In this document: in pieces, positions 1 through 64,000 of the stretch
Layout of the letters: the number at the start of each line of letters is the position of its first letter
How positions within the stretch are numbered: the stretch's first letter is position 1
Origin: Candidatus Leucobacter sulfamidivorax
GTDB lineage: Bacteria > Actinomycetota > Actinomycetes > Actinomycetales > Microbacteriaceae
Reading direction: 5' to 3'
Assembly: GCA_016771945.1 (NCBI GenBank)
Contig: QZLF01000002.1
Span: forward strand, 310,001 to 374,000
Length of the DNA stretch: 64,000 nt
Program-made: the position numbers and the translations under genes
Notes under the pieces: generated by a model
What the model was told of the DNA's origin: nothing
Database searches by the model: none
Seen by the model: the letters and a program-made list of their open reading frames with translations, nothing else

Positions 1-407
1 CGCCAGTGGGCGACCTGCAACTGCAGTACCAGGTACAGGGAGTGACATACGACTTGGGAGTAGACCCGTTCCCGCTCTGGCTGGATCCGAACTCGCTCGC
101 CACCGCCCAAGTGCGTCAATGCGCCGACGATGCCTGCTCGCCCTACGCAGCCATTGGATCCAATGTCCCGGCGACGGTGAGAGTCGACATCGCGAGCTGC
201 ATCCCCGCCGACGCCGATGCGAACACGCTGCGGCTGCGGGTGTCGGCCGCTGCGCGCAACTTCGCGGTGCCGAGCTACGATGGCACGACGTTCACCGTCT
301 CCTGGACGGGGGACTTCGCGCCGCTCAACACGCTCAGCGTCGCGGTGCCCGCGTGCGCGCCGCCGCCGGGTCCGGACCCCGAGCCCGAGCCCGGCGGGGG
401 CGGCTGA
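1..407 (+). CDS. C-terminal end of a secreted/surface Ig-like or FnIII-like protein (5' partial)
   Basis: The reading frame is open from the first complete codon (position 3) to the TGA at 405-407, so this is the tail of a larger gene that starts upstream of the window. A GTG at position 6 is inside the frame but has no ribosome site and is unlikely to be the start. The visible ~134 residues look like a beta-rich extracellular domain (alternating hydrophobic residues, three Cys, few Lys) followed by a Pro/Glu/Gly tail ending in four glycines. No membrane anchor is seen. It lies 106 nt upstream of the moxR gene. Operons of this type in Microbacteriaceae often begin with a long Ig-like or fibronectin-repeat protein, which is the basis of the name. 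The exact domain family cannot be told from this fragment. Confidence 0.6.
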   Translation, partial: PVGDLQLQYQVQGVTYDLGVDPFPLWLDPNSLATAQVRQCADDACSPYAAIGSNVPATVRVDIASCIPADADANTLRLRVSAAARNFAVPSYDGTTFTVSWTGDFAPLNTLSVAVPACAPPPGPDPEPEPGGGG

Positions 408-513
408 GCCCGGCTCGCGCAGGCCGATCCGCCCAGGACCGCGTCTCCCGAACCCGCTCGACCGATCCCGCCCACCGACCCAGAACCCTCACGCACGACA
501 GAAGGACAGGCAC

Positions 514-1518
514 ATGACGACCCAGCAGGCAGCCCCGACGGCCCCGCCCTCGACGGCGCCGCTCTCGCCCGAGCGCGCGATCTGGGCCGGCGACTCGCTG
601 CGCACGACCGCCGATGCGATGGAGCAAGTGATCCACGGCAAGCGCCGCGTGGTCGAGCTCGTGCTCGCGACCGCCGTCGCGGGCGGGCACGTACTGCTCG
701 AGGACGTGCCGGGCACGGGCAAGACGGCGCTCGCGCGCACGCTGGCGCAGGTGATGCAGGGGTCGGCGTCCCGCATCCAGTTCACGCCCGACCTGCTGCC
801 CGGCGACGTGACCGGCATCACAGTCTACGACCAGCGCCAGGGCGTGTTCGAGTTCCACGCCGGCCCGATCTTCGCGAACGTGGTGCTCGCCGACGAGATC
901 AACCGCGCCAGCCCGAAGACGCAGTCGGCGCTGCTCGAGGTCATGGAGGAGCGGCAGGTCACGGTCGACGGCGAGACGCATCCGGTGGGCACGCCGTTCA
1001 TGGTCATCGCGACGCAGAACCCCGTCGAGCAGGCCGGCACCTACCGGCTGCCCGAGGCCCAGCTCGACCGCTTCGCGATCAAGACCTCGATCGGCTACCC
1101 GGACGCGACCGCGATGCACCGCATCCTGCAGCAGCAGGCGTCGAAGCCGGAGATCCGGCCGGTGATGAACACGGGCACCCTGCTGCAGCTGCAGGAGTTC
1201 GCGGACCAGGTCTTCGTCAACCCGCTCATCGCCGACTACATCACCCGCCTGGTCGAGGCCACGCGCTCCGCCGCCGAGGTGCGACTCGGCGCGAGCGTAC
1301 GCGGTGCGCTCGCCCTGCAGCGCATGGCCGTGTCGTGGGCGCTGCTGCAGGGCCGCGCCTACGTGGTGCCCGACGACGTGCGCGACCTCGCGATCTCGGT
1401 GCTCGCGCACCGGCTGGTGCTCGAGCCCGAGGCCGAGTTCGACGGCGTCACCGCCGAACAGGTCATCGGTCGGATCCTGCTCGACGTCCCCCAGCCCCAG
1501 GAGAACGGCGCGGCGTGA
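514..1518 (+). CDS. MoxR-family AAA+ ATPase
   Basis: A 334-residue AAA+ ATPase of the MoxR type (AAA_3 core with a C-terminal lid). Walker A is GTGKT at residues 67-71 (Lys70) and Walker B ends in Asp127-Glu128 within VVLADEINRA. A sensor-like IATQNP segment and an arginine-rich lid follow. MoxR ATPases act as chaperone-like remodelers, usually for the VWA or DUF58 protein encoded beside them. The ATG at 514 was chosen over upstream in-frame starts because the family match begins shortly after it and the upstream translation is a low-complexity Arg/Pro shadow of the preceding gene. The stop codon overlaps the GTG start of the DUF58 gene by 4 nt (GTGA), indicating translational coupling. The substrate is unknown. 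Confidence 0.93.
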   Translation: MTTQQAAPTAPPSTAPLSPERAIWAGDSLRTTADAMEQVIHGKRRVVELVLATAVAGGHVLLEDVPGTGKTALARTLAQVMQGSASRIQFTPDLLPGDVTGITVYDQRQGVFEFHAGPIFANVVLADEINRASPKTQSALLEVMEERQVTVDGETHPVGTPFMVIATQNPVEQAGTYRLPEAQLDRFAIKTSIGYPDATAMHRILQQQASKPEIRPVMNTGTLLQLQEFADQVFVNPLIADYITRLVEATRSAAEVRLGASVRGALALQRMAVSWALLQGRAYVVPDDVRDLAISVLAHRLVLEPEAEFDGVTAEQVIGRILLDVPQPQENGAA

Positions 1519-2873
1519 CCCAGGAGACGACGCGCAGCCGGCGCCTCTGGCAGACCGGCACGCGCACCGGCACCCGAACGCGCTTCGGCGACACCACCCG
1601 CGCGGGTGGCGGCCGAGCGCGCCGGGGGGCGCACGCGAAGCGGTGGTGGCGTCACACGCGCCGCCGGCTGCGGCGCGCCTGGAACGCGGTCACGCAGGCG
1701 ATCACCCCCGTGGGTTGGTTCGTGATCGCGCTCGCGCTGGCCGGGCTCGTCACGGGTGCCGCGCTCGGGTGGATCGAGGGGTGGTTCGTCGCCGTGTTCG
1801 GCGCGCTCATCCTGCTCGTCGGGCTGCCCTTCCTGCTCGGCTCCCGCGCCTACCGCACGCGCCTGCTGATGAGCCGCCCGAACGTGGTCGCCGGCGGATC
1901 GGTGGAGTTGCGCGTCGAGATCGAGAACACCGCCGGGCGGCCGCAGCTGCCGGCGGTCGCGGAGCTGCCGGTGGGCGACGCGCTGCGCGAGCTCACGGTG
2001 CCGCTGCTCGGCCCGCACCACGCCACGACGCTGCACGTCGAGGTGCCCACCGCCCGTCGCGGCGTGATCCGCGTCGGTCCGCTCACCGTGGCGCGGCGGG
2101 ATCCGCTCGGCCTGCTGCGTCGCGAGGTGACCTGGCGCGACCGGCACCTGCTGCACGTGCACCCTGCGACGGCGTTTCTGCCGCCCAACTCGGCGGGCCT
2201 CGTGCGCGACCTCGAGGGGCAGGCCAGCAGGCGCCTCACGGACTCCGATCTCTCCTTCCACGCGGTGCGCGAATACGCGCCCGGCGATGCCGTGCGCCAC
2301 ATCCACTGGAAGTCGACCGCCAAGACCGGCGCCATCATGGTGCGGCAGTACGAGGAGTCGCAGACGGCGCGCGTCGCCGTGCTCTTCGACGCGCGCCGCG
2401 AGGAGTACGCGAGCGACGACGAGTTCGAGCTCGGCGTGAGCGTCGCAGCCTCGCTCTCGGTGCAGGCGGTGCGCGAGGGGCGCGAGCGTTTCGTCGTCTC
2501 GGCATGGACGCCGGGCCGTCTGCGGCCCAGCATCGACGGCCTCGAGGAGCTGCCGTCGCGCGACCCGGCGGAGCTGCTCGACGCCTGGGCCGAGCTCGAG
2601 CCCGCGATCGAGGGGCTGCCGTTCGAGGCGCTCGCCCGCGGTCTCGCCGAATCCGGCCGGCCGCTCTCGATCGTCGCGATCATCACGGGCTCGGCGCCCG
2701 AGATCGGGCGCCTGCGCCGCGCGGCGATCTCCTTCCCGCCCGACGTGCATGTGCTCGCCGTGCGCTGCGAGATGCTCGCCGAGCCGAAGCTGCAGCGCAT
2801 CGACCCGCTCACCCTCGCCACCGTCGGCGTCCTCGGCGACCTGCCCCAGCTCATGCTGCGGGGTGCGCGGTGA
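1515..2873 (+). CDS. DUF58 domain membrane protein
   Basis: A 452-residue partner of MoxR. After a basic N-terminal stretch there are two adjacent hydrophobic helices (about residues 67-110), then a soluble region with the DUF58 hallmark near residues 252-265: R-x-Y-x-x-G-D-x-x-R-x-I-x-W (REYAPGDAVRHIHW). DUF58 proteins carry a von Willebrand-A-like fold and are predicted clients or adaptors of MoxR. Their biochemical role is not established. The GTG start at 1515 overlaps the moxR stop codon, and the gene's own stop overlaps the next GTG (2870) in the same 4-nt way, so the three genes are one translationally coupled unit. Confidence 0.9.
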   Translation: MTQETTRSRRLWQTGTRTGTRTRFGDTTRAGGGRARRGAHAKRWWRHTRRRLRRAWNAVTQAITPVGWFVIALALAGLVTGAALGWIEGWFVAVFGALILLVGLPFLLGSRAYRTRLLMSRPNVVAGGSVELRVEIENTAGRPQLPAVAELPVGDALRELTVPLLGPHHATTLHVEVPTARRGVIRVGPLTVARRDPLGLLRREVTWRDRHLLHVHPATAFLPPNSAGLVRDLEGQASRRLTDSDLSFHAVREYAPGDAVRHIHWKSTAKTGAIMVRQYEESQTARVAVLFDARREEYASDDEFELGVSVAASLSVQAVREGRERFVVSAWTPGRLRPSIDGLEELPSRDPAELLDAWAELEPAIEGLPFEALARGLAESGRPLSIVAIITGSAPEIGRLRRAAISFPPDVHVLAVRCEMLAEPKLQRIDPLTLATVGVLGDLPQLMLRGAR

Positions 2874-5323
2874 CGCCCCGCGCCCGCCTCGCGGCGGCGG
2901 TGATCGCCTCGGCGCTCGCGGTCGCCCTGGGCGTGCTCGCCGCCTGGCCGATCTACCGCACGCCCTGGCTGCTGGTACCCGCCCTCGCCGGTCTCGTGCT
3001 CGGCGTCGGGATCGCCGCGCTCGCGGTCTTCCGCCGGTGGGGCGTGCTCGTCACGACGGCCGTGCTGCTCGGCGGCTTCGTCGTCAGCGTGGTGCCGGTG
3101 GCGGTGCCCGAGGCCTTCGACCGCCTGCCCGCCGGGCTGCTGCGCGGCCTCGTCGACGGCCTCGCCGCGGTCGTGCTCGGCTGGAAGCAGCTGCTGACGC
3201 TGACGCTGCCCGTGGGCACCTACCAGACCATGCTGGTGCCCGCCTACATCGTCTTCCTCGTGACCTGCTTCGCGGTGACCACGATCGCGTTGCGGGCCGG
3301 GCGCTTCGCGCCGCTCGCGGCGTTCCCGATGCTGCTGCCGGTCGCCTTCGGCACCGTGTTCGGCTCGTCGGAGATCAGCTCGCCGCTGCAGCTCGGTCCG
3401 CTGACCGTCGCAGCTCCCCGGGAGATCGGGCTGTGGATCGCCGCCGCCGCGCTCGGAACCGTCTGGGTCGCCTGGACGGCGACCGCCGAGCGCCGTGCCG
3501 CGCTGCGCCGCGGACGCATGGCGGGGGAGCCGCGGGTCACCGGGGGCCGCGCCGCCCGCATCGGGATCGCCGCCGTCACCGTCGTGGTCGCGCTCGTCGC
3601 GGGCTTCCTGCTCGCGCCCGTGCTCGAATCGGGCGCGCGGGCGGTGCCGCGCGATCGCATCGATCCCGAGATCGTCGTGCGCGAGCGGCCGAGTCCGCTC
3701 GCCGGCTACCGGGCCTGGAAGCGCGACGATGCGCTCGACGCCCCGCTCTTCGAGGTGGCCGCGGACGAGCGACTGCCGCAGCGGCTGCGACTCGCGGTGC
3801 TCGACGTCTACGACGGCGTCGACTTCCACATCGGCGACGAGGCAGCGGGCCGCTTCACCCGTTTCCCGAGCGGTGACGGCGCGGCGGAGCCGGTCGACGT
3901 CACCGTGCGGATCGGCGAGGGCTACGGCGACATCTGGGCGCCGACCGCCTGGCTCGCCTCCGCGCCCTCCTTCTCGGGCCCGCGCGCCGCCGAGCTCGCC
4001 GACGCCTTCTACGTCAACCGCGCCACCGGCGCGGCCATCGCGGTGCCCGGAGGCAGCGGCACGAGCGGGCTCGAGGCGGGCGACGCCTACCGGGCGACCA
4101 TGGAGGCCGCTCCCGATCAGGCGCTCGAGGGCAGCCCGGCCGCGGGCGCGGCCATCGATCTCGACACCATGCCCGAACTCGCGGCCTGGGTCGAGGCGCA
4201 GGATCAGCCGGCCTCCGCCGCGGGCCTGATCGAGCTCGTGCAGCGGCTGCGCGATCGCGGATACCTCAGCCACTCCATCAGCGACCGCGAGGGCGAGTCG
4301 GGGTGGATCGAGCGCCTCGCCGAGCAGTACGGCACCCGCTTCGAGTCGAGTGCGGGCGGCCACTCCGCCGCGCGCATCGAGCAGCTCTTCGCCCAGCTCA
4401 ACACCCAGCAGCGACTGGCGGGCCCCGGTGCCCGGCCCGAGATGCTCGTCGCGGCCGTCGGCGACGACGAGCAGTTCGCCGCGGCTGCGGCACTCGTCGC
4501 CCGCGCGCTCGGCTTCGAGTCGCGCGTGGTCGTCGGCGTGCGCCTCGGCGGCGAGGACGCCGGCGTCCCGGGCATCCCCGCCTGCGCGAGCGTCTGCACC
4601 GGCGAGAACGTGGCGGCCTGGGTCGAGGTGCGCGGCGAGGGCGGCAGGTGGGCCCCGCTCGATGCGACCCCGCAGCTGACGATGCGGCCCACGACTCTCG
4701 AAGAGGGCGAGCAGCTGCCCGAGTTCCCGACCACTCCCGAGGAGCGCGACGCGCAGGAGGTCGATCCCCCGCTCGGGGTCGGGGAGCGCAGCGATCAGAC
4801 TCCGCAGGACCAGCCCGAGCCGGGGGCGGCCTGGCTGCTGCCCGTGCTGCGCATCGCGGGCCTGTCGCTCGCCGCGCTCCTGCTGCTCGCCCTGCCGCTG
4901 CTGTTCCTGCCCTTCGCGAAGCGGCGTCGGGCACGGTCGCGCAGGTCCGACGCGGACCCCGAGCTGCGCGCCCTCGGCGCTTGGCAGGAGATGGTGGATC
5001 GCGCGGTCGACGCCGGGGTCGTCGTCCCCGCGGGGGCGAGCCGCGCCGAGACCGCGGAGATCCTCGGCACCGCACCCGCCCGCTGGGCCGCGCAGCAGGT
5101 CGACCGCGCGGTGTTCTCTCCCGCGGGCATCGCCCCGGAGGACGCCGAGTGGGTGTGGGCGGCCGCTGCGGCCGATCGCGCGGAGCGCGAGGCCGGGCAT
5201 GGAATCTGGCGACGTCTGCGGGCCGCGTACACGCTACGCTCGTATGGTGTTCGCTTCGGCGCGCGCGGTTCGCGCGTGCGCGAATCGACAGGCGCTCCGG
5301 TCCGTGGCCGGGAGCACACGTAG
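2870..5323 (+). CDS. TgpA-like transglutaminase-fold membrane protein, probably catalytically inactive
   Basis: An 817-residue protein with a cluster of hydrophobic helices at the N-terminus (roughly residues 5-250), an extracytoplasmic transglutaminase-like core (about 430-600), one membrane helix near residue 660 and a C-terminal cytosolic DUF4129-like tail. This is the TgpA architecture that accompanies MoxR and DUF58. In active transglutaminase folds the core has a Cys in the G-x-C block and a His before A-W-V-E-V. Here the blocks read GDDEQF (residues 531-536) and ENVAAWVEV (around 577-588), so both are replaced, although an Asp in PLDATP is kept. I infer a binding or structural role rather than amidase or crosslinking activity. 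The start is the GTG overlapping the upstream stop. Confidence 0.88.
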   Translation: MTPRARLAAAVIASALAVALGVLAAWPIYRTPWLLVPALAGLVLGVGIAALAVFRRWGVLVTTAVLLGGFVVSVVPVAVPEAFDRLPAGLLRGLVDGLAAVVLGWKQLLTLTLPVGTYQTMLVPAYIVFLVTCFAVTTIALRAGRFAPLAAFPMLLPVAFGTVFGSSEISSPLQLGPLTVAAPREIGLWIAAAALGTVWVAWTATAERRAALRRGRMAGEPRVTGGRAARIGIAAVTVVVALVAGFLLAPVLESGARAVPRDRIDPEIVVRERPSPLAGYRAWKRDDALDAPLFEVAADERLPQRLRLAVLDVYDGVDFHIGDEAAGRFTRFPSGDGAAEPVDVTVRIGEGYGDIWAPTAWLASAPSFSGPRAAELADAFYVNRATGAAIAVPGGSGTSGLEAGDAYRATMEAAPDQALEGSPAAGAAIDLDTMPELAAWVEAQDQPASAAGLIELVQRLRDRGYLSHSISDREGESGWIERLAEQYGTRFESSAGGHSAARIEQLFAQLNTQQRLAGPGARPEMLVAAVGDDEQFAAAAALVARALGFESRVVVGVRLGGEDAGVPGIPACASVCTGENVAAWVEVRGEGGRWAPLDATPQLTMRPTTLEEGEQLPEFPTTPEERDAQEVDPPLGVGERSDQTPQDQPEPGAAWLLPVLRIAGLSLAALLLLALPLLFLPFAKRRRARSRRSDADPELRALGAWQEMVDRAVDAGVVVPAGASRAETAEILGTAPARWAAQQVDRAVFSPAGIAPEDAEWVWAAAAADRAEREAGHGIWRRLRAAYTLRSYGVRFGARGSRVRESTGAPVRGREHT

Positions 5324-5343
5324 GACTGACGGGAGCACACTCA

Positions 5344-6936
5344 ATGGCACTAGGAAACACCTTGAGCGGCCTGTTCGCGCTCATCATGGTTTTCGCCGTC
5401 GTCGGAGGGCTGATCGGCATCGGATTCCTCGTCTGGTACCTCTGGGCGATGTCGCGGCTCTTCCCGCGCATCGGGCTGCCGGCCGGGCACGGCTGGATCC
5501 CGATCTGGAACGACTGGCGGCTGATGGAGCGCACGGGCCTCCCCGGCTGGATCGCGATCCTCTACGTCATTCCCGTCGGCAACGTCGTCGCGGTGGTCTT
5601 CCGCACGATCGCGCAGCACCGCATCGGCCGCGAGGCGGGCGTCGGCGCGGGGTACACGGTCCTGGGCCTCTTCATCCCCCCGCTCTGGGCGACCCTGCTC
5701 GGCTCCCACCTGCGGGGACGGGTGCTGCCCGATCCGAGCACTCCCGGCGTCTACGGCGCGGTCTCCACCCAGCCGCCGGCCTACGCTCGGGGCCAGGCCG
5801 CCGCGGCATCGGCGGCGACCTTCGGAGCGGCAGCGCCGCAGGGCTTCGGCGCGCAGGCGCCCGCGGCCCCCGCGCCTCCGACAGGGGCGCCGTCGGCTCC
5901 TTCCGCACCGGCGCACGCCGCGGTCGCACCCCCCGCGCCCGTGCCTCCGGCGCCGACCGCTCCGCCCGCCGCCGCAACGCTGTCTCCCGCCGCCCCGGAC
6001 CCCTGGGCCTCGCCCGCGTGGGCCTCGGCCCCCGTCCCGGAATCGTCCGGCGGCGCCCGTCCCCCGGCGGGGTCCGCCCCCGCGCCCGAGGCCGGCCCTC
6101 TCGGTCGTGAGACCGAGGCGGAGTACGCGCGCCTGGCCGCCGAGTCCTTCCAGACGCCGCCGGCGGCCCCGCTCGGCCCGCCCCCGCCCCCCGAGCCCTT
6201 CTCGTGGACCGCGGCCTCGCAGGCGCAGCCCGAGCAGCAGCCCGCGCGCGAGGTGCCGACGCCTCCGGTGCACCCGCTCGCGGCTCCGCCCGCGCCTCCT
6301 GCTCAGTCCGCGCCCCCGGCCCAGCCTGCGGTCTCCGCTCCGGCCCCGCCGCCCGCCGCGCCTCCGGCACCCGTCCCGGCCCAGGAGTCGTCCGCGCCGG
6401 TGCCGCTGACGCTGCCCCCGGCACCGGAAGAGGCGGTAGGCGTCGACCTCGACTCGTCGGGGACCGGGCTGCAGGAGCAGGCCGCCCCGCCGGTCGCCGC
6501 CGTGCACCGCTCCACCGGCATCACCGCGAGCCATCGGCCGAGCGCGGACGCCGCGGCCGCGGACGACGACGAGCTCGATCGCACCGTCGTCGTGCCCCGC
6601 GGTCCCCGGGTGGGGTGGGTCATCGAGATGCCCGACGGCGAGATGCTCGCGATCGAGCACGACACGGTGCTGGGACGCCGCCCCGAGGCGATCGACGGCG
6701 CGGGGACGGTCGCGATCCCCGACCCCACCCGCACCCTCTCGAAGACGCATGCGCGCCTGCGCTACGACGGCGAGAACTGGACGGTCGAGGACCTGGACTC
6801 GACGAACGGCGTCTTCCTGGTCCACGCCGACGGCCGTGAGGAGGAGATCGCGCCGCGCACTCCGACCGGGGTCGACTCGCGCCTGATGCTCGGCACCCTG
6901 CACATCCGCCTGCGTCGCAGCGACGAGACCGTCTGA
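5344..6936 (+). CDS. Membrane protein with C-terminal FHA domain (DUF5684-like N-terminus)
   Basis: A 530-residue three-part protein. Residues 1-~135 hold three or more hydrophobic helices with W-x-P-I-W-N-D-W-like spacing, resembling DUF5684 signal-peptidase-like proteins. Residues ~140-410 are a long Pro/Ala linker. Residues ~420-520 are a forkhead-associated domain, with VLGRRP, SKTHARL and DLDSTNGVF as the three phosphothreonine-binding blocks. Just before the FHA domain is the sequence DELDRTVVVPR, which places a Thr in an acidic/Val context like the phosphorylated tail Thr of GarA/OdhI proteins. It is followed without a gap by a PP2C phosphatase (start overlaps this stop by one base). 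A reversible Ser/Thr phosphorylation role is inferred. No kinase gene is in the window. Confidence 0.85.
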   Translation: MALGNTLSGLFALIMVFAVVGGLIGIGFLVWYLWAMSRLFPRIGLPAGHGWIPIWNDWRLMERTGLPGWIAILYVIPVGNVVAVVFRTIAQHRIGREAGVGAGYTVLGLFIPPLWATLLGSHLRGRVLPDPSTPGVYGAVSTQPPAYARGQAAAASAATFGAAAPQGFGAQAPAAPAPPTGAPSAPSAPAHAAVAPPAPVPPAPTAPPAAATLSPAAPDPWASPAWASAPVPESSGGARPPAGSAPAPEAGPLGRETEAEYARLAAESFQTPPAAPLGPPPPPEPFSWTAASQAQPEQQPAREVPTPPVHPLAAPPAPPAQSAPPAQPAVSAPAPPPAAPPAPVPAQESSAPVPLTLPPAPEEAVGVDLDSSGTGLQEQAAPPVAAVHRSTGITASHRPSADAAAADDDELDRTVVVPRGPRVGWVIEMPDGEMLAIEHDTVLGRRPEAIDGAGTVAIPDPTRTLSKTHARLRYDGENWTVEDLDSTNGVFLVHADGREEEIAPRTPTGVDSRLMLGTLHIRLRRSDETV

Positions 6937-7739
6937 TGCGACTGCTCGCCGCCGGCACCGAGCCGGTGATCGAAGTCGCCGCTCGCACCGACGTCGGGTT
7001 GAAGCGCGCGGTGAACGAGGACGCCGTGCTGGCGGCGGATCCCTGCTTCCTCGTGGCCGACGGCATGGGCGGCCACGAGGCGGGGGATCGGGCGAGCCGG
7101 GCCGCCATCGCCGCCTTCGGGGAGGCCTTCACACGGCCCGGGCACGCCACGCTCGAGGAGATCGATCGGGCGCTCGAGGCCGCCCGCGCAGCCGTGCAGG
7201 AGGTCTCGGACGGGACGCGGCGAGGCGCGGGGTGCACGCTCACCGGGGTGATCCGCACGGTGCACGAGGACGAGCCGTACTGGTACGTGCTCAACGTCGG
7301 CGACTCCCGCGTCTATCTGCACCGGGGCAGCGAGCTCGTGCAGCTCACGCAGGACCACTCGCTGCGCGAGGAGCTGCGCGGTTCGGGCGAGGTCGGCGCC
7401 GACGCGACGCCCCGCAACGTGATCACGCGCGCGCTCGGCTCGGAGGACGACCGGCACGACGCCTGGCTGCTGCCGCTCGAGAACGGCTCGCGACTGCTGA
7501 TCTGCTCCGACGGGCTCACGACGGAGGTCGAGGACGAGGATCTGCGCGCCGTGCTGACCGTGGGAGGTCGACCGACCTCGGTGGCCGAGGAGCTACTGCG
7601 CCGCGCGCACGCGGGAGGCGGCCGCGACAATATCACCATCGTGGTGCTCGACGTGGTCTCCGGCGGCGCCGCGCCGCGGGACAACGGCGAGGCCGGGGTC
7701 GAGGACACCCTCGAGCAGACGAGGCCGGGGCGACGATGA
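6936..7739 (+). CDS. PP2C-family Ser/Thr protein phosphatase
   Basis: A 267-residue bacterial PP2C (PPM) phosphatase. The metal-binding motifs are all present: the N-terminal TDVGLKRAVNEDA, VADGMGGHEAGD near residues 40-52, NVGDSRVYL in the middle, CSDGLT, and the C-terminal GRDNITIVVLD. It should remove phosphate from Thr/Ser of proteins phosphorylated by a Hanks-type kinase. Likely targets are its operon neighbours, the FHA protein upstream and the DDAT-repeat protein downstream. Start and stop overlap both neighbours (TGATG and ATGA), so all three should be made in fixed ratio. No membrane segment is seen. Confidence 0.93.
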   Translation: MRLLAAGTEPVIEVAARTDVGLKRAVNEDAVLAADPCFLVADGMGGHEAGDRASRAAIAAFGEAFTRPGHATLEEIDRALEAARAAVQEVSDGTRRGAGCTLTGVIRTVHEDEPYWYVLNVGDSRVYLHRGSELVQLTQDHSLREELRGSGEVGADATPRNVITRALGSEDDRHDAWLLPLENGSRLLICSDGLTTEVEDEDLRAVLTVGGRPTSVAEELLRRAHAGGGRDNITIVVLDVVSGGAAPRDNGEAGVEDTLEQTRPGRR

Positions 7740-8488
7740 CCGATTCGGGCGGCACGACGGACCTCGAAGGGGTGACCGAGGTCGACGACGCGACCGTGGC
7801 CCGGCCCCGTCCGACGCAGGATGAGGCGGTCGACGACGCGACCATCCTCCGGCCCCGGCCGCGCGATGCCGATGGCGCCGACGACGCGACCGTGGTGCGC
7901 CCGCGCCCGCGCGACGGCATCGCCGACGAGGCCGACGACGCAACGATCGTCCGCCCGCAGCCGCAATCGCAGCCGCAGGACGGCGAGACGGAAGCGGCGG
8001 ATCCCGAGGCGACCCTCATGCGCCCGCGGCGGGAGAGCCGCACCGCGTCCGCGAGTCGCACCGCATCGGCGAGCATCACCGGTTCGGTCGCGATGCCCGT
8101 CGAGGAGCCGGAGGTCTCGGGCCGCGGCTTCGGCACCGAGCCGACCCCCGGCCTCGACCCCGAGCGCCGCATCGCCGCGGTGCCCGATCGTCCCCCCTGG
8201 GAGACCGGGCCCGCCGCCGAGCGCGGAGTGCGCCCGGGCGCGCCGGTCGTCTACGGCACGCGCTCGGAGCATCTCGGCACCCCTCTGACCGGAGTGGACG
8301 AGGTGCATCGGCGCCTCGGCGATCCGCCCCCCGCGACCTTCGTCCCCGTGCGCGAGGGACGCGGTGCGCTGCCCTCGATGACGCGCCGCACCGCGCGGGC
8401 CCGCGTCGGCACGCTCGTCGGCTACGGCATCGTCGTGATCGTCGCCGTGGCCGGCCTCTGGGGCGTCGCGGTGCTCGCCTTCGGCTGA
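7736..8488 (+). CDS. Tail-anchored protein with tandem DDAT(V/I)xRP repeats
   Basis: A 250-residue protein of no recognised family. Residues ~16-105 contain five copies of an acidic-Thr-basic motif, roughly D-D-A-T-(V/I)-x-R-P-(R/Q)-P, the last one degenerate (PEATLMRPR). A polar middle region follows, and one hydrophobic helix close to the C-terminus (about residues 226-248) suggests a tail anchor. The repeats resemble the acidic-Thr-hydrophobic-Arg context that FHA domains recognise once phosphorylated. The gene is translationally coupled (ATGA) to the PP2C gene and lies two genes after an FHA gene. I infer a multivalent phosphothreonine scaffold. The alternative is a simple low-complexity spacer. 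Confidence 0.75.
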   Translation: MTDSGGTTDLEGVTEVDDATVARPRPTQDEAVDDATILRPRPRDADGADDATVVRPRPRDGIADEADDATIVRPQPQSQPQDGETEAADPEATLMRPRRESRTASASRTASASITGSVAMPVEEPEVSGRGFGTEPTPGLDPERRIAAVPDRPPWETGPAAERGVRPGAPVVYGTRSEHLGTPLTGVDEVHRRLGDPPPATFVPVREGRGALPSMTRRTARARVGTLVGYGIVVIVAVAGLWGVAVLAFG

Positions 8489-8632
8489 ACCGCCTGAGCC
8501 GCCTGCGCCGCTCAGACCGGGGCCGGTTGGCGGAGCCAAGGCTGCGGACGATAGCGCGAGATCGGCGGCGCGCCCGAGCCGGTCGTCACCCGGACCCCGA
8601 GAATGCCCCACCGGTCGAACACGCTGTGCGCA

Positions 8633-8638
8633 TATAAT
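8633..8638 (+). promoter_or_regulatory. Candidate -10 box (TATAAT) of the first LuxR-type gene
   Basis: A consensus TATAAT at 8633-8638 lies about 50 nt before the regulator start at 8688. No good -35 is visible at the usual spacing. It is the only perfect -10 hexamer I noticed in this GC-rich window. Confidence 0.5.
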
Positions 8639-8687
8639 GACGCGTGTCCTCCTTCCCAGGGGGAGTGCGACTCAGAGTGGAGAGCCG

Positions 8688-9377
8688 ATGATCACGTATG
8701 CCGAGATCGCGAACCTTGCCACGGAGAAGGACCCGATCGAGAAGGCTCGACTCGCCTGCGAGGCGTTCCTCGGCACCACCGTGTTCACCGGCCTGGCCAT
8801 CACCTACGTCTCCCGGGGGGAGCGGGGCGAGCGATCCCACCGCTTCCTCTACGCCCACGGGTATTCGGACGATGCGCTCGACTATCTCAAAGGCACCTTC
8901 ATCCCGACGGACCCGTACTTCCGGGCGGCCGTCGCCGATCCGCGGGTGATCCCGACCTGGTCCCGCGGCGAGTTCGCCCAGAGCGCCGCCGCCCGATGCT
9001 GGCTCTCGCCGGCCGGCTACCGCAACGGGTTCTCCCTCTCGGTGCAGCAGGAGGGGATCGGGGAGATCGGCTCGGTGCACTCCAACTCGTATGCGCCGGA
9101 CTTCGGGGATCAGCAGCTCGAAGCCGCCCTGGCCTTCGGCGAGCTGCTCAAGACGGTCTTCCTGCAGAAGCGGGCGCAGGAGAGCGCGCACCTCACGCCG
9201 CGCGAGATCCACATCGTGAGACTCGTCGCCCAGGGCGCGACCAACCCCGAGATCGCCGACATGCTCTCCGTCTCGCGCAGCACCGTCGCGACCCACATCG
9301 AGAACATCCTGCGCAAGCTCGACGTCACCTCGCGCGTCAGGATCGCGGTCGAGGGCACCCGCCTCGGGCTGGTCTGA
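8688..9377 (+). CDS. LuxR-type transcriptional regulator, paralogue 1
   Basis: A 229-residue regulator with an N-terminal ~150-residue sensory domain (GAF-like or autoinducer-domain-like, not firmly assignable) and a C-terminal LuxR/GerE helix-turn-helix from about residue 165 (LTPREIHIVRLVAQG, SRSTVATHIENILRKL). The ATG at 8688 was preferred to an in-frame ATG at 8637 because it follows a GGAG site and because the N-terminus then lines up with the paralogue at 18119-18799. Shared blocks are W-L-x-P-A-G-Y-R-N-G and G-E-(I/L)-G-S-(V/I)-H. It reads towards an ABC importer and amidohydrolase operon that starts 222 nt later, and probably controls it. Confidence 0.85.
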   Translation: MITYAEIANLATEKDPIEKARLACEAFLGTTVFTGLAITYVSRGERGERSHRFLYAHGYSDDALDYLKGTFIPTDPYFRAAVADPRVIPTWSRGEFAQSAAARCWLSPAGYRNGFSLSVQQEGIGEIGSVHSNSYAPDFGDQQLEAALAFGELLKTVFLQKRAQESAHLTPREIHIVRLVAQGATNPEIADMLSVSRSTVATHIENILRKLDVTSRVRIAVEGTRLGLV

Positions 9378-9428
9378 GCCGGCGCCCGCGCCGCCTCATT
9401 CATGTCTCAAATCGGTAACTATCGAAAA

Positions 9429-9450
9429 ATATCGGCCATCTGACCGATAT
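9429..9450 (+). promoter_or_regulatory. Operator-like inverted repeat upstream of the ABC importer operon
   Basis: ATATCGG (9429-9435) and CCGATAT (9444-9450) form a perfect 7-bp dyad with an 8-nt spacer. A related sequence is found at 18083-18104 in front of the amidase gene. Fourteen of 22 positions agree, keeping TATCGG on the left and TGACCGA on the right. Each copy lies next to one of the two paralogous LuxR-type regulators, so a common binding site is likely. Confidence 0.55.
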
Positions 9451-9599
9451 CGCCGCACGGCCATTCCTGTGTCAATAGACATGCCCGGTTGTCCAGCGTC
9501 GGAGGGAGAGGAGAGCTTGCCGGTCGCAGCGCCGCAGCTGCCCGCACGCTCCTCCTCCGCCGTCTGGTCACGCGGTCATATCACTCACCAGGAGGAATC

Positions 9600-10574
9600 A
9601 TGCGAACCAAACGACTACTGGCCGGCATCGGCGCCGCCGCGGTGGCGGTATCACTCGCCGCATGCAGCGCACCGGCCGACGACACCGCAGGAGGCGGCGC
9701 GGAGATCAAGGGCGCGATCGCGTGGAGCTACCCCTCGCAGGACGTCCCCGTCTGGGCCGATCAGCTGAAGCTCATGGCCCCCATCATCGAGGAGGCCGGT
9801 TACGAGTTCCTCACCCACGACCCGGGGTTCGACGCGCAGAAGCAGGTCGACGACTGGCAGGCCTGGATCGCCCGCGGCGATGTCAAGGCGATGGGAGGCT
9901 TCCCGTTCGACGTGAACCTCATCGGCGGGGTGACGAGCGAGGCCGCCGCGGCGAACATCCCCCTCATCGGATACATCGTCGAGTGGGACGGCGTCGCCGC
10001 GGCGACGCTCGCGCCGGCGTACGAGAACGGCGTCGACCTCGGCACCGCCGCGGGCGAGTGGATCGTCGAGACCTACGGCGACGAGCCGGTGAGCGTCGCG
10101 ATCCTCGGCGCCTTCGGCACCCCGTACGCGCAGGAGCAGGCCCGCGGATACACCGACGGCCTCGAGTCGACCGACGCGAACATCACCATCGCCGAGCTCG
10201 AGGCCGTGGATCGCAACGCGGGCCACACGGCCATGCAGAACCAGCTGATCGCCGATCCGAACACCCGTGTGGTGCTCACCCACGGCGCCGACATCAGCCT
10301 CGGAGCGCGCCAGGCGATCATCGACTCGGGCGTCGAGGCGACGGATGAGCGGTGGTTCGTCGGCGCGACCGACGCGACCGACGAACTGGTCGACCTGATC
10401 GCCAAGGGTGACGACATCCTCCGCGCGGCGTTCGTCTCCCCGACGGTCGAGCTCGCTGAGACGAACGCGAGGCTGCTGATCGACGCCGCCGAGGGGCGTC
10501 CCGTCGAGACCACCGTGGTGGCCGCGGAGCGCATCACCCCGGAGAATGCCGACCGCTTCCGCTCGCCCAAGTAG
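9600..10574 (+). CDS. Sugar-binding-type ABC substrate-binding lipoprotein
   Basis: A 324-residue periplasmic-binding-fold lipoprotein (Peripla_BP_4, as in RbsB-like importers). It has a signal peptide with lipobox SLAAC, Cys22 being the acylated residue, and alternating alpha/beta blocks such as PLIGYIVEWDG and VVLTHGADI. The ATG at 9600 follows a strong AGGAGG, and earlier in-frame starts lack one. It should capture the substrate outside the membrane for the ATPase and permease encoded next. The family binds sugars, but also purines, autoinducer-2 and other small molecules, so the ligand cannot be read from sequence. The downstream amidohydrolase hints at an amide or N-acyl compound (inference). 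Confidence 0.88.
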   Translation: MRTKRLLAGIGAAAVAVSLAACSAPADDTAGGGAEIKGAIAWSYPSQDVPVWADQLKLMAPIIEEAGYEFLTHDPGFDAQKQVDDWQAWIARGDVKAMGGFPFDVNLIGGVTSEAAAANIPLIGYIVEWDGVAAATLAPAYENGVDLGTAAGEWIVETYGDEPVSVAILGAFGTPYAQEQARGYTDGLESTDANITIAELEAVDRNAGHTAMQNQLIADPNTRVVLTHGADISLGARQAIIDSGVEATDERWFVGATDATDELVDLIAKGDDILRAAFVSPTVELAETNARLLIDAAEGRPVETTVVAAERITPENADRFRSPK

Positions 10575-10602
10575 CGCGCCACTCTTCAGGAAGGGGCACA
10601 CC

Positions 10603-12063
10603 GTGTGTCGCATCGCATTCCGAGGCGTCTCGGTCGACTTCGGCGCCACCCGCGCTCTCGACAAGGTCGAGTTCTCCATCGAGCCCGGTGAGGTCGTCGG
10701 CCTGCTCGGGCACAACGGAGCAGGGAAGTCGACCCTCGTCAGCGTTGCCGCCGGTGTGCTCCGACCGACGGGAGGGTGGGTCGAGCTGGACGGCGAGCGC
10801 ATCGCCCACGCGACCCCGCACTCGCTGAGCGAGCGCGGTCTCACCGTCGTCAACCAGGTCCCCTCCCTTGTCGGCAGCCTGTCCATCCGCGACAACCTCT
10901 TCCTGGGACGCACGCGCATCCCGAGGAGGGAGCGGGCCGGCAGGACCGCCGACGCCCTGCGACGGGTCGGGCTGGGCCGGGTGTCTCCCCACACGCTCGT
11001 CGCCGAGCTCTCGATCGGGGAGCAGCAGCTCGTCGATCTGGCCCGGGGCCTGACCGGCGGAGGCGTGAACGTGCTCTTCCTCGACGAGCCGACCGCGGCG
11101 CTCGGCGCCGCGGAGACCGCGAACCTGCACGCGCTGATCAGGGAGTTCTCCGCAGCCGGAACGGCGGTCGTCTACGTCTCGCACCGCCTGCCGGACATCC
11201 TCGACGTGTGCACGCGCACGGTGGTGCTGAACGGCGGCAGGGTCGTCAGCGACATGAGCGTGTCCGACCTGACCGTGCGCGACCTCTCCCATGCGCTCGC
11301 ACCCGGCTTCGAAGAGCTCGAGGAATGGGAGAGGCCGCCGTCCGATGACACCGCTTTCGAGATCCTGGGGCCGAGCACGATGCGGTTCGGACGAGGGGAG
11401 ATCGTCGGCCTGTTCGGGATGGCCGCGGGCAACCAGTTCAAGCTGCTGGAGTCGATGTTCGGGTGGCGGCATCACAGCGTCACCGACCGCTTCCGGTACG
11501 AGCTCGACGGCTCGCCCTTCGCGCCCGGGTCGCCCGCGGCGGCGATCGACGCCGGCGTCATGATGGTCCCCGCGGACCGGGAGCGGGACGGGCTGCTCGC
11601 GAACCTGGGCGCCCGGGAGAACGTGCTGCTGCCGTGGTATCGCACCCTGTCGAAGCTCGGCACGGTGATGCCGAGCACCGGCGCGGCGCCCTATGCCCGG
11701 GCGCGAGCCGACATGAAGGTGAGCGGGCCGGGAGGCGACGCCCCCATCGGCGCGTTCAGCGGCGGCAACCGGCAGAAGCACCTCCTGGCGCGATGGATCT
11801 ACCCGCACCGGCCCCGGGTGCTGCTGCTGAACCAGCCCACCCAGGGCGTGGACATCGGCGCCAAGAACGACATCGTGCGCGCCCTGCGCGGTCTCGCGGA
11901 CGACGGGGTCACGGTCATCGTGGCCTCTTCGGAATCGGACGAGATCGCGCGCATGTGCTCGCGCGCGTACGTGATCTACGACACGGCGGTCGCGGAGATG
12001 CTGGCGGGGCCCGGCATGGAGGAAGACATGCTCGCCGCTCTGCTCGATCTCGCGGGAAGGTAG
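10603..12063 (+). CDS. RbsA-like tandem ABC ATPase with a degenerate second half
   Basis: A 486-residue double nucleotide-binding subunit of a sugar-type importer. The first half is intact: GHNGAGKS at 36-43 (Lys42), a LSIGEQQ signature and LFLDEPT Walker B. The second half keeps the signature FSGGNRQ and the TQGVDIGAK segment, but its P-loop region reads GLFGMAAGNQF with no Lys, and the Walker B acidic pair is Asn410-Gln411 (LLLNQPT). The second site should therefore not hydrolyse ATP. Many RbsA relatives have a modified second P-loop, but loss of the Walker B acid is unusual. The GTG at 10603 follows AGGAAGGGG. The gene lies 28 nt after the binding-protein gene and 6 nt before the permease gene. 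Confidence 0.88.
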   Translation: MCRIAFRGVSVDFGATRALDKVEFSIEPGEVVGLLGHNGAGKSTLVSVAAGVLRPTGGWVELDGERIAHATPHSLSERGLTVVNQVPSLVGSLSIRDNLFLGRTRIPRRERAGRTADALRRVGLGRVSPHTLVAELSIGEQQLVDLARGLTGGGVNVLFLDEPTAALGAAETANLHALIREFSAAGTAVVYVSHRLPDILDVCTRTVVLNGGRVVSDMSVSDLTVRDLSHALAPGFEELEEWERPPSDDTAFEILGPSTMRFGRGEIVGLFGMAAGNQFKLLESMFGWRHHSVTDRFRYELDGSPFAPGSPAAAIDAGVMMVPADRERDGLLANLGARENVLLPWYRTLSKLGTVMPSTGAAPYARARADMKVSGPGGDAPIGAFSGGNRQKHLLARWIYPHRPRVLLLNQPTQGVDIGAKNDIVRALRGLADDGVTVIVASSESDEIARMCSRAYVIYDTAVAEMLAGPGMEEDMLAALLDLAGR

Positions 12064-12069
12064 CCCACC

Positions 12070-13110
12070 ATGGCACAGGAGACACTCATTCGCCGGCCGT
12101 CGAAGGAACGCCTCAGGCTGCTGATGGTGCAGAACGGCGTCCTGTTCGCCGTCGTCGCCCTCATCGTCTTCTTCGCAGTCCTCAGTCCCAGGTTCCTGAC
12201 GGGCCCGAACATCCTGACGATCCTGCTGCAGATCTCGGAGCTCGGCCTGCTCGCCCTCCCGGTCGCGTTCCTCATCATGCAGGCGAACGTCGATCTCTCG
12301 GTGGGCTCGATCGCCGCTCTCGCCTCGGTGTGCGGCGCCATGACCATGGTCGCGTCGGGCTCCATGTGGCTCGGCATCCTGGCGGCCCTCGTCGTCGGAG
12401 CGCTCACCGGGGTGATCAACGGATTCCTGGTCTCGGTCGTCGGGCTCAACTCGTTCGTGGTGACCCTCGGCTTCATGAGCGCCTGGCTGGGCCTCGCCCA
12501 GCTGCTGAGCGACGGCAAGTCGATCAGCGGCCTGCCGGGGGAGTTCACCGCCATCGGCTCGTTCTCCGTCTTCGGCGTCCGCGTCCAGATCATCGTGCTC
12601 GTGGTCGGCATCGTGGTGGCATGGTGGGTGCTGAACCACAGCGCGCGGGGCCGGGAGATCCTCGCCGTCGGCGGGAACATGCGGGCCTCGCAGCTGATGG
12701 GGCTGAAGGTGCATCGCGTGCGGGTGAGCACCTATGTGGTCGCCGGCGTGGTCGCCGCGATCGTGGGGCTCATGCTGACCGCCAAGCTCCAGGCCGCGAG
12801 CCCGGTCATCGGCCAGGGCTGGGAGCTGCAGGCGCTGACGGTGGTGCTGCTCGGCGGCATCGCCTTCGAGGGCGGATCGGGGCGGATCCGCAGCGTGATC
12901 TACGGACTGATCTTCGTCGGCGTCCTCAACAACGGCCTGGTCATCCTCGGGGTGTCCCCGTACATCCAGACGATCCTGGTGGGCCTCACCCTCGTCGTCG
13001 CGGTCAGCCTCGACCGCGGAATCCAGCAGGCCATCGCGAAGACCATCGCCCAGAGCGCTCGCCGCCGCCAGCGCCGCGAGAGCGCGGGCAACGCAGAGGA
13101 AAGGAACTGA
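12070..13110 (+). CDS. ABC importer permease (RbsC/BPD_transp_2 family)
   Basis: A 346-residue integral membrane protein with eight to ten hydrophobic helices and the family's cytoplasmic loop (VGGNMRASQLMGLKV), which contacts the ATPase. It starts 6 nt after the ATPase gene and belongs to the same operon as the binding protein (9600) and the amidohydrolase (13116). The C-terminus is short, basic and Arg-rich. It forms the membrane channel of the importer, probably as a homodimer. Confidence 0.9.
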   Translation: MAQETLIRRPSKERLRLLMVQNGVLFAVVALIVFFAVLSPRFLTGPNILTILLQISELGLLALPVAFLIMQANVDLSVGSIAALASVCGAMTMVASGSMWLGILAALVVGALTGVINGFLVSVVGLNSFVVTLGFMSAWLGLAQLLSDGKSISGLPGEFTAIGSFSVFGVRVQIIVLVVGIVVAWWVLNHSARGREILAVGGNMRASQLMGLKVHRVRVSTYVVAGVVAAIVGLMLTAKLQAASPVIGQGWELQALTVVLLGGIAFEGGSGRIRSVIYGLIFVGVLNNGLVILGVSPYIQTILVGLTLVVAVSLDRGIQQAIAKTIAQSARRRQRRESAGNAEERN

Positions 13111-13115
13111 GACCC

Positions 13116-14744
13116 ATGTCGCAGCACGCAGATTCCATCATCAGGGACGCGGTGATCTTCACCGCCGATCGGGAACGGCTCTGGGCCGAGGCCATGGCCG
13201 TGGCGGACGGCCGCATCCTGCACATCGGCGACCTCGAGAGCGTGCTGCGGTTCGCCGGTGAGGACACCGACGTGCGCTCGCTCGAAGGCCGGTTCCTGAT
13301 GCCCGGCATCATCGACGGCCACAATCACCCGGCCCTCGCCGGTCGCACCGCGCTGTTCGAGCTGTCGGTGTCCCCCGCGGCCTCGTACGAGGAGGCGCTC
13401 GAGACGATCCGCGAATACGCGGCCGGGCTCGCCCCCGGGGCATGGATCACCGGCGCCGGGTGGGGGCTCCACCTGCTCGAGGTGATCAGCACCGCGGAAG
13501 CGCTCGCGGGCCTCGACGAGGCGACCGCGGGTCACCCGATGGTGCTCGTCGACATCAGCAGGCACAACCGGTGGGCCAACACCGCCGCGATGATGGCCGC
13601 GGGGGTGGTTCCGGGAGAGGGCGTGCTCGTCGACGAACGCGGCGTCCCCACGGGGGTGCTCTTCGAACGCGCGGGCCTTCCGGTCGCGTACGCGGCCGCC
13701 CGCGAGGGCGGGCTGACGGACGAGCAGGAGCGGACCGCGTACCGCCACAGCATCGGGATCCTGCACAGCTACGGCATCACCTCCTTCCAGGACGCCGCGG
13801 TGACCCCGGAGCTGCTCGCCGCCCTGCACGGTCTCGATGCCGCGGGCGAACTGGACGCGTGGGTCGTCAGCTCGATGATGATGAACGACGAGGTGCTCGG
13901 CGCCGAGATCATCGGCGAGCCCCTGCTCGACCTGGCCGAGCAGTACCGCTCGGAGCACCACCGCCCCGACTTCGTGAAGCTCTTCCTCGACGGCATCCCG
14001 CCCGCCCGCACCGCGGCGATGCTGGAGCCCTACCTCGAGGATGCGCAGCACGGCTGCGGCTACTGCGGCAGCACGATCCTCTCGGCGGACGAGCTCTACC
14101 AGACCTTGACGGTCACCTCGCGGCGCGGTCTCGGGGCGAAGATCCACAGCACGGGCGACGCCGCCACCCGGCTCATCCTCGACACCGTGCAGCGCCTGCG
14201 CGAGGAGGGGCACGCGTTCCGCTGCCAGATCGCGCACGGCCAGTACGTCGCCCCGGACGACGTGCCCCGCTTCGCCGAGCTCGACGTCGATGCGGACATC
14301 TCGCCCTACATCTGGTACCCCGGTCCGCTCCCCGAGGCCATCAAGATGGCCGTGCCCGAGGAGCGCGCGGTGCGCATCCACCCGAACCGGGACCTCATCG
14401 CCGCGGGAGCCCTCGTGTCGGCCGGATCCGACTGGCCGGTGAGCCCGGTGCCGAACCCGTGGCAGGCGCTGGCCGGACTGGTCACGCGCCGGGACCCCAC
14501 CGGGGAGTTCCCCGGTGCGCTCTGGCCCGAGCAGTCGCTCACGGTGCGGGAGGCGATCGAGGTGTTCACCATCAATGGTGCGCGGATGCTGGGGATCGAC
14601 GACGTGACCGGCTCGCTCGAAGCGGGGAAGTCCGCCGATTTCGTCGTGCTCGACACCAACCTCTTCGAGGTCGATCCGAACGAGATCGGCGGCGCGGCTC
14701 CGCAGGAGACGTGGTTCGCCGGCCGCCGGGTGTTCTCCCGCTGA
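13116..14744 (+). CDS. Metal-dependent amidohydrolase (YtcJ-like, Amidohydro_3)
   Basis: A 542-residue member of the YtcJ branch of the amidohydrolase superfamily. The N-terminal metal site is DGHNHP (His69 and His71) after a small beta domain. Further ligand candidates are IHSTGD, QIAHGQY and the C-terminal SAGSDWPV. Such enzymes hydrolyse amides, N-formyl groups or related C-N bonds in the cytosol, often with Zn. The start at 13116 is 5 nt after the permease stop and is preceded by AGGAAAGGAA. Being the last gene of the importer operon, it probably acts on the imported compound. The exact substrate is not evident. Confidence 0.88.
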   Translation: MSQHADSIIRDAVIFTADRERLWAEAMAVADGRILHIGDLESVLRFAGEDTDVRSLEGRFLMPGIIDGHNHPALAGRTALFELSVSPAASYEEALETIREYAAGLAPGAWITGAGWGLHLLEVISTAEALAGLDEATAGHPMVLVDISRHNRWANTAAMMAAGVVPGEGVLVDERGVPTGVLFERAGLPVAYAAAREGGLTDEQERTAYRHSIGILHSYGITSFQDAAVTPELLAALHGLDAAGELDAWVVSSMMMNDEVLGAEIIGEPLLDLAEQYRSEHHRPDFVKLFLDGIPPARTAAMLEPYLEDAQHGCGYCGSTILSADELYQTLTVTSRRGLGAKIHSTGDAATRLILDTVQRLREEGHAFRCQIAHGQYVAPDDVPRFAELDVDADISPYIWYPGPLPEAIKMAVPEERAVRIHPNRDLIAAGALVSAGSDWPVSPVPNPWQALAGLVTRRDPTGEFPGALWPEQSLTVREAIEVFTINGARMLGIDDVTGSLEAGKSADFVVLDTNLFEVDPNEIGGAAPQETWFAGRRVFSR

Positions 14745-14800
14745 GCTCCGGCGGTCGGTCGGCGGCCGCCGGTCAGCGGTGGCCGGTCAGCTGCGCCGGG

Positions 14801-15142
14801 TCAGCGCATGAGGCGGGCGATGGCGTCGCTCGCCTCCTTGAGCTTGGCCGCCGAGACCTCGCCGCCCTCCTGGGCCGCCTCCGCGACGCAGTGCCCGAGG
14901 TGATCGTCGAGCAACGCGAGGGCCACGCGCTCGAGGGCCTTGGTCGCCGCGGCGACCTGCGTGATGACGTCGATGCAGTACTCGTCGCGCTCGATCATGC
15001 CGTGGATGCCCCGCACCTGGCCCTCGGCGCGGCGCAGACGCTTCAGCAGATCCTCGCGATGGGCGCTGTAGCCGTGCGGGCCGTGCCCGGGACGCTCGAG
15101 GGGCTCGGGGGCCTCGGCGAGATCGGCGCGTTCGGATTCCAT
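14801..15142 (-). CDS. csoR: CsoR-family copper-sensing repressor
   Basis: A 113-residue DUF156/CsoR protein. The copper ligands have exactly the CsoR spacing: Cys56, His81 and Cys85 (25 and 4 residues apart, as in the Mycobacterium protein), which favours Cu(I) over the RcnR or FrmR groups. Apo-CsoR binds its operator and releases it on binding Cu(I). The ATG at 15142 lies 6 nt after a TATGGT -10 box, so the mRNA is probably leaderless. An operator-like palindrome overlaps that box, implying autoregulation. No copper ATPase or chaperone gene is adjacent, which is unusual, so the regulon must be elsewhere. Confidence 0.9.
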   Translation of the reverse strand: MESERADLAEAPEPLERPGHGPHGYSAHREDLLKRLRRAEGQVRGIHGMIERDEYCIDVITQVAAATKALERVALALLDDHLGHCVAEAAQEGGEVSAAKLKEASDAIARLMR

Positions 15143-15148
15143 AGAGAG

Positions 15149-15170
15149 ACCATACACCCCCGAGGGGTAT
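15149..15170 (-). promoter_or_regulatory. CsoR operator overlapping the csoR -10 box
   Basis: The palindrome ATACACCCCCGAGGGGTAT (15152-15170) has the ATAC/GTAT ends and C/G-rich core typical of CsoR boxes. Its edge overlaps the minus-strand -10 TATGGT (15149-15154), which lies 6 nt before the csoR ATG. Binding would block transcription of csoR itself. Confidence 0.7.
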
Positions 15171-15180
15171 CGACCCGAGC

Positions 15181-16080
15181 CTAATAGCGATCCCTGCGGC
15201 GGCTTCGCAGCAGCTCGGCGGCCCCGCCGGCGAGCAGCACCGCGACGGCGAGCCAGATGGCGAGGTAGGCGGGCAGCTCGGCGGCGACGATCCGCTCGCC
15301 GATGAGCAGCGACGCGACCACGAGCATCGCCGGTTCGACGTAGCTCAGCAGGCCGAAGAGGCTGAGCGGCAGCATCTTCGAGGCGAGCAGGTAGAGCAGC
15401 AGCGCGAGCGCCGCGAAGAGGCCGAAGGCGGGGGCGCTCCACCACAGGGCAGGGTTCTCGGCGAAGGCGGATCCCGTGCCGACCTCGATCCCGATCAGCA
15501 CGGCGGCGATCGGCGCGGCCACGGCGATCTCCCACCACATGCCGCCCAGGTTGCCGATGCCGAGGCTGCGGCGCAGCACGAAGTAGACCGGGTAACCGAG
15601 GGCGACGAGCAGCGTCTCCCAGCCGATGAAGCCCACGCGCACGATCTCGAAGGCGACCCCTACCGCGGCGATGCCCGCCGCCGCCCACTGCCACCAGACC
15701 ATGCGGTCGCCGTAGAGGAAGCGGCCGATGATCACCAGCGCGAGCGGCAGCAGGAAGTAGCCGAGGGCGACGGCGATCCCACGGCCGTTGAGCGGCGCCC
15801 AGCCGAACAGCCACAGCTGCGCCGAGAGCAGCGCTCCGCTCAGCGCCACGCCGGCGAGCAGCAGCGGCCTGCGGGCGATGCGGCGGCCGATCTCCGCGAC
15901 GAGACTCCAGCCGCGGGTGAGGAGCAGTACCGCTGTGACGAAGGGCAGCGTCGAGAGCACCCGGGCCGCCCACACCCCCTCGCCCGACAGCGGCTCGAGC
16001 AGCGGGGTCGCGAAGTAGACCGCCCCGAAGCAGACGGAGGATCCGACCGATACCAGAACCCCTCTGGCGGTCGTCGTCAA
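15181..16080 (-). CDS. EamA/RarD-like drug-metabolite transporter
   Basis: A 299-residue membrane protein with about ten hydrophobic helices in two EamA repeats and the early segment FGAVYFATPLL seen in RarD proteins. The DMT superfamily exports small metabolites. RarD itself has no firm substrate. The first usable start is TTG at 16080, with no clear ribosome site, so the true start is uncertain. The gene ends just before csoR on the same strand and follows an acetyltransferase gene, but the csoR promoter between them suggests csoR is separately controlled. Confidence 0.8.
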   Translation of the reverse strand: MTTTARGVLVSVGSSVCFGAVYFATPLLEPLSGEGVWAARVLSTLPFVTAVLLLTRGWSLVAEIGRRIARRPLLLAGVALSGALLSAQLWLFGWAPLNGRGIAVALGYFLLPLALVIIGRFLYGDRMVWWQWAAAGIAAVGVAFEIVRVGFIGWETLLVALGYPVYFVLRRSLGIGNLGGMWWEIAVAAPIAAVLIGIEVGTGSAFAENPALWWSAPAFGLFAALALLLYLLASKMLPLSLFGLLSYVEPAMLVVASLLIGERIVAAELPAYLAIWLAVAVLLAGGAAELLRSRRRDRY

Positions 16081-16105
16081 CCCAGGTCCACGAGCGGAGC
16101 CCGCA

Positions 16106-16558
16106 TCAGAGGTCGATCGCGCCGATGACCTCGCCGTAGGGGGTCTCGCCGACCGGCTTGAAGCCCACGTGCAGGAAGAACTCTTCGGGGCCGTCCTCGC
16201 CGCGCTCCCAGAGCACGGTGAGGCGATCGACGCCCCGTCGCCTGGCCTCCTCGATCAGGGCCTGCACCGCGAAGGTGCCGACGCCCCGCCCCTGGACGTC
16301 CGCGTCCACGTTGATGCGCCAGAGCGCGGCCCGGAACTCCTCCTCGTGGGCGTCCGGATCGAAGTTGCCGTGGATGAAGCCGACGACACGGTCGTCCTCG
16401 AGCACGACCCGCTGCCAGGCGGTGTGGGGCGGGGTGACCGCCGCGGCCGCCGCGTACGAGACCGGGCTCACGAACTGCTCCTGCCCGGGCTTCAGACCGA
16501 GACTGTTGACATACACGATCGTCGAGGCCGAGAGTTCTTCGAGTCGGAGTTGGCTCAT
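16106..16558 (-). CDS. GNAT-family N-acetyltransferase
   Basis: A 150-residue acetyltransferase. The acetyl-CoA-binding block is VDADVQGRGVGTFAV (Q-x-x-G-x-G variant), followed by helix LIEEARRRG and FFLHVGFKPVGE at the C-terminus. The substrate is unknown. The ATG at 16558 is preceded at 6 nt by TACCCT on the minus strand (16565-16570), so it is probably translated from a leaderless message. It could be cotranscribed with the RarD-like gene 25 nt downstream. Confidence 0.85.
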   Translation of the reverse strand: MSQLRLEELSASTIVYVNSLGLKPGQEQFVSPVSYAAAAAVTPPHTAWQRVVLEDDRVVGFIHGNFDPDAHEEEFRAALWRINVDADVQGRGVGTFAVQALIEEARRRGVDRLTVLWERGEDGPEEFFLHVGFKPVGETPYGEVIGAIDL

Positions 16559-16600
16559 ACAGCTAGGGTAGCGTGCGCCTTTCCGAACGCAAACAGCGTC

Positions 16601-18019
16601 TCAGCCGACGGGCGGGCGCAGCTGCGCCCAGGGCTTCGCGAGCTCGAACGCCCGCGCGGCGTTCAGCACGTCGCCGTCGGCGTGCAGCCGTCCTGCGAGC
16701 ATGAGGCCCACCGGCCGGCCGTCGGCGGTGAAGCCGCACGGCACCGAGATCGCGGGCGTCGTCGTCATGTTGTACACGTGCGTCATCGACCAGTTCAGCA
16801 GCCGGTCCTTCAGCGGGAAGCCGTCGAGCCGCTCCGGGTTGAAGCGCGTCACGGGGTAGCTCGCGACCATCGTGGTCGGCGAGGCGAGGATGCGGTGATC
16901 CCGCATGAACGACTCGAACGCGTCGTAGATCCGGCCCCGCGTCACGTCGGCGCGCGCCGCGTCGGCCACGGTCAGGCGCTCGCCGCAGCGGATCAGCTCG
17001 ACGAGCTCCTCGTCGAGCTCACCGCGCATCGCATCGAGGTCGAAGGTCGAGCCGAGCGCGGCGAGGCCCGGCACCCAGACGCCGTTCCACATCGACTCGT
17101 TCGGATGCGGCCAGTCCGGGGTCGCCTCCTCCACGACCGCGCCCGCGTCGGCGAGGCGCTCGACGGCCCCGGCGACGATCGCGGCGACCTCGGGATCGAC
17201 GTCGCCGAAGCCGAGGTCGGGGGAGTAGGCGATGCGCCACCCGGCGATGTCGCCGTCGAGCGCCTCGAGGTAGGAGCCCAGCGGGTCCGGCAGCGAGAGC
17301 GGATCGCGCGGATCCTCGCCCGCGGTCACGTCCATCATCAGCGCGGCGTCGGCCACGGTGCGGGTGAGCGGACCGTGGAACAGGTTCGTCGCGAAGCGCT
17401 GCGGCAGCATCACCTGCGGGATCCGGCCGGTCGAGGGCTTGAGGCCCACGATGCCGTTGAACGCCGCGGGCACGCGGATCGATCCGCCGCCGTCGCTGCC
17501 CTCGGCGAGCGGGCCGAGCCCCGCCGCGACCGCGGCCCCCGCGCCGCCGCTCGATCCGCCGGCCGAGAGCCCGGTGTTCCAGGGGTTGAGGGTCGCGCCG
17601 AAGAGATGGTTGTCGGTCTTGCCGCAGTAGCCCGCCTCGGGCGTGTTGGTCTTGCCGAGGAAGAGGCCGCCGGCGCCGCGCATCCGCTCGACCACGGGCG
17701 CGTCGTGATCCACCACGTTGTCGCGCAGCGCCTTCACCCCGAGGGTGAGCGGCAGGCCCGCCACCGCGGTCAGATCCTTGATCGTGTAGGGGACGCCGTG
17801 CAGCGGGCCCGAGACCCCGTGCGCCGCCTGGTGCTCGTCGAGCGCGGCCGCGTCGCGCAGCACCTGCTCGGGGTCCCAGCTGATGATCGCGTTGACGACC
17901 GGGTTCACCCGCTCGACGCGCTCCACCATGGCCTCGGCGATCTCCCTCGCCGACAGTTCGCCGCCGCGCACCAGGCGCGCGAGCTCGACGGCGGGCAACC
18001 AGTGGATCTCGGTGGACAA
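16601..18019 (-). CDS. Amidase-signature hydrolase
   Basis: A 472-residue amidase-signature enzyme with the full Ser-cis-Ser-Lys triad: Lys81 (VPYTIKD), Ser156 (GGSSGG) and Ser180 (GSDGGGSIR), the last being the nucleophile. It should hydrolyse a carboxamide in the cytosol. The substrate is not predictable, and a GatA role is unlikely because no gatB or gatC is adjacent. I chose the TTG at 18019 rather than an ATG at 18058 because AAGGAG lies 7 nt before the TTG and the family match begins immediately after it. An operator-like dyad lies 64 nt upstream, and the LuxR-type regulator gene behind it is on the same strand. Confidence 0.88.
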   Translation of the reverse strand: MSTEIHWLPAVELARLVRGGELSAREIAEAMVERVERVNPVVNAIISWDPEQVLRDAAALDEHQAAHGVSGPLHGVPYTIKDLTAVAGLPLTLGVKALRDNVVDHDAPVVERMRGAGGLFLGKTNTPEAGYCGKTDNHLFGATLNPWNTGLSAGGSSGGAGAAVAAGLGPLAEGSDGGGSIRVPAAFNGIVGLKPSTGRIPQVMLPQRFATNLFHGPLTRTVADAALMMDVTAGEDPRDPLSLPDPLGSYLEALDGDIAGWRIAYSPDLGFGDVDPEVAAIVAGAVERLADAGAVVEEATPDWPHPNESMWNGVWVPGLAALGSTFDLDAMRGELDEELVELIRCGERLTVADAARADVTRGRIYDAFESFMRDHRILASPTTMVASYPVTRFNPERLDGFPLKDRLLNWSMTHVYNMTTTPAISVPCGFTADGRPVGLMLAGRLHADGDVLNAARAFELAKPWAQLRPPVG

Positions 18020-18082
18020 GACGGGACTCCTTCGCGTGCGGTCTGCGGCGACTCCCATTCACGCATACCGGCCGCGTCGCCG

Positions 18083-18104
18083 GTATCGGTCGAATGACCG
18101 AGGC
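18083..18104 (-). promoter_or_regulatory. Operator-like dyad upstream of the amidase gene
   Basis: CGGTC (18087-18091) and GACCG (18096-18100) flank GAAT in a perfect 5-bp dyad inside a 22-nt block that matches 14 positions of the dyad at 9429-9450. It sits between the amidase start and the stop of the second LuxR-type regulator. Confidence 0.55.
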
Positions 18105-18118
18105 GGATCCGCCGCGCC

Positions 18119-18799
18119 TCAGGCCAGGCCGAGCCTGACGGCCTCGACCGCGGCGCCCGCCCGGGACGCCGAGCCCGTCTTGCGCAGGATGCTCTCGACG
18201 TGCGTGCCCACGGTGCTGCGCGAGAGGCCCAGGTGCTCGGCGATCTCGGCGTTGGAGGCGTCCTGGGCGAGCAGCCGGGTCACCTCGAGCTCGCGCGGCG
18301 TGAGGCCGAGCTCGTCGCGGCGGCGCAGCTGCCGCATGAGCGCCGCGACGTACGCGGCGAGCGCGTGCACCGCCCGCAGGCTCGCGGAGGGGATGCTCTC
18401 CACGCGGGTGTTGACGTGGATCGAGCCGAGCTCCCCGTAGCCCTGGTCCCGCACGGCGAGGGAGGCGCCGTTGCGGTATCCCGCGGGCTTCAGCCAGGTC
18501 TCGGCGGTGAAGCTGTGCTGGAAGCCGGTCCGGTCCCACGTCATCGCGGCCTCGCCGGCCTCGGCGGCGGCGCGGTACTGCTCGTCGTGGAGCACGAACT
18601 CGGTGCGCAGGTGCGCGAGGTTCTCCGCGCAGTAGCCGCGCGCGAAGACGAGCTCGTGGGGGCGGCGCCCGCCGGGAGCGTAGGTGGCCGCCGCGGCGCG
18701 GAACTCGGTCGCCTCGACGAGACCCCTGACGGCGCGTGCGATCCTGGCCTCCGGCTCGGTCTCGCCCGCGATGCCGAGCAGATCCTCGAAGGAGATCAT
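18119..18799 (-). CDS. LuxR-type transcriptional regulator, paralogue 2
   Basis: A 226-residue paralogue of the regulator at 8688-9377, with the same domain order and colinear motifs: WLKPAGYRNG, GELGSIH, and a C-terminal LuxR helix-turn-helix LTPRELEVTRLLAQDAS with SRSTVGTHVESILRK. The ATG at 18799 follows GGGGAGGGTC. A TATACT -10 on the minus strand at 18844-18849 gives a leader of about 40 nt. It lies upstream of the amidase on the same strand. It probably senses a small ligand through its N-terminal domain and activates the amidase (inference). Confidence 0.85.
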   Translation of the reverse strand: MISFEDLLGIAGETEPEARIARAVRGLVEATEFRAAAATYAPGGRRPHELVFARGYCAENLAHLRTEFVLHDEQYRAAAEAGEAAMTWDRTGFQHSFTAETWLKPAGYRNGASLAVRDQGYGELGSIHVNTRVESIPSASLRAVHALAAYVAALMRQLRRRDELGLTPRELEVTRLLAQDASNAEIAEHLGLSRSTVGTHVESILRKTGSASRAGAAVEAVRLGLA

Positions 18800-18868
18800 G
18801 ACCCTCCCCGGTCTCGGGCCCGCCCCGGCGCGGGCATGCCGTCAGTATAGGCGCGGGCGTCGCCGCGC

Positions 18869-19930
18869 CTACTCCGCCAGCAGCCGGCGCACCCGCGGAA
18901 TCACCTCGGTCGCGTAGAGCTCGATGCTCGACATGAGCTGCTCGTGCGGCATCGTGCCGTTCGCGTATTTGAGGTCGAAGCGCTGGGCGCCCAGCGTGCG
19001 CATGGTGTGCGCGATCTTCTGCGCGACGGTCTCGGGCGAGCCCACGTGCAGGGCGCCCTCGCTCGCCTCCGACTCGAACTCGAAGCGGGTGGCCTTCGGC
19101 CAGCCGCGCTCGGCCCCGATGCGGTTGCGGTTCGCGGCGAAATGCTCCCAGAGCTGGTCGCGCGCCTCGCGGTCGGTCTCGGCCACGTGCCCGGGCGAGT
19201 GCACGCCGAGCGGCATGGGCTCGCGTCCCAGGTCCTCCTGCGTCTGCCGGTAGAGGTTCGCGAAGGGCTGGAAGCGCCGCGGCTCCCCGCCGATGATCGC
19301 GAGCATCATCGGGATCCCGGACTGCACCGAGCGCAGCACCGAGTGCGGGCTGCCGCCGACGCCGACCCACGCGCGCACGCCGTCCGGGCGCTCCGTCTTC
19401 GGATGCACCTCCTGCTCGACGAGCGGGCTGCGGTGGCGGCCCGACCAGGTGACCGGTCCCTCGGCGCGGAGCCTCGCGAAGAGCTCGAGCTTCTCGTTGA
19501 AGAGCGATTCGTGGTCGGCGAGGTCGTAGCCGAAGAGCCCGAAGGATTCGGTGAAGGATCCGCGGCCCAGGATCACCTCGGCCCGCCCGCCGCTCACCCC
19601 GTCGAGCGTGGCGAAGCGCTCGTAGACCCGCACCGGATCGTCGCTCGAGAGCACGGTGACGCCGGTGCCGAGCAGGATCCGCTCGGTGCGTCCGGCGATC
19701 GCGCCGAGCACCACCTCGGGGCTCGAGAGCGCGAAGTCGTCGCGGTGATGCTCGCCGAGGGTGATGGCGTCGACGCCGAGGCGGTCGGCGAGCGCGGCCT
19801 GCTCGACGACGTCGCGCAGCACCTGCGCGGGGTGCTTCGGGCGGCCGCCCTGGCCGTTCGAGATGTCGCCGAAGGTGTCGAGGCCGAGGGCGACCTCGGA
19901 GGAGGAATCGGGTGCGGAAGAGTCGGTCAC
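18869..19930 (-). CDS. LLM-class flavin-dependent oxidoreductase
   Basis: A 353-residue luciferase-like (bacterial luciferase superfamily) oxidoreductase, recognisable by GEHHRDDF near the N-terminus, TGVTVLSSDDPVRVYE, GGRAEVILGRGSF and the C-terminal G-S-P-E-T-V-A-Q-K-I block. Members use FMN or F420 to oxidise or cleave varied substrates. F420 versus FMN cannot be decided here. GTG start at 19930. It lies upstream of the LuxR-type regulator on the same strand with a 69-nt gap that holds the regulator's own promoter. Confidence 0.88.
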   Translation of the reverse strand: MTDSSAPDSSSEVALGLDTFGDISNGQGGRPKHPAQVLRDVVEQAALADRLGVDAITLGEHHRDDFALSSPEVVLGAIAGRTERILLGTGVTVLSSDDPVRVYERFATLDGVSGGRAEVILGRGSFTESFGLFGYDLADHESLFNEKLELFARLRAEGPVTWSGRHRSPLVEQEVHPKTERPDGVRAWVGVGGSPHSVLRSVQSGIPMMLAIIGGEPRRFQPFANLYRQTQEDLGREPMPLGVHSPGHVAETDREARDQLWEHFAANRNRIGAERGWPKATRFEFESEASEGALHVGSPETVAQKIAHTMRTLGAQRFDLKYANGTMPHEQLMSSIELYATEVIPRVRRLLAE

Positions 19931-20026
19931 AGGGGCTTCAACCGTCGCTGCGGCGCGGGTATTCCGCCGGTGGCGCCGTGACCGGCGCCTCCATGATCGG
20001 CGTCGCCGCGATCAGCGAAGCCGCGA

Positions 20027-20395
20027 TCAGCGCAGCCGCTCGGGCACCGCATAGCCGAGCACCGCGGCGACGAGACCGAAGAGCACCGCGACGATCCACG
20101 GCACGCCGAGCGCCAGCATCGCGCCGACCCCCGAGCCGATGAAGAGCAGCTCGATGAGACCGCGCCCGAAGCGGTCGGTGCGCAGCACCGGCCGGGGGGA
20201 GAGGAAGAGCGCCCAGACGATCACCGCGAGGGCGCCGAAGCCGAAGCCGGTCAGCCAGAACCAGGGGGCCTGCCAGTCGAGGAAGCCCCAGACGAAGACG
20301 GTGACGACGATCACGAGATGGCAGAGCGCTCGCAGCAGCTGCAGGACGGCGGTGAGACGCGGAGAGCGCGCGGCCTGGAGGTTCGTCGTGGTCAC
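20027..20395 (-). CDS. YrdB family membrane protein (DUF2568)
   Basis: A 122-residue small membrane protein with four predicted helices and the DUF2568 pattern (WGFLDWQAPWFW, then R-F-G-R-G-L-I-E). Its function is unknown. The GTG at 20395 was chosen over one two codons upstream because the minus-strand TACACT (20402-20407) lies 6 nt before it, the same leaderless spacing seen at many genes in the window. Confidence 0.8.
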   Translation of the reverse strand: MTTTNLQAARSPRLTAVLQLLRALCHLVIVVTVFVWGFLDWQAPWFWLTGFGFGALAVIVWALFLSPRPVLRTDRFGRGLIELLFIGSGVGAMLALGVPWIVAVLFGLVAAVLGYAVPERLR

Positions 20396-20493
20396 CCGCA
20401 CAGTGTACCCGCGGCGGCTGGGCGGGACGGGCCGCCCGGAGGCCGCCCGCGCGGCCGTGGACGTCCCTTCCGGCCCCGGAGAACGGCCCTCGA

Positions 20494-20499
20494 TAGACT
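20494..20499 (+). promoter_or_regulatory. Candidate -10 (TAGACT) of the NfeD-flotillin operon
   Basis: TAGACT lies about 54 nt before the GTG of the NfeD-like gene. It would give a leader of roughly 48 nt ending in the GAGGAGG ribosome site. Confidence 0.45.
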
Positions 20500-20553
20500 G
20501 GATGCACCGGTCGCCGAGACGGCCGCTCGCCGAGACGAACGAGGAGGTGCCGC

Positions 20554-21132
20554 GTGGATGGCATCGTGGGCTGGATCGAGCAGCTCTTCGAGGGCTCGAT
20601 CGCCGGCGGCATCTTCCTCATCATCGGCATCGTCGGTGCGGTCCTGCTGCTGCTCTCGGTGCTGCTCGACGGCATCTTCGACTTCTTCGACTTCGGCGAC
20701 GGCCCGCTGAGCCTCACCACGATCGCCGCGTTCACCGCGATCTTCGGCTTCACCGCCTTCGCGACCGTCGGCGCGGGCGCGGACACCGCGCTGGCCGCCG
20801 TCATCGGCGCGCTCGCCGGTCTGGTCGGCGGCGTCCTCGCCTGGTGGCTCAGCCGCGCGATACGACGGGCCGAGTCGACGACCGCCGTCACCACGACCGA
20901 CCTCGTCGGCAGCGAGGCATCCGTCGTGCTGCCGATCCCCCAGGGCGGTCTCGGCGAGATCGCGCTCGTGCGCCACGGCGAGCGCGTGTCGCTTTCCGCG
21001 ACCGCCGACACCGCCATCCCGCGAGGCGCCCGTGTGCGCATCGCCCAGACCCTCACCTCGACCTCGGTGCGGGTCGAACCGGTCGCGGCCCAGCCCGCGG
21101 CCGGTGATCCGCCGACCGCGGAACGTCCCTGA
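20554..21132 (+). CDS. NfeD/YqiJ-like membrane protein with OB-fold tail
   Basis: A 192-residue protein with three hydrophobic helices (about residues 15-40, 52-72 and 76-100) and a soluble beta-rich C-terminal part (LVGSEASVVLPIPQGGLGEI, ending in VRIAQTL) like the OB-fold of NfeD or YqiJ proteins. These usually pair with flotillins and stabilise or process membrane-microdomain complexes. The flotillin gene begins 38 nt downstream. GTG start with GAGGAGG nearby. Confidence 0.75.
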   Translation: MDGIVGWIEQLFEGSIAGGIFLIIGIVGAVLLLLSVLLDGIFDFFDFGDGPLSLTTIAAFTAIFGFTAFATVGAGADTALAAVIGALAGLVGGVLAWWLSRAIRRAESTTAVTTTDLVGSEASVVLPIPQGGLGEIALVRHGERVSLSATADTAIPRGARVRIAQTLTSTSVRVEPVAAQPAAGDPPTAERP

Positions 21133-21170
21133 CGATCCCCGCCGGTCCCGCCCCTCGACCCGGAGAAGAC

Positions 21171-22715
21171 ATGCTGTTCGCAATCCCATCGATCGTCGGA
21201 ATCTTCGGCGCGATCATCGCAGTCGTGCTGATCGCGCTCGTCATCATCAAGCGCTACCGCATCGCGAAGCCCGACGAAGCCATCATCGTGACCGGCGGCA
21301 AGGGCAAGAAAGTGCTCGACGAGGAGGGCCACGAGACGCGCGACCTGTCCGGCCAGAAGGTCGTGACCGGCGGCGGCGTCTTCGTGCTGCCCTTCGTGCA
21401 GAAGTCGTTCACCATCTCGCTGCGCTCGCGCCGCCTCTCCATCACCACCGAGGCGCAGACGACCGACGGCATCACGATCCAGGCCCAGGCCGTCGCCGTG
21501 GTGAAGGTCGGCGGCACGCAGGAGATGATCCGCGCGGCCGCCCAGCGCTTCCTCTCCAACTCCGACGAGATCGACGAGTCGACGCAGGAGGTGCTGTCGG
21601 GTTCGCTGCGCTCCATCATCGGCGGCCTCACGGTGCTGCAGATCATCCGCGATCGCGCGGTCGTCGCCCAGAGCGTGCTCGAGGCCGCCGAGGAGGCGCT
21701 CACGAAGCAGGGCCTCGTGGTCGACACCCTGCAGATCCAGGAGATCCGCGACGGCGCCGACTACATCTCCAACATCGGCCGCCCCGAGGCGGCGAAGGTG
21801 CGGCAGACCGCCGACATCGCCGAGACCAACGCCTACCAGGCGTCCGAGGAGGCGAAGATCGCGGCCGAGAAGGTGCTGCTCGACCGCAACCGCGAGCTGA
21901 AGCTGCGCCAGGCCGAGATCCAGGCCGAGACCGACAAGGCGAGCGCGCAGGCCTCGGCGGCCGACCCGCTCGAGAAGGCGATCCAGCAGCAGGCCATCGT
22001 GCAGCAGCAGGAGATCACGGCCCAGCGCGAGGTCGCGCTGAAGAAGGAGCAGCTGAACGCCGAGGTGCGCGCGGTCGCGGAGGCCGAGGCGTTCCGCGTC
22101 GAGGCGCTCGCGAAGGCGGAGGCCACCGCGACCGTCGCCTCCGCGGAGGCCGAGGCGCGGGCGCTCGAGGCGAGGGGCCTCGCCGAGGCCCGGGCCACCG
22201 AGGCCAAGGGTCTCGCCGAGGCCCAGGCGATCGACGCCCGCGCCCGCGCACTCGAGGCGCACGCGGAGTCGGTGCTGGCGCAGGAGCTGATCCACCTCCT
22301 GCCCTCCATCGCACACGAGTACGCGCAGGCGATCGGCGCGATCGACACGATGACGGTCGTCTCGGCCGACGGCACCTCGAAGGTGTCGGGCGAGGCAATG
22401 GGCAACATCAAGGGACTGCTCGACATGGCGCGCGACACCGTCGGCATCGACCTCGTCGGCATGCTGAACGGCGCCGTGGCCGGCGGCGCAGCGGGCTCGG
22501 CCGCCGGGCGCGCCTCGGTGCTCGCCGAGCAGGACGCGGAGAGGGGCTCGCGGGCCGGCTCGGCCGCTCGGGTCGACGGCGACGCCCTGCGCGAGACGGC
22601 GGACCGCCTGCGCGGGCAGGCCGCCGCGGCGGAGGAGACGGCGCGCACCGCGGTCGCGGATGCCGCGCGGCCCGCGGGTGATCCGCCGCTTCCCCCGGTG
22701 AACCCGTCAGAATAG
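21171..22715 (+). CDS. Flotillin-like SPFH/Band-7 protein
   Basis: A 514-residue flotillin: N-terminal membrane hairpin (residues ~3-27), SPFH domain (~30-200), a long Ala/Glu-rich coiled coil with repeated E-A segments (~215-390) and a C-terminal region ending Pro-rich. Flotillins form membrane-associated oligomers that organise lipid microdomains. The length and the EA-repeat stalk are normal for the family. It follows an NfeD-like gene and precedes a PH-like membrane protein gene 5 nt downstream, consistent with one operon. Confidence 0.9.
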   Translation: MLFAIPSIVGIFGAIIAVVLIALVIIKRYRIAKPDEAIIVTGGKGKKVLDEEGHETRDLSGQKVVTGGGVFVLPFVQKSFTISLRSRRLSITTEAQTTDGITIQAQAVAVVKVGGTQEMIRAAAQRFLSNSDEIDESTQEVLSGSLRSIIGGLTVLQIIRDRAVVAQSVLEAAEEALTKQGLVVDTLQIQEIRDGADYISNIGRPEAAKVRQTADIAETNAYQASEEAKIAAEKVLLDRNRELKLRQAEIQAETDKASAQASAADPLEKAIQQQAIVQQQEITAQREVALKKEQLNAEVRAVAEAEAFRVEALAKAEATATVASAEAEARALEARGLAEARATEAKGLAEAQAIDARARALEAHAESVLAQELIHLLPSIAHEYAQAIGAIDTMTVVSADGTSKVSGEAMGNIKGLLDMARDTVGIDLVGMLNGAVAGGAAGSAAGRASVLAEQDAERGSRAGSAARVDGDALRETADRLRGQAAAAEETARTAVADAARPAGDPPLPPVNPSE

Positions 22716-22720
22716 GAGGC

Positions 22721-23323
22721 ATGTCCCTTCCGCCCCCGCCCGCGGCGACCGTCGAGGTCGAGACGGTCGTGGTGCGCCTGCGCCGCCACGGTCGCCGGCT
22801 GCTGCTGCCGCTCCTCGTGCTGTTGGCGACGGCGGGCGCCGCGGGGTACTGGGTCGGCTCCTTTCCCGAGCCCTGGATGAACCTCGCCGCAGCGTGCGGC
22901 GCGGCCGCGGTCGCGCTCGTGCTCGGCGTCGGGCCCGTCCTCGCCTGGCTCGCGACCCGGGTGACGATCACGACTCGCAGGGTGATCGTCCGCCGCGGTT
23001 TCTTCGTGCGCCACCGCAGCGAACTGCAGCTCGCGCGCGTGCGCGAGGTGCGGGCGCGGCGCGGCCTCGTGCAGCGGATGTTCGGATCGGGCGACGTGGA
23101 GCTCGTGGTGGGCGTCGAGGCGCCCGCGGTGCTCCGCGACGTCCCCGGGCCCGTCGCCGTGGTCGACGCGCTGCACGAGCTGATCGCGCGGGACTACGCG
23201 CGCGAGACCGCGGGGATGGTCGCGGCGACCGGCCTGCCCGGGCTGCCCGGCCTGCCCGCGGTGCCCGGTGCGACCGGCGCCACCGGAGGCCTGCCGCCGA
23301 CGAGCCTTCCTCCCGCGCGGTGA
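22721..23323 (+). CDS. Bacterial PH-domain membrane protein (YdbS/bPH_2 type)
   Basis: A 200-residue protein with two membrane helices (about residues 25-45 and 52-78) followed by a bPH_2 domain: T-R-R-V-I-V-R-R-G-F-F-x-R-H-R-x-E-L-Q-L and the Met-Phe-Gly-Ser-Gly turn. The tail (LPGLPGLPAVPGATGATG) has collagen-like Gly spacing. RBS ATAGGAGGC precedes the ATG. Its role in the flotillin cluster is not known. The stop codon lies inside the left arm of a large perfect palindrome. Confidence 0.82.
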   Translation: MSLPPPPAATVEVETVVVRLRRHGRRLLLPLLVLLATAGAAGYWVGSFPEPWMNLAAACGAAAVALVLGVGPVLAWLATRVTITTRRVIVRRGFFVRHRSELQLARVREVRARRGLVQRMFGSGDVELVVGVEAPAVLRDVPGPVAVVDALHELIARDYARETAGMVAATGLPGLPGLPAVPGATGATGGLPPTSLPPAR

Positions 23324-23376
23324 TGCGCGTATTGCCGTCCGGACACGCGCCGGACGGCAATACGCGCATCACCGCG
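23316..23376. terminator. 27-bp perfect inverted repeat between convergent genes
   Basis: Left arm 23316-23342 and right arm 23350-23376 are exact reverse complements (27 bp) around a 7-nt loop. The left arm begins CGCGGTGATGCGCG and includes the stop codon of the PH-domain gene. There is no T-run, so it may act as a bidirectional terminator between this gene and the convergent YqaJ gene. Its length and perfection also fit a small mobile palindrome. Confidence 0.6.
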
Positions 23377-23397
23377 GTCGCGCTGCGCCGACCGGGC

Positions 23398-23985
23398 TCA
23401 GGCGCTGCGCGCGATGAGGGTGTCGATGAGGCGCCCCGCGAGGTCGACGAGCCGGGCGATCTCGTTCTCGTCCCGATCCACCCACCGGCACTCGGGGTCG
23501 CCGACCGGCACGAAGTTCTCGTGCCGCTCCCAGACCATCAGCGTGCGCTCGGCGCCCAGCACGTACTGCTGCCACCAGATCTGCCGCAGATAGCCGCGCG
23601 GGATCGAGCGCCACTCCTTGTTCGTCGTCTTGATCTCGGCGAGCTCCAGCCGCCCGCCGTCCCGCTCGGCGAGGCCGTCGGGCGTCGCGAGGTGGCGCCG
23701 GTCGAGCTCGGCGTGGAAGAGCGCCCGGCTCGGCGAGATGCCGTGCTCGCGCAGCACCCAGGCGGCGATCTCGGGCTCCCGCTCCGTGCCGTGCCGCGTG
23801 TAGGCGTTGCCGTTGAACGAGCTGCCGTGCAGCTTCTCCCACGCCGCGGTGTCGATCGAGCGCGGGGTCGAGAGCTTCGCGACGTCGGTCGCGGTGATGC
23901 CGCGGGATCGCGCCCGCATCCACTCCATGCGATTGCTGCCGTCGGTGACGACGCGCTGCAGATAGGGGGGAACGAGGGCATTCAT
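23398..23985 (-). CDS. YqaJ-like (lambda-exonuclease-fold) nuclease
   Basis: A 195-residue protein with the YqaJ/viral recombinase pattern: RHGTEREPEIAAW (Glu ligand), ATPDGL (Asp) and ELAEIKTT (Glu-x-Lys) around residues 65-130, the D-(D/E)-x-K nuclease core. Phage YqaJ proteins are 5'-3' exonucleases paired with a RecT annealase, but no partner or other phage gene is nearby. The ATG at 23985 is preferred over one three codons upstream because a minus-strand CACAAT lies 7 nt before it. An orphan of uncertain role, possibly a domesticated phage gene. Confidence 0.82.
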   Translation of the reverse strand: MNALVPPYLQRVVTDGSNRMEWMRARSRGITATDVAKLSTPRSIDTAAWEKLHGSSFNGNAYTRHGTEREPEIAAWVLREHGISPSRALFHAELDRRHLATPDGLAERDGGRLELAEIKTTNKEWRSIPRGYLRQIWWQQYVLGAERTLMVWERHENFVPVGDPECRWVDRDENEIARLVDLAGRLIDTLIARSA

Positions 23986-24134
23986 CGCCACCATTGTGGC
24001 ATCGCGGCCGCGGGCAGCGCGTCACCCCCGCCGAAGGGGTGTCGCGAACACCGGACGGAATCATCTGATAATCACTTGCGACACCACCGGGTCATTCAGC
24101 GGACACAGAGCAGGAACTGCCAGACTCGAGGGCT

Positions 24135-24854
24135 ATGGGGGCTAACACACTGAAACATGCTGACGGCGCGAAGATACGCGCGCTCGTAGTCGACGACGAG
24201 GAGTCGATCCTTCAACTCCTCGCGATGGCGCTCAGATATGAGGGCTGGGAGGTCGAGACGGCTGCTGGGGGAGCCGAGGCGCTCGAGAAGGTGAGAACAT
24301 TCTCGCCGGACGTCGCGGTGCTCGACATCATGCTGCCCGATTTCGACGGCCTGCAGGTGCTGTCGAGGATGCGCAGCGAGGGCTTCCTGCTGCCCGTCCT
24401 CTTCCTGACCGCGCTCGACTCGGTCGACGATCGCGTGAACGGCCTGACCGCGGGCGGCGACGACTACGTCGTGAAACCCTTCAGCCTCGAGGAGCTCATC
24501 GCCCGGCTGCGCGCCCTGGTGCGGCGCTCGCAGCTGATGCTCGACCAGCATCCGGACCCGGTGCTGCGGGTGGGGGACCTGCTGCTGAACGAGGACAGCT
24601 ACGAGGTGGAGCGCGGCGGCGAGCCCATCGAGCTGACCACGACCGAGTTCGAGCTGCTGCGCTACCTGATGCGCAATCCGCGCCGCGTGCTGTCGAAGTC
24701 CCAGATCCTCGACCGCGTGTGGAGCTACGACTTCACCGGCAAGCCGAGCGTCGTCGAGCTCTACATCTCCTATCTGCGGAAGAAGATCGACTCGGGTCGC
24801 GATCCCATGATCCACACGGTGCGCGGCGCGGGGTACATGATCAAGGCCGCATAG
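24135..24854 (+). CDS. OmpR/PhoB-family response regulator
   Basis: A 239-residue response regulator with receiver domain (Asp20-Asp21, phospho-acceptor Asp64, LTALDS, VVKPFS) and a winged-helix DNA-binding domain from about residue 140 (TTTEFELLRYLM, VWSYDF, Y-I-S-Y-L-R-K-K-I). It is closest in style to TcrA/TrcR/MtrA-like actinobacterial regulators. No histidine kinase gene lies beside it in the window, so it is an orphan locally. The next gene is fmdB, with its own promoter. Confidence 0.92.
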   Translation: MGANTLKHADGAKIRALVVDDEESILQLLAMALRYEGWEVETAAGGAEALEKVRTFSPDVAVLDIMLPDFDGLQVLSRMRSEGFLLPVLFLTALDSVDDRVNGLTAGGDDYVVKPFSLEELIARLRALVRRSQLMLDQHPDPVLRVGDLLLNEDSYEVERGGEPIELTTTEFELLRYLMRNPRRVLSKSQILDRVWSYDFTGKPSVVELYISYLRKKIDSGRDPMIHTVRGAGYMIKAA

Positions 24855-24913
24855 CCGGATCGCGCGATCGCGGCGGTGCAGCCGGCGTGGTTCGAGCAGG
24901 CCCCGCTTCGGCG

Positions 24914-24919
24914 TAAAAT
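24914..24919 (+). promoter_or_regulatory. -10 box (TAAAAT) for a leaderless fmdB mRNA
   Basis: TAAAAT ends 8 nt before the GTG start, so transcription would begin at or next to the first codon. No convincing -35. Confidence 0.55.
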
Positions 24920-24927
24920 AGAGGACC

Positions 24928-25236
24928 GTGCCTACCTACGCCTATCGCTGCACCGCCTGCGATCACGCCTTCGACATCCACCAGACCTTCGACGACGCCG
25001 CGCTCACGGTGTGCCCGGAGTGCGGCGGCAAGCTGCGCAAGGTCTTCGGAACCCTCGGGGTGACCTTCAACGGCTCGGGCTTCTACCGCACCGATTCCCG
25101 CGCGGGGGCCGGGTCCGGCGGATCGGCTTCGGGCGGATCCGCCTCCTCGAGCGCGTCCTCCTCGGGCGGCGGCTCGAGCGCCGCGGCCTCGAGCTCTTCG
25201 GGCTCGGGCTCGTCGGGCTCCGGCGGCTCGAACTGA
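24928..25236 (+). CDS. FmdB-family zinc-ribbon protein
   Basis: A 102-residue protein. The N-terminal FmdB zinc ribbon carries the four Cys as C-x-x-C (residues ~8-11) and C-P-x-C-G-G, then FNGSGFYRTD. Residues ~55-102 are a low-complexity Gly/Ser tail. FmdB proteins are putative regulators named for a formamidase locus, but their function is poorly defined. GTG start. It is convergent with the 5-formyl-THF cyclo-ligase locus, a neighbour commonly found in actinomycetes. Confidence 0.88.
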   Translation: MPTYAYRCTACDHAFDIHQTFDDAALTVCPECGGKLRKVFGTLGVTFNGSGFYRTDSRAGAGSGGSASGGSASSSASSSGGGSSAAASSSSGSGSSGSGGSN

Positions 25237-25255
25237 CGACCGTCGCGCCGCCGGT

Positions 25256-25845
25256 TCAGAAGATCAGCACGCGCTCGGGCGTGACCGCCCCCGCCACCGG
25301 CACGTCGTGCGGCTCGGCGGGCAGCTCGTCGAGCACCTCGTCGTCGTAGACGACCGCGAAGACCGGGGGGATCCGCTCGAGCGTCGCCAGGGTGCGGTCG
25401 AAATAGCCGCGACCCCAGCCGAGGCGCACCCCGCGGCGGTCCACGGCGCACGCCGGCACCAGCGCGAGATCGACCCCGCCGAGTGCGGCGGGCGGCAGCC
25501 GCTCGCCGAGCGGCTCGGGGATGCCGAAGGCCCCGGCGCGGTGGCGCCGCCGGCGGCCGGGACCCAGTCGAGCAGTCCGTCCTCGCGGCTCGAGGGGAGG
25601 AGCGCCTCGATGCCCGCATCCCGCGCCCGGGCGAGGAAGCCGCGCGTGTCGGGCTCGCCCGCCACGGGCAGATAGCAGGAGACGCGCCGCGCGCCGCGAT
25701 CCGCCACGAGCTGCGCGATCCGCTCGGTGAGCGCCTCGCCCGCCGCGATGCGGGCGGTCAGGCCGCGAGTCGCGCGACGGACGCGCACGACCCTCCGGAT
25801 CCCGGGCTTTCCGCCGTTCGGATCGATCGCGCTCGGCTCGTCCAC
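25256..25845 (-). pseudogene. 5-formyltetrahydrofolate cyclo-ligase, frameshifted
   Basis: Two frames together make one normal-length (~195 residue) cyclo-ligase. The first frame (GTG at 25845) gives the N-terminal part through LLDWVPAAGG and then turns to nonsense. The next frame gives FGIPEPLGERLP, DLALVPACAVD, GVRLGWGRGYFDR and AVTPERVLIF, ending at 25256. The break is at a run of four C on the plus strand (25531-25534). One additional base there would restore the frame. The enzyme converts 5-formyl-THF to 5,10-methenyl-THF with ATP. The P-loop-like G-x-G-x-G-Y-F-D-R block is intact in the second frame. It may be a true pseudogene, a sequencing error in a homopolymer, or slippage. Confidence 0.82.
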
Positions 25846-25851
25846 GCCCGT

Positions 25852-25878
25852 AATTTTAGCGGCGCGTCCGAGTAGGCT
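25852..25878. promoter_or_regulatory. Divergent -10 boxes of the cyclo-ligase locus and galU
   Basis: Minus-strand TAAAAT (25852-25857) lies 6-7 nt before the cyclo-ligase GTG. Plus-strand TAGGCT (25873-25878) lies 6 nt before the galU ATG. Both imply leaderless transcripts from a 39-nt divergent spacer. Confidence 0.55.
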
Positions 25879-25884
25879 GGTCGC

Positions 25885-26823
25885 ATGGTTCCCGAACCCG
25901 TGAAGCGCACCGTCGCGAAGGCCGTGATCCCGGCCGCGGGCCTCGGCACGCGGTTCCTGCCCGCGACGAAGGCCATGCCGAAGGAGATGCTGCCGATCGT
26001 CGACAAGCCGGCGATCCAGTACGTCGTCGAGGAGGCCGTGGCGGCCGGCCTGCACGACGTGCTCATCATCACCGGTCGCAACAAGGGCAATCTGAGTAAC
26101 CACTTCGACGGCGTGCCCGAGCTCGAGCTCACCCTGGAGCGCAAGGGCGACGAGGAGCGGCTCGAGCGGGTGCACGAGGCGAGCGAGCTCGCCGAGGTGC
26201 ACTTCCTGCGTCAGGGGCAGCCGCTCGGTCTCGGCCACGCGGTCGGCCGGGCGCGCATGCACGTCGGGGACGAGTCCTTCGCGGTGCTGCTCGGGGACGA
26301 CCTCATCGATGTGCGCGATCCGCTGCTGGACCGCATGATCGAGGTGCACGACTCGCGACAGGCCACCGTGGTCGCCCTCATGGAGGTGCCGCCCGAGGCG
26401 GTGCACCTCTACGGATGCGCGGCGACCGCGGCGACCGACGAGGCGGATGTGGTGCGCATCACCGGGCTGGTCGAGAAGCCCGCCCCCGAGGAGGCGCCGT
26501 CGAACCTCGCCGTGATCGGGCGGTACGTGCTGCGCCCCGAGATCTTCGGCGTGATCGACCGCCTGGAGCCCGGCCGCGGAGGCGAGTACCAGCTCACCGA
26601 CGCGCTCAACGTGCTCGCGAGCGGCGGAGGCGAGGCCCCCGTCTTCGGCGTGATCTTCCGCGGGCGCCGCTACGACACGGGCGATCGGGCCGACTGGATC
26701 AAGGCGAACCTGCTGCTCGGGGTGGATCACGAGGAGCTCGGCCCCGAGCTGCGCAGCTGGGTGATCGACTTCGCCGACCGGCTGCGCGCGGACGATGCCG
26801 CGCGTCGCGCTGGACGGGACTGA
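25885..26823 (+). CDS. galU: UTP-glucose-1-phosphate uridylyltransferase
   Basis: A 312-residue GalU. The nucleotide-binding motif is near the N-terminus: AAGLGTRFLPATKAMPKEML (residues ~15-34), followed by DKPAIQYVVEEA, LLGDDLID and YDTGDRADWIKANL. It makes UDP-glucose from UTP and glucose-1-phosphate for cell-wall and polysaccharide synthesis. Length and motifs are normal. The ATG lies 6 nt after TAGGCT, so the message is probably leaderless. Confidence 0.96.
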   Translation: MVPEPVKRTVAKAVIPAAGLGTRFLPATKAMPKEMLPIVDKPAIQYVVEEAVAAGLHDVLIITGRNKGNLSNHFDGVPELELTLERKGDEERLERVHEASELAEVHFLRQGQPLGLGHAVGRARMHVGDESFAVLLGDDLIDVRDPLLDRMIEVHDSRQATVVALMEVPPEAVHLYGCAATAATDEADVVRITGLVEKPAPEEAPSNLAVIGRYVLRPEIFGVIDRLEPGRGGEYQLTDALNVLASGGGEAPVFGVIFRGRRYDTGDRADWIKANLLLGVDHEELGPELRSWVIDFADRLRADDAARRAGRD

Positions 26824-26832
26824 GAGACCCAG

Positions 26833-27474
26833 GTGAGCCCGCTCGCGCACCCGATCGAGACCCCCGCGCCGCTCGTCAGCGGGGAGGTCGGGATCCGCGC
26901 GATCCGCATACGCGACGCCCGGACCCTGCAGCGGCTGCTGACCGAGAACCGGACGTGGCTCGAGCAGTGGGAGGCCACCTATCCGGGCGGGGGCGGCGCG
27001 GTGCCGGGGTCGACGCCGATGCGGCCCGTGATCCGCGCGCTGCAGCGTCAACAGCGGGACGGCGCCGGGATCACCTTCGTCATCACCTACCGCGGCCAGG
27101 TCGTCGGGCAGCTCTCGCTCTCGGATGTGAGCGGCGGCGCCCTGCGCTCGGCCTCCGTCGGCTACTGGGTGTCGCAGGAGGTCGCGGGGCGCGGGATCAC
27201 GCCCGTCGCCGTGGCGCTCGCCATCGACTACGCGATGACCTCGCTGCGGCTGCACCGCATCGAGATCTGCATCAGACCCGAGAACACGGCGTCGCTCAGA
27301 GTCGTCGAGAAGCTCGGGATGCGGCCCGAGGGGCGGCGGCTCGCGTACATCCACATCGCGGGGGCGTGGCGCGACCACGACAGCTTCGCGGTCACCAGCG
27401 AGGAGATTCCGGACGGCATGCTCGCCCGCCTCGGCGCGGCACCGCTCAGGGAGGGTGCCGGAACCGTACAGTAA
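26833..27474 (+). CDS. RimJ/RimL-like N-acetyltransferase
   Basis: A 213-residue GNAT enzyme of the ribosomal-protein/small-molecule type: RTLQRLLTENRTWLEQWEAT at the N-terminus, SVGYWVSQEVAGRGITPVA as the acetyl-CoA site (R-G-I-x-P variant), then RIEICIRPENTASLRVVEKLGM. It begins (GTG at 26833) 9 nt after galU with an AGGTG-type site and may be cotranscribed. The acetyl acceptor is unknown; a protein N-terminus is one possibility. Confidence 0.88.
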   Translation: MSPLAHPIETPAPLVSGEVGIRAIRIRDARTLQRLLTENRTWLEQWEATYPGGGGAVPGSTPMRPVIRALQRQQRDGAGITFVITYRGQVVGQLSLSDVSGGALRSASVGYWVSQEVAGRGITPVAVALAIDYAMTSLRLHRIEICIRPENTASLRVVEKLGMRPEGRRLAYIHIAGAWRDHDSFAVTSEEIPDGMLARLGAAPLREGAGTVQ

Positions 27475-27479
27475 GCCGC

Positions 27480-28559
27480 ATGACAGGCGGAGTGCTCGGT
27501 GGCGGTGTGATCTTCGTGGTGGCGGCCCTGCTCTGGGCCGCGGTGCTCGTGCCGGCGTGGGTGCGACGCCGCGAGTTCAAGGCGGCCGAGCGCAACGCCG
27601 TGCGGCTGCAGCGGACGCTGCGGGTGCTCGCCGAGACCGCCGAGGTGCCCACCGAGGTGCGCGTCGAGGCCACCGCGCGCGAGGCGCTCGCGCAGGAGAA
27701 GATCCTGCGCACCGCGCAGAAGCAGCAGGAGGCCGAGCGGCAGGCCAAGCTCGCCCAGGCGCGCGCCGCGCAGGTGCGGGCCCAGATCAAGGCGCAGCAG
27801 ATGAAGCGGCGGCAGGCCGCGCTCGTGCGCGCTGCGAAGCTGCGCCGGCCGTGGGTGCGTCGGCTGCGGGGCTTCGCCGCGCTCGTCGCCGTGGCCGCGG
27901 TCGTCTCCGTGCTCGTGGGCGCCGGACTTGCCCTGGCCGGGCAGGGGTTCCTGCTGCTCGGCGGGGCGGCGCTCGGTCTCGTCGCGGCGCTCGGCGGGCT
28001 CGTGCTGATGGCGCCCGGACGCGTGAAGCTCGTCGACATCCCGGCCGAGCATGCCGCCGACGAGATCCCCGCGCCGATTGCGGAGCCGGAGTCGGCGCCC
28101 GCGGCGATCGAACCCGACGTCCGAGCCGCTGCTGCCGCCCACGCGGCGAGCCAGGCGGCCGCCGCGGCGAGGATCGACCGGGCGCGCGCCCTGGCCCGCG
28201 CCCGCGCCGAGCGTCCTGCGACGGCTCCGGCCGCGACGGAGCGGCGCACCCGGCCCGATTCGATGCTGCTCGAGGAGAGCGGATCCGCCGCTGCCGCACC
28301 CGCGGCACCCGTCGCGCCTGTCGCGCCTGTCGTTCCTCCTGCGCGTGCCGCCGAGGCGCGGGATCCCGAGGCGGAGCGCCGCGCCCGCGCGCAGAGCGCG
28401 ATCGACCGCTCCGTGCAGGCCGCCGCCGGCCGGCCCGCCGGTCGCTCGCAGCAGGAGTCGGTGAGCGAGCGGCTGCGCCGGATGGGCGTGGTCGGCGACA
28501 CGAGCGACGGCATGCCAGATCTCGACGCCGCGCTGCGCCGCCACCGCAGCGCGAGCTGA
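27480..28559 (+). CDS. Membrane protein with coiled-coil and Ala-rich tail, function unknown
   Basis: A 359-residue protein. Residues 5-25 form one membrane helix. Residues ~50-125 are a charged, Gln/Ala/Lys-rich coiled coil (EREAL, QKQQEAERQAKLAQARAAQ). Two helices follow (about 135-160 and 162-182), then a long Ala/Pro-rich tail that ends in a conserved-looking M-P-D-L-D-A-A-L-R-R-H-R. No catalytic motif is seen. Proteins of this plan are common downstream of galU in Microbacteriaceae (from memory). The ATG lies 7 nt after TACAGT and 5 nt after the previous stop. It was preferred to upstream starts, which give only shadow sequence. Confidence 0.75.
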   Translation: MTGGVLGGGVIFVVAALLWAAVLVPAWVRRREFKAAERNAVRLQRTLRVLAETAEVPTEVRVEATAREALAQEKILRTAQKQQEAERQAKLAQARAAQVRAQIKAQQMKRRQAALVRAAKLRRPWVRRLRGFAALVAVAAVVSVLVGAGLALAGQGFLLLGGAALGLVAALGGLVLMAPGRVKLVDIPAEHAADEIPAPIAEPESAPAAIEPDVRAAAAAHAASQAAAAARIDRARALARARAERPATAPAATERRTRPDSMLLEESGSAAAAPAAPVAPVAPVVPPARAAEARDPEAERRARAQSAIDRSVQAAAGRPAGRSQQESVSERLRRMGVVGDTSDGMPDLDAALRRHRSAS

Positions 28560-28623
28560 TCGCAGGCCCGCCCCGCCGGCGCGCGGGCATGACGCCAGAG
28601 CCCGGAAGGCCCGTCGCGACGTG

Positions 28624-28685
28624 TGCCGAGAGGTCAAAAGACGTGGCGTTTGCCGAAATCCAGCACGCTTATCGACCTTTCGGCA
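28624..28685. repeat. Imperfect inverted repeat in the gap before tRNA-Ala
   Basis: TGCCGAGAGGTC (28624-28635) and GACCTTTCGGCA (28674-28685) pair over 12 bp with one G-T. The 259-nt gap 28560-28818 is less GC-rich than its surroundings and has no credible ORF. It holds this repeat and a weak -10 (TAAGCT, 28800-28805) for the tRNA. Confidence 0.45.
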
Positions 28686-28818
28686 GGCATCTCCTGTGCT
28701 GCGGGGTCTTCCTGCAGGTGCTCGTCCTGCGTGCGCGGAACGACGAAACCGACTTCGACGAAGACCCTGCGCGATTTCGTGGCCGCCGCGTCGCCCTGCT
28801 AAGCTGGTCAGGCTTCAA

Positions 28819-28891
28819 GGGTCTGTGGCGCAGTTGGTAGCGCGTCTCGTTCGCAATGAGAAGGTCAGGGGTTCGATTCCCCTCAGATCCA
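28819..28891 (+). tRNA. tRNA-Ala (anticodon CGC)
   Basis: A 73-nt cloverleaf. Acceptor GGGTCTG pairs with CAGATCC and includes the G3-U70 wobble that identifies alanine tRNA. The D arm is GCGC-AGTTGGTA-GCGC. The anticodon loop is TTCGCAA, giving CGC, closed by TCTCG/TGAGA. The T arm is AGGGG-TTCGATT-CCCCT. Discriminator base A73 is at 28891, and CCA is not encoded. It reads GCG codons. A candidate -10 TAAGCT lies at 28800-28805, and a strong terminator starts 2 nt after the gene. Confidence 0.93.
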
Positions 28892-28892
28892 C

Positions 28893-28935
28893 AAATGAGT
28901 TGAGACCCCCGCTTGTCGGGGGTCTCAACTCATTT
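28893..28935 (+). terminator. Terminator of tRNA-Ala, 19-bp perfect stem
   Basis: AAATGAGTTGAGACCCCCG (28893-28911) and its exact reverse complement (28917-28935) close a 5-nt loop. The right arm ends CATTT, giving a short T stretch. Confidence 0.85.
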
Positions 28936-28945
28936 CTGTCGCTGC

Positions 28946-29074
28946 GAATCGAACCCCTGGGTGGGCCCACACCGCGGAGGCTCCGCGCGCCGCGTAGCGG
29001 TGCGTGGAGGGCGGTGGGGACGATTTCCCTCAGATCCACCAATGAGTTGTGACCCCCGCTCGTCGGGGGTCTCA
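28946..29074. repeat. Inverted and direct remnants of the tRNA-Ala 3' end and terminator
   Basis: Positions 28946-28959 are the exact reverse complement of 14 nt of the tRNA T arm (28866-28879). Positions ~29017-29074 repeat, with a few mismatches, the tRNA 3' end (CCCTCAGATCCAC) and the terminator stem (GACCCCCG at 29051-29058 with CGGGGGTC at 29064-29071). About 80 nt of unrelated GC-rich sequence separate the two. This looks like a scar of duplication or integration at the tRNA 3' end. Confidence 0.65.
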
Positions 29075-29079
29075 CTCGT

Positions 29080-29469
29080 TCAACGAGCGGGAAGCGTGCG
29101 CAGCGCAAGCGCCTGGCTCGCGGCGAAGAGCGCGATGTCGACCGCCACCGCGACGACCGCGAGGACGATCAGCAGCGTCGCGGCCGTCGCCGAGGCGAAT
29201 CCGACGGCGACGGCGGCGAGCACGTTCACGATCATGACGAGCCGCAGCGCGGCTCGGAGCGGGAGTCGGGCCAGCATCCACAGGACGCCGCCGGCCCACG
29301 CCACCACGGCGATGCCGGTCGCCGCGATCAGCGGCGCAGGCAGCGCGACGTCCTCGGCGATCCGCCCGGCGAACAGCGCGACGGCGAGGCCCAGCACCGC
29401 GCAGTAGGCGGCATCGAGGCGGAGGCTCCAGCGCCCGAGCCGCTCGCCGTCGATCCTGAGCATGGTCAT
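29080..29469 (-). CDS. Small four-helix membrane protein, unknown
   Basis: A 129-residue protein with four hydrophobic segments (about residues 19-40, 44-63, 68-86 and 90-118), ending ALRTLPAR. No family recognised. The ATG at 29469 (ATGACCATG) is the likeliest start; a second ATG lies two codons later, and no strong ribosome site decides between them. It is downstream of the SRPBCC gene on the same strand with a 92-nt gap and could be cotranscribed. Confidence 0.6.
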   Translation of the reverse strand: MTMLRIDGERLGRWSLRLDAAYCAVLGLAVALFAGRIAEDVALPAPLIAATGIAVVAWAGGVLWMLARLPLRAALRLVMIVNVLAAVAVGFASATAATLLIVLAVVAVAVDIALFAASQALALRTLPAR

Positions 29470-29561
29470 GCCGATGCGCCGTCGAGGTCGATCCGCTGCG
29501 GGCTCCATGCCACCAGTCTGCTGCCTGCGAGCCGCCCTGCCAAGCGGGCGGCGATCCACCC

Positions 29562-30053
29562 CTACCGGTAGAACCCCTCCCGCAGCTTGATCCCGTGCTC
29601 CAGCCAGACCTTGAGCGCCGCGAGCATCCCGGTCCAGCCCTCGCAGTTGCCGAATGCGGCCTTCGCTCCCTCGGCGGTCGCGCGCCAGGAGGTCTCGGTG
29701 ATCGTGACCAGCGTGCGCGTGTCGTCGTCGAGCGACTCGAACTCGAAGACCACCCGTGTGCTGTCGGCGTCGCTCGCGCCCGGGGCGGCGCCCCACTCGA
29801 TGACGAGCCGGTGCGGAAGCGCGGCCTCGACGACCGTCACCGGGAACGCGCCGGGGAAGTCCGCGAAGTCCCAGGTGATGTCGGCCCCGGGCTCCAGGCG
29901 CCCCCGGGCGCCCCCGGTCGTGAAGTAGGCCGACAGCTGCTCGGGATCGGCGACCGCCTCGTAGACGGCGGCGCAGGGTCGCGCCACGCGCCCGGAGACC
30001 GTGAAGGAGAGCTCGGTGAGTGCGGCGGGTGCGGCGCTTGTCTGATCATTCAT
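29562..30053 (-). CDS. SRPBCC (AHSA1-type) domain protein
   Basis: A 163-residue START/Bet v1-like fold protein of the AHSA1 group (F-T-V-S-G-R-V-A-R-P start, G-G-A-R-G-R-L-E-P-G, E-T-S-W-R-A, E-G-W-T-G-M-L-A-A-L-K-x-W-L-E). It is divergent from an ArsR-type regulator, the standard partnership for this family. The AHSA1-like protein probably binds a hydrophobic ligand, and the regulator controls the pair. Its ATG is inside a perfect palindrome, and the two start codons are only 16 nt apart. The message is probably leaderless. Confidence 0.88.
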   Translation of the reverse strand: MNDQTSAAPAALTELSFTVSGRVARPCAAVYEAVADPEQLSAYFTTGGARGRLEPGADITWDFADFPGAFPVTVVEAALPHRLVIEWGAAPGASDADSTRVVFEFESLDDDTRTLVTITETSWRATAEGAKAAFGNCEGWTGMLAALKVWLEHGIKLREGFYR

Positions 30054-30078
30054 GTTGTATTTTTACAACATGAATGAT
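30045..30078. promoter_or_regulatory. Palindromic operator/promoter containing both divergent start codons
   Basis: ATCATTCATGTTGTA (30045-30059) and TACAACATGAATGAT (30064-30078) form a perfect 15-bp dyad around TTTT. The minus-strand gene starts at 30053 and the plus-strand gene at 30070, so both coding regions begin with the same ATGAATGAT. For the plus gene, TATTTT (30058-30063) lies 6 nt before the ATG. The likely binding site of the ArsR-type protein. Confidence 0.75.
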
Positions 30079-30402
30079 GCGCTTGGCAAGGGCTTCGACG
30101 ACGATCTCGTCTTCAAGGCGCTCGCCTCCCCGGTGCGGCGCAGGATGCTCGACGCCCTCAAAGCGGGCCCGCGCACCACCGGGACCCTGTGCGCCGAGAT
30201 CCCGGAGCTGGACCGCACCACGGTGCTCCAGCACCTCCGCGTGCTCGAGCGCGCCGGGCTCGTGAACGCCCGCAAGGTCGGCCGGGAGCGTCACCTGTCG
30301 CTGGCGCCGCTGCCGATCAAGCGCATTCACGATCGCTGGATCGGCGACTACATGCACGCCGCGGTCGGCCTGCTCGACCGCCTGGCGAACGAGCCGCAAT
30401 AG
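30070..30402 (+). CDS. ArsR-family transcriptional regulator
   Basis: A 110-residue winged-helix repressor: LASPVRRRMLDAL, then the recognition helix region LDRTTVLQHLRVLERAGLV and the wing RKVGRERHLSL, ending in the helix typical of SRPBCC-linked ArsR proteins (W-I-G-D-Y-M-x-A-A-V-x-L-L-D-R-L). No Cys metal site, so it is not a metal sensor of the ArsR/SmtB type. An upstream in-frame ATG (30052) would read through the palindrome. The ATG at 30070 gives the symmetric leaderless arrangement and is preferred. Confidence 0.88.
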   Translation: MNDALGKGFDDDLVFKALASPVRRRMLDALKAGPRTTGTLCAEIPELDRTTVLQHLRVLERAGLVNARKVGRERHLSLAPLPIKRIHDRWIGDYMHAAVGLLDRLANEPQ

Positions 30403-30439
30403 CCCGCGAGTCGAACGGATCGAGCGGATCGAACGGACC

Positions 30440-30778
30440 TCACGCGCAGAGCGTGAGCAGCACATGCGAGTCGGCGCGCGCCTCGAGCTCGTGAAGCTCG
30501 CCCGGCTCGACGTGCAGGATCGTCCCTCGCGTCATCTCGATGGTCTCGCCGGCGATCCGGAAGTCGATGCGCCCGTCGAGGAGCTGCACGATCAGCGGCG
30601 CGTTGGTCGAGTGCTCGCGCATCACCTGACCCGCGGCGAAGCTCAGGCGGATCACCTTCGCCCCCGTGCCCTGGAACGCCCGTTGGATCTGGAACCTCTC
30701 GGCCGAGATCGGGGCGATGCCGATCAGCGCCTCCCAATCGTCGGCGATCAGCGTGTGCGTCCGCGGCTCTTCTGACAT
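30440..30778 (-). CDS. Cupin-domain protein
   Basis: A 112-residue single-domain cupin (RmlC-like barrel). Motif 1 is reduced (AAGQVMREHSTNAPLIVQLLDG) and motif 2 reads LHVEPGELHELEA, with His residues available for a metal. The role is unknown; small cupins of this type are often regulatory or metal-binding. The ATG at 30778 has GTGGAG just upstream and was chosen over one at 30796. Convergent with the ArsR gene. Confidence 0.78.
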   Translation of the reverse strand: MSEEPRTHTLIADDWEALIGIAPISAERFQIQRAFQGTGAKVIRLSFAAGQVMREHSTNAPLIVQLLDGRIDFRIAGETIEMTRGTILHVEPGELHELEARADSHVLLTLCA

Positions 30779-30821
30779 GTGCTCCACTCGTCTCATCCGG
30801 TCTCTCCGAAGTCGTGATCGC

Positions 30822-31169
30822 TCACCCGCCGGTGATCGCGCCCTCCCAGAGCCGCGCGACGACGAACACCACGATGCCCAGCACCTGCACGCCCAGGATC
30901 GTCCAGAGCGCGGGAGCGAAGGGGTGCCGGCGGCTGCTCAGCACGACGTCGACCACCACGGCCGCGAGCACGAAGACCGCCACGAGGACGAAGCCGACGA
31001 TCAGGATCGGCCGCAGGTAGGCCAGTTCCTGGCTGACGTCGACGCCGGAGGGATTGATCGTCTTGAGCAGCGCCGCGAAGAGGGATCCGAGCGCGACCGG
31101 GAGGGCGAAGGCACCGGCATTGAGGATCAGCGCCGCGCGGGGGAGCGGTGTTCGTGCGTCGTCGGGCAT
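30822..31169 (-). CDS. Three-helix membrane protein, unknown
   Basis: A 115-residue protein with three hydrophobic segments (about residues 12-35, 52-76 and 86-108) and no recognisable catalytic motif. The ATG at 31169 follows GGTGAGAG on the minus strand. It lies upstream of the cupin gene on the same strand (43-nt gap) and may share its message. Confidence 0.6.
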   Translation of the reverse strand: MPDDARTPLPRAALILNAGAFALPVALGSLFAALLKTINPSGVDVSQELAYLRPILIVGFVLVAVFVLAAVVVDVVLSSRRHPFAPALWTILGVQVLGIVVFVVARLWEGAITGG

Positions 31170-31304
31170 GTCTCTCACCTCACCCGCCACTCTACGCCGA
31201 TCGCGGATCGGGTTTCCGATCATGGCGGATCTCGATCGTCGATTCGAGGCCTGGGAGTCCGCCCTCCCACGCTTCTCCCAAGCGGTGGGACTAGGCTGAC
31301 GGGC

Positions 31305-31484
31305 ATGGAGAACTGGTGGGTCAACGCGATCTGGTCGCTCACACCGACGGTGCTGATCGGCATCTTCTTCTTCGTGGTGCTGCGAATGATCCTGCGCGCC
31401 GACCGCACCGAGCGCCGCATCTACAAGCGCATGGAGGCCGAGGAGCGCGTGCGCCTCGGCCTGCCCCCGAAGCCCGACGCCTGA
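31305..31484 (+). CDS. Small single-pass membrane protein (59 aa)
   Basis: A 59-residue protein with one membrane helix (about residues 8-28) and a basic/acidic cytosolic tail (R-A-D-R-T-E-R-R-I-Y-K-R-M-E-A-E-E-R), ending in a Pro-rich stretch. TAGGCT at 31292-31297 lies 7 nt before the ATG, so the transcript is probably leaderless, which supports that this short frame is real. Function unknown. Confidence 0.7.
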   Translation: MENWWVNAIWSLTPTVLIGIFFFVVLRMILRADRTERRIYKRMEAEERVRLGLPPKPDA

Positions 31485-31557
31485 TCCGCCCCGGCATCCC
31501 CGGCGCCTCCGGCGGAGTGCGACGGTCGGTGCGGACCCCAGAGGGAGGAGGCCCGAG

Positions 31558-31938
31558 ATGGCCGAGCCCGACGGGTCTTCGCCGATCGGGGCCCTGCTCT
31601 GGCTGACGAGGGCGGTGCCGTGGACGCCGCTCGCGGTCCTGTCGTACGTCGCGAGCATCACCGTCGGCACGCTGAGCCTCCGCGGTCGCCGGATCCACCG
31701 CGGCTGGCACAGCGGCCTGTTCGTCCTCACGTGCGTTCTCACCGCGGCGGCGGCGGCCTTCTCCTTCCCGGGGCACTGGGTCCGCGGCCTCCTGCTCGCC
31801 CTCGCCCTCGTGCCGCTCGTGCTGCTGCCCCTCGTCACCGTCCCGGTGTCGAGGCACCCCCGGCGCCACCTCCTGCTGGGGCTGGCCGCCTCGCCCTGCT
31901 GCCTCGGCGCGCTGATCCTCTGGGCGGTGCGGCCGTGA
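31558..31938 (+). CDS. Four-helix membrane protein, unknown
   Basis: A 126-residue integral membrane protein with helices near residues 20-40, 52-72, 74-98 and 103-123. The ATG at 31558 has GAGGGAGGAGG upstream, a good ribosome site. No family recognised. It lies 50 nt before the nitroreductase gene, with which it may be cotranscribed. Confidence 0.6.
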
Positions 31939-31987
31939 TGGCCCTGGATATCGTCCGCGTCGCCCGCCTCGAGCAAGGGAGCACTCA

Positions 31988-32782
31988 GTGGAGTTCCTCG
32001 ACGTCGTCTTCGACCGCCGCACCACCAACGGCCCGTTCCTGACCGACCCCGTCTCCGAGCAGCACCAGCGGCTGCTCATCAGGGCCGCGGCGGCGGCCCC
32101 CTCCCAGTTCAACAGCCAGCCCTGGCGGTTCCTGCTCATCGAGGATCGCGCGACGATCGACGCCATCGCCCGCATCAGCGGGGAGTCGATGACCGCCGTC
32201 ATCGCGGAGGGCTCGTTCTTCGAGCGGTACAAGCGGCATTTCCGCTTCAGCGCCGAGGAGATGGCGGAGCACCGCTCCGGGATGTACTTCGATCGGCTGC
32301 CGCGCGCGCTGCGGCCCTTCACCCGCGCGGTGTTCACCGGGGCCGGGCTCGGGATGATGCGGATGCTGCGCGTGCCGCAGACCCTGGGCGAGGAGAACCG
32401 CAGGCTTGTCGAGGGGTCGCCGCTGATCCTCGGCGTGCTGCTCGACCGCCGGGAGCGCACCGCGCACCCGCTGGCCGACTTCTACTGCCAGTTCAGCATG
32501 GGCGCCGCCATGGAGAACCTCTGGCTCACCACCGTGGAGCTCGGCATGGGGATCCAGTTCATCTCGTTCCCGATGGAGGTGCCCGAGCAGTGGGCCCGCC
32601 TGACCGGGATGCTCGAGGTGCCCGACGACCTCGAGCTCATGGCCCTCTACCGTCTCGGCTACGTTCCCGAGACCTCGCACCGGCCGAAGATCGACTGGTC
32701 GAGCCGCGAGCGCCGCCCGCCGTCGCAGTTCGTGTTCAGGGAGAGCTGCCGCCGGCATCAGAGCGGCTGGGACGCGGACTGA
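31988..32782 (+). CDS. Nitroreductase-family protein
   Basis: A 264-residue FMN-dependent nitroreductase-fold protein: R-R-T-T-N-G at the start, [21 protein letters not shown] as the FMN phosphate site, and [11 protein letters not shown]-x-Q before the C-terminal Y-R-L-G-Y-V-P. The middle insert (residues ~75-120) is longer than in simple NfsB proteins. It should reduce nitro, quinone or flavin substrates with NAD(P)H. The GTG at 31988 follows AAGGGAG. Its 3' end overlaps the convergent methyltransferase gene by 47 nt. Confidence 0.87.
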
Positions 32783-33488
32783 GGCGAGGGTCGTCCGCCG
32801 GCCCGGGGCGCAGGGCGAGCAGGCGGAAGGGGCCGAGCCTCTCCACGCGCCAGTCCGCCGGCAGCCGCGCCGCCAGCTCCGGCGGCGTGTAGCTGCGCCG
32901 GATGCTCCGCAGCCCGTCGATGCGCAGGAACGTGCCCGGTGCGAAGGGGGTGATCGCGACGGCGAAGGCGAGGTAGGCCGTGCGCCCGCGGGCGATGTCG
33001 GAGTGCACGCACAGGCCCGTCGCGAGCGCCTCCGAGTCGTCGATCAGCTCGTCGAACGCCCGCCCATCCAGGTGGTGCAGCAGATGGTTGGAGATCACGA
33101 CGTCGAATCGCTCTCCTCGCTCTCGCAGCGCTCCACTGCCGGCGCGTTCGAACGACAGCCCCGGGACCGGCCTCCTGCGCTGCGCCACCTCGATCGCCCG
33201 GAGATCGGGGTCGACGCCGAGCGCCTCGACCTCGAGCCCGTCGCGGTGCGCGAGCCGCACGAGCCGGTGCAGCACGTCGCCGCCGCCGCATCCGATGTCG
33301 AGGATGCGGGCGGGGCGCTCGAGCCCGCGCAGCACGGGTCGCAGCCGTGCGCGGTAGACGGAGCCCCAGCGGGAGACCGCGCGGTTCACGATCCCGAAGC
33401 GGCACAGGGTGCGGCGGAGCCGCTCGGGATCGCACGCCGGATCGTCCATCAGCTCCGCGAGCCCGGCGTCCCGCTCCGAGAGCCTCAC
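32736..33488 (-). CDS. SAM-dependent methyltransferase linked to a type III PKS
   Basis: A 250-residue class I methyltransferase. Motif I is [12 protein letters not shown] at about residues 62-73, motif II is EALGVDPD, then [13 protein letters not shown]. Its GTG start overlaps the stop codon of the chalcone-synthase-like gene (GTGA), so the two are translationally coupled. It probably methylates the polyketide product. Known analogues are the methyltransferases of alkylresorcinol and alkylpyrone clusters (inference). The C-terminus overlaps the convergent nitroreductase gene. Confidence 0.85.
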
Positions 33489-34600
33489 GCGCCGGCCCCG
33501 ACCGCGTCGCGTCGCGTGAAGAGGGCCGTCTCCACCGTGAGCCCCGGCCCGAAGCAGATGCCGGCGACTCGGGCGCCGTCGCCGAGGGAGTCGTCGTGCA
33601 GGATCCGGCGGAGGATGAAGAGGATCGTGGCGCTCGACATGTTGCCGTAGTCGCGCAGCACGGCGCGCGAGTGCGCCAGTGCGGCGTCGGGGAGCCCCAG
33701 CGCGGCCTGGACGCGGTCGAGCACGCTCCGGCCGCCGGGGTGCACCGCCCAGTCGTCGATCTCGGCGAGCGGATCGGCCCCCTCGCCCAGCATCCCGCCC
33801 ACCGCATCCGCGATCTCCCGGCCGATGATGCGCGGCACCCGGGCCGTGAGCCTCATCTCGAAGCCGCTGTCGCCGATCGTCCAGTCCATGTCCTCCTCGC
33901 CCTCGGCCGTGACCGCGGTGGTGAACTCGCCGAACTCGAGCACCGGGCCCGTCGTCCGCGGCTCCGCGGAGGCGACGACCGCGGCGGCGGCTCCGTCCCC
34001 GAACACGGCCGAGGCGACGATCTGCTCGGGGTCGCGAGAGGACCGGATGTGGATCGAGCAGAGCTCGGCGCACACCACGAGCACCACGGCTCCCGGCCGG
34101 GCCTCGCTCATGCGGGTGGCCGTGCGCAGCGCGGGGAAGGCCGCCGCGCAGCCCATGAAGCCGAGGTGGTACCGCTCGGCCGTGGGAGGGATCCCGAGCT
34201 CCCGCACGAGCAGGAAGTCGGGGCCCGGAGCGAAGAAGCCCGTGCAGGAGGCCGTGACGACGTGGGTGATCTCGGCGGCCGTGAATCCGGAGCCGGCGAT
34301 CGCCTCCCGGGCCGCGGCCGCGAAGAGCGGCGGCGCCTCGGCGCGGTAGACCGCGTTGCGCTCGCCGGTCGTCGGGGCGCGGAGCCGATCCCGCTCGTCG
34401 ACGAACACGGCCGAGCGCGCGCCCGCCGCTCCGACGACGGAGTACCTGGTATCGATCGCCGACTGGTCGAAGGCCGCGCCGATCAGGCGAGCCGTCAGCC
34501 GGTCGACGCCGGGCTGCGAGGCCAGGAAGTCCCGCGTCTCCGTCTGCGCGAGCCGCGCGGAGGGGACGGCGGTGCCGATCGAGAGGAGCCGGGTGGTCAT
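33485..34600 (-). CDS. Type III polyketide synthase (chalcone/stilbene synthase family)
   Basis: A 371-residue type III PKS with the complete Cys-His-Asn triad: Cys119 (TASCTGF), His287 (WAVHPGG) and Asn320 (YGNMSSAT). It condenses a CoA starter with malonyl-CoA units and cyclises the chain. Bacterial members make alkylpyrones, resorcinols or tetrahydroxynaphthalene. The AFGDGAAAAVV and FGPGLTVE blocks are normal. The ATG at 34600 has GGAGG close upstream. Only a methyltransferase is linked, with no cytochrome P450, so a small methylated pyrone or resorcinol is the likeliest product (inference). Confidence 0.92.
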   Translation of the reverse strand: MTTRLLSIGTAVPSARLAQTETRDFLASQPGVDRLTARLIGAAFDQSAIDTRYSVVGAAGARSAVFVDERDRLRAPTTGERNAVYRAEAPPLFAAAAREAIAGSGFTAAEITHVVTASCTGFFAPGPDFLLVRELGIPPTAERYHLGFMGCAAAFPALRTATRMSEARPGAVVLVVCAELCSIHIRSSRDPEQIVASAVFGDGAAAAVVASAEPRTTGPVLEFGEFTTAVTAEGEEDMDWTIGDSGFEMRLTARVPRIIGREIADAVGGMLGEGADPLAEIDDWAVHPGGRSVLDRVQAALGLPDAALAHSRAVLRDYGNMSSATILFILRRILHDDSLGDGARVAGICFGPGLTVETALFTRRDAVGAGA

Positions 34601-34780
34601 GCCTCCATGTAACCCCCTGAACCGCCCGGGTGGAAGGGCTTGACGCCGCGTCCGCCGGTGCAGGGAGGTCGAGGAGCGCGCGTCTCGTTCCGCGACCGGA
34701 GCCGGAGACCCGACCCCGCCGCGGCTCCACCGGTAGAGTGTTGCGGAACGGCCACGCCGGCCGCGATGGAGGGTTGAGGA

Positions 34781-36295
34781 ATGCCGTCTCTGCTGCTCGA
34801 AGCCGAGGGCACCGATGTCGGCTTCTGGGTGTCGGTCAACTGGCCGTGGCTGTGGACGGTCAGCTGGCTGATCATCGACAACGTGATCCGCGTGGTCGCG
34901 CTGTTCGTCGTGCCGCGCAACCGCCGTCCGACCGCGGGGATGGCCTGGCTCCTCGCGATCTTCTTCTTCCCGGTCCCGGGCCTGCTCTTCTTCCTGCTCA
35001 TCGGCGGCAACCGGCTGCCCAAGCGCCTGCGGCGTCGGCAGGAGGAGGTGAACCGGCGGGTGGCGGAACTCGCCGCGCGCGAGGAGCGCACCCTCGCCAC
35101 GCCGCTCGAGACGCTGCCCTCGGGCCTGCGCAACGCGGTGATGCTCGGCCGCTCCCTCGGCGCCCAGCCGATGATGAGGGGCAACTCCGCCTCGATCTGC
35201 ATCGACTACGAGGAGTCGCTGGCCCGCATCGCGGCCGCGATCCGCGAGGCCGAGGAGTACGTGTACATCGAGTTCTACATCCTCGTGCTCGACGACACGA
35301 CCGCCGACGTCTTCGCGGCGATGCGCGAGGCGAAGGCGCGCGGCCTCGAGGTTCGGGTGCTGCTCGACTACATCTCCTCGCTGCGGAACCCCGGCTTCAG
35401 GCGCACCGCCCGCGCCCTCGACGACATGGGGGTCGAGTGGAGCTACATGCTCCCCGTGCGGCCGTGGCGGGGCCAGTGGCAACGCCCCGATCTGCGCAAT
35501 CACCGCAAGATCGTGGTGATCGACGGTCGTGTCGGCTTCATGGGCTCGCAGAACCTCGTCGACTCGAGCTACAACAAGAGCTCGAACCGGCGCCGCGGTC
35601 TCCACTGGAAGGACATCATGGTGCGGGTCGAGGGGCCGACCGTGCTCGGCCTCGAGGCGGTCTTCCTCGGGGACTGGTTCATCGAGACGGGCGAGCTCGC
35701 GAACGAGCCGGACGCATCGAGGTTCCGCGATCATCAGCCGGGCGACCTCGACTGCCAGGTGCTGCCGAGCGGCCCCGGCTTCGGCAACGAGAACAACCTG
35801 CAGGTGTTCGTCTCGCTGCTCTACACGGCGGTGCGGCGGATCAGCATCACGAGCCCCTACTTCGTGCCCGACGGCGCCATCATGCACGCGCTCCGCGCCG
35901 CCATCGCGCGAGGCGTGGCGGTCGAGCTCTTCGTCTCCGAGATCGGCGACCAGCCCATGGTGTACCACGCCCAGCGCTCCTACTACGAGGAGCTGCTGCG
36001 GGCGGGAGTGCGCATCCTCATGTTCCGGCCGCCCTACATCCTGCACTCCAAGCACTTCACCGTCGACGACGACGTGGCCGTCGTCGGCTCGTCGAACATG
36101 GATCAGCGATCCTTCAACCTCAACATGGAGGTGTCGACCGTGATCTACGGCGAGAGCTTCGTGCGCGACCTCGACGAGGTGAACGACTACTACCGCGCGA
36201 ACTCGCGGGAGATGACCGCCGAGGAGTGGGCTCGCCAGCCCCTGCGCTCGCGGTTGCTCGACGGCCTCGCGAGGCTCACCTCGGCGCTCCAGTGA
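34781..36295 (+). CDS. cls: Cardiolipin synthase (phospholipase D type)
   Basis: A 504-residue ClsA-like enzyme with two N-terminal membrane helices (about residues 25-45 and 52-77) and two HKD motifs, HRKIVVIDG near residue 241 and HSKHFTVDD near residue 422, each followed by G-S-x-N. It makes cardiolipin from two phosphatidylglycerols at the membrane. Length normal. Start ATG preceded by GAGGGTTGAGG. A possible -10 TAGAGT lies at 34734-34739. Confidence 0.94.
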   Translation: MPSLLLEAEGTDVGFWVSVNWPWLWTVSWLIIDNVIRVVALFVVPRNRRPTAGMAWLLAIFFFPVPGLLFFLLIGGNRLPKRLRRRQEEVNRRVAELAAREERTLATPLETLPSGLRNAVMLGRSLGAQPMMRGNSASICIDYEESLARIAAAIREAEEYVYIEFYILVLDDTTADVFAAMREAKARGLEVRVLLDYISSLRNPGFRRTARALDDMGVEWSYMLPVRPWRGQWQRPDLRNHRKIVVIDGRVGFMGSQNLVDSSYNKSSNRRRGLHWKDIMVRVEGPTVLGLEAVFLGDWFIETGELANEPDASRFRDHQPGDLDCQVLPSGPGFGNENNLQVFVSLLYTAVRRISITSPYFVPDGAIMHALRAAIARGVAVELFVSEIGDQPMVYHAQRSYYEELLRAGVRILMFRPPYILHSKHFTVDDDVAVVGSSNMDQRSFNLNMEVSTVIYGESFVRDLDEVNDYYRANSREMTAEEWARQPLRSRLLDGLARLTSALQ

Positions 36296-36307
36296 GCCCG
36301 AGGGTGT

Positions 36308-36322
36308 CGTTTTGGCAAAACG
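36308..36322. promoter_or_regulatory. Small palindrome in the promoter region of the ATP-grasp gene
   Basis: CGTTTT and AAAACG flank GGC, a perfect 6-bp dyad 50 nt before the ATP-grasp start and 13 nt after the cls stop. It could be an operator or a weak terminator. AT-rich for its surroundings. Confidence 0.35.
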
Positions 36323-36372
36323 TGCCCTGACGTGCGACGATTCCTCTACCGTATTCGACGGAAGGAAACGCA

Positions 36373-38217
36373 ATGGCGCGTAACGATGCTTCCCTGTCCC
36401 CTTCGGCTGAGCCGGAGACCCCCGATCCTGCCGCCGCGTCCGCGGCCGGGGGAAAGCCCGCGGGCACCGCCGCGGCCAAGCGATCGAGTACGGCGAAGAA
36501 GACCTCGGCCGCCGCGAAGACCGCGTCGAGAGCCGGCGCGAAGTCCGCGTCCAGGACCGGCGCGAAGCCTGCCGCGAAACGGGTCTCGGCGACCAAGGCG
36601 GCGCTGAAGGCCGCGGCCGAGAGCGCCCCCGCGGCCGACGAGTCCGCCGCTCCGGCCGAGACCGCCGCACCGGCACCGGCACCGGCGAAGAAGCCGCTGG
36701 CCCGCCGCCGTCGGCCGCGCAAGTCGCAGGGCACCGGCCCCATCACCATCGGGCGCAGCGGCTTCACGAAGCTCAAGAACATGTCCGAGATCCGGCACTA
36801 CCTGCGCACGAGCGAGGCGCCGGTGTTCTTCGTCGGCGCGACGGCCTTCAACCTGCTCGGGCTCGACCGCATGGTGCGCGGCTTCTCCTACATCGCCTAC
36901 TACGACAGCTGGGACGGCGTCCACCCGCGGGTGTTCTCCCCGACCGAGAAGCCGTACATCGAGTTCGAGAGCGGCGAGCAGATCAACAACTGGCTGCTGC
37001 GCAACCACGAGGTCCGCGCGCACATCGAGCGGAGCACGCCTCCGGGCATGCGGCCGAAGGTGGTCATGGTCTTCTTCGACGAGGAGACCGAGCGCATCTG
37101 CGAGGAGCTCGACTACGAGCTCATCCTGCCGAGCCATGCGCTGCGCGAGCGGCTCGACTCGAAGATCGTCACCACGCAGATCGCCGACTCGGTGGGCGTG
37201 CCGAGCGTGCCCAACATCCTCACCACGGTGAAGGACTGGGACGAGCTGGTGAAGGCCACGAACAAGGCCAAGCTGGGGCAGGATCTCGTGATCCAGACCG
37301 CCTACGGCGACTCGGGCAAGACCACCTACTTCATCACGAGCGAGGCCGAGTTCGCGGCCGTGGCCGACGAGATCACGGACGTCGAGATCAAGGTCATGAA
37401 GCGGATCAACAACCGCCCGATCGCCATCGAGGCCGTCCTCACGCGTCACGGCACCGTGGTCGGCCCGTGCATGACCGAGATCACGGGCCACGCCGACCTG
37501 ACCCCGTACCGCGGCGGCTGGGCCGGGAACGAGATGTTCCCCACGGTGCTCGACGACGAGAGCCGGCACGAGGCGATCAAGCTCGTGCGGAAGCTCGGCG
37601 ACCGCCTGGCCAAGGAGGGCTACCGCGGCTTCTTCGAGGTCGACGTGCTGCTCGACACCGACACGGGCGACGTCTACCTGGGCGAGCTCAACCCGCGCAT
37701 CAGCGGGGCCTCGGCGATCACGAACGTCACGGCCGGCGCCTACGCCGACGTGCCGCTGTTCGCCTTCCACCTGCTCGAGTACTCGGGGATCGACTTCGAG
37801 CTCGACGTCGACGAGATCAACCGCCGGTGGGAGGAGCTCGCCTCCGAGGACGAGTGGAGCCACATGGTGATCAAGCACACCCGCGACACGGTGGAGCGCA
37901 TCGACGCGGCGCCGCGCACGGGCCGCTACTTGATCGATCACTTCGGGCACCTCGTGTTCAGCAACGCGGGCCTCGACTGGCACTCCCTCCGCACCGAGCG
38001 GGAGGCCTACTTCCTGCGCATCTACGACGCGGGCGACTACCGCTGGAAGGGCGCGGACCTGGGCATCCTGGTGACGAAGGCCCACATCGAGGCGGATCAC
38101 GGCGGTCTCAGCCTGCACGCGAAGTACCTGATCGACGCGATCCGCGGCATGTACCAGACCACGCTCGTCGAGGGCGACGAGGAGCCGCCGCGCCCGGCGC
38201 CCGCCAAGGGCAAGTAG
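36373..38217 (+). CDS. ATP-grasp ligase with a histone-H1-like N-terminal tail
   Basis: A 614-residue protein. Residues ~1-118 are a low-complexity Ala/Lys/Ser/Pro tail with repeated AKK, AKS and GAK units, like the C-termini of HupB or H1-type proteins. The rest is an ATP-grasp enzyme of the biotin-carboxylase-like group: LDSKIVTTQIADSVGVP, a lysine in LVIQTAYGDSGKTTYF (ATP-lid), FFEVDVLLDTDTGDVYLGELNPRISG (Glu and Asn metal ligands) and a C-terminal domain. No biotin or CoA domain is present, so it probably ligates a carboxylate to an amine or thiol. The acceptor is unknown. Next downstream is a NylB-like hydrolase with its own promoter. Confidence 0.82.
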   Translation: MARNDASLSPSAEPETPDPAAASAAGGKPAGTAAAKRSSTAKKTSAAAKTASRAGAKSASRTGAKPAAKRVSATKAALKAAAESAPAADESAAPAETAAPAPAPAKKPLARRRRPRKSQGTGPITIGRSGFTKLKNMSEIRHYLRTSEAPVFFVGATAFNLLGLDRMVRGFSYIAYYDSWDGVHPRVFSPTEKPYIEFESGEQINNWLLRNHEVRAHIERSTPPGMRPKVVMVFFDEETERICEELDYELILPSHALRERLDSKIVTTQIADSVGVPSVPNILTTVKDWDELVKATNKAKLGQDLVIQTAYGDSGKTTYFITSEAEFAAVADEITDVEIKVMKRINNRPIAIEAVLTRHGTVVGPCMTEITGHADLTPYRGGWAGNEMFPTVLDDESRHEAIKLVRKLGDRLAKEGYRGFFEVDVLLDTDTGDVYLGELNPRISGASAITNVTAGAYADVPLFAFHLLEYSGIDFELDVDEINRRWEELASEDEWSHMVIKHTRDTVERIDAAPRTGRYLIDHFGHLVFSNAGLDWHSLRTEREAYFLRIYDAGDYRWKGADLGILVTKAHIEADHGGLSLHAKYLIDAIRGMYQTTLVEGDEEPPRPAPAKGK

Positions 38218-38318
38218 AGCCCGGCGAGGCGGATCCACCGACCATTCCACCTCCGCGGAGCGACCTCGAACGGGGCCGCTCCGCGAGGGTTGCACGCGGA
38301 TCGTGAGATACTGAACCG

Positions 38319-39887
38319 GTGATTTCGGAGACCGAGTACGGACATACGGCCACCGGAGCGACCCCGATCCCGCCGGGTGCAGGCGGGGAGCAGGCGACGC
38401 TCACCGGGGTGATCCCGGTGGTTCCCGCAGCCGATCCTCTGCTGGGGACGACCCCCGTCGACGCCGGGTACGAGGCCGCTCCGCCGGCCCCGCCGGTCGT
38501 GACCGTCCCGGCCGTCCCCGCCGTCCCCGCCGAGACCGTGCCCATCGCGATCGTGCCGGAGATGCCCGCGGATCCGTCGCCCGCACCTGCGGCCGCGCCC
38601 GCTCCGGTTCCCGTCGCGCCGGCGGTCCCCGCGGCGGAGCCGGTCCCCGCCGCCCCCGCGGCGCCTCCCGTCGTCGAGGCCGTGCCCACGGGCGCGATCC
38701 CGATCGTGTCGGGCACGCCCCTGCCGCCGCTCGACCAGTGGCAGTTCGCGCCGTACATCCAGTGGTCGATGCAGCACATCGAATCGTTCCTGCCGGTGCA
38801 CCGGATCCTGCGCGGCGAGCGCGTGAGCGAGTTCGCGCTGCGGCCCTCCGCCGAGCTGAGCGCCCTCTCCGTGCGGCATCCCTGGGAGGACCGCCAGGCC
38901 TCCTTCGCCGAGGTCATGGAGGGGTCCTTCACCGACGGCTGGATGGTCGTCCACCGGGGCGCGATCGTGGGCGAGTCCTATTCCGGCGGCCTCGTCCCGG
39001 GCGGCATGCACCTGCTGATGTCGGTGTCGAAGTCGCTGACCGCGACGGTGGCGGGCCAGCTGGCGACGGCCGGCCAGCTCGACCTCGAGCGGCCGGTCAC
39101 CGACTACGTGCCCGAGCTCGCGGGCTCGGGCTACGACGGCGCGCTCGTGCGGCACCTCGTCGACATGCGCACGGGCGTGCGCTTCTCCGAGGAGTACCTC
39201 AACGACGACGCCGAGGTGCGGCTGCTCGAGGAGGCGATCGGCTGGGCGCCGAAGCGCCACCCGGAGGTGCCCGACTCGCTGCTCGGCTTCCTCGCCACGC
39301 TCGGGCAGAGCGGCCCGCACGGCGGCCCCTTCGACTACAAATCGTGCGAGACGGACGCGCTGGGCTTCGTGATCGCCGGCGCCACCGGCCGCCATCCCGC
39401 CGACGTGATGTCCGAGCGGCTGTGGCAGCCGATGGGCGCCGAGTTCAACGCCCACGTCGGCATCGACAGCATCGGCGGCGGCATGTTCGACGGCGGCGTC
39501 TCGGCGGCGATGCGCGACCTGGCCCGCTTCGGCCACCTCTTCGTGAACGGCGGCAAGTCGCTCGACGGCGTCGCGGTGCTGCCCGAGGCCTGGGTCGAGG
39601 ACACCTTCGAGGGCGGCCCCGACTCGCGGCAGGCCTTCGCCGACGCGCCCGAGCCGACCTTCATGCCGGGCGGCATGTACCGCAACGGCTTCTGGTTCCC
39701 TGGCGAGAGCGGCGACGTCATGCTCGCGCTCGGCATCCACGGCCAGATGATCTACATCAACCGCGCGACCGGTGTGGTCGCCGCGAAGGTCTCGAGCTGG
39801 CCGACACCGCAGGACGCGGAGAAGCTGTTCTGGACCGTGCGTGCGTTCGAGACCGCCTCCTGGGCGCTCGACCGCGGCGAACTCTGA
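38319..39887 (+). CDS. NylB-like serine hydrolase (class C beta-lactamase fold)
   Basis: A 522-residue protein. Residues ~1-135 are Pro/Ala/Val-rich and disordered, with no signal peptide, so it is probably cytosolic. The catalytic domain shows the S-x-x-K motif as SVSKS, a Tyr in DYKSCETDALG like the Tyr of 6-aminohexanoate-dimer hydrolase, and a G-I-H-G-Q near the C-terminus. The family cleaves linear or cyclic amides and esters. The GTG at 38319 lies 6 nt after GATACT, so leaderless translation is likely. Positioned right after an ATP-grasp ligase: ligation and hydrolysis of the same amide is a reasonable hypothesis, not shown. Confidence 0.83.
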   Translation: MISETEYGHTATGATPIPPGAGGEQATLTGVIPVVPAADPLLGTTPVDAGYEAAPPAPPVVTVPAVPAVPAETVPIAIVPEMPADPSPAPAAAPAPVPVAPAVPAAEPVPAAPAAPPVVEAVPTGAIPIVSGTPLPPLDQWQFAPYIQWSMQHIESFLPVHRILRGERVSEFALRPSAELSALSVRHPWEDRQASFAEVMEGSFTDGWMVVHRGAIVGESYSGGLVPGGMHLLMSVSKSLTATVAGQLATAGQLDLERPVTDYVPELAGSGYDGALVRHLVDMRTGVRFSEEYLNDDAEVRLLEEAIGWAPKRHPEVPDSLLGFLATLGQSGPHGGPFDYKSCETDALGFVIAGATGRHPADVMSERLWQPMGAEFNAHVGIDSIGGGMFDGGVSAAMRDLARFGHLFVNGGKSLDGVAVLPEAWVEDTFEGGPDSRQAFADAPEPTFMPGGMYRNGFWFPGESGDVMLALGIHGQMIYINRATGVVAAKVSSWPTPQDAEKLFWTVRAFETASWALDRGEL

Positions 39888-39938
39888 GACGGCCCGGGCG
39901 AGGTCCCCGGGCGAAACCGAGACGAATGGAGCGATCCC

Positions 39939-40328
39939 GTGTTCGTGGTCACGACGAATGAGGTTCCCGGCTACCGCATCCGGCAGGTGCTCGGCGAGGT
40001 GATGGGCCTCACCGTTCGCTCGGCGAACTTCGGGCAGAACTTCACCGCGGGCTTCCGCTCGCTGGCGGGCGGCGAGATGCCCGAGTACACCAAGGTGATC
40101 TACGAGTCGCGCTGGGAGGTCATGCAGCGGATGTGGGCGGAGGCCCAGGCGCGCGGCGCGAATGCGGTCATCGCGATGCGCTTCGACTCGGGGTCGATCG
40201 GCAACTTCACCGAGTTCTGCGCCTACGGCACCGCCGCGATCATCGAGCCCGTCGATCCCGGCCTGCAGCCGAACCCGGAGCAGTACCCGCAGCAGCCGCA
40301 GCAACCCCAGCAGCCGCAGCAGGGCTGA
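39939..40328 (+). CDS. YbjQ family (UPF0145) protein
   Basis: A 129-residue YbjQ protein: TTNEVPGYRIRQVLGEVMG at the start, then G-G-E-M-P-E-Y-T-K and a G-A-N-A-V-I-A-M-R-F-D-S block, ending in a Pro/Gln-rich repeat tail (QQPQQPQQPQQ). YbjQ proteins form pentamers or decamers, and a metal-binding role has been proposed but not proven. GTG start 51 nt after the hydrolase gene. No strong ribosome site (AATGGAGCG). Confidence 0.85.
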   Translation: MFVVTTNEVPGYRIRQVLGEVMGLTVRSANFGQNFTAGFRSLAGGEMPEYTKVIYESRWEVMQRMWAEAQARGANAVIAMRFDSGSIGNFTEFCAYGTAAIIEPVDPGLQPNPEQYPQQPQQPQQPQQG

Positions 40329-40331
40329 CGG

Positions 40332-40383
40332 GCCGCCGCCGCACGGCGGCGCCCTCGCGGCGGCGGCGCACCCGGCGAGGGCG
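40332..40383. terminator. Candidate bidirectional terminator (two GC-rich hairpins)
   Basis: GCCGCCG pairs with CGGCGGC (40332-40350), and CGCCCTCG (40350-40357) pairs with CGAGGGCG (40376-40383). They fill the gap between convergent ybjQ and the XRE gene. No T-run. Confidence 0.45.
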
Positions 40384-40385
40384 GG

Positions 40386-40616
40386 CTAGGGCGTCAGCAC
40401 CAGCAGCTCGCCGACCTCGCAGTCGAGCGCGCGGCAGACCGCGGTCAGCGTCGAGAAGCGGATCGCCCGCGCGCGATCGTTCTTCAGCACGGAGAGGTTG
40501 ACGAGGCTCACGCCGACGCGCTCGCTGAGCTGGGTGAGGGTCATGCCGCGCTCGGTGAGCAGCTCGTCGAGCCGGCAGTGGATCGCGTGGCCCTCTTCGG
40601 ACTCCGCGGGGCTCAT
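40386..40616 (-). CDS. XRE-family helix-turn-helix regulator (YozG type)
   Basis: A 76-residue single-domain Cro/CI-like regulator (LLTERGMTLTQLSERVGVSLVNLSVLKNDRARAIRFSTL split over helix-turn-helix helices, then a C-terminal A-L-D-C-E-V-G-E-L-L). Its ATG overlaps the stop of the DUF2975 membrane gene (ATGA). This pairing is typical of the YozG/DUF2975 arrangement. It likely regulates its own operon through the palindromes at 41241-41278. Confidence 0.88.
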   Translation of the reverse strand: MSPAESEEGHAIHCRLDELLTERGMTLTQLSERVGVSLVNLSVLKNDRARAIRFSTLTAVCRALDCEVGELLVLTP

Positions 40617-41224
40617 ACGAGGCCCTCCGTCTCGCGCTGCAGGCGGTTGCCCGCCCGGAAGACGTAGGCGAGGGCGACGATGCCGAGCCCGACGAGGACG
40701 GGGAAGATCATCGAGATCTCGAAGCCGGGGGTCGCCACGCCCCCGAGCGCGGGATTCAGCTCGTCGGCGGCGAAGGCCTGCCCGAAGCCGCGCGCCCCCT
40801 GATGCAGCAGACTGCCGATCGCGATGGTTCCTCCGGCGGCGACGAGCGCCGTCTGCATCGTGCGGTGGAAGAGCTTGCGCTGGAGCACGCGCACGAGCAC
40901 GAACGTGATGCTCGCCGTGACGATCCCGATCGTGAGCGCCAGCAGGATGTCGGCGATCGCGAGCAGCCAGAGCGGACCGGCGGAGAGCGTCTCCGGTGTG
41001 ACGAGCAGGCGGTCGCCGTGGGCCTCGACGATGCCGGCTCCCCTCTCGAGGGGAATGTCGGCGAGGAGAGCGATCGGGGCGCCGCTCGGATCGAGCACTC
41101 GGAAGATGCCCGTGACGATGCCGAGCCCCGCGATGAAGCCGCCGCCGAAGACGCCGATGACGAGGAAGGCGGTGATGATCCCGCGGTCCGCCCGTCCGAG
41201 AGCGGGAAGTCGTGTCGTCGTCAT
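40613..41224 (-). CDS. DUF2975-like membrane protein
   Basis: A 203-residue protein with four hydrophobic segments (about residues 15-40, 92-118, 130-150 and 168-190), the plan of DUF2975 proteins, which are nearly always coupled to a small XRE regulator, as here. Function unknown. The ATG at 41224 follows GGGGGACATC on the minus strand and was preferred to one at 41236 that leaves no room for a ribosome site. Confidence 0.75.
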   Translation of the reverse strand: MTTTRLPALGRADRGIITAFLVIGVFGGGFIAGLGIVTGIFRVLDPSGAPIALLADIPLERGAGIVEAHGDRLLVTPETLSAGPLWLLAIADILLALTIGIVTASITFVLVRVLQRKLFHRTMQTALVAAGGTIAIGSLLHQGARGFGQAFAADELNPALGGVATPGFEISMIFPVLVGLGIVALAYVFRAGNRLQRETEGLV

Positions 41225-41240
41225 GATGTCCCCCATTTCT

Positions 41241-41278
41241 TATCGAGTATCGATATTAACGCTTATCGATAAATATCG
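41241..41278. promoter_or_regulatory. AT-rich palindromic operator region of the DUF2975-XRE operon
   Basis: TATCGATA (41248-41255) and TTATCGATAA (41263-41272) are perfect palindromes, flanked by half-sites TATCGA (41241) and ATATCG (41273). This is the most AT-rich stretch for several kb and lies directly upstream of the operon. Confidence 0.6.
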
Positions 41279-41406
41279 GGAACCGGCCGGCGCATGTCAA
41301 GCCTCGGTAACGCCTGCGGCGAACAAGCCCCCGGCGGGGCCGTCGAGCACGTAGCCTGGATGCATCGGCGATCCCCGCCGCTCGGGATCCGCCAAGGAGG
41401 TTGAAG

Positions 41407-43932
41407 ATGTTCGAGAGATTCACGGATCGCGCCCGCCGGGTGGTCGTGCTCGCCCAGGAAGAGGCGAAGCTGCTCAACCACAACTACATCGGCACGGAGC
41501 ACATCCTGCTGGGCCTCATCCACGAGGGTGAGGGGGTCGCGGCGAAGGCGCTCGAGCAGCTCGAGATCTCGCTCGACGCGGTGCGCGAGCAGGTCACCGA
41601 CATCATCGGCACCGGCCAGCAGCCGCCGGCGGGCCACATCCCCTTCACGCCGCGCGCGAAGAAGGTGCTCGAGCTGAGCCTGCGCGAGGCGCTGCAGCTC
41701 GGCCACAACTACATCGGCACGGAGCACATCCTGCTCGGTCTCATCCGCGAGGGCGAGGGGGTCGCGGCCCAGGTGCTGGTGAAGCTCGGCGCCGATCTCA
41801 ACCGCGTGCGGCAGACCGTGATCCAGCTGCTCTCCGGCTACCAGGCCGGCAAGGAGGCCGTGGCCGTGGGCGCCTCCGAGAGCGCGGGCGCCGAGGCCAA
41901 GGGCTCGCAGGTGCTCGACCAGTTCGGCCGCAACCTCACGCAGGCCGCGCGCGAGGGCAAGCTCGACCCCGTCATCGGGCGCGAGAAGGAGGTGGAGCGG
42001 GTCATGCAGATCCTCTCCCGCCGCACCAAGAACAACCCCGTGCTGATCGGCGAGCCCGGCGTGGGCAAGACCGCCGTGGTCGAGGGCCTCGCGCAGGCCA
42101 TCGTCAAGGGCGAGGTGCCCGAGACGCTGAAGGACAAGCAGGTCTACGTGCTCGACCTGTCGTCGCTCATCGCCGGCAGCCGCTACCGCGGCGACTTCGA
42201 GGAGCGTCTGAAGAAGGTCACCAAGGAGATCCGCAACCGCGGCGACATCATCATCTTCATCGACGAGATCCACACCCTCGTCGGCGCGGGTGCGGCCGAG
42301 GGCGCGATCGACGCGGCCAACATCCTGAAGCCGATGCTCGCCCGCGGCGAGCTGCAGACCATCGGCGCGACCACGCTCGACGAGTTCCGCAAGCACTTCG
42401 AGAAGGACGCCGCGCTCGAGCGCCGCTTCCAGTCGGTCATGGTGAACGAGCCGAGCCTGCCCCATGCGATCAACATCCTGAAGGGACTGCGCGACCGCTA
42501 CGAGGCGCACCACAAGGTCTCCATCACCGACGGCGCGATCGTCGCTGCGGTGAATCTCGCCGACCGCTACGTGCAGGATCGCTTCCTGCCCGACAAGGCC
42601 ATCGACCTGATCGACGAGGCCGGCGCCCGCCTGCGCCTGTCGATCCTGTCCAGCCCGCCCGAGCTGCGCGAGTTCGACGAGAAGATCGCGGTCGTGCGCG
42701 CCGACAAGGAGCAGGCGATCGAGGATCAGGACTTCGAGAAGGCCGCGTCGATGCGCGACGAGGAGAAGAAGCTGATCGCCGAGCGGCTGCGCCTCGAGAA
42801 GCAGTGGCGCAAGGGCGAGGTCGAGACGAGCGCCGAGGTCGACGAGGGGCTCATCGCCGAGGTGCTGGCCCAGGCCACGGGCATCCCGGTGTTCAAGCTC
42901 ACCGAGGAGGAGACCGCGCGTCTCCGCTTCATGGAGGAGGCCCTGCACCAGCGGGTCATCGGCCAGAACGAGGCCATCTCCGCGCTCTCGAAGACGATCC
43001 GCCGTCAGCGCGCCGGCCTCAAGGACCCGAAGCGTCCCTCGGGCTCGTTCATCTTCGCCGGTCCCACCGGCGTCGGCAAGACCGAGCTCGCCAAGGCGCT
43101 CGCCGAGTTCCTGTTCGACGACGAGGACGCGCTGATCTCGCTCGACATGTCGGAGTACGGCGAGAAGCACACGGTGTCGCGCCTCTTCGGCGCGCCTCCC
43201 GGCTTCGTCGGCTTCGAGGAGGGCGGCCAGCTCACCGAGAAGGTGCGCCGCAAGCCGTTCTCGGTCGTGCTCTTCGACGAGATCGAGAAGGCCCACCCGG
43301 ACATCTTCAACTCGCTGCTGCAGGTGCTCGAGGAGGGTCGCCTCACCGACGGCCAGGGCCGCGTGGTCGACTTCAAGAACACCGTCATCATCATGACCAC
43401 GAACCTCGGTTCGAAGGGCATCGCGGGCGGTCCCGTCGGCTTCCAGGTCGAGGGCGACACCCAGATCGGCTACGAGGTGATGAAGGGCAAGGTCAACGAG
43501 GAGCTGAAGAAGCACTTCAAGCCCGAGTTCCTGAACCGCGTCGACGACACGATCGTGTTCCCGCAGCTGTCGAAGGAAGAGCTGCTGCAGATCGTGAACC
43601 TCTTCGTGAAGCAGCTGGCCGACCGCCTGCTCGACCGCGACATCCGCATCGAGGTGTCGCAGGCCGCCCGCGAGCGCCTCATCGAGGTCGGCTACGACCC
43701 CACGCTGGGCGCGCGTCCGCTGCGCCGTGCGATGCAGCGGGAGATCGAGGATCGCCTCTCGGAGCGGATCCTGAGCGCGGAGCTGCTCGCGGGCGAGCTC
43801 GTGAAGGTCGACTACGTCGACGGCGAGTTCGTCTTCGCGAGCGAGGGATCCTCGAAGGATCACGGCGGCGCCTCGGCCACGGCCGCCGCGGCGGTCGCGT
43901 CGAGCGCGCCCACGATCGGCACCGCCGAGTAG
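41407..43932 (+). CDS. clpC: ATP-dependent Clp protease ATPase subunit ClpC
   Basis: An 841-residue HSP100 unfoldase. It has two Clp-N repeats (about residues 4-145), first AAA+ domain (GEPGVGKT near residue 215), a UVR segment ([14 protein letters not shown], ~440-458) that marks ClpC rather than ClpB, second AAA+ domain ([10 protein letters not shown] near 553) and a D2-small domain. It feeds proteins to ClpP for degradation. Usual length. The ATG at 41407 lies 6 nt after AAGGAGG. An in-frame TTG at 41401 overlaps that site and is not the start. A terminator follows at 43950. Confidence 0.97.
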
Positions 43933-43949
43933 CCCGTCTCCGAAACGCA

Positions 43950-43980
43950 CGAAGGGGGTCCGCGACGCGGACCCCCTTCG
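43950..43980 (+). terminator. Rho-independent-type terminator after clpC
   Basis: CGAAGGGGGTCCGC (43950-43963) pairs perfectly with GCGGACCCCCTTCG (43967-43980) around GAC, giving a 14-bp stem followed by TCGTTCC. Confidence 0.85.
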
Positions 43981-44016
43981 TCGTTCCGCGGCTGAGGCGA
44001 GCACTAGACTCGCTGC

Positions 44017-44541
44017 ATGCCTTCGGAAGGAACAGACGCGATGCGGGTGCGCCCGGCGCGCACGAGCGACGTGCCCGCGATGGTCGCGCTGATGGAGCCC
44101 CTCGTCGAGCGGCGGATCCTGCTCGGCAAGGATCTGGTCGAGCTCTACGGCGCCGTGCCCGAGTTCATGGTCGCGGTCGACGGGGCGGATCGGGTCATCG
44201 GCTACGGCGCCGTGCACGTGATGTGGGAGCAGCTCGGCGAGGTGCGCACGCTCGGCGTGGCCGAGGAGCGGCTCGGTCAGGGTGTCGGGCACGCGCTGCT
44301 CGAGGCGCTCGAATGCCGCGCGCTCGAGCTGGGGCTCACCCAGCTCTTCTGCCTCACCTTCGAGGTCGACTTCTTCGGGCGGCACGGCTTCCAGGCCGTG
44401 GGGGAGGACGAGAGACTCGTCGCCGCCGACGTGTACGCCGAGCTGCTGCGCTCCCACGACGAGGGCGTGGCCGAGTTCCTGGATCTTGCCCGAGTAAAGC
44501 CGAATACTCTCGGCAACACCCGCATGCTGAAGCGGCTCTGA
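44017..44541 (+). CDS. Amino-acid N-acetyltransferase (short ArgA-like GNAT)
   Basis: A 174-residue GNAT resembling the stand-alone amino-acid N-acetyltransferase of actinomycetes (the Rv2747 type). It has the R-P-A-R-T-S-D-V-P-A-M start, EVRTLGVAEERLGQGVGHALL acetyl-CoA site and a LFCLTFEVDFFGRHGF segment. It would acetylate glutamate or glutamine in the first step of arginine synthesis. No arg genes are adjacent, so the assignment rests on sequence pattern. The ATG lies 6 nt after TAGACT (44005-44010): leaderless. An internal ATG at codon 9 is possible. Confidence 0.8.
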   Translation: MPSEGTDAMRVRPARTSDVPAMVALMEPLVERRILLGKDLVELYGAVPEFMVAVDGADRVIGYGAVHVMWEQLGEVRTLGVAEERLGQGVGHALLEALECRALELGLTQLFCLTFEVDFFGRHGFQAVGEDERLVAADVYAELLRSHDEGVAEFLDLARVKPNTLGNTRMLKRL

Positions 44542-44567
44542 GGGGTTTCCCGGGCTATGGTGAAGCC

Positions 44568-45206
44568 ATGTCCAAGTGGCGGGAACCCGTGGGGCCCAAG
44601 GGCAAGAACGTCTACCTGAGGCGCCGGCTCCTGGTGCTCGCCGGCCTCGTCGCCATCGTCGTCGCGGTGGTGCTGATCATCCTGCGCCCGGGCTCCACCG
44701 GCGGGGCGACCGGTGCCCGCGAGGTCGAGGTGCCCGACGACCTCGTCCAGGTCGAGCAGCAGAACCAGAGCGAGACCGCGGAGGCCGAGGATCCCGATGC
44801 GATCCAGGCCTGCGCCCCCGGCCGTCTCGTGGTCACCCCGATCACCGATGCCGCCACCTACGGCCCCGAGGATCAGCCGCTCCTGAGCCTCGGCATCGAG
44901 AACACGGGCGACGAGCCCTGCTCGGTCGACCTCGGTACGGCGGGCATGCTCTTCGAGATCTCGAGCGGCAGCGACCAGATCTGGCGCTCGGCCGACTGCC
45001 AGCAGAACCCCGATCACCGGGCAGTGATCCTCGCGCCCGGCGAACCCGAGGAGACGGAGCCGATCTCCTGGAACCGCGAGCGGAGCAGCCCCGAGACCTG
45101 CGAGACCGAACGGGAGCGGATGCCGGGCGGCGGCGCCTCCTACCATCTCCGCGCGACCGCGGCCGGCGTGCAGAGCAGCGGCACCGCGCAGTTCCAGCTG
45201 TACTGA
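44568..45206 (+). CDS. Membrane-anchored exported protein, DUF4232-like
   Basis: A 212-residue protein with one N-terminal membrane helix (about residues 21-42) after a basic segment, then an extracellular beta-rich domain with four Cys (ACAPGRLVVTPITD, EPCSVDLG, ADCQQNP and ETCET), the layout of DUF4232-type domains. No enzymatic motif. The ATG lies 6 nt after TATGGT (44556-44561), so a leaderless start is likely and supports this choice. Function unknown. Confidence 0.75.
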   Translation: MSKWREPVGPKGKNVYLRRRLLVLAGLVAIVVAVVLIILRPGSTGGATGAREVEVPDDLVQVEQQNQSETAEAEDPDAIQACAPGRLVVTPITDAATYGPEDQPLLSLGIENTGDEPCSVDLGTAGMLFEISSGSDQIWRSADCQQNPDHRAVILAPGEPEETEPISWNRERSSPETCETERERMPGGGASYHLRATAAGVQSSGTAQFQLY

Positions 45207-45232
45207 CCGGCGCCTGAGGCTATCATCGAGAT

Positions 45233-45406
45233 ATGGAGAAGAAGCCGCGCGCGTCGGAGACGGGCATCCGCATGGAGATCATCGAAGGCACCGACGAGGG
45301 TGTCGCCGTCGACGCGCTGGTCGACGACTTCCTCCACGGCAAGACGAAGCAGGCGCTGAGGGATCTGCACGAGCCCGCCGGCGAGGACGAGCCCGAGGTC
45401 GGCTGA
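45233..45406 (+). CDS. Small acidic protein (57 aa)
   Basis: A 57-residue frame with typical high-GC codon use: a short basic start (MEKKPRASETG), EIIEGTDEGVAVDALVDDFLHG, then an acidic end (GEDEPEVG). TATCAT at 45221-45226 lies 6 nt before the ATG, matching the leaderless promoters of neighbouring genes, so I consider it a real gene. No family recognised. It is convergent with the PucR gene. Confidence 0.65.
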   Translation: MEKKPRASETGIRMEIIEGTDEGVAVDALVDDFLHGKTKQALRDLHEPAGEDEPEVG

Positions 45407-45418
45407 GCCGAGTCGCCT

Positions 45419-45439
45419 CGACGGGCCGTTCGGCCGTCG
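45419..45439. terminator. Candidate terminator between convergent genes
   Basis: CGACGGGCCG and CGGCCGTCG pair around TT with a single bulged G. GC-rich stem without a T-run, between the 57-aa gene and the PucR gene. Confidence 0.4.
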
Positions 45440-45471
45440 GGTCGGGCCGGGCCCTGAGTCGGCGCCACTCG

Positions 45472-46986
45472 TCAGCCGAGTGCCTCCTCGAGCCGTAGCG
45501 CGAGCCATAGCTCGGCGCGGTGGTCCGCGTCGTCGACGAGTCGCCCGGTGATCCGCTCGATGCGTGCGAGGCGGTCCCGCAGAGTGTTGCGGTGGATCCC
45601 GAGCTGCTCGGCCGCGGGCTGCCGCCGCCCGCCGTGCGCGAGGAAGACCCGCAGGGTCTCCCTCAGGCTCTCGCGCTCGGCCGGTTCGAGACGCGCGTCG
45701 AGGCCCGAGTCCTCCAGCGTCGCGTCCGCGTTCGCCGCGGGTCGGGCGAGTGGGCCGAGCACCGCGGCGCAGAGCCGGCCGTTCGGGGAGGGCTCGCCGG
45801 GTCGCCCCTCGAGCAGCGCCTCGAGCAGCGGTGCATCCTCCTCGGCGCGGACGGCGATCGGAAGGCGCGGATCCCGGTAGACCCCGGCCGCCCCCGGCAG
45901 GGCGTCGAGTCGCCGCTCTGCCGAACGGAGGCTGAGCGGCGCCTCCGCGAGCGCGGCAGGACGGCCCACGATGCAGTCGAGGCCGAAACGGCGCAGCGAC
46001 TCGACCGCCCGATCGACCGCCTCGGGGGCGTCGGCGCAGAGCTGCCGAGCCACCGCGAGCCCGGCGCCGCGCGGTTCGCCGGGGGTGACGAGCCGGTCCA
46101 GTCCGTGACGCTGGGCGCGGAACCAGGCCGCGATGCGCTCGGGATCCCCCTGCACGGCGATGGCGCGGATCCGCCGGGGGAGTTCCATCTCCGGGGCCAG
46201 GATGGTCGCGGCGGCGCCGAGAGCCTCGCCGCGCAGCAGGCCTTCGGTCAGCGCCGCCCAGCGCCTCCGCTCGCGCTCCTCCTCCCGGCGCGCGCCCCGC
46301 AGCTCGAGGCCGAGCACCATCGCGCCGGCCGCGACCACCGCGCGCTCCTCGGGCCCGAGCGGAGGCCCGCCCGCGAGCAGGAGCGAGGCGTCCCCCTCGG
46401 CGTCGAGCGGCACCGACTCGGAGCCGGGAGCATCCTCGGGAAAGCCCACGGCGGCGGCGATCAGCGTTCCGTCCCCCTGCCGCAGCGCGAGCCGTCTCCC
46501 GGTCGCCTGTGCGATGCTCGAGAGCAGCTCCGCCGGACCCTGGCCGCCGCGGGCCCCGTCGAGCAGTCGCTGCTGCACTCCGAGGGCGCGACGCGCGGCC
46601 CGCAGCTCATCCGCCTGCAGCAGGCCGGCCGCGGCCTTGCTCACCGCGATGAAGGGGGTCGGCGGCGGCACCTCGAAGAGCGCCAGGCGGTAGGCGCTCG
46701 CGGCCGCGACGAGCGCGCGAGGCGTCCGGGGGTGCTCGACCCCCACCCCGAAGCCGATCGCCGCCGCGCGGGCACGGCTGAGGCCCGCGACGAAGTCGAG
46801 CCAGCCCGGGTCGTCCTCGCCGAACGAGAGTCCGGTCGTGAGCACCACCTCGCCGCCCTCGAGGTAGGGGGCCAGATCGCGCAGCTCGGTGGTCGAGATC
46901 CAGGTGATGGCGGGGTCGCTCGGCCCCGCCTGCACCAGCCGCAGCCCGAGCGCGGGCACCGCCAGCAGATGCGAGAGGGAAGCCAT
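45472..46986 (-). CDS. PucR-family transcriptional regulator
   Basis: A 504-residue regulator with an N-terminal PucR domain (ITWISTTELRDLAPYLEGGEVVLTTG, residues ~30-55, then G-F-G-V-G-V-E-H-P-R-T-P), a central GGDEF-like/CdaR region and a C-terminal PucR helix-turn-helix (RQPAAEQLGIHRNTLRDRLARI). PucR-type proteins control purine, amino-acid and acid catabolism. It is divergent from a CoA-transferase and acyl-CoA dehydrogenase pair, its probable target. The ATG at 46986 is preferred; one at 47001 is possible. Confidence 0.87.
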   Translation of the reverse strand: MASLSHLLAVPALGLRLVQAGPSDPAITWISTTELRDLAPYLEGGEVVLTTGLSFGEDDPGWLDFVAGLSRARAAAIGFGVGVEHPRTPRALVAAASAYRLALFEVPPPTPFIAVSKAAAGLLQADELRAARRALGVQQRLLDGARGGQGPAELLSSIAQATGRRLALRQGDGTLIAAAVGFPEDAPGSESVPLDAEGDASLLLAGGPPLGPEERAVVAAGAMVLGLELRGARREEERERRRWAALTEGLLRGEALGAAATILAPEMELPRRIRAIAVQGDPERIAAWFRAQRHGLDRLVTPGEPRGAGLAVARQLCADAPEAVDRAVESLRRFGLDCIVGRPAALAEAPLSLRSAERRLDALPGAAGVYRDPRLPIAVRAEEDAPLLEALLEGRPGEPSPNGRLCAAVLGPLARPAANADATLEDSGLDARLEPAERESLRETLRVFLAHGGRRQPAAEQLGIHRNTLRDRLARIERITGRLVDDADHRAELWLALRLEEALG

Positions 46987-46996
46987 AGGGCATTCT

Positions 46997-47025
46997 TGCA
47001 CAGTCGGATTCGTTCTGATTGTGCA
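46997..47025. promoter_or_regulatory. Inverted repeat in the PucR/CoA-transferase divergent region
   Basis: TGCACA (46997-47002) and TGTGCA (47020-47025) are exact reverse complements with a 17-nt spacer, roughly 1.5-2 helical turns apart. A candidate PucR site. A -10-like TAGGCT (47058-47063) for the CoA-transferase gene follows. Confidence 0.45.
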
Positions 47026-47100
47026 TTATGGCAGTCTCGCTGCAGGCTCGGGATTCGTAGGCTGAAACGGCAGGCGACGGTTGCGACGAGAGGATGCGGC

Positions 47101-48348
47101 ATGGGCGAGCGGGACGTCCCGAGCGAGCCGGAGAGCGCTCGCGGGCCGCTCAGCGGCATCAGGGTCGCGGACTTCTCCCGCGTGCTGGCGGGCCCGCACG
47201 CGACGATGATCCTCGCCGACCTCGGCGCCGATGTGATCAAGATCGAGGCGCCCGAGGGCGACGGCACCCGGCAGTGGTCACCGCCCGTGAACGCGATCGG
47301 GCAGAGCACCTACTTCGCGGGGGCGAACCGCGGGAAGCGATCGGTGGTGTGCGATCTGCGCGATCCGGCCGGCCTCGCCCGGGCCCGCGAACTCGCCGTC
47401 ACCGCGGACGTCGTGATCGAGAACTTCAAGCCCGGCACGATGGAGCGCTACGGTCTCGGCTACGACGCGGTCGCGGAGGCGAACCCCGGCGTGGTCTACT
47501 GCTCGATCTCGGGCTTCGGCGACGGCGCGGGCCGCGAGCTGCCCGGCTACGACCTGCTCGTGCAGGCCGTCGGCGGGCTCATGAGCATCACCGGGCAGCC
47601 CGCGGCCGAGGGCGGGGAGCCGAGCAAGGTGGGCGTCGCGGTCGTGGACATCCTGACCGGGCTGAATGCGGTGATCGGGATCCAGGCCGCGCTGCATGCT
47701 CGCGATACCCCTGGATCGGTCACCACCCGCCGAGGCCGGCACGAGGGCGTCGATTCGCGTGCCGGCCGAGGCCAGCACGTCAAAGTCACGCTGCTCGGCT
47801 CGCTGCTCTCGGCGCTCTCGAACCAGGCCTCCTCGACGCTCGAGACCGGGGTGTCGCCGGGGCGCATGGGCAATGCCCACCCCTCGATCACCCCGTACGA
47901 GACCTTCGACACGGCCGATCAGCCGATCGCGCTCGCGGTCGGTACGGACGGGCAGTTCGCGCGGCTGTGCCGCATCCTCGGCGCCGAGTCGCTGGCGGCG
48001 GATCCGCGCTTCGCCGACAACCCCTCCCGCGTCGCGCACCGGGCCGAGCTGCGCGAGCTGCTGCTCGCGCGCCTGCGCTCGCGGCCCGCCCAGGACTGGA
48101 TCGACGCCCTCACGGCCGAGCAGATCCCCGCGGGTCGGGTGAACACGATCGCCCAGGCCTTCGATCTCGCCGAATCCCTCGGCCTCGGCATGATCGCTGA
48201 GACCCGGGCGCCCGGACCCGACGGCGAGCCGCGGATCCTGCGCTCGGTCGCGACCCCGATCTCGCTCTCCGCGACGCCCGCGCGAGCCGCGGGGCCGCCG
48301 CCCGGCCTCGGCGAGCATCAGGCCGCCGAATGGCTGCCCCGCGCCTGA
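47101..48348 (+). CDS. CaiB/BaiF (class III) CoA-transferase
   Basis: A 415-residue family III CoA-transferase: LSGIRVADFSRVLAGPHATM at residues ~15-34, GADVIKIEAPEGDGTR, NRGKRSVVCDLR, and the active-site Asp in SKVGVAVVDILTGL. It moves CoA between carboxylic acids. With a glutaryl-CoA-dehydrogenase-like gene 40 nt downstream, a glutarate:succinyl-CoA type role is likely (inference). Between HAR and GQHVKV an extra stretch of about 20 residues is encoded by a palindromic sequence (47704-47780), absent from typical members as I know them. Start ATG 47101; weak ribosome site GAGAGG. Confidence 0.87.
   Translation: MGERDVPSEPESARGPLSGIRVADFSRVLAGPHATMILADLGADVIKIEAPEGDGTRQWSPPVNAIGQSTYFAGANRGKRSVVCDLRDPAGLARARELAVTADVVIENFKPGTMERYGLGYDAVAEANPGVVYCSISGFGDGAGRELPGYDLLVQAVGGLMSITGQPAAEGGEPSKVGVAVVDILTGLNAVIGIQAALHARDTPGSVTTRRGRHEGVDSRAGRGQHVKVTLLGSLLSALSNQASSTLETGVSPGRMGNAHPSITPYETFDTADQPIALAVGTDGQFARLCRILGAESLAADPRFADNPSRVAHRAELRELLLARLRSRPAQDWIDALTAEQIPAGRVNTIAQAFDLAESLGLGMIAETRAPGPDGEPRILRSVATPISLSATPARAAGPPPGLGEHQAAEWLPRA
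47734..47767. repeat. Palindromic in-frame insertion in the CoA-transferase gene
   Basis: GGCCGGCAC (47734-47742) and GTGCCGGCC (47759-47767) form a perfect 9-bp dyad within an in-frame insert. It contains CGATTCGCGT (47751-47760), a 10-mer also present in the palindrome inside the mannosyltransferase gene at 59390-59399. Confidence 0.5.
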
Positions 48349-48388
48349 CCCCGGACGAATCACCCGCTCCTCGAACGAAGGAACCGCC

Positions 48389-49555
48389 ATGACCACCACC
48401 ATCGACCAGCTCTTCGACGTCTCCGACTTCGTCACCGAGGAGGAGCGCGAGTGGCAGCTGCGGGCGCGCGAGTTCGCCCGCACCCGCATCGCCCCCATCA
48501 TCGACCAGGCCTTCGAGGATCGCCGCCTGCCCGCCGAGCTGCTGCCCGAGGTGGGCGCGCTCGGCGCCTTCGGCATGTACATGGAGGGCTACGGCCTGCG
48601 CGGCGCCTCCTCGGTGGCGTACGGCCTCGTCGCCATGGAGTTCGAGGCGGTCGACTCGGGCTTCCGCACCGCGCTGTCGGTGCAGGGCTCGCTCGCGATG
48701 GGCGCGATCTACAAGTTCGGCAGCGAGGAGCAGAAGCAGCGGTGGCTGCCCGCGATGGGGCGCGGCGAGGCGATCGGGTTCTTCGGGCTGACCGAGCCCC
48801 AGGGCGGATCCGACCCGAACACCATGCTGACCACCGCCCGGCGCGAGGGGGACTCGTGGGTGCTGAACGGCAGGAAGCGGTGGATCGGCCTCGCCACGAT
48901 CGCCCAGGTCGGCGTGATCTGGGCCAAGGACGAGGAGGGGGTCGTGCGCGGCTTCGTCGTGCCGACCGATACGCCGGGCTTCACGGCGACCGCGATCGAG
49001 AACAAGCTCTCGATGCGGGCCTCGCTGCAGACCGAGATCTCGCTCACCGACATGCGACTGCCGCTGGACGCGATGCTGCCCGGCGCGCAGGGCCTGTCGG
49101 CGCCGTTCAAGTGCCTGAACGAGGCCCGCTACGGGATCGTGTGGGGCGCCATGGGCGCCGCCCGCTCCTGCCTCGAGGCGGCGGTGTCGCGCTCGATGAC
49201 GCGCGAGGTCTACGGGTCGCCGATCGGCGGCAAGCAGCTCATCCAGGGTCAGCTCGCCGACTGCTTCGTGGAGTACGAGAAGGGCCTGCTGCTCGCCCTG
49301 CACCTGGGGCGCCTGAAGGACGCGGGCAGGCTCTCGTACGGGCAGATCTCGGTGGGCAAGCTGAACAACGTGCGCGAGGCGATCAAGATCGCCTCGACGT
49401 GCCGCGCGATCCTCGGCGGCGACGGCATCACCTCGGACTTCCCGGTGATGCGGCACATGGCGAACCTCGAGTCGGTGCGCACCTACGAGGGCACCGACGA
49501 GGTGCACCAGCTCGTCATCGGGCGGGAGCTCACCGGCATCGCAGCCTTTGCGTGA
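48389..49555 (+). CDS. Acyl-CoA dehydrogenase, glutaryl-CoA dehydrogenase-like
   Basis: A 388-residue FAD-dependent acyl-CoA dehydrogenase. FAD/substrate blocks are FFGLTEPQGGSDP and WVLNGRKRWIGLATIA. The catalytic Glu is in RTYEGTDEVHQL near the C-terminus. An Arg in the substrate region (SGFRTALSVQ) is the feature that binds the distal carboxylate of glutaryl-CoA. It would oxidise and decarboxylate glutaryl-CoA to crotonyl-CoA in lysine/tryptophan or glutarate breakdown. Preceded by GAAGGAACC and encoded with a CoA-transferase under a PucR regulator. Confidence 0.88.
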   Translation: MTTTIDQLFDVSDFVTEEEREWQLRAREFARTRIAPIIDQAFEDRRLPAELLPEVGALGAFGMYMEGYGLRGASSVAYGLVAMEFEAVDSGFRTALSVQGSLAMGAIYKFGSEEQKQRWLPAMGRGEAIGFFGLTEPQGGSDPNTMLTTARREGDSWVLNGRKRWIGLATIAQVGVIWAKDEEGVVRGFVVPTDTPGFTATAIENKLSMRASLQTEISLTDMRLPLDAMLPGAQGLSAPFKCLNEARYGIVWGAMGAARSCLEAAVSRSMTREVYGSPIGGKQLIQGQLADCFVEYEKGLLLALHLGRLKDAGRLSYGQISVGKLNNVREAIKIASTCRAILGGDGITSDFPVMRHMANLESVRTYEGTDEVHQLVIGRELTGIAAFA

Positions 49556-49587
49556 ATGCATGGCCTCGCACCGCCTAGGCTAGGAGG

Positions 49588-51048
49588 GTGAAGCAGCGCA
49601 TCTACGACTCCCGCAGGCAAGAGGTGGTCGACTTCGACCCCCGTGTCCCGGGCGAGGTCGGCATGTACGTCTGCGGCCCCACCGTGCAGTCCGCCCCCCA
49701 CATCGGGCACCTGCGCAGCGCCCTCGTCTACGACCAGCTGCGGCGCTGGTTCCTCGCGACGGGTGAGCGGGTGACTCTGATCCGCAACGTCACCGACATC
49801 GACGACAAGATCCTCGACGGCGCGCGCGCCGCGCAGGAGGCGGGCGGCCACGAGGAGTGGTGGGCGCTCGCCTACCGGGTGGAGCGCGAGTTCACCGGGG
49901 CCTACGATGCCATCGGGGTGCTGCCGCCGACGTACGAGCCGCGCGCCACGGCGAACATCGCCGAGATGATCGCCCTCATCGAGCGGCTCATCGAGCGCGG
50001 GCATGCGTATCCCGCCGAGGACGGCACGGCGAGCGTGTACTTCGACACGGGCAGCTGGCCCGAGTACGGTGCGCTCACCCGGCAGCGCCGGGAGCAGATG
50101 GAGGACGCGGCCGACTCCGAGCCGGTCGGCAAGCGCGATCCGCGCGACTTCGCGCTGTGGAAGGCGCACCGCGAGCACGAGCCGCTCTCGGCCTCGTGGC
50201 CCTCGCCCTGGGGGCGGGGTCGGCCCGGCTGGCACATCGAGTGCTCGGCCATGGCGACGCGGTACCTCGGCGAGCAGTTCGACATCCACGGCGGCGGGCT
50301 GGATCTGCGCTTCCCGCACCACGAGAACGAGCTCGCGCAGTCGACGGCGGCCGGCGACTCCTTCGCGCGGCACTGGATCCACAACGGCCTCGTGAACACC
50401 GGCGGCCAGAAGATGTCGAAGTCGCTCGGCAACTCCCTCTTCGCCCACGAGCTGCTGGCCGCCGCGCGGCCCATCGTGCTGCGCTACTTCCTCGGCTCGG
50501 CCCACTACCGATCGGTGCTCGAGTATTCGCCCGAGCTGCTCGCCGAGGCCGGCGCCGCGTTCGGGCGCATCGAGGGCTTCCTCGAGCGGGCATCCGTCCG
50601 CCTCGGCGAGCGGATGCCCGCGGCGTTCGGCGGATCCGCCACGACCCGCGAGCTGCCGTCCGCCTTCGCCGAGGCGATGCTCGACGACTTCGGCGTGCCA
50701 CAGGCGCTCGCCGCCCTGCACGGTGCGGTGCGGGCGGGCAACACGGCCCTTGACGCCGACGATCTCGAGGGGGCGCTGGCCCGGGCCGTCGAGGTCGCCG
50801 CGATGCTCGACGTGCTCGGCCTCGATCCGCGCGACGCGCACTGGCAGGCAGCGGGCGGATCGGCGGGCGCCGGCGTCGACTCGGCGCTCGGGGCGCTCGA
50901 CTCGCTCGTCGGGGCGCTCATCGAGCAGCGCGCCGACGCCCGCGCGAACAAGGATTTCGCCTCGAGCGACGCGATCCGCGACAGCCTCGCGGCTGCCGGC
51001 ATCGCCCTGGAAGACAGTCCGAACGGAACCCGTTGGAGCCTCTCATGA
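49588..51048 (+). CDS. cysS: Cysteinyl-tRNA synthetase
   Basis: A 486-residue class I synthetase. Zn/substrate Cys in MYVCGPTV, the HIGH motif as PHIGHLRS (residues 37-40), the second zinc block [25 protein letters not shown], and KMSKS at 275-279. It charges tRNA-Cys; MshC is excluded by the general length and C-terminal anticodon region. GTG start. TAGGCT (49576-49581) lies 6 nt before it and the AGGAGG between them is too close to act as a ribosome site, so translation is probably leaderless. Coupled to the next gene by ATGA. Confidence 0.96.
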
Positions 51049-52040
51049 GCAACAAGAAGCCTCGCGCCGGAGCGGTGCGCAAGAAGAGCCGCGGCAAGGC
51101 CGTCGGCTCCGGCGGCCAGGGTCGTCAGGCCCTCGAGGGGCGCGGCCCCACGCCGAAGGCCGAGGATCGCGAGTACCACCCCGCGGGCAAGGCCAAGGCG
51201 GCCCGCGAACGCCTCGATGCCGCGCGCCGCCGCCACGGCGTGCAGGACAAGGGTCGCGGCTCCGAGCAGCGCGCGCCGCGCCGCAAGGCCGATGACGCCG
51301 AACTCGTGACCGGTCGCAACGCGGTGCTCGAGGCGCTGCGCACGCGCATCCCGGCGACCTCGCTCTACGTCGCGGCGAAGGTCGAGATGGACGACCGCAT
51401 GCGCGAGATCATCGCCGTGGCGGTCGGACGGGGGATCCCCGTGCTCGAGGTCATGCGGCCGGAGCTCGACCGCATGACGAGCCGCGACACCGTGCACCAG
51501 GGAGTGGCGCTGAAGGTGCCGCCCTACGAGTACGCGCACCCGCTCGATCTGCTCGACGAGGTGGAGCGCCGCGGCGAGACCCCGCTGCTCGTCGCACTCG
51601 ACGGCGTGACCGACCCGCGCAACCTCGGGGCGATCATCCGTTCGGTGGCGGCCTTCGGCGGGCAGGGCGTCATCGTGCCGCAGCGCCGCTCGGTCGGCGT
51701 GAACTCGGCGGCGTGGAAGACCTCGGCCGGCGCCGCGGCCCGCGTCCCGGTGGCCATGGCCGCGAACCTGACGCAGACGCTCAAGGCGCTGAAGGAGCGC
51801 GGGGTCTTCGTGGTCGGACTCGACGGCGACGGCGAGGTGACGCTCCCCGGTCTCGAGCTGGCGGATCGCCCCCTCGTGCTCGTGGTCGGCAGCGAGGGCA
51901 AGGGGCTCTCGCGCCTCGTCACCGAGAACTGCGATGCGGTCGTGTCGATCCCAATCTCTGCGGCGACCGAGTCCCTGAACGCGGGCATCGCCGCGAGCGT
52001 CAGCCTGTACGAGGTGTCGAGGATCCGCGCGAAGGCCTGA
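51045..52040 (+). CDS. rlmB: 23S rRNA (guanosine-2'-O)-methyltransferase RlmB-like (SpoU/TrmH family)
   Basis: A 331-residue SPOUT enzyme. Residues ~1-80 are a basic, Lys/Arg/Gly-rich tail typical of actinomycete RlmB, followed by the substrate-binding domain ([13 protein letters not shown]) and the knotted catalytic domain ([46 protein letters not shown]). It should 2'-O-methylate G2251 of 23S rRNA. Its ATG overlaps the cysS stop, a conserved pairing in actinobacteria. Specificity for RlmB over other TrmH paralogues is inferred from that pairing. Confidence 0.9.
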
Positions 52041-52089
52041 GCGGCCCGATCGACCCGATCGACCTGATCACGGGCCCCGATCGCGAGCT

Positions 52090-52563
52090 TCAGAGCACCG
52101 CGATCTGCGTCGCCCGCCAGCGCAGGTGCAGCCACTCCAGCCGCATCGCGACCGCACGTGCGCGCTCGCCCACGTAGACGACGGAGGCCGCCTCGGCGAC
52201 CCCGGCCGAGGGCCTGTCCACGCGCACGTGCCCCGCGCGCGAAACGTGTCGGGCCGGCTCGCGGAGCACCGTGCGCTGCTCCTGCCTCGCCGCCCGCATC
52301 GCGGTCAGCTGACGTGCGGCGCCCAGCGTGATCGCCGTGCCGAGCTGCGTGATGCCCCGCAGCCCCTCGATCACCTCGAAGATCAGCACGGCCATCGCCT
52401 GCACCTGGTCGGGACGCGGATCGAGCACCTCGTCGCAGCCGTCGGCATCGTGATCGGGGACCGTGACAGGCGGCACCGCTGACAGCGGGGTGCGGGGGCT
52501 CGGATCACTGGGGTTCGGGTCTTCGGGGCCCGGGCCGGCGGGGGTTGGCAGAGCGATCGACAT
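52090..52563 (-). CDS. Rv3235-family protein
   Basis: A 157-residue protein. The N-terminal third is Pro/Asp-rich. The C-terminal ~100 residues (AMAVLIFEVIEGLRGITQLG, VRVDRPSAGVAEAASVVYVGERARAVAMRLEW split here) match the actinobacterial Rv3235 family. Function unknown. The ATG at 52563 is preceded by AAGGGAACC on the minus strand. Convergent with rlmB and divergent from the histidine kinase gene across a 279-nt gap. Confidence 0.78.
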   Translation of the reverse strand: MSIALPTPAGPGPEDPNPSDPSPRTPLSAVPPVTVPDHDADGCDEVLDPRPDQVQAMAVLIFEVIEGLRGITQLGTAITLGAARQLTAMRAARQEQRTVLREPARHVSRAGHVRVDRPSAGVAEAASVVYVGERARAVAMRLEWLHLRWRATQIAVL

Positions 52564-52842
52564 GATTGGTTCCCTTCGCGAAGGCGGAACTCCCCATCCC
52601 TCAGAGAACTCGACCGCAAGGCATATGCAATGAGATTCCCATGAGATTCCCGATATTGATGTATGGATTCACAGCATAGGAACATCGCCCCGATGGGAGT
52701 CAATGGTCGATCGAGTACTGGGCGCGAAGTTCCAGTGCGTTGTCGCGCTGGCCCCGAGCGATCCGCGGATGCCGCCGGCCCGCATCGAACGGGGAGCTCC
52801 GGCCGAGCCGTCCACCGCCCACCGAGCATCTATGCTGATTCA

Positions 52843-54372
52843 GTGTCAACACTGCGCAATCTCGCCACGAAGTACTCGACCCTCGACGCGGAGCAGGTCG
52901 AATGGCTCGAACTGCTGATGCTCGACTGGGCGCTGCTCGCCGATCTCGCCCTCGGCGACGTGGTGCTGTGGGTGCCGACCGACGATGGCAACTACCTCGC
53001 CGTCGCCCATAGCCGGCCCGCCGGCTCGGTGACCCTCTTCTACCGCGACGTCATCGGCGACTACCTGCGCCCGGACTGGCGGCCCATCGTCGACGAGGCC
53101 ATGGCCACTCGGCTGCCCGTCGAATCGCGCGCGCCGATCTGGTACGAGGAGAACGCGATGCGGCTCACCGCCTACTCGGTGAGCCGGCGCGAGGAGGGCA
53201 GCGGCTCGAGCACGGGGCGCAACACCGACACCGGAGTCATCTCGACCGGGGCGCAGAGCGAGCCGTTCGCGGTGATCACCGTGCACACCGGGGTATCCGA
53301 CGTGCAGGGCGCCTCGCGCATCGGCATCGCCTTCCGCGAGGTCGCGGCTGATCTGCTCGGCATGATCCAGCAGGGGCTCTTCCCCTCGCCCGGCACGACC
53401 CGCGGACGCGAGCGCGGCGCCCCCCGCGCCTCCGACGGCCTCGTCCGGGTCAACCTGCAGGGCATCGTCTCGTTCGCGAGCCCCAACACGCAGACGACCT
53501 TCACCCTGCTCGGCTACCGGGACGAGCTCGAGGGCGAGAACTTCTCCGAGGCCATCGCCGAGATCGTGCGCGGCCAGTTCGACACCAACGAGTCGTTGCC
53601 GCTCATCGCGCAGGGACGGGTGGCCAAGCGGGCTGACATCGAGGCGAACGGCCGGGTGGTCACGCTGCGCTCGATCCCCGTGATCCGCGACGAGCAGCGG
53701 ATCGGCGGCATCGTGCTCACCCGCGACGTCACCGATCTGCGTCACCAGGAGCGGGAGCTCATCACCAAGGATGCGACGATCCGCGAGATCCACCACCGGG
53801 TGAAGAACAACCTGCAGACCGTGGCGTCGCTGCTGCGGGTGCAGGCCCGGCGCGCCCGCAGCGAGGAGGCGAAGCAGGTGCTCGGCCAGGCGATGCGCCG
53901 CGTCGCGGCGATCGCGGTGGTGCACGACACGCTCTCGACCGGGCTGTCGCAGATCGTCGACTTCGACGTGGTCTTCGACCGGGTGCTCGGACTCGCCGCC
54001 GAGGTGGCGAGCCTGCACAACACGGTCGTGCATCCGCGCAAGGAGGGGCGCTTCGGCGAGCTGCCCTCGGAGTACGCGACCCCGCTCGCGCTCGCGCTCA
54101 CCGAGATCGTGACGAACGCGGTGGAGCACGGCCTCGCCGGGCGCGAAGGCGAGGTCTTCATCAGTGCGGATCGCACCGAGGACCGCCTCGCCGTCGAGGT
54201 GATCGACACCGGCACCGGCCTTCCCGGCGGGACCGTCGGCGACGGGCTCGGCACCCAGATCGTGCGCACCCTCGTCGAGGGCGAGCTCGGCGGTTCGATC
54301 ACCTGGGGCCCCGACGTGCGCGGCGGCACGCGGGTGTCGATCCAGATCCCCCTGAGGTGGATCAGGACGTAA
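52843..54372 (+). CDS. PdtaS-like sensor histidine kinase
   Basis: A 509-residue cytosolic kinase of the HisKA_2 group. It has an N-terminal GAF-like domain (~1-150), a PAS domain (~195-300), the phosphorylated His in EIHHRVKNNLQTVASLLR (His317/318), and a HATPase with EIVTNAVEHGL and DTGTGLPGG. This matches PdtaS, which phosphorylates the RNA-binding antiterminator PdtaR. No PdtaR-type gene is in the window. The GTG at 52843 was chosen over upstream starts because TATGCT lies 6 nt before it (leaderless) and the family match begins there. Confidence 0.9.
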   Translation: MSTLRNLATKYSTLDAEQVEWLELLMLDWALLADLALGDVVLWVPTDDGNYLAVAHSRPAGSVTLFYRDVIGDYLRPDWRPIVDEAMATRLPVESRAPIWYEENAMRLTAYSVSRREEGSGSSTGRNTDTGVISTGAQSEPFAVITVHTGVSDVQGASRIGIAFREVAADLLGMIQQGLFPSPGTTRGRERGAPRASDGLVRVNLQGIVSFASPNTQTTFTLLGYRDELEGENFSEAIAEIVRGQFDTNESLPLIAQGRVAKRADIEANGRVVTLRSIPVIRDEQRIGGIVLTRDVTDLRHQERELITKDATIREIHHRVKNNLQTVASLLRVQARRARSEEAKQVLGQAMRRVAAIAVVHDTLSTGLSQIVDFDVVFDRVLGLAAEVASLHNTVVHPRKEGRFGELPSEYATPLALALTEIVTNAVEHGLAGREGEVFISADRTEDRLAVEVIDTGTGLPGGTVGDGLGTQIVRTLVEGELGGSITWGPDVRGGTRVSIQIPLRWIRT

Positions 54373-54622
54373 TCGCATAGAGGAGAACGCATCGCGTTTT
54401 CCCGCGATTGCGTCCCGGCGGCACCGCGCCGGTGATCGCATAGAGGAGAACGCATCGCGTTTTCCCGCGATTGCGTCCCGGCGGCACCGCGCCGGTGATC
54501 GCATAGAGGAGAACGCATCGCGTTTTCCCGCGACTGCGTCCCGGGCCCACCGGCCCGGTGATCATATTGAGGAAAACGCGGAGCGTTCTCCATGATCAGG
54601 TCCCGGCGCCACTGCGCCGGTG
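54372..54622. repeat. Four tandem 63-bp structured repeats
   Basis: Copies begin at 54372, 54435, 54498 and 54561. Copies 1 and 2 are identical. Copy 3 differs mainly in one hairpin. Copy 4 is diverged and 62 nt long. Each unit can form two hairpins. The first has the stem AGGAGAACGC/GCGTTTTCC. The second is GC-only: CCGGCG/CGCCGG in copies 1-2, CCGGGCC/GGCCCGG in copy 3, CCGGCGC/GCGCCGG in copy 4. Both arms change together, so pairing is maintained. The array fills the space between the convergent ends of the PdtaS-like gene and a membrane-protein gene. It has no coding signature. Confidence 0.85.
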
Positions 54623-54647
54623 AGGCGACCTGGCGCGGTGCTTCGGC

Positions 54648-55061
54648 TCAGCGCCGCCGTGCGCTGCGGATCGCGATGGCGATGCCGACCCCCAGCAGCA
54701 GGGCGCCGAGCCCCAGCACCGTCGCGGTGATCCAGAGCGCCGTGTCGACCCCGCCGGGGAAGAGGACCCGCTGCACGGCATACGCGCAGAAGGCGAGGAT
54801 CAGGCACCCCCACACGATCGGGCCGGTGCGCGGACGGGGACGCTCGGGCTGGACCGGACCGGCCGGCTCCGCCGCGACGGGGCTATCCGCCGGAGCGGAG
54901 CCGCCGCTCGTCGCACCGTGCTCGGCCGGTCGCCCGGCAGGGCCCCCCGCGTCCTGCTCGACGGTCGGCCCGGTGCCGGCGACCGACTTGGGGTCGACGG
55001 TCGGTCCCGTGGGCTGCTGCTCTGCCGGCCGCTCGGCGGGCTGATCCGCTGTGGCGCTCAT
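54648..55061 (-). CDS. Small membrane protein with disordered N-terminus, PspC operon
   Basis: A 137-residue protein. Residues 1-~78 are a Pro/Ala/Glu/Thr-rich tail, followed by two membrane helices (about 84-102 and 110-132) and a basic end (IRSARRR). No family recognised. Its ATG overlaps the stop of the PspC gene (ATGA), so it is the coupled second gene of that operon and probably belongs to the same envelope-stress system. Confidence 0.75.
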   Translation of the reverse strand: MSATADQPAERPAEQQPTGPTVDPKSVAGTGPTVEQDAGGPAGRPAEHGATSGGSAPADSPVAAEPAGPVQPERPRPRTGPIVWGCLILAFCAYAVQRVLFPGGVDTALWITATVLGLGALLLGVGIAIAIRSARRR

Positions 55062-56719
55062 GATGCGTACTCCAGGGTCGTGCGCCCGATCGCGGCGCTC
55101 GGTGTCGGATTCGAGCTGGTGCTCGCAGGCGCGCTCGCATTCGCGAAGCGGTCGACGAGCTCGGGCGATGCGTTCGAGCCGTTGACGCTCACGTTGCCTC
55201 CGACCAGGTAGACCCTGATCCGGCTCACCTCGTCGGCGTCGGCCCCGCGCAGATTCGCCCCGATGACCTGATGGGGGAAGGGCCCCGCCCGGTAGCGGCG
55301 CTCGCCGTCGGCGTCGGTGTCGGCGATGTTGCCGCCGATGAGGCCCACGTTCACGATCACGGGCTGCTCCTCGGGGAGGTCGATCGTCGCGTTGCCGCCG
55401 ACCATCCAGAGGGAGAAGCTCTGCCCCTCCTCGATCCGGCTCAGATCGACCGTCGCATTGCCGGCGATCATGACGAGCCCGGGCGGGCTGTGCTCGGTGA
55501 CGGCGATCTCGGCGGAGCCGAAGAGATGCACCCGGCTGCCCCACGGGATCACCGCGGTGAAGATCAGGACGACCACACCGCAGAACGAGAGGAAGCCGAC
55601 CCAGCCGGTGCGGCGGCCGCGCGCGCCGGCGACGATGAGCGAGAGCGCCAGCACCGCCACCGCGGCGACGATGGCGGCGAAGAGCGCGCCGGCTCCGTCG
55701 CCGGGAACCGGCGATCCCAGCAGCGCGCCGCTCGTGAGCGCCCATACCGCGGCGGCCCCGGCCGCGAGCAGCGCGATCGCGAGCGTCAGCACCGTCTGCG
55801 CGGCGCCGAGCCTCGTCGCCTCGTACTGCCTGCTCCAGGCGGCCGTCTCATCGCCGACCTTCTTGCCCCATTCGTTCGCCTGCTCGCCCCATTCGGAGGC
55901 CTTCTCGTTCGCGCGCCGACCCCATTCGTTCGCCTGCCGGTTCATCCGCTCGCCGAACGACTCGGACGAGGCTGCGGCGAAGGCGGCCGATCCGTCAGCG
56001 GCGCCCGGCGATCCGGCGAAGGCGCCGGGCGATCCGCCGTCCGTGTCGGCGAAGCCGCGACCGGTCTCCGTCGATCCGCCGCCTTCCGCCGATCCGGCGT
56101 TCGTTGCGCCCGCGCCGTCCGCACCGGCCGTGCCGCCGCTCGCCGCGGTGGTCGAGCTCCGCCGCACCAGCCAGATGACGAGCCAGACGATCGCCGCCGG
56201 CAGCAGCACCGCCCACCAGATGATGCTGAAGATCGTGCCGAGCCACTCGGGATAGCCGAAGATCGGCCAGCTGTTCCACCCCCACCCGTTCGCGACGGGC
56301 ACGGCGATCGAGAAGACCAGCATGATCAGCGGCACGACGAAGATCACCCCGAGGATCACGGCCGTGACGATCACCCCGGTCGACGCTCGCCCCCGCACGA
56401 TGTCCTCCAGGTGGATGCGCCCGGACGCGTCGGGCAGCAGCAGCCAGCCCGCGAGGTAGAGCAGGAGGCCCGGCCCGCCGAGCACCGCGAGCACGACGAA
56501 GACGCCGCGCACGATGAGCGGATCGATGCCGGCTTTCGCCGCGATGCCGCCCGCGACGCCGGCGAACCAGCGGTCGCCGCTGCGCACGATGCCGATGCTG
56601 CGCAGCCACAAGAAGAACTGGTTCGAGCCGCCGCGGGGCGCCGGACCGGCTGAACCGGCCGAACCGGTCGCGCCGGCGGTGCCCTGGGGTTCGCCTGGAG
56701 GGGGAGTGGTGTCGTCCAT
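55058..56719 (-). CDS. PspC-domain membrane protein with LiaF-like C-terminal domain
   Basis: A 553-residue protein. A PspC domain is near the N-terminus (DRWFAGVAGGIAAKAGIDPLIVR, then GPGLLLYLAGWLLLPD). Further helices around residues 110-175, a Gly/Ala/Ser-rich linker, and more helices about 310-420 follow. The C-terminal LiaF/DUF2154-like beta domain has repeated G-G-N-(A/I) turns (MIAGNATVDL, MVGGNATIDL, LIGGNIADT and YLVGGNVSVNG). It is divergent from a histidine kinase that also carries a PspC domain. LiaF-type proteins restrain their kinase. CAGACT lies 6 nt before the ATG (leaderless). Confidence 0.87.
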   Translation of the reverse strand: MDDTTPPPGEPQGTAGATGSAGSAGPAPRGGSNQFFLWLRSIGIVRSGDRWFAGVAGGIAAKAGIDPLIVRGVFVVLAVLGGPGLLLYLAGWLLLPDASGRIHLEDIVRGRASTGVIVTAVILGVIFVVPLIMLVFSIAVPVANGWGWNSWPIFGYPEWLGTIFSIIWWAVLLPAAIVWLVIWLVRRSSTTAASGGTAGADGAGATNAGSAEGGGSTETGRGFADTDGGSPGAFAGSPGAADGSAAFAAASSESFGERMNRQANEWGRRANEKASEWGEQANEWGKKVGDETAAWSRQYEATRLGAAQTVLTLAIALLAAGAAAVWALTSGALLGSPVPGDGAGALFAAIVAAVAVLALSLIVAGARGRRTGWVGFLSFCGVVVLIFTAVIPWGSRVHLFGSAEIAVTEHSPPGLVMIAGNATVDLSRIEEGQSFSLWMVGGNATIDLPEEQPVIVNVGLIGGNIADTDADGERRYRAGPFPHQVIGANLRGADADEVSRIRVYLVGGNVSVNGSNASPELVDRFANASAPASTSSNPTPSAAIGRTTLEYAS

Positions 56720-56855
56720 GCCTCGAGTCTGCCGGGCGCCGGCGGCGGACGGCTATGGGGGATCGCCCTGATCCGACCCTGAATCCGCCCCGGAAACCGC
56801 CTCGATCGGGGCTCCGGGCATCGTGGATGTCGGTCGTCGATGCTTGGATGGAACC

Positions 56856-58430
56856 ATGGCAGCCCCACCCCTGATCCGCGACCCCGAAGGGCGAACGATC
56901 GCCGGGGTGTGCGCGGGCCTCGGGGCGCATCTGGGGATTCCCGTGCTCTGGGTGCGCGTGTCGATGGTGCTGTTCGCCCTGCTGGGGGGCGCTGGCCTGC
57001 TGTTCTACGTGTGGCTGTGGGTGACCGTGCCCCGGGGTTCTGCCGCCGATGCGGTGCCGCCGATGCGGCGCGCGCTCACGCAGCCGGCGGTGCCGGCCGC
57101 GGACGCGGCGGCGTCGGGTGCGGCTGCCTCGGGTGCGACGGTGCCGGCCGGGGCGGCGACAGTGGCGGTGGTCCCGGCGGCGGCGCCGGTTGCCGCCGCC
57201 GTGGATCGTCCGGGGGCTGCGGCTCTCCATGCGTCGTCCGCTGTGTCCGCCGCTGCGCCGCCGTCCGGCCCGCCGCCGTCCGCCGCTCAGCCGTCTGCCG
57301 CTCAGCCGTCTGCCGCGCAGCCCGCCGCGGAATCGAGCGCCTCCGCCCCCGGCGCCGAGCCTTCGCGCCGGCGGCCGCGCTGGCCGATCGCCGAACTGCT
57401 GCTCGGCGGCTGTCTGCTCGTCGCCGGCATTGCTCTCGTGATGGTGCAGTTCGGCGCACAGCTGCACCTCGACATCGTGCTCCCGGCGCTGGCGGTGCTC
57501 GCGGGCGTCGGCCTCGCCTGGTGGCAGATCGCGGATCGCGACCGCCCCGAGCGCCATCCGCTGCCGCGCGTGCTCGGCGCCCTGGCGCTCGTCGCGGTGG
57601 GCGTGCTCATGTTCTTCGTCACGGCTCGGGAGCCGAACGCCTTCACCGTGGTCGCGGCGGCTCTCGCGGTGCTCGCGGGCGTCGCGCTCGCGATCGCCCC
57701 CTGGGTGCTGCGCGTGAACCGCGAGCTCATCGCCGAACGGGCGGGCCGCGCGCGGGAGGCCGAGCGGGCCGAGATCGCCGCGCACCTGCACGACTCCGTG
57801 CTGCAGACGCTCGCTGCGATCCAGCAGCGATCCGAGCCCGGCAGCGAGGTCGCGAGACTCGCGCGCGGGCAGGAGCGGGAGCTGCGGGAGTGGTTGTTCC
57901 GCGCGGCGGACGGCGCGGAACCCCCGCAGCGCGACGCCATCGCCGTCGAGCTCCGGGCGCATGCCGCGGAGCTCGAGGCCGAGCATCCGATGCGCTTCGA
58001 AATCGTGGCAGTGGGCGCCGAGGCCGCAGTCGCTCCCGAGGCGCTGCTCGGTGCCGCCAGGGAGGCCATGCTGAACGCGGCTCGGCATGCGGGCGGCGAG
58101 GTCACGGTCTACGTCGAGATCGCACCCGATCGGATGTCGGTCGACGTGACCGACCGAGGCCCCGGTCTCGACCCCGAAGTGCTGCCCGAAGGGCGCATGG
58201 GGGTGCGCGAGTCGATCCTCGGACGTATGCAGCGTGCCGGGGGCACCGCGCGCATCGTGCCGGGACCGGGCGGATCCGGGACCTCGGTGCGGCTCGCGAT
58301 TCCGCGCGATGCGGCCGCGAGCGATGCGGGCGCGAGCGATACGACCGTGGGTGACGCTTCTGCCGGGAACGCCGCCAACAGGGAGGCCGCCGCCGGTGAT
58401 GCCGCCGAGGGACAGGGGGACGAGCGATGA
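56856..58430 (+). CDS. Histidine kinase with N-terminal PspC domain
   Basis: A 524-residue kinase. A PspC domain (residues ~5-65: GRTIAGVCAGLGAHLGIPVLWVRV, then a membrane helix), an Ala/Pro/Ser linker with three near-identical AQPSA units, four membrane helices (~185-290), and a NarL-type kinase core: phospho-His312 in HLHDSVLQTL, LLGAAREAMLNAARHAGG and VTDRGPGLDPE. It probably senses envelope stress and phosphorylates the response regulator that overlaps its stop codon (ATGA). The tail has Ala/Asp repeats. ATG 56856 chosen because the PspC match begins directly after it. Confidence 0.9.
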   Translation: MAAPPLIRDPEGRTIAGVCAGLGAHLGIPVLWVRVSMVLFALLGGAGLLFYVWLWVTVPRGSAADAVPPMRRALTQPAVPAADAAASGAAASGATVPAGAATVAVVPAAAPVAAAVDRPGAAALHASSAVSAAAPPSGPPPSAAQPSAAQPSAAQPAAESSASAPGAEPSRRRPRWPIAELLLGGCLLVAGIALVMVQFGAQLHLDIVLPALAVLAGVGLAWWQIADRDRPERHPLPRVLGALALVAVGVLMFFVTAREPNAFTVVAAALAVLAGVALAIAPWVLRVNRELIAERAGRAREAERAEIAAHLHDSVLQTLAAIQQRSEPGSEVARLARGQERELREWLFRAADGAEPPQRDAIAVELRAHAAELEAEHPMRFEIVAVGAEAAVAPEALLGAAREAMLNAARHAGGEVTVYVEIAPDRMSVDVTDRGPGLDPEVLPEGRMGVRESILGRMQRAGGTARIVPGPGGSGTSVRLAIPRDAAASDAGASDTTVGDASAGNAANREAAAGDAAEGQGDER

Positions 58431-59110
58431 GCGAGACGGACGGAACGCCTCCGCGGCCGATCCGGGTGGTGATCGTCGACGATCACCAGATCTTCCGCAC
58501 CGGGCTGCGGGCGGAGCTCGGCGCGGAGCTCGACGTCGTCGGCGAGGCGGCCGACGTCGAGAGCGCGATCGCGACCATTCGCGAGACCGGGCCCGACGTC
58601 GTGCTGCTCGACGTGCACCTGCCCGGCGGACGGGGAGGCGGCGGGGCCGAGGTACTGCGCGGCATCGCCGCCGATCCGGCCTGCACGGCCGTGCGCGCGC
58701 TCGCGCTCAGCGTCTCGGACGCCGCCGACGACGTGGTCAGCGTGATCCGCGCGGGAGCCCGCGGCTATCTCACGAAGGCCGCCTCGGGCGCCGAGGTCAC
58801 CGCCGCCGTGATGCGCGTGCACGGCGGCGACGCCGTGTTCTCGCCCCGGCTGGCGGGCTTCGTGCTCGACGCCTTCGGCACGGGCCTCGGCGAGACCGCG
58901 GCGGCCGAGGACGAGCTCGACCGGCTCTCGGCCCGCGAACAGGAGGTGATGCGCATGATCGCGCGCGGCTACGCCTACAAGGAGGTCGCCGCCGAGCTCT
59001 TCCTGTCGGTCAAGACGGTCGAGACCCACGTCTCGAACGTGCTGCGCAAGCTGCAGCTGTCGAATCGCCACGAGCTCACCGCCTGGGCGCTGAGCCGACG
59101 GCTGCTCTGA
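58427..59110 (+). CDS. NarL/LuxR-family response regulator
   Basis: A 227-residue response regulator: acidic pocket Asp18-Asp19, phospho-acceptor Asp62, receiver C-terminus GARGYLTKAASG, and a LuxR helix-turn-helix (LSAREQEVMRMIARGYAYKEVAAELF, SVKTVETHVSNVLRKL). The inserted Gly-rich loop after Asp62 (PGGRGGGGAEV) is unusual but seen in actinobacterial LiaR-like proteins. Translationally coupled to the PspC-kinase gene. It likely activates the divergent PspC/LiaF-like operon, and the 136-nt spacer between is its expected target. Confidence 0.92.
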   Translation: MSETDGTPPRPIRVVIVDDHQIFRTGLRAELGAELDVVGEAADVESAIATIRETGPDVVLLDVHLPGGRGGGGAEVLRGIAADPACTAVRALALSVSDAADDVVSVIRAGARGYLTKAASGAEVTAAVMRVHGGDAVFSPRLAGFVLDAFGTGLGETAAAEDELDRLSAREQEVMRMIARGYAYKEVAAELFLSVKTVETHVSNVLRKLQLSNRHELTAWALSRRLL

Positions 59111-59126
59111 TACAGGCGCCGCCGGC

Positions 59127-60851
59127 TCAGTCCCACCCCGGCAGCCAGACGTGCAGCCGCCAGAACCACTCCGCGGTCGGCATCCCGCTCCACGCGGGGA
59201 AGAAGAGCACTCCCAGCACGAGAACCGCGATCGCGAAGATCGCGACGGCCATCCTCCGGCCGCGCACCGAATCAGGGGAGGGGTCGAGGCGGATCCCCGC
59301 GAGCTCGAGCACGCTCGGCCTCGATGCCGCGCGTGCGTCCTGCCTCGCGGAAAGAGACGCGAATCGCTCTGCGGGGCGTTGCGGCAGGGCGATTCGCGTC
59401 CCCCTGCGGACAGCGCAATGGGGCGCCGGCGTCGGGGGAAGGCCGGCGACGGCGCCGAGCACGAGCGCGAGGGCGAGTGCGGCGAAGGGCGTGAGCACGA
59501 CCGCGTAGAACTGGAACACCGCCGAGCGCGAGAAGGTGAGCACCCAGGGCAGCCACCCCGAGAGGTACCCGGTCAGCACGAACGCCGCGGCCCAGAGGGC
59601 CGGGGCCGCGAGCGGTGAGGCGGCGAGCCGCGAACCGGGGACGTCCAACGAGCCGACGGGGGCGGATCGGCCCGCGCGTGCCGCGGCGATCCACCTGCCG
59701 CGCAGCGCGGCCATCCGTCCCGCGCGCAGCACCGTCCAGAGCATCGCCCAGAGCAGCAGGACCAGGGCGAGCACGCCGCCCCAGGTGACGAGCGGGTTCG
59801 GCAGGGGGGAGATCACGGCGACGCAGCCCGAAGCCCAGCGGCAGCCCTCGTCGGGCCCCCATGACACCTCGTACATCGCGGTCGGGCGCAGGGCGAGCGG
59901 CCAGCTCAGCGGGTGCGCCTGGTAGGGGTGGGGGGCGCTGAGCCCGGTGTGCCAGGACAGCGCGTCGCCGTGCCAGCGGATGAGGGAGACCCACCAGGCC
60001 TCACCGGGGGAGCGCTCCTGGGCGCCGGGGCTCGCGATCCAGCCGGCCCAGCTCGCGAGGTAGGCGGCGAAGGCGGCGGGCAGCGCTACGCCCGCGGTGA
60101 CGAGCGCCTGCAGGCCCGCTCCCGCGAGCGGGTGCCGCACGCGCGCCCGGCGGCGCAGCCACCAGTCGCGCAGGGTGATCAGCACGAGGAACCCGGCGAG
60201 CGCGTAGAGCCCCGACCATTTGACGGCAGCAGCGGCGCCGAAGGCCAGGCCCGCGGCGAGCAGCCACGGGCGGCGCCAGGCGATCCGCCCCACCCCGCTG
60301 TTGCGGAGACGAGGAGGCGGCGAGGCCTGATCCCGCCATACGAACAGCGCGCCGAGCAGCACCAGCAGCGTGAGGAAGATGTCGAGCAGCGACACCCGCG
60401 ACAGCACGACGTTCACGCCGTCGACCGCGAGCAGCAGCCCAGCGAGGCACGCGATCCACATGCTGCGGCTCATGAGCCAGCCGAGACGCATCGTGAGCCC
60501 GACGGTGGCGATGCCGGCGAGGGCTGCGGCGATCCGCCATCCCCACCCGCTGTCGGGGCTGAACAGCAATATTCCGAGGCCGATCAGCCACTTGCCGAGC
60601 GGGGGGTGCGCGATCGAGTTCGGCCGGTCGGAGAAGGAGCCCGAATTCGTGAAGGCGGGGTCGTCATCGGGCCAGCTCGTCGTGAAGCCGTGGGCGAGCT
60701 GACTGATCGCGTCGCGCACGTAGTAGAGCTCGTCGAAGACGAGCGAGTCGGGGCGGTCGAGCGCCCAGAGCCGCAGCACCGCGGCGAGCGCGAGCACCGC
60801 GACGGGGGCGATCCAGCGCAGCCTGTGCAGGCGATGCAGGGCGGTGCTCAC
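59127..60851 (-). CDS. Protein O-mannosyltransferase (Pmt, GT39)
   Basis: A 574-residue polytopic membrane enzyme. The catalytic Asp-Glu pair is in [12 protein letters not shown] (residues ~35-46), followed by the [12 protein letters not shown] block and ten or more hydrophobic helices. It transfers mannose from polyprenyl-phosphate-mannose to exported proteins. Near the C-terminus (about residues 470-505) an unusual basic stretch is encoded by a palindromic sequence (59356-59400). GTG start at 60851 with minus-strand TAGGCT 6 nt before it. Convergent with the response-regulator gene (16-nt gap). Confidence 0.9.
59356..59400. repeat. Palindromic in-frame insertion in the mannosyltransferase gene
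   Basis: GACGCGAATCGC (59356-59367) and GCGATTCGCGTC (59389-59400) form a perfect 12-bp dyad around 21 nt. It lies in a loop region near the C-terminus and keeps the reading frame. Confidence 0.5.
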
Positions 60852-60857
60852 CCCACC

Positions 60858-60910
60858 AGCCTAGAGCGCAAGGGGGAACGGCGATCCGTGCGGCGGCCCG
60901 GCGCTACGAT
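60858..60910. promoter_or_regulatory. Divergent leaderless promoters of pmt and proS
   Basis: Minus-strand TAGGCT (60858-60863) is 6 nt before the pmt GTG. Plus-strand TACGAT (60905-60910) is 7 nt before the proS GTG. No ribosome sites are present for either gene. Confidence 0.6.
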
Positions 60911-60917
60911 AGAAGCC

Positions 60918-62693
60918 GTGCTGACACGCCTCTCGAACTACTTCCTGAAGACCCTCCGCGAAGACCCCGCAGACGCCGAGGTCGCGAGCCACAAGCTGCT
61001 CGTGCGCGCGGGCTACATCCGTCGCCAGGCCCCGGGCGTCTTCGCCTGGCTGCCGCTCGGGCTGCGGGTCAAGGAGCGGATCGAGCGGATCATCCGCGAG
61101 GAGATGTCCGCCGCGGGAGCGCACGAGGTGCACTTCCCGGCCCTGCTGCCGCGCGAGCCCTACGAGGCCACGGGCCGCTGGGACGAGTACGGCGAGACGA
61201 TGTTCCGGCTGCAGGATCGGCACGGCGCCGACTACCTGCTCGCCCCCACGCACGAGGAGGCCTTCACCCTGCTGGTGAAGGACATCGTGAACTCGTACAA
61301 GGACCTGCCGCTGACGATCTACCAGATCCAGGACAAGTACCGCGACGAGGCCCGGCCGCGCGCGGGTCTCCTGCGCGGCCGCGAGTTCACGATGAAGGAC
61401 GCCTACTCCTTCGACGCGACGGACGAGGGCCTCGACGCGAGCTACCAGGCTCAGCGGGACGCCTACGAGCGCATCTTCACCCGTCTCGGTCTCGAGTACG
61501 CGATCGTGTCGGCCGATGCCGGGGCGATGGGCGGCTCGAAGAGCGAGGAGTTCCTGCTGCCCATCGAGATCGGCGAGGACACCTTCGTGCGTTCGGCGGG
61601 CGGCTACGCGGCCAACGTCGAGGCGTACCAGGCGCCGGTGCCGGATCCGCTGCCCATCGAGGGGCAGCCCGAGGCGCTCGTGTTCGACTCGCCCGACACC
61701 CCCACGATCGAGACGCTCGTCGCGCACACGAACGCCGTGCTGCCGCGCGCGGATCGGCCCTGGGAGGCCGCCGACACGCTGAAGAACGTCGTGCTCGCGG
61801 TGACGCCCATCGCGGGCGAGCACGCGGGGGAGCGCTCGCTCGTCGTCGTGGGCATCCCCGGCGACCGCGACGCCGACATGAAGCGTGCGGAGGTCGCCTT
61901 CGCCGGCTGCGACATCGAGCCTGCGACGCCCGAGGACTTCGCGAAGCATCCCGGCCTCGTGAAGGGCTACATCGGGCCCGGGTCGGCTGGAGCGCCGGTG
62001 CTGGGGCTCGAGGGTGCGACCGGGATCCGCTACCTGCTCGATCCTCGCGTCGTGCCGGGCACCGCGTGGGTAACCGGTGCCAACGAACACGAGATGCACG
62101 TCGCCCACCTCGTCGTGGGCCGCGATTTCACCGCGGATGGCGTGGCCGACATCGCCACCGTGCGCGATGGCGACCCGGCTCCTGACGGCTCCGGGCCCGT
62201 GACGCTCGCGCGCGGCATGGAGATCGGGCACGTCTTTCAGCTGGGCCGCAAGTACGCCGGCGCGCTCGGGCTCAAGGTGCTCGACGAGAACGGCAAGCTC
62301 GTCACCGTGACGATGGGCTCGTACGGTATCGGTGTGACGCGCATCCTCGCGATCCTCGCCGAGCTGCATCACGACGACCGCGGGCTGGTCTGGCCCGCCG
62401 CTGTGGCCCCCTTCGACGTGCATCTGGTCGCGACCGGCAAGGATCCCGTCGTGTTCGAGATCGCCGAGGAGCTGGCCTCTTCGCTGACCGCCGCCGGAGT
62501 CGAGGTGCTCTTCGACGACCGGCCCAAGGTGTCGCCCGGTGTGAAGTTCGGCGATGCGGAACTGCTGGGCGTGCCGCGGGTCGTGGTCGTCGGCCGCGAC
62601 GCGGCCGAGGGCTTCGCCGAGGTGTGGGACCGCGCCGCGGGCACGAAGGATCGCGTCGCGATCTCCGAGGTGCCGGCGCTCTTCGACGCGTAG
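60918..62693 (+). CDS. proS: Prolyl-tRNA synthetase (bacterial type, with editing domain)
   Basis: A 591-residue class II synthetase. N-terminal catalytic core blocks are [43 protein letters not shown] and [25 protein letters not shown] YbaK-like editing insertion (~residues 225-390) and the C-terminal anticodon-binding domain ([18 protein letters not shown]) follow. It charges tRNA-Pro and clears mischarged Ala-tRNA-Pro. GTG at 60918 chosen because the family begins MLxRLSxYF and TACGAT lies 7 nt upstream. Earlier starts give only shadow sequence. Confidence 0.95.
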
Positions 62694-62952
62694 CTCTTCG
62701 TCGCGGAACTCTGCGGGGCATCACGTCGGGTCGGATGTCCGTCCCGCCGCGGTTTCATGCGGCCTATTCGCCGTGCACAACCCCGGATCATCCAGGATCC
62801 GAATGAGTTGTCTACATTCTCTATATCTATGCCCTATGGATTCATTGAGTCTGTTAGCGTGGTTCTCGCCACCTTGGAGGAGATGGCGTCTATGAAACTG
62901 AACATCTTGCGAACTGGGGAGCTCTTCGCATTTCCGTTAGGAGAACCCCAAC

Positions 62953-63246
62953 ATGTCGAACATCAAGGTGTCGTACGGCGAGATCGAGCAGGCAGCGGCG
63001 CAGCTCGGCGTCGGTCGTGAGGAGATCGGTACGAAGCTGCAGAACCTGCAGCAGCAGATCGCGAATCTGGTGGCATCCGGCTTCGTCACGGACCAGGCCT
63101 CGGTGAAGTTCAACAGCGCCTACACCGACTACACCACGAGCGCGAATACCGTGGTGAACAAGCTGAACGAGATCCAGAGCTTCCTCACGCAGACCGCGAA
63201 TACGATGCGCGACATGGACGCGCAGATCGCCGCCCGTATCGGCTGA
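62953..63246 (+). CDS. WXG100/ESAT-6-like protein
   Basis: A 97-residue helical-hairpin protein of the WXG100 family. Two amphipathic helices (about residues 8-40 and 46-88) flank a turn reading ASGFVT, where the usual W-x-G is replaced. The length is typical. It would be secreted as a dimer by a type VII system. The ATG at 62953 follows TAGGAG. The 259-nt gap upstream (62694-62952) is noticeably AT-richer than the rest of the window, holds no credible ORF, and probably contains the cluster's promoter (TTGTCT near 62808 is the best -35-like element). Confidence 0.85.
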   Translation: MSNIKVSYGEIEQAAAQLGVGREEIGTKLQNLQQQIANLVASGFVTDQASVKFNSAYTDYTTSANTVVNKLNEIQSFLTQTANTMRDMDAQIAARIG

Positions 63247-63280
63247 CCGGTTCCCTCTGCCTGCCTGAGAGGAGGACCCC

Positions 63281-63610
63281 ATGGCGGAGGATCTTCATCT
63301 TGACGAGCGGCGCCTGGCCTTCGCTCGCTCGGAGCTCATTCGGGCCTGCAATGAGCTGCGAGAAGCGGGCTCCCGCGTGCCCGGGGTTGAGATGCAGAGT
63401 CTGACCGGTATCAGCGGCGAAGTACGAGAGTACCTCGAAGCCGTGAGGATGGCGAGTCGGCTTCTCGCCGAGAGCGCGGGCGCCGCTGGTGAGGTGCTCG
63501 GAAGCGCTATTCAGATGAGCACCGACACCGATCGATCCGTGGCCGCTGCGTTGAACCGGGGCCTCGAAGAGACACAGGTGATGCCCGGGAGCGGACAGGC
63601 GCGGACATGA
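63281..63610 (+). CDS. Helical protein of the WXG100 cluster, unknown
   Basis: A 109-residue, mostly helical protein (LAFARSELIRACNELREAG, then YLEAVRMASRLLAESAGAAG) without a signal peptide or recognised motif. AGAGGAGGACCCC precedes the ATG, a strong ribosome site. Its stop overlaps the next start (ATGA). Size and position suggest a second small WXG100-like partner or an Rv-type accessory of a type VII secretion substrate. Confidence 0.7.
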   Translation: MAEDLHLDERRLAFARSELIRACNELREAGSRVPGVEMQSLTGISGEVREYLEAVRMASRLLAESAGAAGEVLGSAIQMSTDTDRSVAAALNRGLEETQVMPGSGQART

Positions 63611-64000
63611 GCTATGTGCCGTCTTCCGCCGCTGAGGTGCTCGCGCCGAGGGAACTGATCGTCGGAGATTCCGAGGAGCCACTCGTGGTGGTGGGCTATC
63701 TGACCTCGGTATCGAGCAGAGCGGAGGTGTTCGCATCCCGCTTGGGCTCTGCGCATACGCAGTTCGATACCCAACGAGGATTTGCCGTTTCCGCCATCCG
63801 GATGCAACTCGAGAGCGGTCCGTTGCCCGGAACGAAGACCCTTGCCGCGAATGCCTTGTCTTCTCGAGAGCAATTCACTCGATATGCCGAGGCGGTTCGA
63901 GAGCTGAACCACCGGGGAAGTGAAGTCCTTGAACGGGTCGACTCCCATCTCCAGACGATCCGGGTGCAGAAAGCGGAGATCGAGACCATCGCCCACAGGA
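63607..64000 (+). CDS. N-terminal part of a WXG100-cluster protein (3' partial)
   Basis: The frame starts at the ATG overlapping the upstream stop and stays open to the window end, giving about 131 residues. After a short beta-like segment (ELIVGDSEEPLVVVGYL) the rest is predominantly helical with heptad-like spacing (EQFTRYAEAVRELNHRGSE, VLERVDSHLQTIRVQKAEIE), as in the N-terminal secretion domains of type VII effectors. Codon use is less GC-biased than in the housekeeping genes. A toxin domain could follow beyond the window (inference). Confidence 0.65.
   Translation, partial: MSYVPSSAAEVLAPRELIVGDSEEPLVVVGYLTSVSSRAEVFASRLGSAHTQFDTQRGFAVSAIRMQLESGPLPGTKTLAANALSSREQFTRYAEAVRELNHRGSEVLERVDSHLQTIRVQKAEIETIAHR

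Follow-up and report, generated by a model that had tools for sequence, protein, structure and literature searches.

What is the tandem array that fills the gap between two convergent genes of Candidatus Leucobacter sulfamidivorax, and where do the matched arms of its hairpins come from? The array lies in a window of 64,000 nucleotides, the whole stretch of DNA that was analysed. A first-pass annotation had described four tandem 63-bp units at 54372-54622, the first two of them identical, and had taken their changing, still paired arms as a sign of selection on structure. Both reading and Tandem Repeats Finder (54372-54623, period 63, 4.0 copies, 86% matches) reproduced this layout, and with a score of 350 the array ranks first among the 33 rows that the program gave for the window. 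It starts at the stop codon of a plus-strand gene for a PdtaS-type sensor histidine kinase (ORF span 52663-54372, TAA at 54370-54372; Pfam matches GAF_PdtaS at 4.2e-27, HisKA_2 and HATPase_c). It ends 25 bp short of the end of a minus-strand gene at 54648-55061, whose 137-aa product has no Pfam match and whose internal start was chosen within the ORF 54648-55745.

Read on the plus strand, unit 1 (54372-54434) is built from three stems. The 5' arm of P1, GACG-TAA-TCGC, runs across the kinase stop codon (54366-54376), so that the 3' end of the gene supplies part of it. An asymmetric 5-nt bulge between P1 and P2 follows (54377-54381), inside which the energy fold closes one more pair. Then come the P2 hairpin GGAGAACGC-ATC-GCGTTTTCC (54382-54402), the 11-nt 3' arm of P1, GCGATTGCGTC, complementary to the gene end with one G-T pair (54404-54414), and the P3 hairpin with a CACC loop (54415-54432). 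The first hairpin described earlier has a longer stem than was thought, because P1 starts 6-7 nt further upstream, within the kinase gene. Unit 2 (54435-54497) is identical to unit 1, with one G-G mismatch beside the P3 loop in both, and its P1 is down to 8 bp. Unit 3 (54498-54560) departs from these two in the P3 arms and has a P1 of 4 bp. The P3 arms change between units as had been stated, from CCGGCG/CGCCGG to CCGGGCC/GGCCCGG in unit 3 and CCGGCGC/GCGCCGG in unit 4 (54561-54622). This last, diverged unit also holds the reported GATCAT/ATGATC pairing, within a P1 that we read as TGATCAT/ATGATCA.

The fold of unit 1 and its flank (54365-54432) has an energy of -42.0 kcal/mol (z -6.85), that of the whole array (54361-54625) has z -8.31, and in neither case did any of 200 shuffles equal the value. 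In the lowest-energy fold of the whole array, neighbouring units pair with one another. A known Rfam RNA family was ruled out as the identity of the array, as the Rfam covariance models gave no match up to E 5 in the part searched, 53800-55300.

Leucobacter harbours a dispersed family of structured elements, about 67 nt long, and the array is one of its members, amplified locally. Further copies of the unit were sought in the genome and its relatives and were found in both; their absence, together with a lack of significant covariation, is what the first-pass annotation had named as counting against it. BLAST of the array against 100 genomes, including its own, matched 16 of them at E ≤ 0.001; all 16 are Leucobacter, and the matches comprise arrays as well as single units. 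A covariance model was then built from 11 first units. With array units counted singly, at E ≤ 0.01 it found 323 matches, spread over 40 of the 54 Leucobacter genomes, and at E ≤ 0.1 it found 31 in the own genome; unit 4 of the window is itself a match (E 1.0e-4). Under the filters used, 14 of the 54 genomes had no match, and whatever function the element has is therefore dispensable. In a draw of 398 genomes from the wider family, the model matched at E ≤ 1e-4 in seven, six of Leucobacter and one of another genus (L177), where the copy again lies at the end of dgt; the strict filters made the sensitivity of this search low. An exact-pattern scan of public genomes returned 30 stretches. Four are in Leucobacter-type records (L. 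soli, MAG LEU1, L. massiliensis and L. weissii), and the other 26, in scattered taxa, were taken as chance; none of the four of these put to the model (L151, L152, L158 and L169) matched at E ≤ 0.001. The own genome holds a second array (L004, G000:C3:701885-702016) behind a prephenate dehydratase gene, at a site also occupied in G050 (L019) and G010 (L242). Titles and abstract openings in a partial survey of the open-licence literature describe no such element for Leucobacter or Microbacteriaceae, which does not prove its absence there.

The loci found by BLAST share a common plan: P1 of 11-12 bp, a 5' bulge of 4-5 nt, P2 of 9-10 bp closed by 3-4 nt, the returning P1 arm, and P3 with the loop CAC[CT]. 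Over 130 copies, P2 has 9-10 bp in 97 and the 5' bulge has 4-5 nt in 100. The P2 core and the P3 loop are conserved between loci, and the letters of the bulge vary (TTAG, TGAG, TCAG, TTGG and others). We quantified covariation in an alignment of 81 distinct rows, taken from 82 matches that include units of one array and fitted to the structure: double-sided changes occurred in 27 of 27 pairs, and the score was 0.714, compared with 0.183 for shuffled rows and at most 0.103 with the partner slid. The first MAFFT alignment, of 11 sequences, had already given 20 of 27 pairs and 0.576 against 0.171. Covariation across the family thus supports the earlier claim of selection on structure. With the register set from Watson-Crick pairs only, P1 held 49 G-U against 16 A-C pairs (p = 5e-5) and P3 held 19 against 7. 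P2 showed no G-U excess (36 against 51 A-C), and one of its outer columns is probably misaligned. The excess in P1 and P3 speaks for the sense strand as the object of selection, in the form of RNA or of single-stranded DNA. Two variants of the plan were seen on the way. In L127 and L228, three central letters of the P1 3' arm are reverse-complemented relative to what pairing needs, as a small inversion would leave them; and in L137, L139, L140 and L314 an additional module (CCCACGGAGCGAAGCGAGGGGTGG), in varying forms, comes after P3, and in L137 it is duplicated along with the copy.

The fetched loci held 152 matches, and 135 elements were kept after 17 later array units and reverse-strand overlaps had been removed by hand. 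By a GC-position test, the coding frame upstream is sense in 81 of the 135 and antisense in 15, and 54 have no sense frame upstream. The elements are dispersed, and 53 of the 135 contain a stop codon between positions +5 and +19, most commonly at +13 (23 copies), which is the bulge, and in 16 copies at +18 or +19, inside P2. Eleven elements are read through in frame. The eight read-through genes that were scanned (all but L049, L053 and L223) carry Pfam domains; they include UvrD/PcrA, MazG, HrpA (two loci, one with three tandem units), a solute-binding protein of ModA type, a glutamine amidotransferase of HisH type, an FAA-hydrolase/RraA protein and a phosphohexomutase. The names ModA and HisH, like ilvA and thrB below, are our presumed assignments, guided by Pfam domains. 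In the HrpA-type helicase, elements sit at different positions in different species (L037, L064, L029 and L143, the last two by eye only). One minus-strand copy (L050:1501-1564), whose P2 sequence is quite different, covers the final 7 nt of a gene for tRNA-Arg (1558-1632).

The main point, absent from the first-pass annotation, is that one arm of P1 comes from the host gene. At gene ends the P1 5' arm is made of the host's last codons, and it is native at sites where element-free relatives could be read; the P1 3' arm, carried by the insert, is reverse-complementary to the very gene end that it follows. Of the 130 copies, 106 formed at least 9 of 11 Watson-Crick pairs, compared with 4.1% when 3' arms were swapped between loci; the 130 are the 135 minus five in which the script found no P2, and they had been found with a covariance model in which pairing in P1 raises the score. 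Plain BLAST had found 18 loci, and for these the script gave a P1 of at least 11 bp in ten and a shorter one in eight. Arms differ from locus to locus (mean pairing after swapping 5.9 of 11), and 24 of 51 gene-end copies pair perfectly (11/11). The in-frame copies pair less well than those at gene ends (8.82 against 9.98 of 11, p 0.017, in-frame n = 11). Orthologous copies keep their pairing while the gene end changes. Over 16 orthologous groups (53 rows), own pairing was 10.28 of 13, compared with 8.03 of 13 with other species' gene ends (174 comparisons), and another species' end paired better than the own in 11 of the 53 rows; for dgt alone, the values were 10.1 and 7.8, the other end being better in 4 of 12.

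Three genes show that the 5' arm is native. For the window array itself, the arm starts in the kinase gene, and the evidence that such an arm is native comes from these other loci. An ilvA-type gene (PALP domain) is element-free in G017 and G031, where it ends in GGCGAGCGGTAC-stop. In G026, to which these two genomes are related at 89 and 86% in uvrD DNA, the same twelve letters are followed by TAG, the cassette and GTACCGCTCGC, which is the exact reverse complement of eleven of the twelve (11/11). With a spacer complementary to the end of its host gene, gene end and insert together form P1. In a thrB-type gene (GHMP kinase), ten letters of the arm in G017 are the same as at the native end in G026, and G031 differs more. 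As for dgt, 50 of 54 orthologues were read (all except G039, G042, G046 and G050), and the species without the element mostly have the same -PLV/-PLA end, some -SLV. At these sites, then, the 5' arm is part of the gene, while its inverse is held by the insert. These genes led us to reject the view that the element always supplies P1 itself. UvrD and the ModA-type gene are counter-cases, in which the native part of the arm is clear for only a portion. In UvrD this is because the insert sits in a linker of variable length, and UvrD was therefore set aside as an empty-site test.

Presence at dgt is patchy. The script flagged the element in 8 of 30 orthologues in one set and in 0 of 20 in the other; by eye, a copy that it missed was seen in G048 and decayed copies in G008, G037 and G047. 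In the own genome (L290), the copy lies about 25 nt past the dgt stop in the dgt-dnaG spacer, apparently at an old dnaG start. Mapped on the tree, presence requires 6 changes, at least 4 of them forced, and 90 of 500 shuffles were as low. Since the script had scored the decayed copies as absent, this count was not kept as a measure of independent gains.

Gene end and bulge recur on the far side of some elements. A direct repeat of at least 9 nt of the two follows P3 in 33 of 134 copies, compared with 0.6% of swapped controls, a figure to which tandem arrays contribute, many of the repeats being junctions of tandem units. The shortened P1 of units 2 and 3 in the window accords with direct repeats at unit junctions. 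A second mode of spread was seen in G031, where five copies (L123, L129, L132, L138 and L144, at about 1501-1568) lie within another dispersed repeat (TTGAGCGAG ... GAGTCGAAA in most) and share common flanks and a common P1 of their own; copying with a pre-existing P1 thus also occurs. Another palindromic repeat (CATCCTGCG ... CGCAGGAT in several) has copies within it or next to it in G008 (L214, L236 and L245) and G017 (L133 and L136).

We also searched for enzymes that could move the element. The Y1 transposase (PF01797) was found in none of the 54 Leucobacter genomes, compared with 5 of 14 control genomes, and was rejected as the mover on this ground. The reverse transcriptase domain RVT_1 occurs in 8 of the 54 (G003, G007, G008, G010, G020, G040, G046 and G053). 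All eight carry elements, as do 32 genomes without RVT_1, the own genome included (Fisher p 0.095); mean copy number was 10.1 with RVT_1 and 5.3 without (p 0.067). With 32 such carriers and so weak an association, reverse transcriptase was rejected as the mover as well, though it may make a minor contribution. Among these two families, Y1_Tnp and RVT_1, no writing enzyme was found.

Taken together, the matching of inserts to gene ends suggests that they are written to fit their site. Our reading, to which we assign a probability of roughly one half as a whole, is that the element is a cassette of REP/MITE-like kind, that fold-back synthesis on the target writes its P1 arm, and that selection on the sense strand then keeps it as an mRNA 3'-end structure. 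In the best-defined cases the cassette (P2 hairpin, 11-nt spacer and P3 hairpin) lies just past the last codons of a gene, with the stop codon most often in the bulge of 4-5 nt. The nascent strand would fold at P2, copy about one helical turn of the upstream sequence in reverse and then resume, so that the spacer would be written from the target at insertion or soon after. Selection would then act on the sense strand in its folded form, as an mRNA 3'-end structure, and clear away later drift of the spacer; tandem arrays may arise by duplication between the direct repeats of gene end and stop that flank the cassette. More tentatively, a single process may insert the P2-P3 cassette, often just past a stop codon, and simultaneously write an 11-nt inverted copy of the upstream sequence into the middle of the insert, which would make this a self-matched mobile element. 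From the pairing, which is observed directly, we infer the writing mechanism; the function at the mRNA 3' end we infer solely from position and orientation. Copying of this kind past P2 explains why the inverse copy of about 11 nt is exact and specific to its site. However, straight copying from P2 should copy the bulge too, yet the bulge is present and unpaired in most copies, and this is a real difficulty. Copies read in frame cannot act as 3' ends. Selection probably acts on the elements as well, given the G-U bias and their retention across species.

Could selection have made the match without any copying? A cassette with an unrelated spacer would then insert near a stop codon, and point mutations would be selected until it paired. 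The compensatory changes in orthologous copies and the sense-strand tolerance of G-U pairs are what such a process would leave; the dgt copy in another genus shows that some copies are old, and gene-end copies do pair better than in-frame ones. Nevertheless, compensatory selection alone seems unlikely to us: at the ilvA-type gene the pairing is 11/11 even with both relatives element-free, nearly half of the gene-end copies (the 24 of 51) are perfect, and the in-frame copies pair far above the swapped level (8.8 against 5.9 of 11) where a 3'-end role is impossible.

A conventional miniature transposon or REP-like repeat would instead bring its own P1 and overwrite the gene end with its arm and stop. 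The conserved P2 core and P3 loop and the shared P1 of the nested G031 copies fit this, and REPs often give a TAG stop and lie in repair genes, as stated in the part of PMC3733652 used here. It is contradicted at the ilvA-type gene and dgt and survives for copies within other repeats. As a general account it is improbable, given element-free ends that equal or closely resemble the P1 5' arm (the thrB-type gene included), arms that differ between loci, and Y1 transposase in none of the genomes.

Matching might also precede insertion, if an RNA or single strand of the element paired its 11-nt spacer with a gene end and inserted there, comparable to the EBS-IBS pairing of introns. The sequence that pairs with the spacer is immediately 5' of the insert, the pairing spans about 11-12 bp, and same-site presence is patchy between species, as at dgt, with decayed copies among the rows scored absent and 90 of 500 shuffles as low. 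But such homing leaves the origin of spacers for new sites unexplained, reverse transcriptase is present in 8 of 54 genomes and missing from the own one, and we consider it quite improbable. Least credible of all is a reading of the array as an ordinary tandem transcription terminator, a role proposed earlier, or as a VNTR, and nothing further: the position between convergent genes and the strong hairpins agree with it, but no hairpin with a T run was found on the sense strand in 54200-54800 (one weak match on the minus strand), and related copies lie in frame in UvrD, MazG and HrpA.

How does the fold-back reading stand beside known systems? The REP world is the nearest described kind. REPs are short palindromic repeats, dispersed and mostly 3' of genes, which often provide a TAG stop and sometimes sit in replication or repair genes, according to the part of PMC3733652 on which we draw; the Leucobacter elements share the gene-end position, the stop codons and the insertions in repair genes. 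By contrast, a REP is a palindrome of 20-40 bp with a GTAG or CGTC end, and the Leucobacter element has 67 nt, two hairpins, a third, host-derived stem and no constant GTAG/CGTC end. The transposase differs too, the Y1 family of the REP/RAYT system being absent from all 54 Leucobacter genomes searched. The label of REP-like element, one of the roles first proposed, thus does not hold under the GTAG/RAYT definition.

Rickettsia palindromic elements are likewise inserted in frame into unrelated proteins, as the same partial source describes (PMC3733652). Among the Leucobacter elements, 11 of 135 are. The likeness lies in this in-frame placement, and the Rickettsia elements are not known to have a host-copied arm. 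Like MITEs, the Leucobacter elements are short and dispersed; the direct repeats that some copies have at their site, in a count to which tandem arrays contribute, may be target site duplications. Unlike MITEs, they show on reading no terminal inverted repeats, the P2 and P3 ends not being inverted copies of each other; the inverted pair consists of the host end and an internal, variable, site-specific spacer; and no parent element was identified among the two enzyme families searched. Nor are they retroelements judged by reverse transcriptase in carrier genomes, which is limited to the eight named above. They add a mobile-looking repeat family, without an identified enzyme, found on gene ends and inside conserved proteins.

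In mechanism there is a likeness with template switching, which has been proposed to create and maintain hairpins: a reverse-complement copy of adjacent sequence can make a perfect stem in one event and keep the match (PMC8794818, in the part consulted). A spacer that is the reverse complement of adjacent, pre-existing sequence is what we find at the ilvA-type gene, over 11/11 letters and with two element-free relatives. That source, in the same part, treats a general mutation mechanism and regards the origin and continued matching of base-paired RNA stems as an open question (PMC8794818), whereas in Leucobacter the same architecture, with a conserved cassette, recurs at many unrelated sites. 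Within this one genus there are many replicates of an insert that complements coding sequence, and wherever element-free relatives are readable that sequence was there before the insert, so that copying by template switching and compensatory selection can be told apart.
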